From Pisolithus tinctorius (taxonomy: Eukaryota; Basidiomycota; Agaricomycetes; Boletales; Pisolithaceae): DNA of 64,000 bases. Below, piece after piece: positions 1-64,000 of the stretch. The stretch spans positions 2,914,001 to 2,978,000 of the forward strand of contig JANFAH010000005.1 in assembly GCA_024663395.1 (NCBI GenBank), read 5' to 3'. Position 1 is the first letter of the stretch. Every line of letters begins with the position of its first letter. The notes beneath the pieces are model-generated. The model made no database searches, was not told the origin of the DNA, and saw nothing but the letters and a program-made list of their open reading frames with translations. Both the position numbers and the translations under genes were made by a program.

Positions 1-711
1 AAGCGAAGGAAAGTGCATGCTGTCATTCTTGAACTTCCAGTCACTTGCAATTTCCCTGAGGGACAGCTCCTCCAATGATTCGGCTGCGAATAATTTGAGA
101 AACGGATGAAGGTCCGCGCCATCCAAGTAATTCTAGACTGCTTGAGGGACAGGGACACATGATTGAATCCTTGGCAGGATATCAACCGACTCCCCTCGTC
201 CATCTATGCTAAGGTACTGCAGAGAAGGAAATTTTACGCGGGAGATTCTGCTGAGGATGTTCTCGGCGTTACCAATAATCTCCAGAGTATGAAAACGGTT
301 CGCATGAGGCAAAACAACTTCTAGTTCTCGCAAGTCATATGCGTCGAGGATGGCGAGGGGGGTTTGACGACTTCTTTCCAAGTGTAACTTCAACGCCGGG
401 AACTTGCGAAGCCAGTAGTATTCCAAGTCGATCTCGCTCCAGATACCAGGAATGTCCATGACTATGGCCCTCCAACGGCGTGAGACTCTAGCCAGACGTT
501 CCCGTTCAAGTTTGATGAGGAGGAATATCTGTATAAGCAACTCGTTTGGAAGGCGATCGATGAACGGGACGGCGCTTGCTTTGATCAGCTCATCGATTAC
601 AACTTTCTGGGTTGCTACAGCCTTGCGAACGTCCACGATCTCCTGGAGAAGCTCCGACTCCCTGTGTTGCAAGCGAAGGAGCTCGGCTCGTGCATCGGAA
701 AGGCTTTTCAT
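1..711 (-). pseudogene. F-box protein gene, 5' part, interrupted by an in-frame TAG
   Basis: The minus-strand frame starts with ATG at 711. It opens with a coiled-coil-like heptad region (about residues 1-45), then an F-box with the core IDRLPNELLIQIF and a following VSRRWRAIVMDIPGIWS segment (about residues 50-95), as in the large agaricomycete F-box/LRR-like family that would serve as SCF ubiquitin-ligase substrate receptors. Leucine-rich text follows. A TAG at 133-135 ends the frame at 192 residues, but the next 44 codons down to base 1 stay open in the same frame and read as the expected LRR-like continuation (SLEELSLREI). The family usually has 400-600 residues, so the gene continues beyond the window. 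The TAG suggests a pseudogene, an amber readthrough or a sequence error. Confidence 0.75.
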
Positions 712-944
712 GGTGTGTCACTGGTATCGATGGAAGGTCCAGGAATGAACAAGGCACGTCTGAACGATTGAATTTTACCTGAGAACGATTGATATGCTGT
801 GGGGTGGATGAGTTTCGGACGTGGCACAGCCATTCGTGAATTCCTACTACATATTAGACTGTTATCAACTCGAGGACGTTTGTTGTCTACGGTTCTGTCA
901 GTTCACTTGCAAACCACAGGAAATCTCGCCGGCGACGACCTACA

Positions 945-1539
945 ATGCCTCAGCAGGTTGAACATGCGACTGTGATGACGCTCGATTCTATCACTGAACA
1001 CGACGTTGGCAGGAAGCTGAGAGTTGCGGGCAGGTATACTCCTTACTGCATTACCTGCATCTAATTCACGTCTGCTCCTTGCAGGATGCTAACTTATGAC
1101 CCTGAATCTGCGCTCGTGCTCTTGCACGATGCTTCCAGTGCATTGCTTGTAGACGCGACTCTCTGCCTCGACCTGGAAGCCATGCACTCCGTTTTTAGTC
1201 CTCCAAGCGAACGTTCAAAGAATCCCAACGTAGATCACAACTGGGCCTTACAACGCAAAAGCCACTGTATGGGTGGTGGGATACCTCGAACGAGCCGAGG
1301 TAAGTACCTATTGCAAATTTCCCTGCCTTACTCCGCTCAACCACCTCCTTCGTTCCCCCATGTAGGATGAGCTCCCTATTCCCATGCTTCCGGCCTACCT
1401 TACCCTGCTCCTGATATCAATCCCTCGATCTTTATTCAGTGCATTGATCATCTCACCAGCAAAGGATCTCGATATTGTGCGGCTGCGCGCTGCTCTCACA
1501 GCGATGGCGGAGGTGCCTCCAACGCCTTACCCAGTTTGA
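945..1539 (+). pseudogene. TEN1-like telomere-capping OB-fold gene, copy 1, one frameshift
   Basis: Three exons read from ATG 945: 945 to about 1034 (donor GTATAC), about 1084-1311, and about 1376-1539, with conventional donors and CAG/TAG acceptors. The translation has the small OB-fold layout of Ten1, the third CST-complex subunit that caps telomeres: a strand VGRKLRVAGR, then LTYDPESALVLLHD, then LLVDATLCLD, and a later strand VWVVGYLERAE. The last strand is only in frame if one base near 1261 is removed, so this copy carries a +1 frameshift. A more damaged copy lies at 10,986-11,576. The identification rests on pattern similarity to Ten1 and on the expected size (about 150 aa). It could be another small OB-fold protein. 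The functional gene is presumably elsewhere. Confidence 0.45.
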
Positions 1540-1689
1540 AGTACATAACCGACCCAGATTGTCCGCGGGCTTCTTCGAGTCGACCACTATGCGTTTGACA
1601 CTTGATCGTTTATATTAACACATCATACTGCAAGTAGCACATAGGCAAGTAGCAGGTGTGCAGGATATGTTCTCGACGGGTTGAAGTTC

Positions 1690-2346
1690 AACCACTTACA
1701 TCACTACATCTATGGAGAAAGTCATGCACTCTCCTGGTACAACTGTGCAGACACCATATGGGCTCACAACGGAAGCCCTTCTGATCTCATAACCTTCCAT
1801 TCAAAGCATTTCCAGTTGGGAGTACGACCACTCCGGAGCTCTACAACTAAGGTTTCGTCCTTCCTTGCCTTTTCACTTACTAGCACAGATAGCATAGTCA
1901 TTACTGGTTAGAGAGTTTGTGGCTTATCCGAAGGCGTCCATTCACTTCCCCTGCTGCAGAAGTCATATTTTGCAATCCTGAGTTCTTTAATACTTCATAT
2001 GCAAACCGGCCCACTCGTATCTGGCTAGGTACAGACTTCCACATTATTCACCTTGCAGACGACCCGCTTTGTTGGCTTGTCCAAGCTCGCAACGATGCAC
2101 ACTTCTCCATACAGCTCATCAATCTCGGTTTGAGAGTATCCCGCCATGACGTACTGTGACCGCGAAGAAGTCATGCTGTCAGCCTTCATCACCTTCGCGA
2201 ATCGAGGAAGACGTTTCTCAACATTAGGGTGCTGTCTCACTCTAGCGACGCCGTCGATACTTGCAAACGTTACAAGCTCAGCGGTTTCCTCCACGGCTTC
2301 GTTGAAGCCAAATATGCCGTGGGTCATACAACGACTACATCAATGA
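1690..2346 (-). pseudogene. Unidentified minus-strand gene remnant next to the TEN1-like copy
   Basis: The minus strand carries a protein-like open frame of about 100 residues (2327 to 2025) with segments such as VEETAELVTFASIDGVARV and EIDELYGEVCIVASLDKPTK. The DNA of 1,690-2,150 matches 11,790-12,240 downstream of the second TEN1-like copy. The similarity includes the words around GACGACCCGCTTTGTTGGCT in both. The pair therefore duplicated as part of a larger block. I do not recognise the protein. Both copies look degenerate. Confidence 0.35.
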
Positions 2347-2589
2347 GGTAATGATTGACCTATCTAGGAATAGCCCCACGTTCCGATAGCACACGAGAAC
2401 ATCCCAAGCTACACCGAGAGGTCAGAGTTCGCCCAAGGGTAGCATCCGTTCCTTTCAGGCAATTTTCGTAATCGACGCAGTTGGTCCCTTCTTTTACAGG
2501 ATAGCAATGGCGGAGGCCAAAAGTGAGGTAACCACTCCTGGGAAGGGCGGTTAGATTTGTCAAGAGCGTGTAGAGCGGAGCAGCCAGTG

Positions 2590-3020
2590 ACAGGGGACTC
2601 AGTCTGACCTTGCAATTCATTCGCAGAACCTTGCAAACTTTGGCAGAGGACTTAATTGAATCCCCATAAGAGATTGTCTTTGCGAAAACACTGAAGAATA
2701 ATATTACCTTGGTGCTAAGCTAGGTTGGCATCAGTCAAGATTGAGCATGAACAAGTTCTGCTTGGGCTTGACGGTAGGATTCAGTTACCCAGTGTCATCA
2801 GGAATGGCAAGTCAATCGACCGGTTCCCATGAATTGTGTCGTATCAGGAAGCGGATATCGTTCCGCCCGCGACAAGCGAAAACTCATGACCAGAGGAGAA
2901 ATGACCTCGCTAGCCAATACTTGTGGCACCCAAGTGAATCTGCGAGGAGAGCAAACATTGTTCGAATAAGTCACCTGTGCGATGGCGGTATGCCAGGCGT
3001 GTGTGAAGGTGCCGAGAGGT
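2590..3020. repeat. Fragment of the unidentified 9.1-10.7 kb repeat (copy A)
   Basis: This stretch aligns by eye with 9,500-9,905 and 13,540-13,960. Shared landmarks are the ATAAGAGATTGTCTTC-like word, AATAATATTGCCTTG, GACCAGAGGAGAAATGAC and AATCTGCGAGGAGAGCA. On the minus strand two of the copies share a translated segment NNVCSPRRFTW, which suggests an old coding exon. In this copy the fragment separates two blocks (1,690-2,346 and 3,130-3,450) that have no such fragment between their homologues in the second block. Confidence 0.55.
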
Positions 3021-3129
3021 AGAAGAGATGCGAACATGGTCGTCCTGTGTATCAATGTGTGGTTTACCTCCGGGTGCCTTTAGAAATGGACCATAAGTAA
3101 ACGTTGAGCATATAATTTCTGTCATAAAA

Positions 3130-3450
3130 TCCCCGCCTTCGTTCTCACCTCTGGAAGCAATTTAAAGCGCATAATACTTTGAACGTCATCGCCGAATCCG
3201 CGGCGTCAATGTCTAGCGATACGCCATCGCGAACGAGCTGGTAGAATGCCAATTGTGCGGGATGGGGGCTAGTTTGAGGAGTAACGAGCCGTCCTCTGCT
3301 GTTTGCACCACTGCGTGCCCACCGACCTGCGAGGAGAGCGGCGTTATGGGTGGAGGGGTATAGGATCGATGGGGAATAAAACGTGGTGGCGATGATCTCG
3401 TCGTTGACATCTTTGCTGGAAATTTTCGAAATCAGATAACAAACCAAGAA
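3130..3450 (-). pseudogene. Unidentified minus-strand exon remnant
   Basis: An open minus-strand frame of about 100 residues contains VRDGVSLDIDAADSAMTFK. Its DNA (3,165-3,245) matches 12,955-13,050, where the related text reads TADSAMKFNVLC in a broken frame. The pairing with the second block supports descent from one duplicated gene. No family recognised. Confidence 0.3.
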
Positions 3451-3897
3451 GGCCTACACTTTGCTCTGCGCCTAACCGAAGCAGTGGGCAAGCTCGTTGA
3501 AATGCGGAATTCGTGTATTGTGAAATGCGTGAGCCAACCGCGAGCTAAAGCTGAATCCTTACCGCTGAACTGAACTCAATCATTGACTGGGGCCTTTGCC
3601 CACGAGCTATGATCTGATTCTGGGAGGTACTACAGCTCCCACTGCATAGCGAAGTGTTCGTAGACTTGCCATCGATGTTTTCTCAACGCGAGCATGAGGG
3701 AGTCGAAATTCTTGTCATTAAGCATTCGATATTGAAGATGGCGTGTCTAGAGCTCGTGCTCCCGGCCTCCAGCAGTGGCGCCTGCAACGTGTCCACAGCA
3801 AGTCGGCGCTTTCAACACCTGAGCCTGAAACTACTTGATATTCACCCTCCAACCTCGAATCCAACCTTCAAACCTTACACAAAATACGAATTTCTCA
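3451..3897. other. Intergenic, presumed promoter region of the NLR-like gene
   Basis: No supported gene is present. The stretch just before ATG 3,898 is C/T/A-rich (AACCTCGAATCCAACCTTCA-like), as expected of a fungal 5' leader. No specific regulatory motif can be named. Confidence 0.4.
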
Positions 3898-6800
3898 ATG
3901 GCTCTCAAGCAGTTGAAGAAGCTTCGTTTGTTTAGCTCCGAAAGACCCAGCTCGGCCGCACCTGACCTTCCCTCGGTATGCGCCTTATACCTTGCACGCG
4001 ATGGTATATATTGATCTCTGCTCCAACAGTCACAAGGAGCGTCTCATCCCTCTGCCGACGCCTCCTCGATGGCTGGGCCATCGGCGAATACCCCTCGAAA
4101 TCTGTTTTCCAGGATGGGACACCTCTTCCATCGGTCGAACCAGACTCGATCAGAGCCTCCCACTACAGAGACAACCGACGACAGAATTGGCAGTCAAGTC
4201 AATGTTGCACAACAGGCAATGGTTGACATGAAGCCCATCCCCCAAGTATTGCAAATGGCTGTTGGTCTTGTCGGGCAGGCCGATACCGCGGTGACGAGGA
4301 TTCAAAGTATCGAGGCGATTCTCCAACCCCTCAAATTGTTCAACTCCCTTGCTACCACTCTATCGAATGTAGGCGCTTTAAGCTTCCGGTCGCCTGCATG
4401 CTCTGATATAAGTGCACAGGTCCACCCTTATGTCCAGTTTGCACTTGGGATTCTCACCGCTGCTTCTCAAGTACTTTCCCCTTCCCTTTCATGGATCCCT
4501 CGCTCATGTAGTCCTCATTAGTTGCTCATCAACCAAGCAAACCTAGACAACGAGGTGTTCGGCCTCCTCAATACCGTAAAGGATCTCTACGAATTTCTTA
4601 TGGAAAAGGATACCATTGAGAATATGGATGGCATGAAAGAGACGTTGCGGAGGATTTCACAGGAGATGAGTGCCGCAGCGCTGTTTGTCATAAAATATTG
4701 CAAAAAGAAGAACATCTGTGGGTTCTATGGTCATGGTCCTCTGATCCGCTTCAGTGTGCTGATGGGATACATCGCCAGTGGTAAGAATCGGGGACAGCCT
4801 TGTTTCCGACCCGCAGACCGTTGCACGTGGCCACGTCAAGAATCTGGGTGACCTGATGCAACAATATCGGGATCGTGCGATACGGGACATCCAGATCAAC
4901 ATTTCCCACGTGTTTGAAGACCTGAACCTCGAAGGCATGGCTTACGCAGCTGGTGCGGGCCTGAATACGACCAAGAAATGCCTCGACGGCACCAGGACAG
5001 AAATTTTGAAGGATATCATCGACTGGATCACCACAAGTGACGTCAATGCCCCTCGTATCTTGTGGCTCCACGGGCAGCCCGGAAGAGGAAAGTCTGCCAT
5101 TGCCCATACAATTGCATCGTGGATCGAGGATGTGAAAGCGACTGGCACCTGTTTCTGCTTCGCTCGTGACAGGCAGGCCGAACGACGAGAGGAAAAGATT
5201 CTGACTACTATCGCCCGCGATCTGGCGGATCGTGATCCTGCATTTCGACGAGCATTGTCGAATGTGGTGTCAAATAACCACTCTCTCAAGACCACATGCG
5301 ATGTGCTACAGCAGTGGAAGCGATTCATCTTGGAGCCGCTGTCGAAGATTAATGGAGAGATAGTTGGGAATGTGGTCGTGGTAATTGATGCCTTGGATGA
5401 AAGTGGGCCGGAGATATCGAGGAGGGAAATCTTGAGCCTTCTGGTATCATCAGAAGCTGCGCATCTGCCAGCCAATTTCCGGATCCTTTTGACGTCCAGA
5501 CCATTGCCGGACATCGAACGTGTCATGAGGGATGTTCCACACGTGAAGGCAACTTCATTGGACGACGTCCGTCGGGAGTTGGTGGAACGTGACATCCAGC
5601 TATATGTTTCCAAGGGACTTGACCGTTTTCCCAGCATTGGAGCAACAGAAGTCCAGAATGTTGTCAAAAAATCTGATGGCCTGTTTGAGTGGGCTCGTCT
5701 GGCCTGCGAGTTCATCAGGTCACGTAAAGCAGGAGAAACTCCGAAAGAACGCTACGACGATCTGATGGCTCTCCAGTCAGAAAAAGGAAGAACGTTGTTG
5801 GACACGACTTACTTGGAAATCCTGAAGGGGGGCATACCTGATTCTGGGAGAGGCCTGGAACGATATCACTCCGTGATGCGGCAAGTCGTGATGGCGCTTG
5901 AACCTCTTCCTATGGCAGCCTTAAATTCGATGCGTGAAAAATTCCCAAACAAGGAGGACCACTATGACATTTTTCTCGTCCTCGAGTTCATGTCTCCCGT
6001 GCTGGGTGGCATTGTGGACCGCGTCTCTGCTGTGCGGCCCCTGCATGCATCCTTCTATGACTTCCTGATGGATCATTCACGGAGTGGTATCTACTTCGTT
6101 GACACCTCCAACACGCAACATACAAAAGACCTAGCATTTGCTGCATTGCAGGTTCTTCGTGATGGTCTTCAATTCAACATCTGTGGATTGGAAAGCTCCT
6201 ACTTTGCCAATGCTGATGTTGCTGATCTGTTGGACAGAATCAAGAACAACATTCCACAGCCATCTTTGCTACTCTAGTCAATTCTGGGCACAGCATCTGC
6301 AGAAGACAGGATTTGACTTGGAACTTGCATTGCAAGTGAAAGCTTTTGTTGGAAGTGAAAAAATTATGTTCTGGCTGGAGATAATAAGCTTGCTGGGGGT
6401 AGTTGGAAAGGGTTTGGATGCTCTTGCCACTGTTGCAAAATGGCTACATGTGAGTACTTCATGTGCAGTATTTGATGACATCTAACACAACAATGAAGGG
6501 CCAAGATGGCTTCAAGGATACATTGGCATTGGTGGAAGATGGAATCAAGTTGGTTCAGAACTTTGGCAGTGTGATATTGCACAGCACCCCACACATTTAT
6601 ATCTCAGCATTGCCATTTATGCCTCCAAATGCATTGTTATCAACAATGCTCTTGCCAAAATTCTCAGGTTTGGCTGGAGTTGTTGTAGGAGGGTTGAAAG
6701 GGTGGCCAGTTGAACAACAGCTACTGCATGGTCATACTTCTGGGGTCCAATCAGTTGCATTCTCCCCTGATGGGAAGAGGATTGTCTCAGGCTCATGGGA

Positions 6801-8921
6801 CAAGACTGTGAGGGTGTGGGATGTTGAGGGAGGTGTGCAGATTGGCAGCCCTCTTGAGGGCCATACAGATGCAGTCTTTTCAGTTGCATTCTCCCCTGAT
6901 GGGAAGAGGATTGTCTCAGGCTCAAAGGACATGACTGTGAGGGTCTGGGATGTTGAGGGAGGTGTGCAGATTGGCAGCCATCTTGAGGGCCATACAGATG
7001 ATGTCCTTTCAGTTGCATTCTCCCCTGATGGGAAGAGGATTGTCTCAGGCTCAAGGGACAACACTGTGAGGGTCTGGGATGTTGAGGGAGGTGTACAGAT
7101 TGGCAGCCCTCTTGAGGGCCATACAGATGTAGTCCGATCAGTTGCATTCTCCCCTGATGGGAAGAGGATTGTCTCAGGCTCTTTGGACAAGACTGTGAGG
7201 GTGTGGGATGTTGAAGGAGGTGTGCAGATTGGAAGTCCTCTTGGGTGCCATACAGATGGTGTCACTTCAGTTGCATTCTCCCCTGATGGGAAGAGGATTG
7301 TCTCAGGTTCAAAGGACAGCACTATGAGGGTGTGGGATGTTGAGGGAGGTGTGCAGATTGGCAGCCCTCTTGAGGGCCATACTTTTTATGTCACTTCAGT
7401 TGCATTCTCCCCTGATGGGAAGAGGGTTGTCTCAGGCTCAGGGGACAACACTGTGAGGGTCTGGGATGTTGAGGGAGGTGTGCAGATTGGCAACCCTCTT
7501 AAGGGGCATACTTTTTGGTCTATTCAGTTGCATTCTCCCCTGATGGGAAGAGGATTATCTCAGGCTCATTGGACAACACTGTCAGGGTCTGGGATGTTGT
7601 GGGAGGTGTGCAGATTGGCAGTCCTCTTGAGGGCCATACAGATGAAGTCACTTCAGTTGTATTCTCCCCTGATGGAAAGAGGATTGTCTCAGGCTCAAGG
7701 GACAACACTGTGAGGGTCTGGGATGTTGAGGGAGGTGTGCAGATTGGCAGCCCTCTTGAGGGTCATACTTTTTGTGTCAATTCAGTTGCATTCTCCCCTG
7801 ATGGGAAGAGGATTGTCTCAGGCTCATGGGACAAGACTGTGAGGGTCTGGGATGTTGAGGGAGGTGTGCAGATTGGCAGCCCTCTTGAGGGCCATACAGA
7901 TGCAGTCTTTTCAGTAGCATTCTCCTTGATGGGAAGAGGATTGCCTCAGGCTCTTTGGACAAGACTGTGAGGGTGTGGGATGTTGAGGGAGGTGTGCAGA
8001 TTGGCAGCCCTCTTGAGGGCCATACAGATGCAATCACTTCAGCCACATTCTCCCCTGATGGGAAGAGGATTGTCTCAGGCTCTTTGGACAAGACTGTGAG
8101 GGTGTGGGATGTTGAGGGAGGTGTACAGATTGGTAGCCCTCTTGTGGGTCATATAGAAGAAGTCAGTTCAGTTGCATTCTCTGCTGATGGGAAGAGGATT
8201 GTCTCAGGCTCATGGGACAAGACTGTGAGGGTGTGGGATGTTGAGGGAGGTGTGCAGATTGGCAGCTATCTTGAGGGCCATACAGATACAGTCAAATCAG
8301 TGGCATTCTCCCCTGATGGGAAGATGATTGTCTCAGGCTCAGCAGACAAGACTGTGAGGGTGTGGGATGTTGAGGGAGGTGTACAGATTGGCAGCCCTCT
8401 TGAGGGCCATACTTTTTATGTCACTTCAGTTGCATTCTCCCCTGATGGAAAGAGGATTGTCTCAGGCTCATGGGACAAGGCTGTCAGGGTCTGGGAGAAT
8501 GAAAAATTGACACTGGTTGCATCCCACCCCTCTAGCATGCTTCATCCATCCCCTCCTGCACATGGTATGTAACTCCACCTTTTATCTATCCTTATTTCAC
8601 TTAATAAGAAGTGTAGATGTCAAGAGATATCCCATTTGCTTTTCATTTGACCCCTCACATGCACTACATAACAGCAGTCCACTTTTTGATGGGTCCATGC
8701 ACCAGGAGGCTGTGCTGGGCCAAGCAGTCAAGTTACATGATGATGGCTGGATCAGAGGCCCAAAGGGACAACTACTACTTTGGATCCCCCTAAGACTTAG
8801 GAGTCCATTTTACTCAATGTGGACCATAGCAGTCATTCCCAGAGGTTGTTGCACAGAGTTGGACTTGAGTCAGATGGTCCATGGCAAGGAGTGGTGCAAA
8901 TGTTTCCCTTCCATTGAATGA
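3898..8921 (+). CDS. NACHT-WD40 NLR-like gene (14 WD repeats), frameshifted
   Basis: Likely a cytoplasmic STAND/NLR signalling receptor of the fungal incompatibility type. Exons: 3898-3975, 4030-4368, 4420-4470, 4522-4717, 4779-6449, 6499-8564 and 8617-8921, with donors such as GTATGC and GTATGT. ATG 3,898 gives the MALKQLKKLRLF start. Residues 1-220 form a helical N-terminal region. The NACHT domain has a Walker A GQPGRGKSAIAHTI near residue 320 and a Walker B VVVVIDALDES near residue 420, followed by a sensor-like ILLTSRPLPDIERV. A linker (FWAQHLQ...AKWLH) leads to 14 WD repeats, and the last exon carries a conserved tail (DDGWIRGPKGQLLLW ... LDLSQMVHG) seen in mushroom WD40 proteins. Three single-base frameshifts break it: an extra C near 6,260, a lost base near 7,515 and one near 7,925. 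It is therefore a recent pseudogene, a phase-variable allele or a sequence with errors. Confidence 0.85.
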
Positions 8922-9077
8922 ATGGTGTCTTAAATTGTATTTTGATGTTGTGTATACCTGCTGCTGCAATGCCACATATTAGTTCACCCCCCCATATTTT
9001 TCCAATCATCATTTTACCCTGCTAATTGCATTGATATCCTCTGCTATCACATTCCACATGTTATCACAAGAACAAAT
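6155..9077. other. CpG-depleted block over the 3' half of the NLR gene
   Basis: Reading every line, I find a single CG dinucleotide (about 7,135) between roughly 6,155 and 9,077. The first half of the same gene (4,770-6,150) and the flanks have ordinary CpG content. The block covers the linker, all WD repeats, the last exon and the 3' flank. Confidence 0.85.
6730..8500 (+). repeat. 129-bp WD40 repeat array, 14 units
   Basis: Units of 43 codons with the core SVAFSPDGKRIVSGS, then xDxTVRVWDVEGGVQIGS. Fourteen units fit two seven-bladed propellers. Unit 7 (near 7,515) and unit 10 (near 7,925) each lack one base relative to the others. Differences among units concentrate at a few codons: the two to four after HT, the residue between GS and D, and the residue after that D. 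Confidence 0.95.
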
Positions 9078-10700
9078 CACTTCGACAGAAAATCCTGGTC
9101 CGTTGAGACAGGAGTAATAGTAACTCATAGGGCCGAACCCCTGGCATGAAGTGTTCTTCCTTTTTGGAAGGTACCATGGAACTTCCCACAACAGCGTGGT
9201 ATGCAAATCCATTAAGGACAAATTGGCAACGCACCTTTATCGGAAATCGATTGGGAACAACCGTAGAAATGGGCGACGTGACCCACATAGATATGGCTGG
9301 CACACTACCGTAAGTCACATATATGATAGACGAGGCAAACGAGGGCCTGGACCTGGCCCGACACCGTGGAACATTGCTCAATCATCGACGCCCCAGAAGT
9401 GTACGTTGAGCAGACTTGGGTGTCACAATAGGGACGCTGATGGCGAGAGTGCCTGGAACCGACGCGAAGGGCATCATTAATGAAGTAAAGGCCGGTCTCA
9501 GCCTAACCTTGCAGTTCATTCGAAGAGCTTCGGAAACTTTGCGGAAGCAGTTACTTAAATCACGATAAGAGATTGTCTTCTCTGCGAAGACGCTGGGGAA
9601 TAATATTGCCTTGATGCATAGGCTAGGTTCCATCGGGCGAGATTGAGTAAGTCCCATTTCGGTTTCACGGTGAGATTCGCTTACTAGCGTCATCAGGAAC
9701 AATCGACCGGTTCCTATGAATTGTGTGGTAGCAGGGAGCGAAAAATCGTTCTACCCGCGACAAGCAAATACCCATGAGGCTGGGAGACCAGAGGAGAAAT
9801 GACTTCGTCAGCCAATACTTGCGGCATCCAAGTAAATCTGCGAGGAGAACAGACATTGTTCGAATAAGACACCTGTGCGATGGTGGCATGCCAGGCGTGT
9901 CGATTACAGCATCCGACTTACCCATTTTTCTTCAAATCCCCCAATGTCGGGGTGAACGTGCATGGGGCAATGATGGCATCACGATTAGTTGCTTGTGTCT
10001 GTGTGTCTGTGTTGAGATCTCGTGGACAGAGGGTTTCATGTGGTCTCAAATCAATATTTGTGCCCCTGTACCATTTGTTTGATTTGCGATGATCAGCTTT
10101 ACCCCTGGAGGTAGGAGAATGACATAAGGAAGGGGCATCGCAAATTGAAAACTCCCAATTCCATTCACGAGGACGTCCTAGAAACTGCTTTTGGTAAGGG
10201 AGCCACGTCCACGACTCCACTATCGTTGACACATTGCGCAAATTCCCGCAAAGCGGAGTCAACTATCACGATAACAGGTAGGGTTTGGAGCGTTATTTGA
10301 GGACATACGCTCATAACTCCCTGGTATCACCGAACTATGACATTTGTCACTTTGTGTGGCTTTGCGGGAGAATTCGTCACAGGCTCGCCGGACATAAGGC
10401 TCAACGCCTGGTCTCCCAGAAAAGGATACATGTAGACTGGCCTTCCGGAGTGGTGAAGGTTTGATAAGACCTAGAAGAGCTCCACAGACACCAATAATGA
10501 TACGCCCTTCGAAGTACCCCAGGATCGCACGGTATCACTATGATCCATTTTATTCGACGACCGAAGGATGCAGAATTGTACTTGTCAGCCATAGTTGGTG
10601 GAAAAAGCCATGAAATGGCTTTGGGAAACGAACCTTCATGACGAACGGAAAACACCTATGATAGCTGTTATCGAAGAAAAATGCCAACAAGTGGTGTCCC
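9060..10700. repeat. Unidentified dispersed repeat, uninterrupted copy B
   Basis: A 1.6-kb stretch with a second full-length relative split between 13,310-13,998 and 29,599-30,410. Shared landmarks include CCCAGAAGTGTACGTTG/CCCAGAAGCTTACGTGG, GTGGACAGAGGG, CTCCCAGAAAAGGATA and GCAGAATTGTACTTGTC/GCAGAACTGTACCTGTC. Coding traces are seen mainly on the minus strand. In the other copy one minus-strand frame (30,221-29,778) is open for 147 residues and contains PIDILFWETRHPATLS. In this copy the same text is broken. Around 9,166-9,310 a plus-strand frame (METLPTTAWY-like start) is also open. The function is unknown; it may be a decayed gene family or a TE. Confidence 0.6.
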
Positions 10701-10985
10701 AAAAATTGTGATCAATGATCATCCCTCGCGCGGAATTACACGCCTCCACGTAGCTGTGTCTGTGGACGTACATAAGCGGCTGAGCGGCACAAGCGGAGGG
10801 TGATAATGGCCATGTTGGGAGCCCGGGAGAAAAAGATTCGATTTTCTCTGCGAGAGAAAGTGACGGTGACCGAACTTGAAGCGTAGCTTCCACGGCTCGA
10901 CTTCGCCTCAATGTCAGGCAGGACAACACTGCCAGTCGAAAATGCCACATCGCTACAGGTCGCTGAGGCAGGCAACTAGTATCCA

Positions 10986-11576
10986 ATGCCTCAATAGGTT
11001 GAACATGCCATGGTGATGATGCCCGAATCTGGACGACGTTGGCAGGGCTTGAGCTGGGGATTGCGGCAGGTACGATTCTTACCACGTTGTCTACATCTAA
11101 TCTAAATCCATCACTACCTACCATTGTTGTGTGCTTCTGCAGGATGTTGACTGTTGAGCCTGAATCCTCACATCTACTTCAGTCCATTTCCCGTAGACGC
11201 GTTTCTCTACTTCAACCTGAAAACCATACACTCCATTTTCGATTCTTCAAGCACGCGTTCGAAGAATCCCAAGGTAGATCGCAGCTGGGTCTTACAACGG
11301 AAAAGCTACGTATGGGTGGTGGGTTACCTCGAGCGAACCGACATAAGTTCCTTCTGCATTTTTCCTTGCCTGGCTCCAATCAACCATCTCCTTTTCCCTG
11401 TGCAGGAACAGGTCTCTATTCCCATACTTCTGGCTTACCTACCTGCTTCTGATATCAATCCCTCGGTCTTTATGCGTGCATTGATCATCTCACTGGTGAA
11501 TGGTATTGGCATTATATTATTGCCCGACGCTCTTATGGCCATGGCGGAGGTGCCTCCAACACCTTCCCCGATCTGA
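10986..11576 (+). pseudogene. TEN1-like pseudogene, copy 2
   Basis: Aligns with 945-1539 across all three exons (RMLTVEPES versus RMLTYDPES; LQRKSYVWVVGYLERTD versus the frameshifted equivalent). It has a TAG at codon 4 where copy 1 has CAG, a deletion in exon 1 and a deletion of about 10 bases in exon 2. The last exon still reads IPILLAYLP ... AMAEVPPTPSPI. Copy 1 and copy 2 are broken at different places, so they decayed separately after duplication. Confidence 0.5.
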
Positions 11577-11789
11577 ATTTAAGTAACCGACCCAGCTTGT
11601 CCGTGGAACTCTTCGAATCGACCTCTATACCCTCGGCGCCCGATCGACTTATCTTGATGCACCATGCTGCCAGTAACGCACACGCAAGTAGCAGAGCACG
11701 AAGGATATGATGTAGGACTGTAGTCGGACCAGTGTCCTGCGGACGTGCATATCGTCAGGCAATGTGATACGTGCCTTTTCTCGACGAGC

Positions 11790-12240
11790 CGAAGTTCAAC
11801 GTTCAACCACCCACATCACCACACCCACGGAGAAATCATATCCGGTAGGCACCTGTGGCAGATTCCCGTATGAGATCACAACGGAAGTTTTTCCTCATAA
11901 CTTTCTTTCCCTTCAAGGTATTTCCAATGGAGATTACGAGTTCATTCCGGACCTCTAATACTGAGCTTCGGTCCTTCTTTGCCATTCCCGCCGCTAATAG
12001 CATTGTGGTTATCGCTGAAGAGTCCGCAGCTTATCCAAAGGCGTCCCTTCATTTCCCCTGCCGCAGAAGTCATGTTTTACAATTTTGTGTACTTCAATAC
12101 CCTGTGTGCAAACCAGCTTGTCCGTATCCGTCTAGGTACTAACCTTCATATTATCCCCCTTGCGGACGACCCGCTTTGTTGGCTCGTCCAAGGTCGCAAC
12201 AATACATACTTTATCGTGACACGGTGTCCAGACGTGACCA
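11790..12240 (-). pseudogene. Second copy of the unidentified minus-strand gene remnant
   Basis: Matches 1,690-2,150 in the same position relative to the TEN1-like gene, with shared words such as CGGACGACCCGCTTTGTTGG. No long open frame remains. The final portion of the first copy (2,150-2,346) has no clear counterpart here. Confidence 0.35.
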
Positions 12241-12300
12241 TCTAAACCTCATGCTCGACACCAGAAAAGAATGAGGCGTAGCCCGCACATAGCTTCCCTT

Positions 12301-12360
12301 GCTCAACCCCCCCCCGACATGTCACGTGATGTCACGTGATATGTCGGGGGGCGGTTGAGC
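12301..12360. repeat. 60-bp near-perfect palindrome with tandem CACGTG loop
   Basis: Two 20-nt arms (12,301-12,320 and 12,341-12,360) are reverse complements with one mismatch. They run from GCTCAACC inward to CGACAT. The 20-nt centre is the 10-mer GTCACGTGAT repeated exactly twice, so two CACGTG E-box cores sit in the loop. It lies between the two halves of the second decayed block, where the first block has an unrelated repeat fragment. Confidence 0.9.
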
Positions 12361-12950
12361 TGGGACGGCTGATGGAGACCCCAAGGAAGATCGTGACTTC
12401 GATCACTTGTCCAAGTCTCCTGTCCAGCTGACGGAGGTGACGATCCTCCGCTGCAACCCTTCCAGTACCCCGCGTACGGTAACGAGCCGATGCTTGGTAC
12501 CCTGTATGCGAACCTGTTTATCATTCCCATGTATTTTCCTCTCAAAACTAGCATGACTCCACAGCCACCACTAGTACTGATCGTGATCTGCAGTTTGCCA
12601 TAAATGTCACCTGATGACACCAGTTGCAGGGACTGTATCCTGCGAGAAATTTTCTACACTAACCTGACTCACCGCGGTACTTCTGCCTATGTCAGGGTGC
12701 TCTGCTCGAGTGACCGACCTTGTCACGATACATAGGTCAAATGTGGTACAAACGACCAACTTGGAATCATCGTGGGATTAGACACATCGACTGGCTATCC
12801 TGCCGAGTTTCGTTATTCCAACAGTCGCACCATACATTTGAGCAAATGCTAGTGTCCATCTCATTACTCACGGAGCAAGATGCAGATTCGGTGGCACCGC
12901 CAAAACCAGGGGAAATGACTTATACGGCATCCGCCGTGACGAGTGCAAGG
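12361..12950. other. No recognisable gene
   Basis: Open frames here are short and not protein-like. The right end merges into the remnant matching 3,165-3,245. Confidence 0.5.
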
Positions 12951-13310
12951 ATTCCTCGCACAATACATTGAACTTCATCGCCGAATCCGCCGTGTCCAGC
13001 TTGTTTGTCCTGTAGCATGCCGTCACAACGAGGTTCATTACTATGGTGTAATACCACCGGTTGACAGGCACTCCAAGTGTGCGCCCACTGAATTCTTCCG
13101 GCGTCGCCGGGTTTGCGTTACGATGATCGAAGCAGGGACTTGGGTAAATGACATGCGGCCCTTCATGGTATCAAGTTCATGCTTGGCCTGTGGACGTCAG
13201 CAACGAAGAGTAGGACAAGTCGCTTTGGCAGAGGGCGTACGTCCGACCGCATTAAGGTGGAGTAATAATGAAGATTCTATTGCAGAATAGAATCGATAAC
13301 CCTAGTATGA
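12951..13310 (-). pseudogene. Degenerate exon remnant matching 3,165-3,245
   Basis: Bases 12,955-13,050 share the CGAATCCGCCG-containing stretch and the DSAM text of the first block. The rest to 13,310 is not recognisable. Confidence 0.3.
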
Positions 13311-13998
13311 ATGGTCTTCTTTTATCAAATTGGCACAGATGAGAGGCCTGCGCCTAGCCTCACACGGCAGAACACAGAACAGTCATCGACGGCCCAGAAG
13401 CTTACGTGGGTAAACTTGGGTGTCAAACATGGGGACACTGAATACCTCATAGTTTAATCATCTCTGGGGGTATGTCAAATAGCTGAGACGGGTCGCGAAG
13501 GCCATCATCGACGAAGTTATCCCTGTACTCAGTCTACCTACCATTAATTCGCTGAACGCCATAAACTTCGACCTGGCACTTACTTGAATCACAGTAGAGT
13601 ATCGCCCTCTCCTTGAAAGAAACTATGAGAAATAATATTGCTTTGGTTCGTAAACATCACGAAGACCAGGACACAGGTCGAGACTGAGCACGAGTAAGTT
13701 CAACCTCGACTCCAAGGTAGGATTCACTTATCTGGTATCATTGGAAACGGTGAATCGACCGAGCGGGTTTTTAATTGTATTGTGGAGCAAAAGCCGTTCC
13801 ACCCATGACATGGCAAATCTGTCAGGCTAGGAGACCAAAGGAGGAATGTCCTCGTGAGCCAACACACGGGGTGCCGAGGTAAATCTGCGAGGAGAGCAGG
13901 GACTGGTCAAATAAGACGATGGCGAAATGGGGGTGCTGACGACTGACTGATTACAGAATACAACTTACCCGTTTTTCTTCAAGTCCCCCGATGTTGGC
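13311..13998. repeat. Unidentified dispersed repeat, copy C, left part
   Basis: Matches 9,330-9,950 and stops at the left end of the Plavaka element; the match resumes at 29,599. The last shared text is TTTTTCTTCAAGTCCCCCGATGT (here) versus the same with three substitutions at 9,925-9,948. Confidence 0.65.
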
Positions 13999-14013
13999 AT
14001 CATCAGCAAATCA

Positions 14014-14185
14014 TAAGTCTGCTTAACCGTGCTTGACCACTTAGCAGCACCTGTCAAGCACGTAAGTAGCATAAGCACGTTAAGCACCCACATTGCCAAG
14101 CATGCATGACCGCTAAGTAACTTGGCGAATGTTTAAGTGCGACTCAAGTAGATAAGCATCCCAAGCAGCTAAGTTACTATGGAAT
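14014..14185. repeat. Plavaka subterminal GCTTA/TAAGC repeats, left end
   Basis: About a dozen GCTTA, TAAGCA, TTAAGT and AAGTAG words crowd this stretch. The same words crowd the right end in opposite order. Such clusters are typical transposase-binding subterminal repeats; binding here is inferred. Confidence 0.6.
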
Positions 14186-14206
14186 TTGAGCATACAATCA
14201 AGTACG

Positions 14207-14913
14207 CTACAAGTACGAATCTGATAAAAGCGAAAATGCATGATGATCGATAAATCTGTTCACGTAGAAGGTGGTAAATGCGTCGTAAGAATGATGCGGC
14301 TTTATGGTTCTGGGAATGGGGTGGGTGCCGTACAAGGGGACGAGGTGTGCCGCACGATATATGGTGTCTACGTGTATGACAGCGGTGGCCGGGTGACGAT
14401 TTGCAGTAAGGGCCGGGCGTACGATCCACATCCCCGTATCCACATCTGGGTCATCCCCGACACGGTCAAACCACTGCACTACTGCGCATGGGTAACGCTT
14501 GCTTTGGGAAACGAAGGAAAAAAACCCAAGGATACGCACGACATCCAAACCATGCATCCCCTTCAGCCCTGGATTAGTATTCACAAATGCACAGTCATAC
14601 CGGGGTGGCCCGTTCTGCCACGAATGACACGAGCGGATATACTCACGCCGCATGCCACCAATACCACTGATATCACTTGGCGCATAGAATAGTGCAGCTG
14701 CAGAATTAACGACGGTGATTTTGTTGCCATAGATGGGGCGCTCAGATAGTGGGATGTCGCAGAGATCGCGGTAGTCTTCAGCGTCGGCTTGTTGAAGCAG
14801 GAACTCCTCCAGAATGGTAGGGAGACGCGATAGACCGAGCTCGATTGCAAGATCTGTCACGGTTCTGGCCCGCTTCATTTCTGAACGCAAGAGGTTGATT
14901 TTGTGAGCCGCTG
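14207..14913 (-). pseudogene. Plavaka transposase, C-terminal part (severed)
   Basis: The minus-strand frame reads into the element from the foldback junction (AAHKINLLRSEMKRARTV) and ends at 14,207. It holds the conserved Plavaka C-terminal region: VVNSAAALFYAPSDISGIGG, RYDCAFVNTNP, CAVVQWFDRVGDDPDVDTGM, then IHVDTIYRAAHLVPLYG and IPRTIKPHHSYDAF. It continues in frame from the right side of the foldback insertion (ARTTRMYLINLSSAAAH near 23,957-24,005) once one copy of the 12-bp duplication is removed. It has no start of its own; the ATG at 14,929 lies in inserted DNA. Confidence 0.85.
14902..14913. repeat. Direct repeat (target duplication) at the left foldback junction
   Basis: TGTGAGCCGCTG, identical to 23,945-23,956. 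Nine to twelve bases may be the true duplication, depending on where the element ends. Confidence 0.85.
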
Positions 14914-14959
14914 ACCCCATGTAGTCCATTTAGTCACAACACATGGGCAGCCTGTGCGC

Positions 14960-16190
14960 CAAAACACCAACACTTATATAGACCCCGAGACGGGCCCGCC
15001 TAAATAGATTAGCCAGTACACATGGACAGGCCCGAGGGACTAAAGTGTGAGCAACATATGTACGGGCCCGTAAGTGCATTACCACAACATATGGGAGGGC
15101 CTGTGGTGGGTAAGGATGTTGAAACATTTAGACGGGCCTGTGACCAATTAAGAATACTGAGCTGCTATAAGATGTGGGCGGGCCTGTCCTGGTAGGTTAC
15201 ACCCCTGTCACAACATCAAGGTGGGCCTGCCTATCATAACATGGAGAGGGTCACAACATAAGGATGGGCCTGGGAGGAATATCATTTATGGTGTTGCAAC
15301 ATATAAATGGGCCCGTTCATCATAAGCCATACCCCTGTCACAACATATGGACGGGCCTGTCAATAGCAAGATGTACTGCTGTTGAAACATAAAGACGGGC
15401 CCGTCATTAATATCATTTAATAGAGTCACAACATAAGGGCGGGCCCTTCAGTAGTATTATTTATATTGTTGCAACATATGGACGGGCCTGTCCACAGTAA
15501 GATGTACCTCTGATGAAACATAAAGACGGGCCCTTCAGTAGTATTATTTATATTGTCACAACATATGGGCGGGCCTGGCCCCAGTAAGATGTACCCTGTC
15601 AAAACATAAAGACGGGCCCGTCATTAATATCATTTAATAGAGTCACAACATAAGGGCGGGCCCTTCAGTAGTATTATTTATATTGTTGCAACATATGGAC
15701 AGGCCTGTCCACAGTAAGATGTACCTCTGATGAAACATAAAGACGGGCCCTTCAGTAGTATTATTTATATTGTCACAACATATGGGTGGGCCTGGCCCCA
15801 GTAAGATGTACCCTGTCAAAACATAAAGACGGGCCCGTCACTAGTATCATTGAATAGAGTCACAACATATGGACGGGCCTGTCCACGGTAAGATGTACCT
15901 CTGACGAAACATGAAGACGGGCCCATCAGTAATCTCATGTATAGCATCACGACATATGGACAGGCCCTTCAGTAGTATAATTTATATTGTCACAACATAT
16001 GGACAGGCCCGTCCACAGTAAGATGTACCTTGGATGAAACATAAAGACGGGCCCATCAGTAATCTCATGTATAGCATCACAACATATGGACGGGCCCTTC
16101 AGTAGTATTATTTATATTATCACAGCATATGGGCAGGCCCAGCCCCAGTAAGATGTACCCTGTTGAAACATAAAGACGGGCCCGTCACTA
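14960..16190. repeat. GGGCCC-centred short repeat array, left arm
   Basis: Imperfect palindromes of the form GACGGGCCCGTC or GGACGGGCCTGTCC recur every 42-47 bases. They are joined by alternating ACAACATATG, GAAACATAAA and CAGTAAGATGTACC words. A higher-order unit of about 180 bp is visible at 15,390-15,840. Confidence 0.9.
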
Positions 16191-18160
16191 ATGGATGTGG
16201 TATCCCTGGCACCCACTGAACAGCGGCTTTCAATGGACACCATGCTGGCATGAATTGGAGATGATTTGAGTGACCCAGATCTCACAAGCTGCAGTCTGGA
16301 TGTATTTGGCATTAATTGGACTATTGCCAGCCATCCGCCCATCCACATTGAGCGGATGTGGCATCCCCAGCACCCCCTCAATATTGGCTTGCCATGGACA
16401 CCATTCTGGCATGGATTGGAGCTAATTTGAGTGACCCAGACCTCACAAGCTGCACCCTTGGGGTATTTAGCATTAATCAGACTATTGCCAGCCATCCGCC
16501 CATCTGTATTGAGTGGATGCAGCATCCCTGGCACCTGCTCAACAGTGGCTTTCCATGGAAACCATTCTGGCATGAATTGGAGCTGATTTGAGTGACCCAG
16601 ACCTCACAAGCTGCACCCTTGGTGTATTTGGCATTAATCACACTATTGCCAGCCATCCGCTCATCTGTATTGAGCGGATGTGGTATCCCCAGCACCCGCT
16701 GAACAGCAGCTTTCCATGGACACCATTCTGGCATGAATCGGAGCTGATTTGAGTGACCCAGACCTCACAAGCTGCACCCTGGATGTATGTCCCATTAATT
16801 AGACTATTGCCAGCCTTCCGCCCATCTGTATTAGGCGGATGAGGTATCCTCAGCACCCGCTTGACAGCGGCTTTCCATGGACACCATTCTGGCAAGCTGC
16901 ACCCAGGATGTATGTCCCATTAATTAGACTATTTCCAGCCTTCCGCCCATCTGTATTGAGCGGATGAGGTATCCTTGGCACCTGCTCAACAGTGGCTTTG
17001 CATGGACACCAGTCTGGCATGAATTGGAGCTGATTTGAGTGACCCAGATCTCACAAGCTGCACCCTTGGTGTATTTGGCATTAATCACACTATTGCCAGC
17101 CTTCCGCTCATCTGTATTGAGCGGATGTGGTATCCCCAGCACCCGCTGAACAGCAGCTTTCCATGGACACCATTCTGGCATGAATCGGAGCTGATTTGAG
17201 TGACCCAGACCTCACAAGCTGCACCCTGGATGTATGTCCCATTAATTAGACTATTGCCAGCCTTCCGCCCATCTGTATTGAGCGGATGAGGTATCCGCAG
17301 CACCCGCTCAACAGCGGCTTTCCATGGACACCAGTCTGGCATGAATCGGAGCTGATTTGAGTGACCCAGACCTCACACGCTGCACCCTGGATGTATGTCC
17401 CATTAATTAGACTATTGCCAGCCTTCCACCCATCTGTATTGAGCGGATGAGGTATCCACAGCACCCGCTCAACAGCGGCTTTCCATGGACACCAGTCTGG
17501 CATGAATCGGAGCTGATTTGAGTGACCCAGACCTCACACGCTGCACCCTGGATGTATGTCCCATTAATTAGACTATTGCCAGCCTTCTGCCCATCTGTAT
17601 TGAGTGGATGAGGTATCCTCAGCACCCGCTCAACAGCGGCTTTCCATGGACACCAGTCTGGCATGAATCGGAGCTGATTTGAGTGACCCAGACCTCACAA
17701 GCTGCACCCTGGATGTATGTCCCATTAATTAGACTATTGCCAGCCTTCCGCCCATCTGTATTGAGCGGATGAGGTATCCTCAGCACCCGCTCAACAGCGG
17801 CTTTCCATGGACACCAGTCGGGCATGAATCAGAGCTGATTTGAGTGACCCAGACCTCACACGCTGCACCCTGGATGTATGTCCCATTAATTAGACTATTG
17901 CCAGCCTTCCACCCATCTGTATTGAGCGGATGAGGTATCCTCAGCACCAGCTCAACAGCAGCTTTCCATGGAAACCATTCTGGCATGAATCAGAGCTGAT
18001 TTGAGCGACCCAGATCTCACAAGCTGCACCCTTGGTGTATTTGGCATTAATCACACTATTGCCAGCCTTCTGCCCATCTGTATTGAGCGGATGTGGTATC
18101 CCCAGCACCCGCTGAACAGCAGCTTTCCATGGACACCATTCCCACATGAATTGCAGCTGA
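16191..18160. repeat. 161-bp tandem repeats, left arm (about 12 units)
   Basis: Unit landmarks at 161-base spacing are CATCTGTATTGAGCGGATG, the hairpin TGAGG-TAT-CCTCA, CAACAGCGGCTTTCCATGG and GAGTGACCCAGACCTCAC. One unit near 16,895-17,020 is shortened to about 125 bases. Two subtypes alternate, one with TGTATGTCCCATTAATTAG and one with TGTATTTGGCATTAATCAC. Confidence 0.92.
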
Positions 18161-19079
18161 TATCCATGACCCAGATCATATCTGCCCACCCCCCCTCATG
18201 CCCTTTGGAGTTTCTCCCCACAAATCCCCACAGTTTATTTTCATCACTCCTCTGAATTTTATGGAATTACATAAGCCACAAAAAGCGCAGCCACTACTCC
18301 CAGAAACATGTCCTCATTTGGCATGTGCCTGATATCCAACATTCCCACACACTGCCCTCATTGTCCCCAGCCTCCCCTTTCTTTCTGCGCTCTGTCCCTT
18401 CACTGTAGGCATTGTATAAGATAGTTACATGTACTATAAGTCCATTAGACCATCAATGAATGCTTTTCTGCCCATCCTAATGGGCCTAAATAATTCCAAT
18501 GTCTGATTGGGGCAAAACCAGAAAAAGCAATTGCTTTTTTGATATATTGGTCATATCTATCTATTTATTGTGTCCCCTTGAAGGGGCCATGTGTCCCTAC
18601 AACATATCACAAGTTGATAGGCTGGGATGGCGTGCTTCAAGTGTAGTAAAACTGGCAATTATCTTAGGGGCTCAAACAAAAAAGTGTTCGCATTTTTGAT
18701 ATATTTGACATGGGCACTTGAAAAAGGAACTAGCTTTGAGGATGGTTCTGTACCTACAACATATCAACGGCTCATTATGTGGGGCAGACACCTTGAGGTG
18801 TTGTGCCATGATCTCTTCCTGCTGGTATCTAGGGGTTTCATCATGTGCTAGGCTGTTTACTGCTATTCTGACTATCTAGGCAGCACTGTAATACTGATTG
18901 GCAGTCACCACAACATTCCCAAGCTCATCCCTTCAGGGGAGAGCACTGGGGAACTGAAACAATCCTCCAGAGAGCGTGGGAAAAGGTGCAAAAAATTACG
19001 GAGACTTTCAAAACATATCAAAAACATGAAATTGCTCACCCCACACAAGGTATGACATCCAATGGATTGTAGTGCTGAG
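18161..19079. repeat. Single-copy inner part of the left foldback arm
   Basis: Reverse complement of 19,298-20,216 with at most a few differences; one G/A difference is seen at the innermost end (AGTGCTGAG versus AGTACTGAG). No supported gene. Confidence 0.88.
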
Positions 19080-19297
19080 ATTTTGTTCATATGATAGGAC
19101 CTCCTGGGACTATATTAGACCCACTTGAGTATAACACAACTCAGAACTTCAGACTTGGTGTTAGTCTCCTACACCTTGAGTAGTCAAATGTATCCATTGA
19201 ATGACAGGTCCTAGTTTATCAATTTTTGCATCTTTGGGTTTGAATGACTGATGAATATAATATGTGACATGTATAAATATCCCATTACCAAGGGACA
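19080..19297. other. Foldback loop (218 bp)
   Basis: Unique AT-rich sequence between the arms, with no inverted partner and no open frame of note. Confidence 0.88.
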
Positions 19298-20216
19298 CTC
19301 AGTACTACAATCCATTGGATGTCATACCTTGTGTGGGGTGAGCAATTTCATGTTTTTGATATGTTTTGAAAGTCTCCGTAATTTTTTGCACCTTTTCCCA
19401 CGCTCTCTGGAGGATTGTTTCAGTTCCCCAGTGCTCTCCCCTGAAGGGATGAGCTTGGGAATGTTGTGGTGACTGCCAATCAGTATTACAGTGCTGCCTA
19501 GATAGTCAGAATAGCAGTAAACAGCCTAGCACATGATGAAACCCCTAGATACCAGCAGGAAGAGATCATGGCACAACACCTCAAGGTGTCTGCCCCACAT
19601 AATGAGCCGTTGATATGTTGTAGGTACAGAACCATCCTCAAAGCTAGTTCCTTTTTCAAGTGCCCATGTCAAATATATCAAAAATGCGAACACTTTTTTG
19701 TTTGAGCCCCTAAGATAATTGCCAGTTTTACTACACTTGAAGCACGCCATCCCAGCCTATCAACTTGTGATATGTTGTAGGGACACATGGCCCCTTCAAG
19801 GGGACACAATAAATAGATAGATATGACCAATATATCAAAAAAGCAATTGCTTTTTCTGGTTTTGCCCCAATCAGACATTGGAATTATTTAGGCCCATTAG
19901 GATGGGCAGAAAAGCATTCATTGATGGTCTAATGGACTTATAGTACATGTAACTATCTTATACAATGCCTACAGTGAAGGGACAGAGCGCAGAAAGAAAG
20001 GGGAGGCTGGGGACAATGAGGGCAGTGTGTGGGAATGTTGGATATCAGGCACATGCCAAATGAGGACATGTTTCTGGGAGTAGTGGCTGCGCTTTTTGTG
20101 GCTTATGTAATTCCATAAAATTCAGAGGAGTGATGAAAATAAACTGTGGGGATTTGTGGGGAGAAACTCCAAAGGGCATGAGGGGGGGTGGGCAGATATG
20201 ATCTGGGTCATGGATA
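19298..20216. repeat. Single-copy inner part of the right foldback arm
   Basis: Mirror of 18,161-19,079. Confidence 0.88.
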
Positions 20217-22670
20217 TCAGCTGCAATTCATGTGGGAATGGTGTCCATGGAAAGCTGCTGTTCAGCGGGTGCTGGGGATACCACATCCGCTCAATACAGA
20301 TGGGCAGAAGGCTGGCAATAGTGTGATTAATGCCAAATACACCAAGGGTGCAGCTTGTGAGATCTGGGTCGCTCAAATCAGCTCTGATTCATGCCAGAAT
20401 GGTTTCCATGGAAAGCTGCTGTTGAGCTGGTGCTGAGGATACCTCATCCGCTCAATACAGATGGGTGGAAGGCTGGCAATAGTCTAATTAATGGGACATA
20501 CATCCAGGGTGCAGCGTGTGAGGTCTGGGTCACTCAAATCAGCTCTGATTCATGCCCGACTGGTGTCCATGGAAAGCCGCTGTTGAGCGGGTGCTGAGGA
20601 TACCTCATCCGCTCAATACAGATGGGCGGAAGGCTGGCAATAGTCTAATTAATGGGACATACATCCAGGGTGCAGCTTGTGAGGTCTGGGTCACTCAAAT
20701 CAGCTCCGATTCATGCCAGACTGGTGTCCATGGAAAGCCGCTGTTGAGCGGGTGCTGAGGATACCTCATCCACTCAATACAGATGGGCAGAAGGCTGGCA
20801 ATAGTCTAATTAATGGGACATACATCCAGGGTGCAGCGTGTGAGGTCTGGGTCACTCAAATCAGCTCCGATTCATGCCAGACTGGTGTCCATGGAAAGCC
20901 GCTGTTGAGCGGGTGCTGTGGATACCTCATCCGCTCAATACAGATGGGTGGAAGGCTGGCAATAGTCTAATTAATGGGACATACATCCAGGGTGCAGCGT
21001 GTGAGGTCTGGGTCACTCAAATCAGCTCCGATTCATGCCAGACTGGTGTCCATGGAAAGCCGCTGTTGAGCGGGTGCTGAGGATACCTCATCCGCTCAAT
21101 ACAGATGGGCGGAAGGCTGGCAATAGTCTAATTAATGGGACATACATCCATGGTGCAGCGTGTGAGGTCTGGGTCACTCAAATCAGCTCCGATTCATGCC
21201 AGACTGGTGTCCATGCAAAGCCGCTGTTGAGCGGGTGCTGAGGATACCTCATCCGCTCAATACAGATGGGCGGAAGGCTGGCAATAGTCTAATTAATGGG
21301 ACATACATCCAGGGTGCAGCTTGTGAGGTCTGGGTCACTCAAATCAGCTCCGATTCATGCCAGAATGGTGTCCATGGAAAGCTGCTGTTCAGCGGGTGCT
21401 GGGGATACCACATCCGCTCAATACAGATGAGCGGAAGGCTGGCAATAGTGTGATTAATGCCAAATACACCAAGGGTGCAGCTTGTGAGATCTGGGTCACT
21501 CAAATCAGCTCTAATTCATGGCAGACTGGTGTCCATGCAAAGCTGCTGTTGAGCGGGTGCTGAGGATACCTCATCCGCTCAATACAGATGGGCGGAAGGC
21601 TGGCAATAGTCTAATTAATGGGACATACATCCAGGGTGCAGCTTGTGAGGTCTGGGTCACTCAAATCAGCTCCGATTCATGCCAGAATGGTGTCCATGGA
21701 AAGCTGCTGTTCAGCGGGTGCTGGGGATACCACATCCGCTCAATACAGATGAGCGGAAGGCTGGCAATAGTGTGATTAATGCCAAATACACCAAGGGTGC
21801 AGCTTGTGAGATCTGGGTCACTCAAATCAGCTCCAATTCATGCCAGACTGGTGTCCATGCAAAGCCACTGTTGAGCAGGTGCCAAGGATACCTCATCCGC
21901 TCAATACAGATGGGCGGAAGGCTGGAAATAGTCTAATTAATGGGACATACATCCTGGGTGCAGCTTGCCAGAATGGTGTCCATGGAAAGCCGCTGTCAAG
22001 CGGGTGCTGAGGATACCTCATCCGCCTAATACAGATGGGCGGAAGGCTGGCAATAGTCTAATTAATGGGACATACATCCAGGGTGCAGCTTGTGAGGTCT
22101 GGGTCACTCAAATCAGCTCCGATTCATGCCAGAATGGTGTCCATGGAAAGCTGCTGTTCAGCGGGTGCTGGGGATACCACATCCGCTCAATACAGATGAG
22201 CGGATGGCTGGCAATAGTGTGATTAATGCCAAATACACCAAGGGTGCAGCTTGTGAGGTCTGGGTCACTCAAATCAGCTCCAATTCATGCCAGAATGGTT
22301 TCCATGGAAAGCCACTGTTGAGCAGGTGCCAGGGATGCTGCATCCACTCAATACAGATGGGCGGATGGCTGGCAATAGTCTGATTAATGCTAAATACCCC
22401 AAGGGTGCAGCTTGTGAGGTCTGGGTCACTCAAATTAGCTCCAATCCATGCCAGAATGGTGTCCATGGCAAGCCAATATTGAGGGGGTGCTGGGGATGCC
22501 ACATCCGCTCAATGTGGATGGGCGGATGGCTGGCAATAGTCCAATTAATGCCAAATACATCCAGACTGCAGCTTGTGAGATCTGGGTCACTCAAATCATC
22601 TCCAATTCATGCCAGCATGGTGTCCATTGAAAGCCGCTGTTCAGTGGGTGCCAGGGATACCACATCCATT
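20217..22670. repeat. 161-bp tandem repeats, right arm (about 15 units)
   Basis: Mirror of the left array plus three extra units, which lie at about 21,196-21,679 when the two arms are paired from both ends. The extra block contains one TGTATTTGGCATTAATCAC-type unit repeated at 322-base spacing, as expected from duplication of a multi-unit block. Confidence 0.92.
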
Positions 22671-23900
22671 AGTGATGGGCCCGTCTTTATGTTTCAACAG
22701 GGTACATCTTACTGGGGCTGGGCCTGCCCATATGCTGTGATAATATAAATAATACTACTGAAGGGCCCGTCCATATGTTGTGATGCTATACATGAGATTA
22801 CTGATGGGCCCGTCTTTATGTTTCATCCAAGGTACATCTTACTGTGGACGGGCCTGTCCATATGTTGTGACAATATAAATTATACTACTGAAGGGCCTGT
22901 CCATATGTCGTGATGCTATACATGAGATTACTGATGGGCCCGTCTTCATGTTTCGTCAGAGGTACATCTTACCGTGGACAGGCCCGTCCATATGTTGTGA
23001 CTCTATTCAATGATACTAGTGACGGGCCCGTCTTTATGTTTTGACAGGGTACATCTTACTGGGGCCAGGCCCACCCATATGTTGTGACAATATAAATAAT
23101 ACTACTGAAGGGCCCGTCTTTATGTTTCATCAGAGGTACATCTTACTGTGGACAGGCCTGTCCATATGTTGCAACAATATAAATAATACTACTGAAGGGC
23201 CCGCCCTTATGTTGTGACTCTATTAAATGATATTAATGACGGGCCCGTCTTTATGTTTTGACAGGGTACATCTTACTGGGGCCAGGCCCGCCCATATGTT
23301 GTGACAATATAAATAATACTACTGAAGGGCCCGTCTTTATGTTTCATCAGAGGTACATCTTACTGTGGACAGGCCCGTCCATATGTTGCAACAATATAAA
23401 TAATACTACTGAAGGGCCCGCCCTTATGTTGTGACTCTATTAAATGATATTAATGACGGGCCCGTCTTTATGTTTCAACAGCAGTACATCTTGCTATTGA
23501 CAGGCCCGTCCATATGTTGTGACAGGGGTATGGCTTATGATGAACGGGCCCATTTATATGTTGCAACACCATAAATGATATTCCTCCCAGGCCCATCCTT
23601 ATGTTGTGACCCTCTCCATGTTATGATAGGCAGGCCCACCTTGATGTTGTGACAGGGGTGTAACCTACCAGGACAGGCCCGCCCACATCTTATAGCAGCT
23701 CAGTATTCTTAATTGGTCACAGGCCCGTCTAAATGTTTCAACATCCTTACCCACCACAGGCCCTCCCATATGTTGTGGTAATGCACTTACGGGCCCGTAC
23801 ATATGTTGCTCACACTTTAGTCCCTCGGGCCTGTCCATGTGTACTGGCTAATCTATTTAGGCGGGCCCGTCTCGGGGTCTATATAAGTGTTGGTGTTTTG
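22671..23900. repeat. GGGCCC-centred short repeat array, right arm
   Basis: Mirror of 14,960-16,190, with the same unit order wherever compared. Confidence 0.9.
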
Positions 23901-23944
23901 GCGCACAGGCTGCCCATGTGTTGTGACTAAGTGTGACTACACTA

Positions 23945-23956
23945 TGTGAGCCGCTG
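23945..23956. repeat. Direct repeat (target duplication) at the right foldback junction
   Basis: TGTGAGCCGCTG, second copy; on the transposase strand it encodes the AAH shared by both severed ends. Confidence 0.85.
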
Positions 23957-26640
23957 CACTACTCAGGTTAATAAGGTACATACGGGTGGTGCGAGCGAGT
24001 TCAACATGCGCCTCTATGGATGTTGGGCAGTCCACAGCCTCACCATTGTCTTCGTTACGGGGACCGGAACCTAGGACCTGTGATGTACCGCCGTTCTCTC
24101 TGCCATCTGTTTACTTCATGTGAATATGATGAAAATCAATATGATCGTCCAATGACTGACCTTGAGTCGAAAGGAGCTGCATAGTTGCCGTGAGGCAGTT
24201 TCCCTCTAGCATCCCTCGTTCGTTGAAATCCCTTCGAGAGGCCGCCAACTTATCTAAGCGCTGATTGATAATGAGCATTTGGCCCAGTGGCTTGTTACGA
24301 TTGGTCCGCCGGTACGGGTCCTTCACAGCATCGATATGCTTTGATTCGGTGATTGATGTGCAAAGTCCGTTCGGCGCCCCAAATAAACGTATAAGATCAG
24401 GGTAGTGTTTCATCGCATGCTGGCGCGGTAAGGAAAAAGTTTGAATGGTACCCGATTGGCGAAATATTTCCCGGTACTTGTGAAAGCGGTCGATGGTATC
24501 TTGAACTGCAACCAAGGTTTCTTCAGTGAGGACATTGCGACGGACCAGGTATGTGAACTCCAACAAAGCGCGAAATGTTCGCACAATCTCCATTGGTACA
24601 TGCCCCTCAATGGCGGGTAGATACACCTATGTATCGAACGTTAACGACAGACTGTATAAACAACCTGATCTAAAATTACCTTCATTAGTGCCTTTGAGTC
24701 GTTACCAGTCCACTGTTTGAAATGACGGCCCTCGGGAAAGCGACGGAGCCCTGCGAAAGGCGCGACGGCCGCGATTCTAAGGTATCCTACATGAGGAAAG
24801 AAAGAAACGTAAATTAAAGCAGACGTACCTCCGGTCAATATCATCTAAGATCGCATTCGCCTTTGTTGTGCCATGCACGGTCTTCAAATAGCTTTCAACC
24901 CACTCGACCAAATGATCCTTGAACGTCCCTTTGATGATCTGGTGTAGTATATCAGGGGCGATGAGTTGGTATATATCGGCACGGGGAAAACTGCTGGTGA
25001 ACGGCTGAAATCGGTTTTCAGGACACAGGCACAGTGGAATCTAAGTGAAACAATACTTACAATTGTATCACCCACAATGCCATACGCATCCCGTAAGGTC
25101 TTGAGATCAAACTCCTCGATCAGCGCTTCTGCATGTTCGCGACTCCGATAAAGTGCATCAGTATCGAGTTCCTGCCTCATCGCAAGACATCTGAGATTCT
25201 AGTTAGTTGATAGTAAGAGTTGGAAAGTAGAAAAACATACTTCGCACACCACCCTCGCACAATACATGCCAGAAGGACTTGTTCCTCATAATCGGCGATA
25301 TAAGGGCCGAGTCCAAAAATTACGCGGCGATAGTGTCCATCACCGAACTGCATAACAGTTGGTTTGGTCATCGCAGGCTTGAGATTTCGAAGGATATATG
25401 CGAGTGACGAATGAAAGAGTTGGCGGCGGAATTGTCGGAACGTGTCGGTGGGCGCATGCTCTTTGTCGGCTACAAGTATATCTCTCATTAGCGCCATTAC
25501 TTTCCTATGTATCTATCAGATGCACTTACTATGTGGGATTGCAAGGAAAGCGATGAGAGCGACACTATTGCGATGTGCACGACGAACTTTGTTGCTCATG
25601 TTACCTATTGAGAGGTAGAGGGGATAATAATCGTTTTGACCGGTTGCGACTGACACGGTCGTCTTGTCACTGCCAAGGATGATTGGAACGAAGGTTGACC
25701 CGTGCGTGGTTGAATCACGAGAAATTATGTCCTGTTATTTGCACGCCATTAGTACAGCGCTCAGAGACATAGAAGATAAAAGACGCACCGCTTGAGTCCA
25801 CGCCCAATCACCAGACATGAAATCCTCCCACTGTCTCTTGTCCGTCGCACTCTCATATTCCCGAAACGGCCGGTAATCCATGTCTCTCGAAAAATCAGGT
25901 CGGGAAAGCATATCGCGAATAACGTCTTTAGGGTCCCGGAACCAAATATCGTACGCGGCGTTCATCCATGATGGGACATTATCAGTTGGTCGTTCGCCGG
26001 TATAGGATATGCAAAAATTCTCCCACTGTACATCACCAAGTATAGTGCGATCGATCGTCTTGTACATTTCGGCGCTATCTTTGAAGACGGGCTGGCTGCC
26101 AGCGCCGAGAAGTGTCGCATTCCAGAGATCTAGTAACTCGTTAATATTGGCTGCAGACATCTGGCTGCGGGTGAACAGGAAGTCAGCTAGCTCGAACTCC
26201 AGACGACTGGAGTATGGCGACCAATCGTTAGGTTGCTTTTCAGAAGGAGTTTGCGGGGACGACTGTCCAACTGGGAGGGGGTTTCCAGACGAATCACAAG
26301 GCTGCCCTGTCAAATAATACATCGGTAAATACTTAATTTTTCACCCATACTGCGTACCGGTGAGGTTTGGGTGATAGTTCCGATAATACTTGTCGCCTTG
26401 TCCAACAAACTCTGCCAGAAGGGTTGGATTCGAAGGGCTTGTGGATGGGTCACTATAGTCGTCGTCGTCCGGTCGGAACTGGAATTGTTCCTCTTCAGGC
26501 GATGGTACCTGATCTGGCTGTTCTACCTGCGCGGGGATGTTGATAGGCGGAAATACTGGGTGGTATACGTTGACGTGCTGGGTTAGGCCCGACTTGTTTC
26601 TGAACCATCGACGGCAGCCAGGTTTCGTGCAGGGAATCAT
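23957..26640 (-). pseudogene. Plavaka transposase, N-terminal and catalytic part (severed)
   Basis: Multi-exon minus-strand gene from ATG 26,640. It opens with a C2H2 zinc finger (CTKPGC, 12 residues, HVNVYH), then an acidic Pro-rich linker. The next exon (26,322 down to about 25,740) contains PSWMNAAYDIWFRDPKDVI and YRPFREYESATDKRQWEDFM. Later exons contain FVPIILGSDKTTVSVATGQ, whose Asp is the likely first catalytic residue of the DDE-type core. They also contain PTVMQFGDGHYRRVIFGLGP, APDILHQIIKGTFKDHLVEW and SITESKHIDAVKDPYRR. The coding text runs to the foldback junction as IEAHVELARTTR. Exons are separated by short introns. Apart from the insertion I see no stop inside these exons, so the gene may have been functional when it was hit. 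Confidence 0.85.
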
Positions 26641-26808
26641 ATCTGAAAGAAAAATGATGAGTAACGGGAGTTACTGTGGGACAGCAAAGATTTGCCGACT
26701 GAACATAGAATCGAACTAAGCCAAAAGAGACGGCAGGGGCGTACCTTTTTTTCTGTCTCTTCGTCTTCCACCTTCACGCACAGCCAACGACCCTTTGCAC
26801 TGCAAGAT

Positions 26809-29242
26809 ATGGACAACCAACCGGCCGCGGAGTGCCCACAGGAGACACTTGCGAGTGGTCGCCCGAAGCGCCAGGTGGCTAACGTGCATCCCGGTAGGAT
26901 CGTCCTCGACAGCCAACCGAGAAGACAGACGAGCGCGGAGAAGGAAGCTAACAATGAACGCACCCGGGAAGCCCTTGCCAAAAAGGTTGCAGCGCTGAAG
27001 AGAGGTTATCAACGGATCGGCGAAATCGAGGATGAAATGGAGGTCAACCAAAGTGGTGTCGCCGCCGGCGCTAAGCCCATCAAGCCGTGTCCTCGTCCTC
27101 GTCCTCGTCCTCGCGCTGTTGGCAGGCAAAGAAATGAGAGTGATGGCGGTATCTATCATGCTTAACCAAGAAAACATGAGGCTGATTTTTTTTTGTAGGG
27201 ATGAATGAGCCACTTACCCCCCTAGCTGACGTGGAAGACAATGCTGGACCTGTAGTGATGAAGGGGAAAGGGACAAAAGCAGCAAAGGCAAAATCGCTGC
27301 GTGAAGCGATAATCTCCACGCGCAACAAAGTATCCCCGCCATCAACACGTGACAATAGCATCGGCGCTAGTACTGGTTTGATGTGCGTCTTACTTCTTAA
27401 CATGTTCCTCCTAACTGAGGCAACTCTTTTCTTTGCGAATGTCCTAACGACTGCCAGCTCTGACGATAAACTGACTTTATCTAAGCGTGTCAAAAATTGG
27501 GTGAACATCGTCGACACAAGCTCTACGCGATCTTCGAGTGCCAGTGCCAGTCCTCGCACATCAGCTGCACCACCTCCGTCCACAAGTACCCTCGCTACAA
27601 GTACTACCGACGTCGAGTTCCGTGTATTCAATCTCGGCTCTCCACTGCCAAATGATCCCCAATACAACTACGAGTTCGAATCCCAACTACCAGAAAACTT
27701 CGACTCGCTACCTGATCGCAAAGATGGAGAAGCTAGCGGGCCAGTGAGACCTCTGGCTTTGGACGTCCCCGCTCTTCAAAATGTTATCGTTGAGTATCTT
27801 TCACGCTGAAACGGTTTTTACTCATGCAATGGTAGTCTCAGTGCGCTGCCGCAATGGCCGAGGATTATGAGGCCAATGATCCTGCCGCCAGACTCGCCAA
27901 CGTCAAGAGGAAAGTAGCCGAGTTGGAATACGTCTCAACCTCTGAGGTTGAGGGCGGCGGCGTCGATGATAACTGCGACAATCTAGACGATGCCATCCGT
28001 GTTTTGGGGCACAAGAATGCCGCGGCCAAGGTATGTGCTGACCACCTTTCTCCGTGTTCCTTCATCTTTTATTTTCTTTCAGTCGCGTGTCACGGTTACA
28101 AAGGGCATGCCAAAGAAGATCAAGATACAAGCTTGCGACTCTATGTCCAGCTTATCGGCCACATCTACTAGCAAGAGATCTATCGTAGCAAGCGATTCGT
28201 CGAGTCAAGTGCAGACCGTCCCTGCGCAAGCGCGTTTCAACAATTCGGATCTCCCCTCGGATCTGCATAAAGATCAGAAGTGGAAGAGGGAAGTTATTCC
28301 GACGCTAATCCTATGGGCCGGAAACCAAGAGGATGCATTCAACATCGCCAAGCAAGATATTTGCGGGGCTCTACAGGAGATCATGCCAGTCGTATACCCC
28401 ATACTCAAGAACACGGCAGGTAGCATTCTTCCCAGCTCGCCCATGGTTTCTGTCGTAAGTCCATTTCATTCTGACTTCATCTGTAGCTGACCGTGTTCGC
28501 CATAGGCGTCTCAACGCTTGTGTGATTGGAGGCACGGCTTTGCCTCCGCGGCCGTTGCGCAACTCGTAGCTTTCTTCCTCAATCCTCAAGACCCATCGCC
28601 CGCCGACACTGCAAAAGTATTACTCGATCATTTCACATTCTTATATGAAGACCTCGACACGACTGTTCCTGAGAAGGCCTTCCGCTCCGTTTTTGTGCAA
28701 CAGCTGCTGCTGAGCAGCCATTTGACCGCAATCAAAGGATACGTTCAAGTCCCCGCTCTTGACACTTCGTCTTTGGCGAAGCATGGTGTTGTTGGTGCTC
28801 TTGGACTTTGTGCTGCTGCGGTAACATTTATCGAGTCATTTTCATAGCTACAGTATTGATTAGTTTTTTAGCTCTCACGTGGCTTGAACCTCGTTAGATC
28901 TGGTGACGTCGAGTTCAAGTCCCCCGTCAATGTCAAAGATGGTATTGCCAAAGTGGCAACGAGGTTTGTGCGGACCCCCGTCAAATACAACATGGCTTCG
29001 GGCAAGGATAGCAAGACTGCGTGCGCGTTTTCAGACCAGAATTGGGGAGCCCCAACGAGGAAGTTTACGGGGGCCGCCAAAAGAAGATCTATTGCTCAGC
29101 TTCAAGCCATCGTAGAGCTCGCCCTTGCTTCACTTGCGATAGGGCAAGAACTCGACCCCGAGCTGTTGAGTGATGCAGGATCTGACGACGAGTATGCACT
29201 TATCTGTAGGTTTTCATTCCCTACTGCTTATACGATCCACTG
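26809..29242 (+). CDS. Plavaka passenger gene, divergent to the transposase
   Basis: ATG 26,809 lies 170 bp from the transposase start, so the two share a divergent promoter. Exons: 26809-27148, 27199-27382, 27458-27782, 27836-28030, 28083-28454, 28506-28820 and 28872-29242. Donors include GTATCT, GTGCGT, GTATGT and GTAAGT. The protein starts with a basic segment (SGRPKRQVANVHPGRIVLDS), then a coiled coil (EKEANNERTREALAKKVAAL). A Ser/Thr/Pro-rich stretch follows. The globular C-terminal half contains DLHKDQKWKREVIPTLILWA, LCDWRHGFASAAVAQLVAFF and ACAFSDQNWGAPTRKF. I recognise this layout from recurrent agaricomycete proteins near such transposases, but no function is known to me. The position inside the element and the absence of internal stops suggest an element-encoded accessory protein. 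Confidence 0.7.
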
Positions 29243-29334
29243 AGTCCACAACAGGATCTCTAATACATCTTCCCAATTGCTATCGCTAGTTCGTCTATGT
29301 TTTTCAATCCCTCGATCTTACCGCCGCGTAATTT

Positions 29335-29583
29335 ACTTCACCGCTACTTAGCATGTGCTTAGCGGATATTAATTGCACTTCGTTGCTGCTTATCTGCTTG
29401 ATGGAACAGAACCAGCATTATTTCAAGTAAGAAGCTAATAAGCTAAGCACGCGTTAAGTAAAAAATAAGCAGTGCTAAGTAAGTATCCAGCAGAAGGATC
29501 TACTTATCCAAGCAGACGGCTGCTTGGCAGTTGGTATGATAAGCAAATGTTAAGTAGCTGTCAAGTAAGGATAAGTAAACTCG
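29335..29583. repeat. Plavaka subterminal GCTTA/TAAGC repeats, right end
   Basis: Dense GCTTAG, TAAGCA, TTAAGTA and AAGTAAG words, counterpart of 14,014-14,185. Confidence 0.6.
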
Positions 29584-29598
29584 TGATTTGCTGATGAT

Positions 29599-30410
29599 AG
29601 ACGCAGTAGTGGGGGTTCACGGGGGTAATGATGGCATCACGATCGGATGCCTTGGTGATCCCGTGTTGGGGTCTCGTGGACAGAGGGCTCCATGCGGTCC
29701 CAAACCAATGTTTGCGTGGCTACGCCATCTGTTTGACTTGCAATGTGTGGGCGCGGCTCCCTTACCAAAAGCAGTTTTCAGTAGGTGGACGAAGTCGGGG
29801 TTTTCAATTCGCGATCCCCTCCCTGTTGTCTGTCTAGAATTCTTAGGTATGCCGTTCTCTTACCTCTATGGGTAAAATCGATTGTGCAAGTATCATTGGA
29901 ACATGGCGCATTTTCCCACAAAGTGGAGCCATCTGTCGCGATTGCGTGCAACAACGTCAGGGTATTATTTGAGGGGGTACCCTCATCTATGAGTTTCTTA
30001 TAGTAAATACCTGGTATCACAGAACAATGACGGCAGAGTCCGTCGCAGGCACGCTTGGTTAACCCGGACATACGGCTCAACGTGGCTGGATGTCTGGTCT
30101 CCCAGAAAAGGATATCGATTGGCCCGGAGTTCCTAAGGCTAACACGCTCGGCTTGATACGGCCTGAAGAACTCCACGATCTCCGGATATCCACCCCCGTG
30201 GTCGGAATCACTACGAATCATTATGTGTGTAATGAGCAGAGAAGAATGCAGAACTGTACCTGTCGGTCATAATCGGTGGAAGGAAGCCAAGGAACAGCTT
30301 TGGAAAATGGGCTTTAATCACGGCGAGCGGGAAACGCCTACGATAGCCGTTATCAAGGGGGAAAAAAACTAACAAGCGATATCCCAAACCCCTGCGGAAC
30401 TATACAGGGA
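29599..30410 (-). repeat. Unidentified dispersed repeat, copy C, right part
   Basis: Matches 9,955-10,700. The minus strand has an open frame of 147 residues at 30,221-29,778 (GYPEIVEFFRPYQAERVSLR, PIDILFWETRHPATLS, LTKRACDGLCRHC). An upstream frame reads YRRRFPLAVIKAHFPKLFLG. It is better preserved than copy B, which suggests a once-coding unit. I do not recognise the family. Confidence 0.55.
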
Positions 30411-32954
30411 ATTACAGTAGAATTACTCACTTCTATTAGCTTTAGCTTCAAGCAATTGAGCAGCATGCAGATAAGAGCCTTCGCCCGATCATTCTTACTA
30501 ATAAACGATGGTCCCAGTCTGTAAGATGACGGTATTATGAGTGGTAAAAACATATCATGGTTCCATTTTCTCAGCGGTGGACCCATCGATATTGAATCAG
30601 CCTCCGGGACCAGGATAGCGGGTCATGTTTCATGTGATGATCACATCCAAAAGGTCGGTGCCCGGTATTGGTATTATTGGGTTACAACGCCCATTTGTCA
30701 ATAAGTTAGATGTATTTGTTTTTTGGCGTTAACACACTGACGTCGTATGTAGGTATGTATGTACACCCTAAGGTAAATGTGACAGGAGACGTCATTCTTA
30801 AAACTTGCGCGGTCACTATAGCACCCCTGGAGTTATGAGGAGTTATGTCGGCTCTTCTCAAGGGTGAAGAGGCGTAGATTAAATCACAGCGGCATCAAAT
30901 CATTTCCCACCACGCCAGCCCACACAAACATACGGCGTAGGACGCGGATACAAACTCCTCTCGTGTAGTAGGTCGTAATGCAGAGGAACATGTGAAAGAA
31001 CCGCGGAAGTGCACATACCAGGCCACAGGGCAGGGGCGGAAGTGCGGAACCGGAACCGTAGACGCAAAATTTTAGGACCGGATGGAAGGAGGGTAGTACA
31101 TGGTAGTGGTATTTAGGGGTGCGCAACGAGTGCGAAGGGTGCGGCGGTACATTTCGGAGTGCACCGAGACAGGGCAGAACAGTCGGACCGGAATGCGCTA
31201 GATGGCGTAAGATTCTCAGGCCAATATGGCGGATGAAAAGCGCGCCCACTATTAGAAAGGGGTGCAGGACGATAGAAGCTGAGGACGTACACAACGACTG
31301 CGAGGGGGAATTGATGGGAGGGAAGAACACGAAACGGAAGAGCGACTACCGAGTCGGAGATCCCAGACTCATCGAAGGTCGCCTACTTAACGCCTACGAA
31401 CTCCGGTCGTAATATATCCACCCTGTAAGAAGTGTCAGCCGTCCTGAGAGTCCTCTGACATGCCAGGATGACATGTTGCGGTGGACACACAAGACCTGGC
31501 AGTGCGTGTGTGTACAGGTGTGTACTTAGGAGTGCGCAATCTGCGCGCCGCCATCGGATGATCGGTGCGCTACACAGGCTGATGTGACATTGAAATCTTC
31601 CCGGCAACACTTGCCGCAGCCCGTGTTGGCGTAAGTTGCCGACCACATAGGTAAGTTCAGAAGTTCATTCCCAGAAGATGAGGAAACCTCGTAAGCGCGA
31701 AGGCCTTATCGATCACACGTGTGACCTGATGGAATACCGTTCGACAAGGTAAAGACAGGTAAAGACAAACAAGCTATGCAGCGGCAAACGTTTTGGTGGC
31801 TAACATGGCGAAGACAACAAATAACCAGATCCTGAGATTATTCCTGTCAACCAAATTGGCGCTGACAAAGCAAATTGGCTTGACAGAAGGATTCGGATGC
31901 TGGGAAACGATGGCATGTGTTGCTGGGCAGGTCTCACCTCGTCCTCGATCTGGATCCAGGGACATCATATCCATGCGCTGCAGGCTCATCTGTGGACCGA
32001 TATTCCAGAAGACATAGCGGTGTCAATCACCACGATAGCACTGCCAAACCTTTCCAGGCTCCCTGAGAATCGACCACATCCAGAGCAACTCCGATACCAA
32101 AAGGCCCAGGCTGGAGCTGGAGTGGAGTCTTTTGTGGTTTGCTTTCCTGTAATGGTCATTTTCAAATGCCTCGCCGCGCCCGCAGTCTCGATAGGTTTGT
32201 GCTATCGTTATCATTTTGATAGTTGCTGAGTTCGATGTAAACCAGGCGCTCGCGAATGATAGCCCATCCTGAGAAATGATAAGAAACCACATAAAATGTA
32301 TCGTAACCCTAAGTTCGTGACAGCCCTTGCCATAAATAATAAACGGGACGCACGTGTGGCGGCGAGATTTGATTGCAAAGGTCGATCGGGCTGAATTTCA
32401 AAACCGCTCCATCCCCCGTAGAAAAAAGAAAAGACAACCGTCTTTTGACGACGACTACCACTGTCTAAGTCGCTCGCCCTCACTCCACCCCGTCAGCGAG
32501 CACGGCACGACCAACCACGCTCTTTATCCGGACGGCTCTTCACGACCCTCAGGCATCGGCGGCGACCGCTTTTCTGACCATCTCACGCACTTGTTTACCT
32601 GGGCCGACTGTCTGACATTGGCATCATATCCTCTGCATTGGCTCATATCTTAATTGTCCCTCATCATCTTTCCCCCGTCCGGTGAGCGCACAATCTCTCT
32701 AGTATTCCACACGTGCCAGCCACTTACTAATTTCTGACGTCAGGCTTTTTTAATAGTATCCTCCGTTGAAAAGTACATACTTTTTACCTCTGTCTATGTC
32801 CCTTTCCACCTTGCTTTAAACCAGGTGGATCGATCAGGTCCGTAATTTTGGTGCTGAAGATTTCGGTTTCCAATCAACTTACAATTTGTTGACAGTATAT
32901 TGGTCACGCATTCCACTCACCAGGTTCCAACCGAGTGCTGATTGCGAGAGAAGG
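30411..32954. other. Long intergenic stretch and promoter region
   Basis: Frames of 70-150 codons exist on both strands (for example 30,884-31,330 minus) but overlap each other and are not protein-like, so I call no gene. The last 600 bases are CT-rich with several AG acceptors and probably form the promoter and spliced leader of the gene starting at 32,955. Confidence 0.5.
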
Positions 32955-35264
32955 ATGTGTTCAACAGTCTGCTTGACGGACACGTCCGTTATACCATTTC
33001 CCTCCAAGGGGTTCGCCTACGCACTCTCGTCTAACACAGCAGGTCGACCCCTTCCTCACATACCCCGTCGACCGCGGTCTTCTCCCAACGGTCATGGCCA
33101 TTCTTATTCTGATTCGCACCTTTCGCGGATGCGAGAACCTAGCTCTTTGACCTCCGCGAATCCCTCCACGAATCCCCCGTTACCTCCTTGCTATGAGTCA
33201 GATTCAAGTTCGTCATCCACATCTTCTGATGGAATGTATCCCACTATCATTCCATTCTCGAAACATTCTCTCTCTCGACATGCGCGCGCGCAAGTTTCTA
33301 CGGAGGCGGCAAGCATCAGGGTGAAGGACAGCGGTCCCGACAGCCCGTCACGTGATGTGTCTGATGATGACACATCCTTACGGATCAGGGTAGAGAAGTG
33401 TGCCTTGGACGAGCCGGCTCCAAAGCATGCCCGTCACGTTTCCGAGCCGGTGAAGGTGGACACACTTGCAGCGACTCCTCCCTCTATTCCCCCGTCAGAA
33501 ACTCGTACCATACGCAAAAAATCTGGTGAGCTAGTGAAGCCGTCGCTTAAACGACGCCCGCAGCTCTCCGTGGTGACAGGTGGTGCCTCCGCTAAAAGTG
33601 CACCAGCGACTCCGACAGCGACAAAAGCTGTGCACTTCGACTCTAAACTAGAACACGTCAAGCTGTTCTTAGCGGAGCAGAAGCCCCTGGCAGTTTCGCG
33701 GGATGGTAGCCCGAATAGCGATACTAGTGGCACGGACGACTTTCCATCTTTTATCTATGGCGATCCTCCCAAGGCACAGAAACAGGTTCAGATGAGCATT
33801 CGTAATATGTCTCCTACGCCAAGGAAAAACGACGATGTGGCGCTGCAAGAGCTTACCCTTTTGGAAGATCAGCGGACTCTTCTTGGCAGAGTACGGGTCC
33901 GCAATATTGCCTACGAGAAGTGGCTGGCCGCGCGGTTCACAACGGATTGGTGGCAGACGACGAGCGAGGTGGCTGCGCGTTACGAGAAATCGGTTGAAGA
34001 TGGCGCGTTTGATATCTTCACATTTTTTATTCGCCTACACGACATATGGAACCGGATCGAAGAAAAGTCCCTTTTTATGGCGTTGCGGTATGTGACCGGG
34101 GGTAAAGAGTTTTGGGATAACAACTGGGGTCAGAACTATCATGTCAAGTTCGTTGCTAATCCAGTCCCGCTATCTGACCGGCGCAGTGGGGTTGCGGGTA
34201 ATGCAAGCGACGTGTCGATGAAGGACTTAAAAATGCGCCTCGAGGAAGTCGCAAGAACGAAGGCAGCACCCAGTGCTGCGTCAGCTTCACGGACACAGGC
34301 GTCTTTCAGCGCCAGTCCCACCTCTCCACCGTTACCCTCGCTAAAGTCGCTGTCGCAACGATACGATTTTGGTTCGGCGACCAAGTGGAAGTTGCGCCCC
34401 ACACTTCGCCATACAAGAAACCATACATACCCCGCTGCGGGATCCCCCCCTCCCCATAACCCCAGCCCAATGGAAAGAAGCGTGATTGATAACGAAACTA
34501 AGCAAGAGGAATCTTCGGACTCCTCGGAAGCGCAACCTCCGTGCACACCCTCGTCGTCGCCTCTGGTCATGTGTAAAGAGACCCCTTCGTTACCTCGTGT
34601 GGCTGATACCACCGAGACTGGCCATTCGGCTTCTGGTACTAATCTGTCTGGTCGACCCCACCGCCCAGATGGACGTAAAAGGAATCATACGCGAGGGTAT
34701 GTGGACCACGCCATGCCCAGTTCCCCGACTGTAAAGAAGACCCCGGCTGGCTCGTCTCCGCACACTGGGCCCTTGGATGGGCTGAACCAAGGTCTTCCGC
34801 CGCTGTATTCGTATTCGTTTGCGGAGAATTCACTGTCCATGGATCATGCGGGTTCTCAGGACACGCAGGAAGATGAGGAGACAGGGTCTGCCGAGGTCTC
34901 GCCGACGGACCCGTCTGCTGGGCTGGACACTACCCATGAAGATGGCTCAGGTGCATCGCCGGATGATGCCTACAAGCAATTCGTTAACCAGTATGTTTTT
35001 GTTGATCATCCCTTCATGTCGACACCAATGTTTTTTTTGTATAGGTACTGTTTCTATACCGGGACAGACTCGCTACTCGAAGACTCGACCAGTATATATC
35101 CACGCACTTCCCCTACGATAACCTTCGAACAATATATACTCTCGCAGTCACCCCCTGGCCATACGTTTTCTCCTCATATCCGGGACTTCTCGACCTTTAG
35201 CCCTACCCAGCCAAGCGGAACCGTGACTCCAACTGGCCCGTCGATGACATCCATTACGGGATAG
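32955..35264 (+). CDS. Glycogen-targeting PP1 regulatory subunit (GAC1/PIG1/GIP2-like)
   Basis: This type of protein tethers the phosphatase PP1 (Glc7) to glycogen so that it activates glycogen synthase. The first in-frame ATG is 32,955. The N-terminal half is Ser/Pro-rich and probably disordered. KAVHF at about residues 224-228 fits the RVxF docking motif for PP1. Residues of about 293-400 form a CBM21 domain (VALQELTLLEDQ, VRVRNIAYEKWLAARFTTDW, FFIRLHDIWNR, EFWDNNWGQNYHVKF). A long acidic Ser/Pro-rich tail follows. A 54-bp intron (34,991-35,044, GTATGT...TATAG) is a multiple of three without a stop. Splicing gives QFVNQYCFYTG, which matches the usual end of the family better than the unspliced text. 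The length of about 750 residues is normal for basidiomycete members. The start could lie upstream if the leader is spliced. Confidence 0.85.
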   Translation: MCSTVCLTDTSVIPFPSKGFAYALSSNTAGRPLPHIPRRPRSSPNGHGHSYSDSHLSRMREPSSLTSANPSTNPPLPPCYESDSSSSSTSSDGMYPTIIPFSKHSLSRHARAQVSTEAASIRVKDSGPDSPSRDVSDDDTSLRIRVEKCALDEPAPKHARHVSEPVKVDTLAATPPSIPPSETRTIRKKSGELVKPSLKRRPQLSVVTGGASAKSAPATPTATKAVHFDSKLEHVKLFLAEQKPLAVSRDGSPNSDTSGTDDFPSFIYGDPPKAQKQVQMSIRNMSPTPRKNDDVALQELTLLEDQRTLLGRVRVRNIAYEKWLAARFTTDWWQTTSEVAARYEKSVEDGAFDIFTFFIRLHDIWNRIEEKSLFMALRYVTGGKEFWDNNWGQNYHVKFVANPVPLSDRRSGVAGNASDVSMKDLKMRLEEVARTKAAPSAASASRTQASFSASPTSPPLPSLKSLSQRYDFGSATKWKLRPTLRHTRNHTYPAAGSPPPHNPSPMERSVIDNETKQEESSDSSEAQPPCTPSSSPLVMCKETPSLPRVADTTETGHSASGTNLSGRPHRPDGRKRNHTRGYVDHAMPSSPTVKKTPAGSSPHTGPLDGLNQGLPPLYSYSFAENSLSMDHAGSQDTQEDEETGSAEVSPTDPSAGLDTTHEDGSGASPDDAYKQFVNQYVFVDHPFMSTPMFFLYRYCFYTGTDSLLEDSTSIYPRTSPTITFEQYILSQSPPGHTFSPHIRDFSTFSPTQPSGTVTPTGPSMTSITG

Positions 35265-35734
35265 GCAAGATTCTTGAGTCGCCCTGCATTTTGGTCACGG
35301 CGACGGAGACCGAATAGACTCGCTTTTCCTCATTTTCTTCCCTGTCATCATTTACCCGACACTAAACCACCCACTCCCGCTCCCGGCGTTCTCATAGGAC
35401 GTAATGCCCTCAGGGCCCATCTACCCTGATGATATGATCCCGATTTCGCGCACTCTACACGTTATATAGTGCATGCATACCGAGCCGCATCCTCACACTT
35501 ATTTGCTCCTTTTCTATTTTTTTTTTTCTATTACACGTCCATTCCTCTGGTCTCATTGTCTAGTCTCGTATCGATATTAGTTATCCATCTTGCAGGATGT
35601 ACATCTAGGGCCAGTTTTCTTTATCATCATGGCTTTCAACTCCTTTGGGTGACCATTGCAAATTGTGGGATATTTGCAAGTACATGCTCGAATTCCACCC
35701 GCAAACTGCGATGATATGGATACATTGTCTACCA
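35265..35734. other. Tail-to-tail intergenic region
   Basis: Separates the convergent 3' ends of the PP1 subunit gene and PFS2. It contains pyrimidine-rich stretches (about 35,510-35,530); no gene seen. Confidence 0.6.
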
Positions 35735-37896
35735 TTAATGCCTGCCTCCCCTGCGAGGGCCTCCACGTCCTCCATAATACCCCCCTCTCCTTCCGCTCCA
35801 TCCATCATCACCCCGACCACTTCCCCCTGCTCCTGACCACGTATCCTCCTGAGTCGGAAATGCCCCACCTGGCCTCGTCGCACCTGTAGGACTTGGTATG
35901 CTGGGAGATGCTGCATTGAGGTGTTCGGCTGCTCCAAGCCCAGGTATAAAATCATCCGAGTTCATGCCGTCGTCACCCGAAAACGGCACACGGGCATCTG
36001 ACGAGGGTCCAAACGGTGGGTTACCATTCGTAGTCGAATATCCCACTCCATCTGTGTCGTTGCCCCACCATTTCGCCGTCCCACTACCTCCAGCGGCAGC
36101 GAAACCGTTCCCAAGCCCACTGGCACCCGTGCCGCTACCATAGCTGAATCCAGGCACCATGACCTCTTCGTCTTCTTCCTGTCCACTCATATCCACCACT
36201 TCAGGGGGCTTCTCGCCTCCACCCGAGAACACTGATGTGGCATCTCCCGGGCGTTCCCTCGACCAGAATCGTGTCGTGTGGTCGTTGGAGGCCGTTACGA
36301 GGATATGACCGAGCGGGTGGAAGGTGAGACACCACACGTTGGAATCATGTGCCTGTGAGAGTGTCGCACGCGGTCCGTGTGCTGTGAATGAGAAAGGAGA
36401 TGTGCTTGAGGAGGAAGGCTCAGGGCCTGAGAGGTCCCAGTGCAGAACGGCGCCCTCTGAACCACCAGACACGAGGATTGGATGAATGGGATGCCAAGTG
36501 ACAGCTGTATGTAGCCGGGAATGTATGAAATTAACTAGGGCGTTGAGGAGGAAATGGACTACACGTACAGCACACTTCTTTTTTATGGCCTTTAAGGACG
36601 CGAAGTTCTTTCATGGCACGAATATCAAAGACGCGCACAGTTTGGTCACGAGACGCGCTGGCAACGAGATTACCGTTAGGAGACCATGCAAGGGCCTGGA
36701 TGGTGTTCTTGTGCTGATGGCTAGCCAAAATATGAGTTGCATAATTTAAACTGAACAACAAAAAAACCTACAGTGTTGAGAGTATCGTTCCAGTGCGAGG
36801 ATCCCAGAACTTTATTAAGTTGTCTTTGCTTCCCGATACAAGAAGGCCCTTGGTCGGATGCCACTCGACACATTTTACATCCCACCCATGTCCTGTTTTT
36901 GTGTTCCATCATCAGAAACTGTGGTGCAGGACATAGCTTCGTACCTGTGAGAACGCGCTCTTCTCTGCTCTCCTCGAAAGACCATATACGGATGGTAGAG
37001 TCGTCGCTTGCAGTCGCAAACCGTCCATCGTTCGGACTGAAACTAAGGCCACGGATGGCTTCACGGTGTCCCTGCCACGCATTCAAGTTATTCATGTTGG
37101 GCTGAAAATATTTTATGATTCCGCTCTGGTCGGCCGACGCCAAATATGCTCCGGAATGCGTGAATTGGAATGCGCGAATGGCAGAATCATGGGCTTGCAG
37201 AATCGTCTCAAAGTTGAACGTCAAGCCATTCCAAAGTGTGAATTCTCCGCTTGTCGAGCCGGTCAATACACGCCTTCCTTCCGGTGTCCACTGGAAAGGG
37301 GGTTGTAAAAGGAAGGTCATCAGGCTGTCTGTCAAAGCAGAATACCTCGGACACGGACCGTCACGACATTGACTGGACAACGTATTTTATTTGTGGACGT
37401 ATGGATAAACTTGGTGCACAGAGAGGTCGAAGAGTTACTTGGATACGCAACAGGAGGAAGAAGCTGAACAATATCATCATCCATTCAGTATCCACGGAGC
37501 TACCTTTGTTGAAGACAATCCCTACATCTATTATGTACGGTGGAGCAGGTCTCATACACGGTACATAGCTCGGATTTGGGCGGTGTTTTCGCAACTGCAG
37601 TGAAACACGACATTTCATTTATTGCTGTAAACCAACCTGAATCTCTTGTGACTTACCAGAGCCCATCTGCCCATTCCGCCATTATAGTCCACCGTCCGAC
37701 GGGGTCTTGTTTTCTTGACAGCCTTTCCATCTGCCAACTGTCGGGCTGTAGCCATCTCTTGTTCGAGTATTCGTGCATCGTCAACCGGCGGTGGTTGTGG
37801 ACCGGTCAGGTATCTTTTTGGCGTCCATTCGTGTTCCCAAGGCGGGGGACGTGGAATTGCGGTTGGTGGAAGAAGTAATGGGACTGTAGCCGTCAT
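35735..37896 (-). CDS. PFS2: Polyadenylation factor subunit 2 (WD40, CPF/CPSF complex)
   Basis: Pfs2/WDR33 is the WD40 scaffold of the cleavage and polyadenylation factor in the nucleus. Exons on the minus strand: 37896-37657, 37594-37526, 37463-37359, 37290 to about 36,945, then further exons to 35,735. Junctions restore the diagnostic family text: [59 protein letters not shown], then [20 protein letters not shown]. At least six WD repeats follow, including [20 protein letters not shown] and [20 protein letters not shown]. The tail is Gly-rich and ends in an RGG-type box ([16 protein letters not shown]). ATG 37,896 is chosen because the conserved N-terminus follows it directly. It appears intact. 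Confidence 0.93.
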
Positions 37897-38337
37897 GTTC
37901 GTCACATTCCACGCGTTAGCGCAATAACACTCTACAAATTGGCGAGCAACCTGGAAATGTGTTTGATTGTGTTTGGTATAGTGGCTGTGCGATCCATTCG
38001 GTGTTCCGCTGATCTTCAAATTACGGTAAGCCTCCCCTGTCTCGAGGCATTTGTGATCAAACAGGGTTTGCTTCTTCTGCGGCGCAGCAGTCACTACATA
38101 TAGCTTACTTCAGGGTATCCATACTACTCAGTATACTTGCACTTCGGAGGATGCAGTCAGCCAATTATTTCCCATTGCATTTACTGATGCCATATGCAAG
38201 CTCCTCGGCCCACTCTGCAATGGAAAAAAAAAAAAAAAATCCAGTGGAGTAATTTGACTTTTTGCTTTGAGTACTTACATAAAAGATGTGGTACACTCCC
38301 AATATTATTCCATTGGGTGAATTCATACTATGCAGGC
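37897..38337. other. Upstream region of PFS2
   Basis: Presumed promoter and leader on the minus strand. A 17-base poly-A run lies at about 38,223-38,239. No gene seen. Confidence 0.5.
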
Positions 38338-41300
38338 GTGGAACATGGTTTTTGCCATGATGGATCTTTAATTTTGCCTACCAGTCACTGTTGGGATAGA
38401 TTCCATTTCCTGATACAACTTGGAACTCAGAACACAGGCCAGAGGGCCTGCATTTTCTATTGCAATTTTTTGGGAAGAGGCAACCTGCATGCACAGCAAA
38501 ATTGATTTGGTTGCATCAATGATAGATCAGAGTAAGACCATTATTGGATTACTGTTGTGTACCTTTCTTGATGGCAAGCTCAGGGAGAACACTTACTATT
38601 ACTTGCCACCCCTGAACAGGTTATCAGTGGTTCTGATCAGAGGTCTACATATGTGCAGCCTCTGTCAAGTTCAGTGCATCTCCATGTTGGTTAGGGTGGA
38701 ACTGATTTGGTTGGTCTGGACATGGGTGAACCTGATGCTACCCCTCTTTGTCTTTGCACCCTTCAGTATGTGCCTTAGGAAAAGCTGGCACAAGGTACAT
38801 CTGCAAAATTACCTGAGGGGATGAGCAGCATATGGATGCCTCCATTTGGTAAGGTCTTAAAATTGTGTAGCCAGTATTATGGCATGCACTGGTGCAGTCT
38901 GGTTGCCATCTTATCAAGGTTCTGACAAAATTATCTGAGATTATCAGCCTTTAGTCAAGATTATCAACTCAAATACACCATCAATCAGGAAATTGTATTC
39001 TACAAGGCTGGGTCAACATAATGTGTGAGTAGTTCTTGTCCACACTGAATGATGTCTAAAGTGAGTTTCTTGAAGTGTGTTGACAGATCTGGATCCCCCC
39101 TTACAGTCTGAATGTGCTGCTGTGCATCAAGGTAGTGTGATTCATAGACATCCACTTCAAACTCTGGTTCTCAACCCCTTTTGAGAGCAACAAGAGCCCA
39201 TTGGATGATGGTGACAGTGAATGCAATAAGACAATTGATATTTCTTGTATTGGGTGGGATAGCATTTGATAGCTTCCCTTGGGGAGAGTAGATCATCTCA
39301 TGGATTATTGTACTCATGGCAGGGTGGTGGAAAGCAGCACACAATGTTTTCCCTGTTGGAAGCTATATCCAAGGTCAGTGCTGCAATGAATTCCAATTGG
39401 TTGAGTGAGGTATACCATGATTGTGGCATCTGCAAAAGTACACTTGTCAAGGAGCTGGTCAATTGCTGGGCACCAGACTGTGCTGATTAGATGTCACACA
39501 TTGATTGGAATCCTCAGGCTGTAAGCATCCTTGATTGTGATCTGGGCAACAGTCTTGAATGTTGTTGTAACCTTGTTCAGAGTGTGTTTAGCAGCAGCAC
39601 AAAATTTATCTTTGTTGTGTTTGTTCTTGAGCCAGGTACCTGCAATATGATGCAATTTAGACTCATTAACCATTAATAAAAGAAAGGAATTTATGACTTG
39701 AGTTGTCAAGAAACCTTCCTGCAAGCTCCACAGCTACCTGCTTGATGAACTCTGCATCAGCACTTGACTGCAGTGGCTGCATCATAACAAAGTAATGGTG
39801 GATACAGCTTCAGGCCTCCTCCATCATATTTTTGATGGCAAACTCAGGGATTGTGTTGCTTCCAATGGTGGGAGCTTGGGTTGCAACAGGCACAGTCATC
39901 ATGTTGGTAGGAGGATTGGTGGCTGGCATTAGAGCTTGGATTGGGGGTAGATGGACAGGTCACAATGCCTTAGCTGCCTTCCAAGCAGCTTGCCATGTAT
40001 CTGGTATGATATGAATACAATCAAATGCCTCCCCTCTGGTAGCCTCTCCAGGGTGGCTTGACCTAATTGGAATGCAAGCAGCTACATAGTCATTTGTAGT
40101 TAAGGACATGTCACATGGCACAGATAGTTCACCAGAGAATAGAAGGTTGGGGTGATGTAGGTGTTTGGTATGCTGTCAGAGCTCACAGAATTCCATGATG
40201 GGCCAGGATTGCATAGCAGGTGATGTGGGCATAGGTTGATGGAATTGCACCAGGGCATGATTGTTGAGACATGGCCATGTCATGCCTGAGAGACTTGGAC
40301 ATTGTTGGCTGATTGTAATCACATTGGCCATTGCATTACATTCCTGTAGTTGATGTCTGTGAGCTAGTGTTTGAATATATATACAATATGATTACTTGCC
40401 CTATTGTCAAATCCTGTGTCAGTTGGGAAATTGGGAAGGAGGATCAGGAATCCATAGCCTTGGCTGCTTGAGGGGCCTGAGTGAGATTGGGTGATCATAA
40501 CCTCATTGCCCATCACACTACACCCCTGTAGTTGATGCATGTTAGTGAGGATTTGCTATGTATTAGATTACTTGCCCCACCATCAAATCCTGGATCCATA
40601 GGATGGTGGCAGAGAGGGTAGGGGAGGGAGAAATTCAGTGGGCTGTGGCAATCACAAGGGTTGACTGATATAACCAGATGAAATGCATGCAACAATATAA
40701 TTCAAAAAGCAAATACATGAGAACAGCTTTGAACAGGTAAACAATGGAGCTGCAGCCAGCAGTCAGTTACTATATATATATAATGCATGAGACTCACCTA
40801 CTGCTCATTTCTGCCTCAGATCATTGATAATCATGTGCTATCTACAGGGCTCAACCCTCATCCTCACTGTTGTCCACTTCCAATCTTGCAGATCTGTCAC
40901 TGGCCTCACAGTCTGATGGGCCCTCCACCTTGTCTGAAGAATGAAGATGGCCCTGCACTTCCTCTTCAAGTTGATTGAGTTGCATATCTGTGGTATCCAA
41001 GGTCATGACCTCTTTGTTGTACACCTCATGGTTGAAGGCTATGAGACTTTTGACATTGTCCATTTCCACTGCATGTTCTAGATTCACCTTGCCAGCTTTG
41101 CCTGCCAAAGAATCACCATACTCCTTTTGGTCTTCTTGGTAGATATGCTTCATAAGCCTGCTGTAGTGTTCAGCTTCCTTGAGTTCCCAAGCTGAGGCCA
41201 GCACTCAATAACATCTAGTCTCATGACCTGCATGTTTCATCAAGACTGCCTCTTTTAGCACCACATCAGAAAGGCACCTAATACCACTGCAAAAGAGGTG

Positions 41301-41838
41301 CATTCCCTGTGAAGTGATGGATTAGGCTTCCATGATGTTAGGGCACATACTGGAGTGGTACTCTTCTAGTGTCATTTGGACCAATATTAACTCCAGCTCC
41401 ACCTCTCAGAGAATTCCTTGTGAAGTGCAGCTCCAAAGCTTGCCTGATGTTTGCCTAGGATAGGGTAAAAACTTTCTGCACACAATCTTTGAAATTTCTG
41501 CAATATCCAAGGCAGCCCTCTCTGGAGAAATAGTACCATCAGAAACATCTTCATGGCTGCCAGGTGATGATGGGAGAGTGCTCAAAGGAGGGGGAGATGA
41601 GGGTTGAGGACCACTTGAAAGGGGTGATGAAGGCTGAATATTACATGGGAAATATCCAGAGGGCTTATAATTGCTGATTCACCTTGATATGGGAGTAGTA
41701 GGGGGTTCAGTTCGAATCATAGGAGGTATCAAGTACCAGTCTGTGGTTTATCATAGTTGGATGACTGCAGAGACACAGTTGGTCAGAGTTCAAAGAACTT
41801 GGGAAATTTTGTACAGTCTTGAGCCACAGAGTGGGCAC
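38338..41838. other. CpG-free block, decayed transposon debris
   Basis: No CG dinucleotide occurs from about 38,338 to 41,711 in my line-by-line reading. TG and CA are abundant, the pattern left by long-term cytosine methylation and deamination. The minus strand keeps a 117-residue frame (41,204-40,851, with HAVEMDNVKSLIAFNHEVYN), and shorter protein-like pieces lie near 39,490-39,725. None can be assigned to a family. The block ends abruptly at the LTR of the CpG-rich gypsy element. Confidence 0.7.
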
Positions 41839-42507
41839 TGTTATGCCAATGACTCGTATCGCGCCACGAATCGAGTGCGATGTAGCACAAGCACGTGACT
41901 GCGCGAGAGGGGCGCGTAATTTAATTTCACTAGCGACGGAACACTAGTCTTGGCCAACTGAAGTCGTACTGGTGAGTCCTTGTTGGTACAGTGCGCAGAG
42001 CTAAGGGTGGTTGCAAAGTAGATTTCGAATGAGGGACCAGTACGATACATGCAGGTTTATATACCTATGTACAGTACTGCGGGCCAAACATTTGAATACT
42101 CGTACAGTTGTTCACCTGAGTCCGAACAAGGCAGGACGGAGTCACTGCGATGCAGGCGCAAGGGTAGACGGCTATGCACGAGGGATTAAACATAAGTCTA
42201 AACGAGGGACTAACTGCATATATGTGAAACAGGTGGAGCGTTTACCCGGGGTAAACACGTCACGTGACTGCGTGGATCAGGGCCACCAGCGGATCACGGA
42301 AGGAAGGGGAAGCGGATGTAATGTCCAGATATAGTACAATGCGGGGTTGACAGGGGTCAACCATAAAAGGAAAGAGAAAGGGGAAACGTACAGAACGCAA
42401 GACAAGGGTCTTGCGGGAAGGTAAAGGAACGCCCCCTGAGGCGGGGCGGCGCGCAAATGGATGCCGTAAGTGTCTGTAAGAGGGAAACATGTGAGCGCAG
42501 TGTAACA
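41839..42507 (-). repeat. 3' LTR of the gypsy element (669 bp)
   Basis: Begins TGTTATGCC and ends GTGTAACA in plus orientation, so both strands have TG...CA ends with TGTTA/TAACA inverted termini. It is CpG-rich, unlike the CpG-free DNA to its left. The flanking five bases GGCAC (41,834-41,838) are the expected half of a target duplication whose partner is off-window. Confidence 0.8.
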
Positions 42508-42525
42508 TCACCCCCCCCTCAAGGC
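42508..42525 (-). promoter_or_regulatory. Polypurine tract of the gypsy element
   Basis: On the minus strand GAGGGGGGGGTGA directly precedes the LTR start TGTTACACTG. This is the expected place for plus-strand DNA priming. A similar C-run on the plus strand at 61,050-61,058 lies in coding DNA and is unrelated. Confidence 0.75.
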
Positions 42526-42582
42526 CTGAGGTCCTCCGAAGGCGGGTAGAGACCTTGCTGGACCCAAGAGCAGATCTCCGAG

Positions 42583-43719
42583 TTAGTTGCCACCGCAAGT
42601 TGGGCAGTCAGACGACCAATGTCCAAGGTGTGAACATCGGTAGCAGGTGAACTGATGGAGGGGATGCTGCCAATCGATGGGAACGAGCCCACCAAGCTCT
42701 CTCTTGCTGAGGGAGGAGATAGGTACAGGGACGAAGGGAGTTGCTGGTAGAGCTCTTGATGTCTGAGTAGCGTTAAAGATGGCTCTTCCAGCGGTGTCAC
42801 CTCGGGCCTGGGTGAAGAAGTCAAGCCAGTCGCGGGGGGATCTGTTGAACGGGACGGATGCGAGTGCGTCCATGACGGCTTGGAAGTGTTCTCGACCCTG
42901 GCCCGGTACAATCTTCTCCCAGCAATCGCGACACCTCGGCTTGACATCTCCAACAGCTTCTCCGCTTCCTCCAGGTCCATGTTGTATCGACCTTCCGAGA
43001 CCGGTTTCTTCTCCTGCGACCTTCTGTGTTTCCTCTTGGTCAGGGTTCGAAGGTAGGCCTGATCTTCCAGACGCTGTTTGATGCGTCGGAGGGAGGAGCC
43101 CACAGACCACGACATCAATGGGGGTTCGGTCGAGGAAGGCTCGAAAGGAAGAGATGAGGGAGGGGCCGTAGTCTTCATGAACAATCTTGACGACGGCCTC
43201 TTGGGTCTTTAGGGTCTCCTGGAGGATAGCGGAGTTTGCTTTGTCGATGTCTTCGTATGTACACGCCTCGAAACTCCCTTCCGCCGTAGCCACCTGATCA
43301 TGGACACGCTTACCAATTATTTCTGAGCTTCTGAAGATTTTAGACAGCACCCGTAGATGCTCGTGGCGTTCTCCTGCTCTCCAGCTGTGTGATTCCCACC
43401 GCTCGAAGTCGTTAAGCAGCCACACATAACCGAGGAAGACGCCTGCCTCGGGAGCCACCCACTTTGTGGAGGAGGGGGCTGCGGGAGTGACTGCAGGGGC
43501 TGAGAGACGGGCCGGTGCGACAGAAGGTGCTGGAGCGGATGGGCCAGCACGAGGGAGTGGGGAGGGGGATCTGTAACTGGCTTGGGAGAGCAGAGGGGTG
43601 TTGCAAGCTCTGAAAGTGGGGTCATGACAAGGCTTGGGTGGTCCCAAGGGAGCCTTGGACTTTCCCTTGCGGGTGTCCTTGCGGGCTCGTTGTGTAGAGG
43701 GGACCGAGCAGATGACCAG
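42583..43719 (-). pseudogene. Extra 3' ORF of the gypsy element, C-terminal part with CCHC knuckle
   Basis: Continues the frame that begins at 48,213 after removal of the LTR element at 43,720-47,945 and one copy of its short target duplication. Text at the join reads PYPYPV then ICSVPSTQRARKDT. The protein is Pro/Ser-rich, then has a helical domain (WLLNDFERWESHSWRAGERH, VVKIVHEDYGPSLISSFRAF). It ends with a zinc knuckle CYRCSHLGHWSSDC (CX2CX4HX4C). Between about 43,110 and 42,930 another frame reads more protein-like (LRRIKQRLEDQAYLRTLTKR), so two compensating frameshifts may be present. A gag-like nucleic-acid-binding role is inferred. Confidence 0.65.
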
Positions 43720-44054
43720 TGTAGGAAAAGAGAAATAAATGGGATGAGACGTTTAGTAGGGATATCTGAGGGGAATGAGTAGGCCAAAAGGGGCTTCTAT
43801 AGCCTGAGCAAGGATCCTGGTAGTCATCTGAAGGCTTCTATGGCTGTCTTTGTGCAGGGAATGACCTGCTCAAACTCGTCTCTCGTCTGTTGTTTTAAAA
43901 AACAACTAACTACATCCAGTACTAGGTAGTGCTGACTAAGCGACCAAAATGCGAAATTCTAAGTACCACTAGCAGAAAAAACACCTAGAATCAAAACTGA
44001 ATAAAATGAACAAAATAAAACAATTCCCCTAGTAGGGAAATTACATTCCCTACA
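43720..44054 (-). repeat. 3' LTR of the gag-only element
   Basis: Differs from the other LTR by a 17-bp length difference and a handful of substitutions, mostly C-to-T or G-to-A at CpG sites. Confidence 0.9.
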
Positions 44055-45880
44055 TCCCAGGGGTACTTGAGATATTGACTGTCCCCAGTCAACTCGAAGG
44101 TGGCTCGACTATACAAGAATCCGAAGCCATGAGGGAGGGGGGGCAAGACAATGCCTCGTCGACGAAAAACGGTTGCTCGAGATGGCACGAAACAAGACAT
44201 GATGGTAGAAGGGAATGCGACGAGCACAGCGCGAAATGAACAGAGAGAGCCCGTGACCCCAATCCTGAGATATCCATAAATCTGCCCAAAGGGTACCCTC
44301 ATCCACCAAAAACCAAATGTAGCCATGAGTTCTGCAGTGACGACGACGGAAAAGGTACCATTCTGAAGCCGTCGAACAGTAGCATCAGGATCCAGAAAAG
44401 CGAGAGATCCACTCGAGAAACGGGCGAGATACTCGCAGAGTCGTCCTAAGGTGCCTGCAACAACAAAACGGCGCACATCTCCACAACGGCGGTAGCGAGC
44501 ATGATGTATGATATACCGTCAGAAAGCCCTCGATGGGTAGTACAAAGTCCCCAAAAAGCGAAAGGTCCAGCAGTGAAATGGGCGAGCTATCATGCATACA
44601 GCGTTGTTGACTGAAGAGGGAACACTGCAGACCAACGACGGACGCTCGGGATGCGGCAAAACTGCCAGTAACGATGGAGGGGAATGTAGCGAACATGCTG
44701 AAAAAGAGACGGAGGGAATCTGTCTACGCGGGCCTAAGATATTCGCAAAGACGTCCAAAAGTGCCTCTAACCACGAAAATGAGCATATCTCGACGACGTC
44801 TGCGCGGAACTTGACAAAAGAGGCGTCCCCAGAAAGGGCTACGCGAGGGGAATGGACTGCCAGAAAAGCGAGAGGAACGGTGCCCGAGTGCGCGAGATAT
44901 GATGAGAGGACTTCGAGGGTGGGGAGAAGGAGTCGACTTGCACAACAACGGCTGGGACGATCAACACGAAACTCCGGGAGACGGTAAAGGACCCGTAGAT
45001 GAACAGGGAGAACGAGGAAACAAGCCGATTGGATCAGCCGATCCCGAGTTATACGCGAAACCGTCTCGAAACCCTCTGGATACAAAAACGCCCACATCTC
45101 AACAACAGTTGCGCGGAATTTTACAAAGCATGTGTCCCCAGGAAGGGTTCGGCGAGAGGGATGAACGACCTGAAAAGCGAGAGGAACGGCGCAGAACTGC
45201 GCGAGCTACTGCGGCAAGACCTCGAGGTGAACCTTCTCGCAAAAACGCGAATTCCTCTGGAACCGCTGGGCGCGCCAAAACATTCTTGGTATCCCTGGAA
45301 AGGTCTCATCGAGTAGTACCGGCATGCCAAAAGGCGAGAGACGCGGCACAAACTCGCGCGAGTTACAGTCAGAAGACCTCATGCGCCAAAAATGAGAAAT
45401 AACACCGGAACCACTGAGCGCGCTGGAACATTCTTGGGCTCTCTGGAAAGCTCTCGTCGAGTAGTACCAGTCCGCGGAAAAGCGAGAGGCGCGACGCGGA
45501 AACGAGCAAGATATGAGTAAGTACCCTGAGAATGGACCTATCCACAAAAACACGAATATCTCCTCAATGGCTGGGCGCCTGCAAGCGATCTTGGTACCAA
45601 CAGAGAGCTAACGTCGAGTAGAACAAGCCTGCCAAAAAGCGAGAGGCACGGCGTGATAACGAGCGAGATACACGCTTGGTACGCGCTCGGTACGAGGGAG
45701 GTAGCATTCATCTTGACAAGCGACGAGTGGTGTCAGCAGTAATTTCGTCAGAACTGTATCCGCAGATGGGAGGTGTCGTGTAGAGCGCGGGAAGGTGCTA
45801 GGTGCGATGCTACTCGGTGTTCTGCGGGGAACTCGAGCCTGGGGGGTAAAAGATGAAAGGCAAAACAAGAAAGTTCAAAC
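44055..45880. repeat. Degenerate 150-157-bp tandem repeats in the gag-only element
   Basis: The word AAAAGCGAGAGG and variants recur near 44,394, 44,552, 44,865, 45,174, 45,330, 45,478 and 45,635, with matching flanks such as TCGTCGAGTAGTACC and GCGCGGAA. Spacing is about 148-158 bases or twice that. Minus-strand open frames here (up to 190 codons) follow from the repeat composition and are not called as genes. Confidence 0.75.
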
Positions 45881-46000
45881 ATATCTAATGTACCAAAAAT
45901 TCCACATTACGATGTAGGTAGATCCATACTAGATACTGTAAGATCCATAAGCAAAAGAAGTAAAAAAAACAACATAACGAAATTTGTGCAACACGCAGTG

Positions 46001-47368
46001 TCAACGCGCTCTTCGAGAGCGCCGGGGTGTGCGACTGCGGCTGTGCGACCGCTTCGGCTTGGAACGGATGTATGAATACGCCTTCCTCGAACGTGAACGA
46101 GAGCGCGAATGCAAGGACGACGACGACGACGATGACGACGAAGGGAGTGAGCTATTGGTCGAATATGAATATGAGCGCCTTCGAGTGTGATGCTGTATCA
46201 AGCTGCGGGCATACGACCGGACTGGTATGAAATCATCTTTCAAATGTGTGTACGGACCCGTTCGAGTCTGCGAGCGTGAGCGTGAATGAGGACGCGAGGG
46301 CGATTCACCCTGGGTATGTGGCTGCGCGTGTGGTGAGCTACGAGAGCGCTCAGCCGACGAGCGACGAGACTGAGCGGCTGGTGGGTCAGGTACTACTGGC
46401 TCGAGCTGGACAGCAGGTAGGGACTGAGTATACACAATGCTCGTCCGAGCAGGTACGCGCGCTGGTGTGTCGAACATGCTTCGAGAGGGTGCGGCTGTGG
46501 GTGGAAGTGAGCGAGCGAGCGATGAGCCCCTACGAGTCGCGAACTGGCTTGCCAACGAAGACCAGTTGTCGAGACGGTCTCGTAGAGTCCTTCCGGCAAC
46601 TTCGCACGGGATTTCCTGACCTGTAGGTAGAACAACGCGGCCGTTTACAAGTAGACACTTTCCCGAAGCTAAATACGACTTGTACGAATGGCAACCTGCC
46701 CGAATATGGCCCGAAAGTCCGCAGAAGAAGCAGAACGAATATGAACGGCGGGGTGTACGGCTGTCCGAGGCTTGTGGTGGCTGCGCGCGTGAACTGTCGA
46801 CCTTGCAGCTCTTCCAGAGGCCGCCGCTCGACCTCAGGACCTCCTTAGCTGTAGACATTAGACTGAGCACAGAATACTCTGATGTGTTGTGGTGCTCGAG
46901 CACCTCTCGCCTGAACCCTGGAGGGAACCCATACTTGAACATACTGGCTAGGTGGGGCAACGGACCCAGTAGGTTCTCGAGAGATAACGAAATTCGACGG
47001 AAATTGCGATAATATTGCCCTAGGGATGACATTGAGATGACCTCTGAACTTGCAAACCCAACCTTTAGGCCAGCAAGCTCGTCGGCATGACTTCGACTTG
47101 TTTCGTCCAATTCTGGGTACTGCTGAGTGATTTCTGAGGTAAAACGAGCCCAATCTCCATTGCTACTACTGACAAAGTGGGACCAGAGGTCCGCTGACTC
47201 GAAAGGTGCATATTTGAGGGCAAACTTGATGCGCGCGAGCCCGTCCGAGAGGCCGAATCTATCACAGAAGTCGATTATGTCATCAAAATAGCTTCGAAGG
47301 TCCTCGGGGCACCCAGAGAAGCTTGGTGCTTCGGGCGAGCCTCGACATGGAATCTTGAGGCCGAGCAT
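46001..47368 (-). CDS. Gag protein with zinc knuckle and SR-rich tail
   Basis: 455 residues, uninterrupted. The N-terminal capsid-like domain (FSGCPEDLRSYFDDIIDFCD, WSHFVSSSNGDWARFTSEI, LGQYYRNFRRISLSLENLLG) resembles retrotransposon gag. The CCHC knuckle CFFCGLSGHIRAGC lies near residue 215. The last 120 residues are dominated by Arg and Ser (SRSRSRSRKAYSY and similar), like splicing-factor RS domains. The poly-Ser run matches the CGACGACGACG-type repeat near 46,117-46,140. The role is presumably RNA packaging of this element using enzymes from another one. Confidence 0.85.
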   Translation of the reverse strand: MLGLKIPCRGSPEAPSFSGCPEDLRSYFDDIIDFCDRFGLSDGLARIKFALKYAPFESADLWSHFVSSSNGDWARFTSEITQQYPELDETSRSHADELAGLKVGFASSEVISMSSLGQYYRNFRRISLSLENLLGPLPHLASMFKYGFPPGFRREVLEHHNTSEYSVLSLMSTAKEVLRSSGGLWKSCKVDSSRAQPPQASDSRTPRRSYSFCFFCGLSGHIRAGCHSYKSYLASGKCLLVNGRVVLPTGQEIPCEVAGRTLRDRLDNWSSLASQFATRRGSSLARSLPPTAAPSRSMFDTPARVPARTSIVYTQSLPAVQLEPVVPDPPAAQSRRSSAERSRSSPHAQPHTQGESPSRPHSRSRSQTRTGPYTHLKDDFIPVRSYARSLIQHHTRRRSYSYSTNSSLPSSSSSSSSSLHSRSRSRSRKAYSYIRSKPKRSHSRSRTPRRSRRAR

Positions 47369-47575
47369 GGAGATAGCGGGTAATATGAGTCTGAGTGCTT
47401 GATATGTGAGTGCACGCGAGTGGGAAAACGCGAAAATGTGAGCGAAGTGACTGCAAAAATGAGACCGAAGGGCAAAATCTGCTAAACCGAGCCTGAAAAT
47501 TGCGAAAATGAAGCTGGAGACTGCAAAATAAAATCTGGGAAGGTTTGGATGGGTGCCAGGCTAAGACAGAAGCCC

Positions 47576-47591
47576 CTCGCGGTGGGCTCCA
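47576..47591 (-). promoter_or_regulatory. Putative primer-binding site of the gag-only element
   Basis: On the minus strand TGGAGCCCACCGCG starts two bases after the 5' LTR. A TGG start matches the CCA end of a tRNA; which tRNA is not determined. Confidence 0.5.
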
Positions 47592-47593
47592 GT

Positions 47594-47945
47594 TGTAGGA
47601 AAAGAGAAATAAATGGGATGAGACGTTTAGTAGGGATATCTGAGGGGAATGAGTAGGCCAAAAGGGGCTTCTATAGCCTGAGCAAGGATCCTGGTAGTCG
47701 TCTGAAGGCTTCTATGGCTGTCTTTGTGCAGGGAACGACCTGCTCGAACTCGTCTCTCGTCTGTGGTAACTCGTCTGTTGTTTTCTAAAAAAAAAACTAA
47801 CTACATCCAGTACTAGGTAGTGCTGACTAAGCGACCAAAATGCGAAACTCTAAGTACCACTAGCAGAAAAAACACCTAGAATCAAAACTGAATAAAATGA
47901 ACAAAATAAAACAATTCCCCTAGTAGGGAAATTACATTCCCTACA
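47594..47945 (-). repeat. 5' LTR of the gag-only element
   Basis: 352 bp, TGTAGG...CCTACA, upstream of gag on the minus strand. Confidence 0.9.
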
Positions 47946-48213
47946 CCGGGTATGGGTATGGGCGCGTGGCAGAGGCGACGGAGTCGTGAAGGGGTTGGTA
48001 GGTACCGCCATGTGAGGAGTGGGCGGATACCGCGGGGGATACGGGGCGTACCGTTCTGGGGGAGCGTACCGGTGGTTCTGAGAGGTGAGGTGGGGTACTG
48101 GCATAGTGATGGAAGTAGGGACGGGAAGGGTCATATGGTTCGTCGATGTCGGCATGGAAGTCATTGTTGAAGTAGTCAGAGCCGGGGTTTTCAGTGTCAG
48201 GGGTGTAGGACAT
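47946..48213 (-). pseudogene. Extra 3' ORF of the gypsy element, N-terminal part
   Basis: ATG 48,211-48,213 lies two codons after the integrase TGA and in the same frame, so translation could restart there or read through. The text is acidic then Pro/Ser-rich (MSYTPDTENPGSDYF, EPYDPSRPYFHHYASTPPHL). It runs into the inserted LTR element at 47,945. Confidence 0.65.
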
Positions 48214-48219
48214 AGCGGG

Positions 48220-49306
48220 TCAGAGACTGTGGACGCACTTGTACTCCCCGAGAACCTCTGGGGCATTTACAAGGTTGCTCTCGCTCTCCCAGCTATTCTG
48301 GGAGTGCGGGTAACCGAGCCACTTGACCAGGTAGAGGTAATTTTGCTGTGGGGTTACACCAGGCTCTTTAGACAATGACTTGACCTTGTGTGCATGTTTG
48401 TGCTTAAGTATAGCCTCAACCTCCCATTCGTTCTCGTCTCCTACCAATTCTGGTGGAGGCGGGGGTTGTGCCGGGCCATACTCATGCGTTTCAACAAAAG
48501 GGGTAAGCTTTGACGCGTGGAAGATGGGGTGTATCCGCCAGCTAGAGGGTAGCTGCAGCTTGTAGGCGACCAGGCCGATCCATTTGGAAATTACAAACGG
48601 TCCGTGATGTCGGGGCGCAAGCTTCTTTGACGGAACGTCCCTTTTTAGGTCAGAAGCGTCAAGCCAAACCTTATCTCCTACGGAGAACTCCATATAAGTC
48701 CCTTTTGACCTCGATTTCATTAACTCCTGTGCTTCTCTATGAGCGATTATCATGGCGTCCCGATTGGCAGCCAGTTGCTCGAGTTGATCGCTCGTGAGTG
48801 ACTCCTGTGGGGTTTGTCCCGTGGGGTAAGGGGCAGGATTGAATCCATACATGAGCGAGTAAGGCGACTGGTTGTGGGACGAGTGTACACGTGAGTTGTG
48901 TGCCATTTGTGCATCAGGGAGCTTTGTGTGCCAGTTGTGGGGGTCCGTATCCGCATACATGCGGAGGTAGGTCCCAACCTCTTGGTTGACACGTTCGGCC
49001 TCGCCATTGGTCTGCGGATGGTACGCGGTAGAGGCCTTCAGTTCAATCCTGAGAGCCCGATACAGGTCTCTAGTGAAGGTGGAGATGAACTGAGGTCCGC
49101 GGTCCGATATAACAGCTTCCGGGACACCCCAATGAGGGTAGACATAGGCGTGGTACAGGTCTGCGATGCTGACGCTGTCTACAGTTTTGTTAGTTGGTAG
49201 GAAAAACGCTCCTTTCGTGAGTCCTTGGTCTATGATGGTGAGGATAGAGTCGTACTTGCCACCTGACAGGGGCAAGTCAGTAATTAGATCCATCGAGATC
49301 TGTTTG
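48220..49306 (-). pseudogene. Gypsy integrase core and chromodomain (severed from its N-terminus)
   Basis: The DDE core is visible as MDLITDLP (Asp), AVISDRGPQFIS (Asp) and PQTNGEAERVNQE (Glu). A GPY/F-like segment (KLAPRHHGPFVISKWIGLVA) and a C-terminal chromodomain (WEVEAILKHKH ... YLVKWLGYPHSQNSWE) follow, which would direct insertion to modified chromatin. The start is cut by the KDZ element. The missing N-terminal finger is at 60,531-61,049, and the joined text across the gap reads PFKQISMDLI. Confidence 0.92.
49300..49306. repeat. Target-site duplication, left KDZ junction
   Basis: CTGTTTG, identical to 60,531-60,537. Confidence 0.85.
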
Positions 49307-49430
49307 CAGCCGTATCAGCTGATTTTGACCAAATGACCATGGTAATTACCACCGTTCGAGTTACACAACCAATGGCAACTACCACTTCCCAATGCGGAAA
49401 ACGCCCCTGAGCAACAACCTCCATCGGTGT
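49307..49430. repeat. Left terminal inverted repeat of the KDZ element
   Basis: Aligns with the reverse complement of 60,410-60,530: GACCAAATGACCATGGTAATTACCAC versus GACCTAGCAATATGGCAATTACCAC, then GTTACACAACCAATGGCAAC versus GTTACACAACTCATGGCAAC. CAACTACCAC words repeat inside both ends. Confidence 0.8.
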
Positions 49431-49688
49431 TTGAAAAAAAATTCCAGATTGGGATGTTCCCATGGAATATATTTTGTTCCCCCGCCAATTTCTTGATTAC
49501 GTGATGTAGCACATGACCGAATGTTCCCACGACATTATTCAATTCCTGATCACATGATGTGTCACATGACTGACACCCGATCATGGCTCATCACTTTCCA
49601 ATCCGGTGAGTGTGGTATTCCTATATATTGCGCCTTCCCCACCGCCTTCTTACCACCGTTCAAAACAATACTGAATATCAGCGACCTC

Positions 49689-52600
49689 ATGACGTCTGTA
49701 TCCATTCTTTTTCTGCTGCAATCCACTAATTATGGATCTAGCGACCATGTCGGCACTGTACTTGACCCCGCGCCCGACCTACATCCCACAACCCAGCCTA
49801 CCGATGCTCGTGACGACCCTGATGCCTACGTCGAGAAACTGACGCGCCATTGGGCGAAAGGTCCACGCCTGGATTTTCTGTCCAGTCACATCACTGGTTA
49901 TCAAACTGCGTCTATGGCAGGCGCCTCCCGTGCACAGCAGTACCTCGACTCAGTCGTTAACGCATACTTCTCCAAATTTCCATGGAGGCTCAAGGTGTCT
50001 GAAAATCCCACCACTCCAGCTTCTGAACAGCTGAACTCGATGGAGAACCTTTCGAAGGTGGAAATGGAGCAGAAACAACGCAAGGTTACCGCTATGCGCA
50101 AGGTAATCGATTACACTCTGGAAGTCCGTGTTCTCACTCCTTTTCCTGTCTAGGCGATCAAATCATGGCTCGAATACCGCATCAGAGCCAATCGGAAGGT
50201 TGGAGGAAACGTCGTGGCGTCGGAGAACAACATGTGGACCCGCCTTCTTGTACAGCTATCTGGCGTAAGCAAGAAAAAGCCGAAGGCTTTGCAAGCCCAC
50301 CAGCGGTGGTCCAAGGACCATTTTGACACCATCGTCAGGCCCGACTTTCAGGAGAGATGCAACGCTCAGGGCATAAAGGGGAAGGCAATGGTAACCTTCT
50401 GAGAACAAGTCACTCGAGAACATTTTCTAGCGACCGATGGCCAAACCCAAATCCATTACGCTCAACTTGCCAGAGATGAGGCTCAAACAGCCATCGCAGA
50501 ATGGACTGAAGCCCTCAGCAACCCACCTGCCACCGATCCCGTATCGCGACAGTCGTATGTCATTTATTTCTTGATTCTTGATCTCTTACGATAACTGAAT
50601 TTTCTTTTACAGCGCAATCGATAGGCTACCATCATTTGCCGGTCCACTCCTTAGCGGAATGCACGCAATCCTTGGCATGCATGTCACGCTCATCGTCGGT
50701 GGCCCAGAGCCTCGAAAGGACGGGAACATCACCGTTTTATCGTAAGTTTTTTTATTACTGTCGCTGTTACTTTCAGTCAACCCATACAGAATGCATGAAG
50801 GAGGTGACAAAAGTTCGGTGCCCCGCAATTGGCAGGCTTACGACAAAGCAAAATATCGAGCCGTCACTCATTTTTTCCATGAGTATCTGGATACTTGCTA
50901 CAGTAAGTTGTACACATGTCACAGCCCAGAGTCGACTTCGTCAACCATCTCACTCTCTAGCACAAGAAGAACGCGATGCAAGCAAACTTCCCGCGGAATT
51001 CGACGGGTTGATTTCCCTACTCCCCGATGACAACCCTGAAGGTGCCGACAAAGTCGAAGACGCTCCCAAAGCAGCAACAAAGGCAACACCGATCAGCGGG
51101 CGCAAGTCTAGAGGGCACACGCGCGAATCCGTGGATTCTTCCGACCATTCTCCAGACATCGGCAAAGGCGAAGACAATCCCAAAAAGGCAACACCGAATA
51201 AGAAGCCCCCCAATAGTTCTACAGAATCATCTGGTAACAACGACAGCAGTGGCAGCGGAGAAGATGACGACAGTATGGATCACGACGACGGCCGCCACCA
51301 CTCGCAACGTGCCCCTTTACCGTTTTCCGCCAAAAAGGTAGATTATGTGTTCGTTGGCCCAAATTTGAGGCGCGCAGTTCCACGAACCACCGCCGTTCCC
51401 CGCTGGGTGAGGTCCCGAAGATCTGGCGCTCCCGCAGACCCCCAAGACAAAGGTAAAATAAAACTATTGTTCTACGCACTCCGTATTCACTGTCTTACGC
51501 AGCAGATGGACCTGACGGCGCGCAACAATGTCAGCATACTTTATCCCCCAATGAACATAGACAGGAATGCCAACCAAGTCCCCTCGCTCGTCATGATGAA
51601 GATGCTCCGTCCACACCACGCCAGCAGCCCTCACCCCCAAACCCAGTCTCACCACCACGCAGCCCGGAACGTTCCACTATCTCCACTGGTGATACCGGCA
51701 TGCAAGTTGACAGTGCTGCTGATCCGGATGGGGATATCCAGAGTTCCGGAACACCCCGACGTTCTCTCATCGTATCGAACTCCGTTGAGGAAGGGTCCGA
51801 GGCATTGCCGAAAGAACATCACCTCGTTTCACCCCCCAATGACCGTGGACAGGAATGCCAACCCGAACCCCTCGTCGCTCCTCATGATGAAGATGCACAG
51901 GAGCGTCTGTCTACGCCTCACCGGCACGCTCACCAGCTCTCACCCCAAGATCTAATCCCCGGCGACGCCGACGCGCGAGCTGACGGTGCTGCCGATGCTA
52001 ATGAGCGTACCCAGATTTCCGGAACGCCCCAGTGTTCTTCTGAGGTGCTGAATTCTACCACCGATCGAGAAGAAGAGTCCGAGGCTTTGCCGATTTTATC
52101 TTTAGGTGAGCGTGCCGAACCGTCTATTTTTTAATCAACTTTAGTAACTACCTGCCCCCAGACTCTTGCCCCGAATGGTTCCGTACGTCGTTCAGCTACG
52201 TTCAATTACCTGATCTTGGTGAAGAATTTCGTAACCTCCTCAAAGTTTACTTCCGTCTCGAAGAATCATCAAATTTTGCAAATAGGAAAGGAGCGGCACA
52301 TACCTTAAGCAGCAAGTATCGCCCCGAAGCGATTCATTGGTGGATCTCACGCGCACGTACTGGACGTCCCCCAATCCCCGATATCGACAAATTTTCCAAC
52401 GACTTCTGGACTTGGTGGTGCGAATTGCAACCCGCCTGGAGGAAGGGATCAATGCCCAAGACCGCTGAGTTTGTTCCTGCACCGCGTATGGTGGCTGGTG
52501 GGTGGACTGAACTGAACAAACCTGGCTTGAACGGTTTCCTCAGTGTTATCGCCGCACTTCACTGGTGGGGATCCAAAATCGAAGCTAGGGCGGCGCAGTA

Positions 52601-52811
52601 TGGCTTATGGAATGCGGCTGTGGCAGACGTTTGTTGGGTAATGGAGCAGCTCATCGAATCCCGGTGCATCGATGACGGCAACCCCCAGTAAGTATTCATT
52701 TTACTATACACGCGTAACCTACTTAGTTATCTTCGAAGGACCAGGACAAAGCGAGCGCTGCCAGCAGCCACCCGAACGAATGGCCGCAATCCCAAAAGAG
52801 CTCGGAGTTGA
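49689..52811 (+). pseudogene. KDZ passenger 1, agaricomycete family of unknown function, one TGA
   Basis: Multi-exon gene. Early exons read HWAKGPRLDFLSSHITGYQT, WLEYRIRANRKVGG and RWSKDHFDTIVRPDFQERCN. The frame is then broken by TGA at 50,401-50,403 (MVTF, stop, EQVTREHFLATDG). Next exons read AIAEWTEALSNPPATDPVSR, DRLPSFAGPLLSGMHAILGM, HVTLIVGGPEPRKDG and HFFHEYLDTCY. A long disordered acidic region with a two-copy duplication follows (51,540-52,106). The C-terminal domain reads WFRTSFSYVQLPDLGEEF and HWWISRARTGRPPIPD, plus GLNGFLSVIAALHWWGSK. The last exon (52,727-52,811) encodes a basic tail ending NPKRARS, a likely nuclear signal. I recognise the layout as a recurrent agaricomycete family seen beside KDZ and Plavaka transposases; its function is unknown to me. 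The start codon is uncertain. Confidence 0.65.
51540..52106 (+). repeat. Two-copy tandem duplication (about 290 bp) in passenger 1
   Basis: The text CAGGAATGCCAACC, GATGAAGATGC, GTGCTGCTGAT/GTGCTGCCGAT and TCCGGAACACCCC/TCCGGAACGCCCC occurs in the same order twice, offset by about 290 bases. Divergence between the copies is substantial. Confidence 0.75.
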
Positions 52812-52903
52812 GCAGCGTGATATCTCGTAACAATCTGCAGTCGAGTACGCTAGATAGAAAATATGTATGGCATTTTGGAAGTGGTCTATACATTGCATCG
52901 CGG

Positions 52904-53605
52904 CTATTGGTACTTCTGATATGCGAGTTCACCCAGGAAATGCGCTTCTGCCAAAGTTGAGGTCCCCTCCATCGCCAAGCACAGAATATCCTCGAGTAGA
53001 ATAGTTAGTTCCCTGATCCCACTGCACACCTGCTCACTCGCGCGCCATTCTGGACAGACACCACACATCTCGTAGATGGCCACTTGGCCTTTGAGCGCCT
53101 TGCTGTGAATTTTCTCGACTGTAGCAATAGCGTCCTCTATGACGCTAAGGTCGCCTGTCGATGACTTCGCAGTAAGTTCATCATCTGAGTCGTCTGGCAT
53201 GGAATCAATATATTTCCCGAGAATGCCTTCAACGAATGACCGTGGTGCCGGTGCATACGCAACCAGCTCGTCCTTGGCATCTTTGACCATAGCGAGACTG
53301 GTACTTAACGTGAGAACTTCACTGTGTTGGTGCCGACGTGAATGGGAAACTAAGTATCACCTCTAATAAATCACAACTTACGGATCACTGTCGTCGACGC
53401 TAGAAGTGGCGTCAGCAGACACCAACTTGGATCCTACACTACGGTTTGCACAGATTCTCTCTCTATGTCTGGATACCGATCTGTCAACAAGAGTAGAACA
53501 GCGTTGTGGACTCAAGAGTCCTCACCTTGCATAGTACCGCCGGCGACTTTCTCGAGCGGCTTCCAGTCTGGCTTCCTTAGTGTGGTGAATACGAGGGCGT
53601 GCCAT
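52904..53605 (-). CDS. KDZ passenger 2, small basic-leader coiled protein
   Basis: ATG 53,605 begins MARPRIHHTKEARLEAARES with a basic, zipper-like helix (RRRYYAR) and a short first exon (53,605-53,526, donor GTGAGG). After one or two more introns the main exon (about 53,330-52,904) encodes LAMVKDAKDELVAYAPAPRS, SVIEDAIATVEKIHSKALKG and SGIRELTILLEDILCLAMEG. The protein ends AYQKYQ. It converges on passenger 1 with a 92-bp gap. The leader resembles small basic proteins commonly found with these agaricomycete transposons; DNA binding is inferred. Middle exon borders are uncertain. Confidence 0.55.
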
Positions 53606-54749
53606 GGAACAAGTAAGCACACGGAGGAGGGGGACGAAGATAAATTTGGAGTGAGTTCTCGGATTTTCAATCACTGTCCAAATCTCTAATAGTCATTTCC
53701 ATACCTACTTTTGGTCAGGAAGCAGCTAGCGTTACGGATTATGCTGATTACGGTCGCAAGCTAATTCAGGGGATCAGAGCTGAGTGGCGTACGGACATAA
53801 GAGTGGGAGCACGTACATTAGCGTTGTGTGGTTCTTCGACATCATCCAGGTGGTGCGGGTCCCCCAGGAGCACTGGCAGACCGTGCACAATGTCCTCGCC
53901 ATCGCCGTTACAGTGCTGGTCACCCCGATTGCTATTAGATCTCACCACAGCCATGGAAGCAGATACAGCGAACATCGTCTTGCATCACTGAGAGATCTGA
54001 CAGAATCCAGGTACGTAGTTGTCCAACAACGTAGTATGTTTCATTCATTTGTTTTGGCAGTACTGGCCACCTAGGTCACTAGTCGCGGCCGTGCCAAATT
54101 GTCATCACCTCGTAGCTCTCGATCGCTGAATTTGGAATATCTTAGAATAAGCCCGTGTATGTTTGCGCGGTCCTCGATCATGCTAGTATACAATGAATTA
54201 GAATCGTGTTTACAAGTCAGTGATTAACGGTGGGCGATACGCACACAAAACCAGAAAAAAATGTGATGTGAAAGCTGTAAGTTGCATGTAGGATCGAAAC
54301 TCGACACAATGACTTCGGAGCCAAATCTTGATTAATGATTGACTACCTGTAGGAGAGAAACCACTACATTACATTTTGTTCAAAGGTATTCACATTAACG
54401 ACTGTACAACGATCATGATCTTTTTTGCTCACATTTCGACAACCAGTCTAGCGCTTGGTGCATACATCGTACTGGCCGTACCGCTGCCAGGTCTTAAGAT
54501 CTTACTGCCCAAGGTTCCGACCATGTCTCACACACGCCCTACGATTCACAGGCCTTTGCCTGCTGTGATTGGTCATACTAAAATGTTTGCCAATGTTTTG
54601 ACTTGCCACAGGCGCAACTGCGTAGCGTGAATTTTTCTGAAAAATGCACTCAAGTCCTCGATGCCAAAACTGGTAGACAGATGTACGTATTGTTAGCTTC
54701 GAGTACGTAGTATTAACTACAGGCTTTTACAGGAAGTGGATTGCTTTCT
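53606..54749. other. Spacer between passengers 2 and 3
   Basis: 1.1 kb shared upstream region of two divergent genes. Frames here are short and not protein-like. A possible extra 5' exon of passenger 3 (text VNFSEKCTQVLDAKTGRQM near 54,620-54,680) cannot be joined in frame. Confidence 0.45.
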
Positions 54750-55864
54750 ATGGATCCATATCTGGCAAAGCTCCGTGAACGCCCCCCCTCATTTCCGAGT
54801 CACTATAAAAGCACGAGCCCAGATGAGCGGTCGTTTACAAATCCCATGGCCGCCATTGAACACTATTGGGCCGTTATTGGGGGCCCTCACAGCAGTGCGC
54901 GTGTGTACGGTTCAGATGATTGGTGGGTTACGCATTCCCAGGCGAGTGTATTGTTGAAACTTAAGCATTGACACTAGTCCATTGATCCCATGTGGTCGTG
55001 CAACGTCACCGTTGCCAGTCGCGATCCAGTGTAAATCGGAGAACGAGGCAAGGCGGGTTGCAGGAACGCTTCAAGGCATCGTGAATTCACTGCCACACGG
55101 GGCAGACCACACCCAAATACTCGCCGCATTCGACATACCATCTGTACGAACGTTGCTTGAAGATGAAGCGGGCTTTTACGCGATCGTGATTGGCTCACCT
55201 CCCGGCATTCATCGCACAGCGTAAGCTAGTAGTTTTGATTATATGTCAAACCAAGCTTGACGTTTCTAGTGAGAGTGCCAAACGTGCGGAAGGGTCGTTC
55301 AAATACCCTATACGCAGGCACACCCCCTCATTCTGGCTTGCGTTGGCATTTGTGATTGTTAAAGGCGTTCCTCAACACATGCCACCTTTGGAGATCGTCG
55401 TGGAGGTCCCTGAGAGCCCCATTGATACCTTGGGAAAACGGCTCCGTGATTCACTGCATATTTCGCCACAGACACCGCAAACAGCCTCAGCATTTACATC
55501 CCGTGCCTCGTCTTCTGCAACCTCTACCTCTTCCACTAGGCTGGAGACTGCAACGAGTGACGCAGAGCCGTCCCCCATCATATATAGTCACGTTCGCAAC
55601 CTACGCGGTATAATATCGAGCCACTACTATCCAACTTCTATGACGCCTGTGCGGACGTTAGCGCGCCCACTTGGTACTCTAACCTCTCGCTATCTTGCTT
55701 CTCATGGGTATGGTGCTGAGGATGTCAATCTCATTATCGAAGTCTACAGAAATGCGCATACAAGTGAACAGTTCATCACGTTGCTTGCGAAGCGAGGCAT
55801 GGCCGTCAACGAAGCAAAATTTTTGCAGGATCTCATAGATCTACGTAATAGGCATGATATCTAG
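54750..55864 (+). CDS. KDZ passenger 3, possible RNase H1 N-terminal-like fold
   Basis: Three exons, 54750-54922, 54978-55220 and 55270-55864, give 336 residues without stops; donors GTGGGT and GTAAGC are good. N-terminal text is MDPYLAKLRERPPSFPSHYK, then NPMAAIEHYWAVIGG. Across the second intron it reads FYAIVIGSPPGIHRTAESAK, then SFKYPIRRHTPSFWLAL. The GxxPGI pattern followed by a K/F-Y segment recalls the small RNase H1 N-terminal (viroplasmin-like) nucleic-acid-binding domain, but this is a weak resemblance. A Ser/Thr-rich linker and a C-terminal helical part (VRTLARPLGTLTSRYLASHG) follow. Function unknown. Confidence 0.6.
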
Positions 55865-56411
55865 AGAGATGCAATATTTTTACTGGTACTGATAGAACTA
55901 CGTGACAAGTAGACAAAACCATGTACGCTGTACTTCCAACCTTTGCATTTGAGAAGACCAAGGGTGATTACATAATTGGATGACTACCTACCAGCCAATT
56001 GAAACTCATCCCATGACACTGGCATGTTTGCGGCGAGTACCGGAACCTTATTTGCGGAGCGCCCCCTTCCTTTCTCCCAGACTCCGATCTGCACTACCAT
56101 CTGATAAGCCCACAACCACAACGCACATAAAGCACAGCGACCCTGCGATGGTTTGGCTTGCCATACCGTGGCAATGGCCTGGAGATGGGGGTGTTTTCGT
56201 TTGGTAAGGTCTTATACAATGGTACCGTACTTATCTTAAAATACCAAACAGGCAGTTGACTTGCTTTCCGAGTGAATACTCATGGAAAGAAGGATCGAAA
56301 AAATTCCTGGCTTCTCTCTTGGGTCATTATCGTTCATGGATCGGGATTGCGGGCAATGGCTATGCAAGGTGAACACAAATTTTTCTCATCTCCTGCACTC
56401 GAGGCTGAGCC
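55865..56411 (+). promoter_or_regulatory. Upstream region of the KDZ transposase
   Basis: No gene seen. Presumed promoter and leader for the transposase starting at 56,412; no specific motif is claimed. Confidence 0.35.
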
Positions 56412-59400
56412 ATGACGATCCCCAGGAAAAAAAAGAAAACATACCATGTGTACTGCGAAACCTTTGATGAAAGCGGGCGTGCTTTCTCTCGCACAGTTCG
56501 ATTTTCTGACGACTACCGCCGCCTTGTCACTACTCACGACCCACCTATCCGACTTCGGACTACACCGAATGGACCTGCGGACAGCTTTATGGAGGCCTCA
56601 GACGATTGGGGGAATGAGGACAACTATTGGGATGGAGATGCCTATGGTGTTGCACCCAGCAGATCCGTGCAGCGAACTCAGATCTTGGTAAGTTTTTTTT
56701 TGAACTGATAAGACCTCGACCGACCTTTTATGGGACAGGATGACCCGTTCAAGGAGTGGGCAGGGTTCAATGGTGAAGAATACGGTTATCGCGAGGAGTA
56801 TCTCTTTGAAGAACTCCGGCTTGAGAGCCGCGGCGATGCTGCCAAATGGTGTAGTTGCGAGGTGGCTAGTGGAATGCCAAACGAACGACTCTTTCGTTGC
56901 GAAGATTGTCATGGGGTCACATTGTCGTGTCAGACCTGTTGTCTAGCAACTCATCAACGTTTACCGTTACACAAAATCAAGGTGAGCTCGTCCAGTTTAT
57001 AATACATCCCACCCTTCATAAATCATTCGCAGAAGTGGAACGGAAAGTTCTTTGAGCATGTCACCTTAAAGCAGCTTGGCCTCATAGTTCAGCTCGGTCA
57101 TGAAGACATGTTTTGCTACTGTCCGGAGCGCGGTCATTTAGATTTCGTCGTCGTCGATGTCAACGGCATTCACCCCGTTAATGTGAATTTCTGTGGCTGT
57201 GAGCAGCGCGTGTCCCATCACCAACAGCTTCTGCGATGTGGTTGGTATCCTGCCACCATCTGTAATCCAAGGACAGCTTGCACCAGAACAGTCTTGGATC
57301 ACTTTCTGCGACTCACATGGTCAAGTAAAGTTTCGGCGTATGAATACTATCGCACGCTGGAGCGTCTTACAGATAATACAGGTATTAATATGCCGAAGGT
57401 ATGTGGTATGGGCCCTTAGTCTAGTCCCCGCTGATGTGCGTCTCAGAGTCGGTATCATCCCTTTTTGCGCATGGTTCGTCAGTTCCGCCACACGAAACTC
57501 CTCAAAAGAGCAGGGAGGGCAAGCGAGCAAGATGGTATTCGTACCACCAAACCTGGTGGGCTCGCTGTGTTGTGTCCTGCATGCCCACAACCGGGCATGA
57601 ACTTGCCTGATGATTGGAAAGATGCAGAGCCCTCTAAAAAGTTCGTTGGACATATTGGGCACTACACATATTCTAATCAAGGCCTTAGGTTTCTTTATTC
57701 GCTCATCATTGCGATAGATGCCAACTTTCGGCTCAAGAACCGTGCACGTGCGTCTGACCAGGATCCAGGCCTGCATACCGGCCTTGCCTACTTTGTTGCC
57801 GATGGCCCTTACAATGAGCACGTACTTCGGTTTGCTACGCAAGAAGATGTGCGTCTGCATGTAATATGTTTTTGATTTCCCGCCCTTGACTCTCGATTTA
57901 GATTAGCACGTGTAACAGTTTCAGGTCTATGGCTCACGCTGAAACCAAGTTCGCAACTGGTCTTCGTACAACGGGTGTAGGACTATGCCTTTGTGCCCGA
58001 CATGAATTTGTATGCCCTTGTGGCGTGGGCGATTTGCAAAAAGGCGAGCGGTAAGTACACATCTACACACCTTCCAGTCGCATCCGTTCATAAATTCCCA
58101 GCTACTGTAACATGGACTATATATTTTTTTCGGCTATTTTCCCCTTTCTGCTCCTTTCCATGGTCATTTCCTACGACATCGCCTGTCAATGGAAACTCAA
58201 CCTTGCCCGAAGGATAGACCAGCTCCCCGAACATCTACGTCTCCCCCTCGCCGTCGTCGCATCGTCGTTTGTGTTCGGTATTCCGAAGTTCCATGCCCCT
58301 GCTCATTCTGCCTCATGTGCTATACCCCATTCTCTCAATCTTCTGCCTGGTGTTGGCCGCACTGATGGCGAAGGGGTCGAGCGTAACTGGTCGGAGATCA
58401 ATCGTGTCGCAAATAGCACAAAAGAAATGACACCCGGCGCGAGGCATGATACCATCGACGACCACTTCGGCCATCACAACTTCAGAAAGCTTGTTGGTCT
58501 CGGTAAGCACGAATCTTGTGGGATGGTGTACTGTACTAACAGCGGTGAAGGATGTTTACTTCGTGACAGGCTCAAAGCTGCCACTGCTGAGCGATCTCGT
58601 CATTGCGCTACCCTGGAGGAATTTAACACATCTATTGGCGCTTCACAGAGGGAGACATGGACCGCTATGATCACCGCATGGGAAGCTGATAAATCCAAAC
58701 CGAATCCATATGCCACCACTCAGTGTTGTACGTATTCCTGTTCCTTGCGTTATGTACATTGGGTCACCAGATGTGATTGCAGTTCCAACCGAGGCTGAGG
58801 TTCGCTCCCAGCTGGCCGCTGATGACAAGGCTGCGGCTGCTCGTGGGGAATTCAGCCGCCATAAAATGTCCCCAAGCAGCTTTGTTTCTTTCGGGTTGGC
58901 AATTGAAGAAACTCAGTACGTGATTTTCCTTCAGGCCTAGACAGATGAGCCTAGATTCAATGCCAGGCGAAGTCTGAAGTCAGACGTATCGGCTGAATTA
59001 CGGCTTACGGTGACTCAAGACACAAGTTTACAACGACGTCGTGCTGCGCTCTTCCGTCAAATCCGACAGTTTCGCGAAATTCAAGTGGTTTACATGATTG
59101 GCATCGAGAGTATTGTTCAACGGTCCGAAGATCCTGAAGCCGAAGCCAAAGCCATCCGCTTGTGCATGCCATCGGAGTTGTCTCCAGCTGAGCGGATGTC
59201 TATCTCTGACGACATTTCTGTCATTGAAGCGCAACTTAGAGAGGCGCAATGTCGTGATGCCCTTGGCAAGCTTCGAAACTACCTACATACGCAGACTCAT
59301 TTCATCAAATATCGAAACACGAACATCCGTGGCCAAAGGGCAAATACTCACGCAAAGACACTGATAAGCACACTCTCCTCAAAGATTGGCAGAGTCGTAC

Positions 59401-60212
59401 AGAAGTACCGGGTAGCTCGTGCGGCGCTCCTTGCGCTCCGTGGTGCAGGTTCCTGGGAGGAAGAGCTGCGGCCGCTGCAAACGAAGGATGTGTGTGGACC
59501 GACTGCATCTACATCGGGTGACATTGATGATCCGAATGCCATCATTGGTTCCAACGGCTGCCAAAGGTCCAAGAAGCAGCGCGAGGCTTTAAGACGTGGC
59601 TTGGGTGAGGGATATAGAACAACGTCTTGGATCTGGGCATGTGGGACAGTGGCAAGCGGTGATGAGGGGATGATCGAAGGTACGTCAATATCTACGTCAG
59701 CACATCATTCCACTAAATCAAAATTGTTTTAAGCACTACGCATAGAGTGGGCGAAAGCCCGTGCCCGAGCGGCGCGCTGGTCTGAAGAGGTTGAGCTTTT
59801 GCTGGAAGAAATGCGGCGCACGGAAAAATTCCTCGAGTACAAGGCGCAGTGGTGGAAGCAGCATAGGGAACCCCCCAGTGGTGTCGCGGTTGATAGCCTC
59901 GTAAGGGAAGGAATTTGCGCATATGCAGATCGACAGGCCACTCTGCAGCGCCAGCTCTCTGATCATTTTAGCACGCTTTGGCATCGAGCGAGGACCAACG
60001 TTGAGGTCGAAGATTGCACCGAATTTTTCAGCATCGATGACGATTCGAATAGCGGTGCGTATGAGTTGGGGGACAGTGATCTGGAGGACGACGATCCGAA
60101 TAGCAGTGCATATGAGGTGGGGGACGATGATCTGGAGGACGACGATCCGAATGGCAGTGCGTATGAGGTGGGGGACGATGATCTGGAGGACGACGGGACA
60201 GACGAGGAGTAA
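56412..60212 (+). CDS. KDZ transposase, CxC2 class
   Basis: About 1,100 residues from at least nine exons (56412-56687, 56739-56981, 57033 to about 57398, and on) with 45-60-bp introns. The basic leader MTIPRKKKKTYHVY precedes the Cys cluster WCSCEVASG ... RCEDCHGVTLSCQTCC. The catalytic region includes LYSLIIAIDANFRLK (first Asp), VISYDIACQWKLNL (second Asp) and the signature FGIPKFHAPAHSASC ... GVGRTDGEGVERNWSEIN. Before it a second Cys/His patch reads CARHEFVCPCGVGDLQKGER. The C-terminal helical region (GRVVQKYRVARAALLALRGA, RIEWAKARARAARWSEEVEL) is typical of the family. The end carries three 17-residue acidic repeats. I find no stop or frameshift, so it may be active. Confidence 0.93.
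60045..60200 (+). repeat. 51-bp minisatellite in the KDZ transposase end
   Basis: Three in-frame copies encode NSSAYEVGDDDLEDDDP with small changes. A slippage-prone acidic tail; no function assigned. Confidence 0.85.
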
Positions 60213-60409
60213 CTGTTCTTACTCACCTGCCTATTTAGTCGATATCCGCAGTTGGAAGATTGTCCTGCTATTTCCGAATGTAAATCCTACCGTAGGGTTT
60301 AATATGATTTGATTTTGTGAATATATTTGGCGGGGATTGAAATCTACCAATGTCCTACAGCTTACTAAACATCAGGTAAACACTATTGAGTGGCTGTGTG
60401 GTGGCTGTG

Positions 60410-60530
60410 TGGTAGTTGCTGGGGGTTTGGTCAAATGTGCTGATTGCAGGGACTGGTAGTTGCCATGAGTTGTGTAACAGTGTTTGTGGTAATTGCCATA
60501 TTGCTAGGTCTAAATCTACAGACTCTGGTG
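60410..60530. repeat. Right terminal inverted repeat of the KDZ element
   Basis: Imperfect reverse complement of 49,307-49,430. Confidence 0.8.
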
Positions 60531-60537
60531 CTGTTTG
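60531..60537. repeat. Target-site duplication, right KDZ junction
   Basis: CTGTTTG, second copy. Confidence 0.85.
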
Positions 60538-61214
60538 AACGGGAAGGGGTTTTTCGCTACATCGTGCGGGGTGATAGGGGGTGTGGTCAGATGCATATTG
60601 ACCTTGTTGGCTTGGCACGAAGGGCAGCCTTTGCAGTAATTCCGGATGGACTGGTACATGCCAGGCCACCAGACATATTTGTTCATTTTCTTCGTCATTG
60701 CTTTTACTCCAGGATGTCCGAAAGCAGGGATATCGTGGTACTGCTGAAGGACGTCTTGGTGAACCGGTTCCGGTACGAAGATCCTTCTTCCCTTTCTTCT
60801 GACTCCGTCAGACCCTTCTGTTGTTTCCGGGGCGGAGAGGGACGCAGAGGCCTTTTTCACCTCCTGGTACAGGTCAGCATTGAGCTGGAACACGCATCCA
60901 TTACCTTTCCGAGACCTTGGCTTGTCCTCAGATGGGCGCTCGGTAGGCTTCTCATCCTTGAAGGAGACCTTCCGGACGGGCGGAGGAGTTCTTGAGGGTT
61001 TGGGAACTGTCTGATCGATCTTAAAAAGGGAAACAACGGAGGGTCTCACCCCCCCCTCAAGCCAAACGGCCTTTGGAAGTAGGGTAGAGATGGTTTCCAG
61101 CTCGGCATTGAAATCCGAGTGGCAGGAGAGGGTGTCAGCGGCAGAATTTTTGGTTCCCGCGATATGGATGAACTGTAGCGGGTACTCCTGTAGGGTAGCT
61201 TGCCAGCGGGCTTG
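60531..61214 (-). pseudogene. Gypsy RNase H-integrase tether and integrase H2C2 finger (severed)
   Basis: Continues the pol frame after a TGA at 61,215: QARWQATLQEYPLQFIHIAG and SAADTLS are the usual RNase H-to-integrase text. The integrase zinc finger (HDIPAFGHPG ... YCKGCPSCQANK) and NPFPFKQ follow, then the KDZ insertion. The right copy of the duplication (60,531-60,537) encodes the FKQ end. Confidence 0.9.
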
Positions 61215-62558
61215 TCAAGCTGTAAGCTTTTGCGGTTGTGTGTAGTAAGTGATATTTTGATGGTCTGTATAGACCCGAGTTGGCTCCAGTGGAGACAAGA
61301 GGTAAGGGCGCCACTGCTTGAGGGCGCGCATTACCGCGAGCATCTCCAGGTCATAGACCTGGTAGTTTTGTTCTGCTCCGGTCAGCGACTGAGACATATA
61401 CGCACAGGGGTGGAGTGTTCCCGAGTCGTCGGCCTGCGATAGGACCGCCCCGGTGCCAAGTTTTGAGGCATCGGTGTGGAGTACGAAAGGCTTCTGGAGG
61501 TTCGGAAGATGAAGAACGGGTTTGGACGAGAGGGCCTTCTTGAGAGCCTCGAAGGCAGAGCTTTGCTCCGGGCCCCAAGTCCATTTTGCATTTTTCTTAG
61601 AGAGGTCGTGTAGCGGTTGGGCGGTCTGCGAGAAGCCGGAAATGAACTGCTGGTAGAAGTTGCAGAAGCCTAGGAACGACCAAAGTTCCTTAAGAGTCGT
61701 TGGCGCCGGCCACATTTTGATGGCTTCGATTTTAATTTCCGATGGTTCGTATTGACCCTGACGGATCACGAACCCCAAGAATTCTATGTCTTCGGTTTTG
61801 AAGGTACACTTCTTCAACTTCAGGCAGAGGTGTTCCTCGGAGGCGATCCGCAAGAAGCGGCGGACTGATTCACGAAGTCCTTCTCTGGTTTTCGAGTGTA
61901 TAGTGACATCATCCATAAAGATGACGGCCTTCCTCTCGTTCTTGAGTTCTCCGAACGTGTGGTCCATGTATCTCTGGAAGGTAGGCGGTGAATTGCACTG
62001 CCCGAAGAACATTACTGTTGGTTCAAAGAGTCCTCTAGGGGTTATGAAGGCCCCTTTCCATTCGTCGCCCTCCCTTACCCTTATGTTGGTGAAACCCCAG
62101 CAGACATCGAACTTGGCAAAGTAGCGGGAGTCAGCGAGCTCGTCAAGGAGGGTTTTGACGTCAGGGAGGGGGTACGAGTCGACAATGGTTTGAGAGTTCA
62201 GGTACCGGTAGTCTTGGATGAGTCTTCTTTTTCCGTCTTTCTTTCCTACGAAAAAGACAGGGGCTGCCTGCGAAGATTTCGAGGGGCGAATCTTTCCACA
62301 TTTGAGGTTTTCCTCGATGAATTCATCAAGGCCCTTGAGTTCGTCGAGCAAGAGCAGATAGATGGCTCCTTTCTTCGGCTGGAAGCCGGGCTTCAATCGT
62401 ATTTCGTGGTCGAGGAAACCACGGTGTGGCGGAAGAGGGATTTCTTCTTCGGAGAAGACTACTGAGAAGTCCCGATATTCCGAAGGTAAATCAACCTCTG
62501 CTTGTACGTGAGAAGCTTCGAGTTTCGTGGAAATGGAGGTATGGGTTATTTTCATGGT
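61215..62558 (-). pseudogene. Gypsy reverse transcriptase and RNase H
   Basis: RT blocks in order: IRPSKSSQAAPVFFVGKKDG, RLIQDYRYLNSQTI, LADSRYFAKFDVCWGF, FGQCNSPPTFQRYM and the catalytic AVIFMDDV, where FMDD replaces the common YMDD or YIDD. The thumb text KKCTFKTEDIEFLGFVI follows. RNase H has FVLHTDASKLGTGAVLSQ, YDLEMLAVMRALKQW and VYTDHQNI. The frame is open between TGA codons at 62,559-62,561 and 61,215-61,217. The text on both sides of each TGA is in the same frame, so the domain block itself is undamaged. Confidence 0.93.
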
Positions 62559-63077
62559 TCATGCGAAGTCGGTTCCGCAGACGCGGTTTTTCTTGTCGAG
62601 TCCATGGTCGAGCTCTCCCCAACCGATCAGCTTTCTGGAGGTCCAGCTGATTATGGGGTTATGCTCCTTGAGCCAGGGCATTCCGAGAAGGAGGGATTCC
62701 CAATTTCCGAGCTTGAGGACGTACGTGTGGATGCGCATAGTCTTTCCCCAGATCTTGGCTCTGAAAGAGGCGATATGGGTTACCCAATCTCCGGTTTTTC
62801 CTTTATAGCTTCTAGACTCCCATGGGCGAGCGATTTTGCGTGTCGGGATTTCGTATTTCTGCACGATTGCCGGATCAATGATATTCATTTCAGCGCCTGA
62901 GTCGAGGATGGTTTGGACGGTAGCGTTTTGTCGGTCGACGAGGTAAGCAAAACCAGCGATAGAAGTGATTGACATATCTTGTTCATAATCGTACACTTTT
63001 TCGGTTTCTATCTTAGCCTCTACTTTCCGGGATACTATAGGCTCTCTTCCTGACGCTACACCAGGAGAGCCTTTCAA
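62559..63077 (-). pseudogene. Gypsy aspartic protease
   Basis: Contains the catalytic triad text ILDSGAEMNIID, a flap-like region and GNWESLLLGMPWLKEHNP. It opens by overlapping the gag end by about four bases in another frame, so a frameshift or restart would be needed for gag-pol. It ends with TGA two codons before the first Met of the RT block. Confidence 0.85.
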
Positions 63078-64000
63078 AAATCCGGTTGACCTTTCGGTCC
63101 ACCATCATCTGTGGGTTCGTCATTCTCCCCACAGTAGCTGTCGGTCGGTTCTGAATCTTCCTCCTCTTCGGAATTCTTGTCGAACTCCTCGAGCATTGCC
63201 AGGATGCGAGTGCAGAATTTCTGGGCCAAGGAAGACTTACTGTTTGTTGTGGACGAGGGGCATTTAGACTTCATGTGCCCTGTCTTACCACATCCATAAC
63301 AGGTAGGAGCTTCGCTCTGTGATCAGACCTTAGACTTCTGGTCAACATCCATGGCGTAAGGGTCTCGGTATGGAGTCTTCGGAAATGAAGAAGACGACTT
63401 TGATCCGTGAGAAGTTTGTTCTTGTTTCCATAAGTAGGAGCGGTCTTGGAAGGTCGCCTTTCTGGAGAAGACCTTTAGGGTAGCCATAGCCGCACGTGCC
63501 GAAGTAGCCTGGCAGATCCAGTCTTCCACTGTGTCGGGTTTGGGGCCTGACATAAGGATCCATTTGTTGACTTCTTTGTTAAGGCCTTTGCCGAAGAATA
63601 CCACGGCGGTGGTATCCTTGGTAGAGATCTGGGCCTTGTTGAGGCAGTTACAGAAGTCGGCGATATACTCGTCAAGGGAGCGGTCCCCTTGATGGATAGC
63701 CAACAGATAGAGTAGTGCAGTGGCTTTGGCATCTCCCACCTGGAAGGTTTCTTTTAATTTCATGACAAACTCGTCCCATCCATCGAAGATTTTGAGGTCG
63801 CCGAGTGGTGTGGTGTTTTCATTGACATAGGCTTCCACGAAGGCATGGGCCGAACCACTGCCCATATAAGAAAGGGTGAAGGCGATCTTGGGCTGGTCTT
63901 CATAGTAGATATGTTCGTTAGTGGCCAGGTAGAGTTTGATGCTGCTTAACCAGGTGGAGAAGTCCTGGTGTGCCCCGTTATACGAGAAGGGCTTGTTTAA
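63074..64000 (-). pseudogene. Gypsy gag with zinc knuckle (N-terminus beyond window)
   Basis: The frame is open from the window edge: FSYNGAHQDFSTWLSSIKLY, FTLSYMGSGSAHAFVEAYV, FVMKLKETFQVGDAKATAL and LDEYIADFCNCLNKAQI are typical Ty3/gypsy capsid text. TGA at 63,323-63,325 stops it after AMDVDQKSKV. The same frame then continues with the CCHC knuckle CYGCGKTGHMKSKC and an acidic tail to 63,074. Confidence 0.9.

What the first reader, a model, noticed from the sequence alone, without database searches (positions are those of the whole stretch)
14914..23944. A 9-kb fungal foldback element with modular 4-kb inverted arms
The sequence shows two near-identical inverted arms (14,930-19,079 and 19,298-23,930) around a 218-bp loop. 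Each arm is built in three layers: short GGGCCC repeats, 161-bp tandem repeats and single-copy DNA. There is no evident transposase. Drosophila Foldback elements have long, internally repetitive inverted repeats and make 9-bp duplications; I know of no agaricomycete element described with this layout. If transcribed, the RNA would fold into a hairpin over 4 kb long and could feed dsRNA/siRNA silencing (inference).
Basis: partly seen in the sequence, partly recalled or inferred. Interest (0 to 1): 0.9.

Follow-up and report, generated by a model that had tools for sequence, protein, structure and literature searches.

The report
Giant hairpin transposon borrowing TET-transposon ends
A mushroom-forming fungus carries a scattered family of hairpin-shaped parasitic DNA elements, roughly 6-12 kb long, whose ends match large mobile elements that carry a DNA-demethylation-type enzyme and whose centre comes from a second transposon, showing how transposon pieces are recombined into new mobile parasites.

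Summary
Window 14,913-23,948 is a palindrome with ~98% identical inverted arms around a 218-bp loop. It is a transposed element, not an assembly fold: it sits between 7-bp direct repeats (AGCCGCT, not 9-12 bp), interrupts a multicopy ORF whose uninterrupted site exists at 11 other loci, and I found 10 further two-ended copies. Of 10 copies with readable flanks, 8 have exact 7-bp duplications and 2 have one mismatch.
It is not an orphan Foldback. Its two distinct tips also bound ~18-kb elements in the same genome. The one read in full (18,311 bp, 7-bp duplication) matches KDZ transposase and TET/JBP dioxygenase, so it is a Kyakuja-type transposon. Both arms derive from that element's right end; the left end keeps only 18-30 bp of left-type sequence, with the same switch in 11 of 11 copies, implying a single origin. 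The U+loop core comes from a second family with TAYGG..CCRTA ends and 6-bp duplications. Loop inversions and matched arm arrays indicate arm-arm recombination. Best reading: a chimeric non-autonomous foldback moved in trans by TET-encoding Kyakuja-type transposons (inferred from shared ends). Hairpin-RNA silencing is untested. Closest named protein relatives suggest Pisolithus.

The parts
14906..14912 (.). left target-site duplication AGCCGCT
   Evidence: with the element and one duplication left out, the interrupted ORF is open
23949..23955 (.). right target-site duplication AGCCGCT
14913..23948 (.). whole foldback element, 9,036 bp
14913..14940 (+). L terminus (GACCCCATGTAGTCCATTTAGTCACAAC); left-type up to alignment column 18, right-type from column 31
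   Evidence: 68 exact sites of its first 19 bp genome-wide
23920..23948 (-). R terminus (CACATAGTGTAGTCACACTTAGTCACAAC when read inward)
   Evidence: 85 exact sites of its first 18 bp genome-wide
14941..15335 (+). rest of left outer module T; right-type subterminal sequence of the Kyakuja-type element
15336..16192 (+). left GGGCCC-rich subterminal repeat array (G)
16193..18175 (+). left 161-bp tandem array (M), about 12.3 units
18176..19079 (+). left U module, related to the second (TAYGG-ended) transposon family
19080..19297 (.). loop, 218 bp; orientation relative to the ends opposite to the window's in 6 of the 9 two-ended copies that have it
19298..20201 (-). right U module
20202..22667 (-). 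right 161-bp tandem array (M), about 15.3 units
22668..23524 (-). right GGGCCC-rich subterminal array (G)
23525..23919 (-). rest of right outer module T
14210..14912 (-). left piece of the ORF interrupted by the insertion (286 codons across the empty site)
23956..24110 (-). right piece of the interrupted ORF

Best explanation
It is a non-autonomous, chimeric foldback transposon, moved in trans by TET/JBP-encoding Kyakuja-type (KDZ) transposons in the same genome. Shown: left and right tips shared with ~18-kb elements, one of which, read in full, matches KDZ transposase and TET/JBP dioxygenase; 7-bp duplications for both; right-end origin of both arms; one common L/R switch in 11 of 11 copies; a core related to a second transposon family; both loop orientations; partial likeness of mate arms. 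Inferred: (1) the right end, with an already palindromic core from the second family, was copied back in inverted orientation and joined within ~30 bp of the left tip at a short shared motif (TTAGTCACAACA), as template switching during gap repair after excision would do; (2) the Kyakuja-type transposase recognises the retained left tip plus the right-type subterminal repeats and cuts and pastes the whole palindrome; (3) arm-arm recombination inverts the loop and resizes both tandem arrays together.
For: Dispersed copies: 40 strong matches (92-100%) to the 407-bp end, only the best 40 of 265 candidates scored; some near 92% may be right ends of autonomous elements. The copies with both ends seen have one L and one R end each; 8 of 10 readable flank pairs have exact 7-bp duplications, 2 have one mismatch. 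Partner E1 = C1:603,706-622,016, 18,311 bp, duplication GACCTCA, with Tet_JBP 1.1e-15, CxC2 3.4e-24 and KDZ 1.3e-16. With all 150 Tet_JBP matches, 31 of the 68 exact L sites have one within 12 kb inward on the same strand, against 0 inward on the opposite strand and 1 outward on each strand; 44 of 68 have a converging R site within 60 kb, against 4 diverging; 9 of 9 non-foldback pairs at 17.5-19.5 kb contain Tet_JBP. E2 (TAAAATA) and a 1.2-kb element with both tips (CTGAGAA) also have 7-bp duplications. The window's ends are 92-95% identical to R ends of E1/E2 and 78-82% to their L ends; 11 of 11 L ends switch between columns 18 and 31. The published Kyakuja duplication is 7 bp (PMC12730594, section 3.2, read). 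Empty site: a joined 344-bp query matches 11 loci without a break (10 over all 344 bases, 1 over 342), 4 at 100%. Core source: 14,538-bp element B, duplication GAGCGC, whose inverted subterminal arms contain U and, near its right end, 93 bp of the loop. Loop: 3 two-ended copies as in the window (itself included), 6 opposite. 161-bp arrays equal in both arms in 4 of 10 copies; permutation p 0.0015 for all 10.
Against: No transposition assay; transposase specificity is inferred from shared tips. One end lacks the 5'-CA..TG-3' rule given for Kyakuja (it ends ..GGGGTC), and I built no transposase tree. 37 of 68 L sites have no Tet_JBP hit within 12 kb (10 of these are the foldbacks themselves; most others were not examined), and one examined site (L030) shares only the first 22 bp. 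Homogenisation is incomplete: in T the mate arm is nearest both ways in 6 of 11 copies (one by a tie), C2a half, C12, C18, C2b and C2c not; in U in 4 of 8. Spearman for array lengths is 0.62, p 0.054. C2a was left out of the array count because its arrays are broken by gaps. Origin of the 161-bp repeats is unknown.
Confidence: 0.85

Rival explanations
1. Natural silencing trigger: transcription through the element gives a ~4-kb hairpin RNA whose siRNAs direct methylation of the TET-encoding Kyakuja-type elements, as proposed for maize Mu killer.
For: Arms contain the partner's right subterminal region, with 199 and 202 exact 21-mers shared with E1 and E2 right ends. The element is CpG-depleted (o/e 0.34, loop 0.00) against 0.85 in the rest of the window, as expected of long-methylated DNA. 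Mu killer is a comparable inverted duplication (PMC3440606, abstract and passages).
Against: No RNA data. Arms hold no transposase coding sequence, unlike Mu killer. CpG loss is explained by methylation of any repeat. E2 ends are not CpG-depleted (0.85-0.89). Passages of PMC3440606 themselves dispute the read-through origin of Mu killer's antisense RNA.
Confidence: 0.1
2. True Foldback-like family (Drosophila FB or Galileo kin) with its own lost transposase.
For: Same overall architecture: long, internally repetitive arms with repeat-number changes. Galileo is described with 7-bp duplications (PMC3573991 passages).
Confidence: 0.04
3. Assembly artefact: one arm duplicated as a false fold.
For: Foldback artefacts in long reads are known (PMC12870357, seen as a search listing only).
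Against: Duplication of AGCCGCT; unbroken empty-site paralogues; 11 two-ended copies at different sites, asymmetric tips, own duplications in those readable; arms that differ by whole repeat units.
Confidence: 0.01

Closest known systems
TET+ Kyakuja DNA transposons of Agaricomycetes (Kojima 2025, PMC12730594)
   Same: 7-bp target duplications; 5'-CA at one end; the partner matches KDZ transposase and TET/JBP dioxygenase
   Different: The foldback has no genes, long inverted arms and a foreign core; the other end is not TG; the two Laccaria families described there have no TIRs
Galileo (P superfamily) and Drosophila Foldback elements
   Same: Long inverted arms with internal tandem repeats whose number varies; Galileo 7-bp duplications; Galileo copies made only of TIRs
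   Different: Different transposase superfamily; in Galileo F the two TIRs vary independently (PMC3573991 discussion passage), here 4 of 10 copies have equal arrays; here a two-family chimera
Mu killer (maize)
   Same: Inverted duplication of an autonomous element's end region, capable in principle of a ~4-kb hairpin RNA
   Different: A single locus with transposase coding sequence and a reported silencing effect; here a dispersed mobile family without coding sequence and without RNA data
IS3EU (6-bp duplications, TAYGG..CCRTA; PMC12730594 section 3.1.3, seen as a passage)
   Same: End motif and 6-bp duplications of the second family that supplies the core
   Different: The one full-length member read here (B) contains a KDZ domain (2e-45); whether that is its own transposase or a nested element is unsettled

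Membership tests
Kyakuja (KDZ superfamily), as non-autonomous derivative | 7-bp target-site duplication | tested here: met
   8 of 10 readable foldback copies exact, 2 with one mismatch; E1 GACCTCA, E2 TAAAATA
Kyakuja (KDZ superfamily), as non-autonomous derivative | termini shared with an element encoding KDZ transposase | tested here: met
   E1: KDZ 1.3e-16, CxC2 3.4e-24 between the same L and R tips; only E1 was read in full
Kyakuja (KDZ superfamily), as non-autonomous derivative | TET/JBP gene in the partner | tested here: met
   Tet_JBP 1.1e-15 in E1; 31 of 68 L sites have a hit inward within 12 kb, controls 0, 1 and 1
Kyakuja (KDZ superfamily), as non-autonomous derivative | 5'-CA..TG-3' termini | tested here: inconclusive
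   R end begins CACATAG (met); L end gives ..CATGGGGTC-3' (not TG); the rule is stated for two Laccaria families
Kyakuja (KDZ superfamily), as non-autonomous derivative | transposase falls in the Kyakuja clade rather than Dileera or Zisupton | not tested
   no transposase tree was built
Drosophila Foldback (FB) | 9-bp target duplications (recalled) | tested here: not met
   7 bp
Drosophila Foldback (FB) | long inverted arms with internal direct repeats | tested here: met
Galileo (P superfamily) | P-type transposase in the autonomous partner | tested here: not met
   the partner carries KDZ
Mu killer-like silencing locus | hairpin transcript and siRNAs that silence the autonomous element | not testable with these tools
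   no RNA or methylation data are held
IS3EU (for the second family that gave the core) | TAYGG..CCRTA ends and 6-bp duplications | tested here: met
   exact 6-bp duplications in L028, L037, L039, L042 (not L038) and B
IS3EU (for the second family that gave the core) | IS3EU transposase in the autonomous member | tested here: inconclusive
   B gave a KDZ match and no other transposase match among 8 frames scanned

The most novel reading that the evidence does not exclude
Palindromic cores are recombination-prone modules that swap ends between transposon families: the same U-loop-U hairpin is mobile with TAYGG..CCRTA ends (6-bp duplications) and with Kyakuja-type ends (7-bp duplications), so a gene-less parasite can change the transposase it exploits and keep its core.
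Probability: 0.3. Interest if true: 0.75.

Novelty: new variant of a known kind. Interest (0 to 1): 0.58.

Why it matters
TET-encoding transposons are thought to counter host methylation; in my searches nothing described what parasitises them. Here a family of giant foldbacks uses their tips, keeps only 18-30 bp of one end and duplicates the other. That is a natural minimal-end experiment for a little-studied transposase superfamily, and shows how palindromic elements can form, stay partly symmetric and recruit parts from two transposon families. The foldbacks also allow a direct test of whether natural long hairpins trigger silencing in mushrooms.

Tried and rejected
Internal transposase in larger copies: the 5-10-kb inserts in C12, C20, C58 and C26 copies hold Gypsy- or Copia-like polyproteins (my reading of the ORFs; no family scan), so I take them as later LTR-retrotransposon insertions. 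A longer 11-12-bp duplication, suggested by GTGAGCCGCTG around the window copy, was rejected by comparison of copies: the extra letters are element ends. IS3EU for the second family was my first reading from its ends; a KDZ domain inside B leaves it open. Other TAYGG ends (97 sites within 3 mismatches, control 0) gave a mixed picture by eye against the capped list: C6/C108 and C18:28532 have a KDZ hit a few kb inward, the pairs C1:1050851/1067707 and C13:1370104/1384442 have none listed. A third context of the core (L036, L043) has no clear ends or duplication. The source of the 161-bp repeats was not found in E1, B or seven other stretches. Pfam on the two pieces of the interrupted ORF gave nothing; I read it as a Plavaka-type transposase from recall only. 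L041 (6.1-kb pair with both tips) has no TET hit and was not followed.
Full report
What is there. The inverted structure is as described: arms of four modules, here called T (outer 423 bp), G (GGGCCC-rich repeats), M (161-bp tandem repeats) and U (904 bp, single copy), around a 218-bp loop. In the window the arms differ by 1 base in U, by none over 388 compared columns of T (the first 35 columns, with the distinct tips, left out), by 1 base in G and by 3 units of M. The longest frames wholly inside are 163 aa, one per arm, without a Pfam match.

Boundaries and target duplications. I compared the ends of copies across the unnamed 92.5-Mb genome. The copies with both ends seen have one end beginning GACCCCATGTAGTCC (L) and one beginning CACATAGTGTAGTCAC (R), both read inward. 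Ten had both flanks available: 8 have exact 7-bp duplications, and C1 and C20 have one mismatch. An eleventh two-ended copy (C2d) was fetched without flanks. In the window the duplication is AGCCGCT. With the element and one duplication left out, the flanks form one open frame of 286 codons. The 344-bp empty site is found unbroken at 11 loci (10 over all 344 bases, 1 over 342), 4 of them identical; the other 4 of 15 matches are the two pieces at the window and two pieces on C2. So this is a transposition into a multicopy gene, not an assembly fold.

The autonomous partner. The first 19 bp of L occur exactly at 68 sites and the first 18 bp of R at 85 (with mismatches 131 against 47 for the reversed control, and 122 against 19). 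Of the 68 L sites, 44 have a converging R site within 60 kb against 4 with a diverging one; 10 pairs span 17.5-19.5 kb, one of them the C12 foldback with an insert, and the other 9 of 9 contain a Tet_JBP match 2.4-3.0 kb from the L tip. I read one such element, E1, in full: C1:603,706-622,016, 18,311 bp, duplication GACCTCA. Open frames in it match Tet_JBP (1.1e-15), CxC2 (3.4e-24) and the KDZ transposase (1.3e-16). Over all 150 Tet_JBP matches, 31 of the 68 L sites have one within 12 kb inward on the same strand, 24 of them within 3.4 kb; controls are 0 inward on the opposite strand and 1 outward on each strand. TET-encoding Kyakuja elements of mushrooms are reported to make 7-bp duplications (PMC12730594; abstract, sections 3.2 and 4.2 read, other parts as passages). 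The best relative of the CxC2 protein is from Pisolithus tinctorius (94% identity over 70% of the query), so the genome is probably a Pisolithus; that is an inference.

How the foldback is built. The autonomous element's two ends are related but distinct. At 37 columns that tell them apart, the 11 foldback L ends are left-type up to column 18 (C20 has one exception, at column 7) and right-type from column 31 on, with a few scattered exceptions. The foldback therefore arose once, most simply by an inverted copy of the right end that replaced all but the tip of the left end. The switch lies in a motif shared by both ends. The window's first 320 bp are 92-95% identical to right ends of E1 and E2 and 78-82% to their left ends.

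The core. U and loop occur with quite different outer sequences in a second family, with ends TAYGGAAAGCC and exact 6-bp duplications in 4 of 5 foldbacks with both ends seen (L028 GTTTTC, L039 TAGTAG, L042 TATGGG; L037 CTGAGT; L038 none). A 14,538-bp element B with these ends (duplication GAGCGC) carries U (87-92% identical) in its inverted subterminal arms, and near its right end a small hairpin that includes 93 bp of the loop. So the window element is a chimera: Kyakuja-type outer arms, second-family core. B contains a KDZ domain (2e-45) and a weak C48 peptidase match (22.6 bits, cut-off 20.7), while its ends and duplications match the published IS3EU description; which superfamily it belongs to is open.

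Dynamics. Loop orientation relative to the ends is as in the window in 3 of the 9 two-ended copies that have a loop (W, C1, C20) and opposite in 6 (C2b, C2c, C2d, C6, C12, C58) (read), as recombination between inverted arms would give. M array length varies from 892 to about 3,480 bp among copies. It is equal in both arms in 4 of 10 (C2b, C6 to within 2 bp, C12, C20), differs by whole units in 4 (W 3, C1 2, C2c 2, C2d 4) and not by whole units in C58 (3.1) and C18 (6.7); permutation p 0.0015, Spearman 0.62 with p 0.054 (lengths read, C2a left out). In T the mate arm is the nearest sequence both ways in 6 of 11 copies (one by a tie), in U in 4 of 8. Homogenisation is therefore partial. CpG is depleted in the foldbacks (window copy 0.34, six others 0.12-0.34) and nearly gone in the 1.2-kb element (0.05), against 0.85 in the rest of the window, 0.51 in E1, 0.85-0.89 in E2 ends and 0.95 in B: a methylation-decay signature, not proof of RNA-directed silencing.

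Literature. Searches for KDZ names (11 of 11 listed), foldback with Basidiomycota (20 of 134), foldback with concerted evolution (20 of 25), KDZ with non-autonomous (20 of 110) and Pisolithus with Kyakuja (20 of 49) listed no foldback of KDZ or of a mushroom by title or abstract start. PMC12730594 holds the word foldback 0 times and hairpin 0 times. From PMC12810828, PMC3573991, PMC3440606, PMC9757828 and PMC10066745 I saw passages only. Cryptococcus KDZ1-3 have TIRs of 139-241 bp and 4-8-bp duplications.

Verdict. A real non-autonomous chimeric foldback, most likely moved by TET-encoding Kyakuja-type transposons; the identical empty sites and near-identical arms suggest a recent insertion (inference). 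The architecture is known from other superfamilies; the partner, the right-end duplication and the two-family chimera are new as far as my searches show.

Noticed in passing
window 57905-58480: Another KDZ transposase match (172.7 bits) with two in-frame TAA, outside the finding.
   Followed up: no
window 6745-8496: 129-bp tandem array of 13.6 units, 88% matches; looks like coding WD40-type repeats by eye (label recalled).
   Followed up: no
G000, e.g. C7:1581098-1581116 and C12:1004886-1004904: A second tip variant GACCCCATGTAGTCAGCTT (14 sites in the capped list); several have Tet_JBP hits a few kb inward by eye: perhaps a sister family.
   Followed up: partly
L033 (C2:712350-713900): 1.2-kb element with both Kyakuja-type tips and a CTGAGAA duplication, CpG o/e 0.05: a miniature non-autonomous relative.
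   Followed up: partly
L030 (C1:717200-722250): Shares only the first 22 bp with the foldback L end; no converging R site within 60 kb.
   Followed up: no
C162/C22, C130/C26, C41/C80, C6/C108: Several contig pairs carry matches with the same or near-identical scores, suggesting retained haplotypes or segmental duplication; copy counts may be inflated.
   Followed up: no
L028 2109-2446 and 4925-5439: The two outer arms of one TAYGG-ended foldback differ sharply in CpG content (o/e 0.00 and 1.09), so decay seems to have hit one arm only.
   Followed up: no
L047+L048 (C1:3913217-3927754): 14.5-kb element with TAYGG..CCRTA ends, 6-bp duplication, a KDZ domain, a weak Ulp1/C48 peptidase match and a 916-aa frame with 4 hits, all from Pisolithus.
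   Followed up: partly
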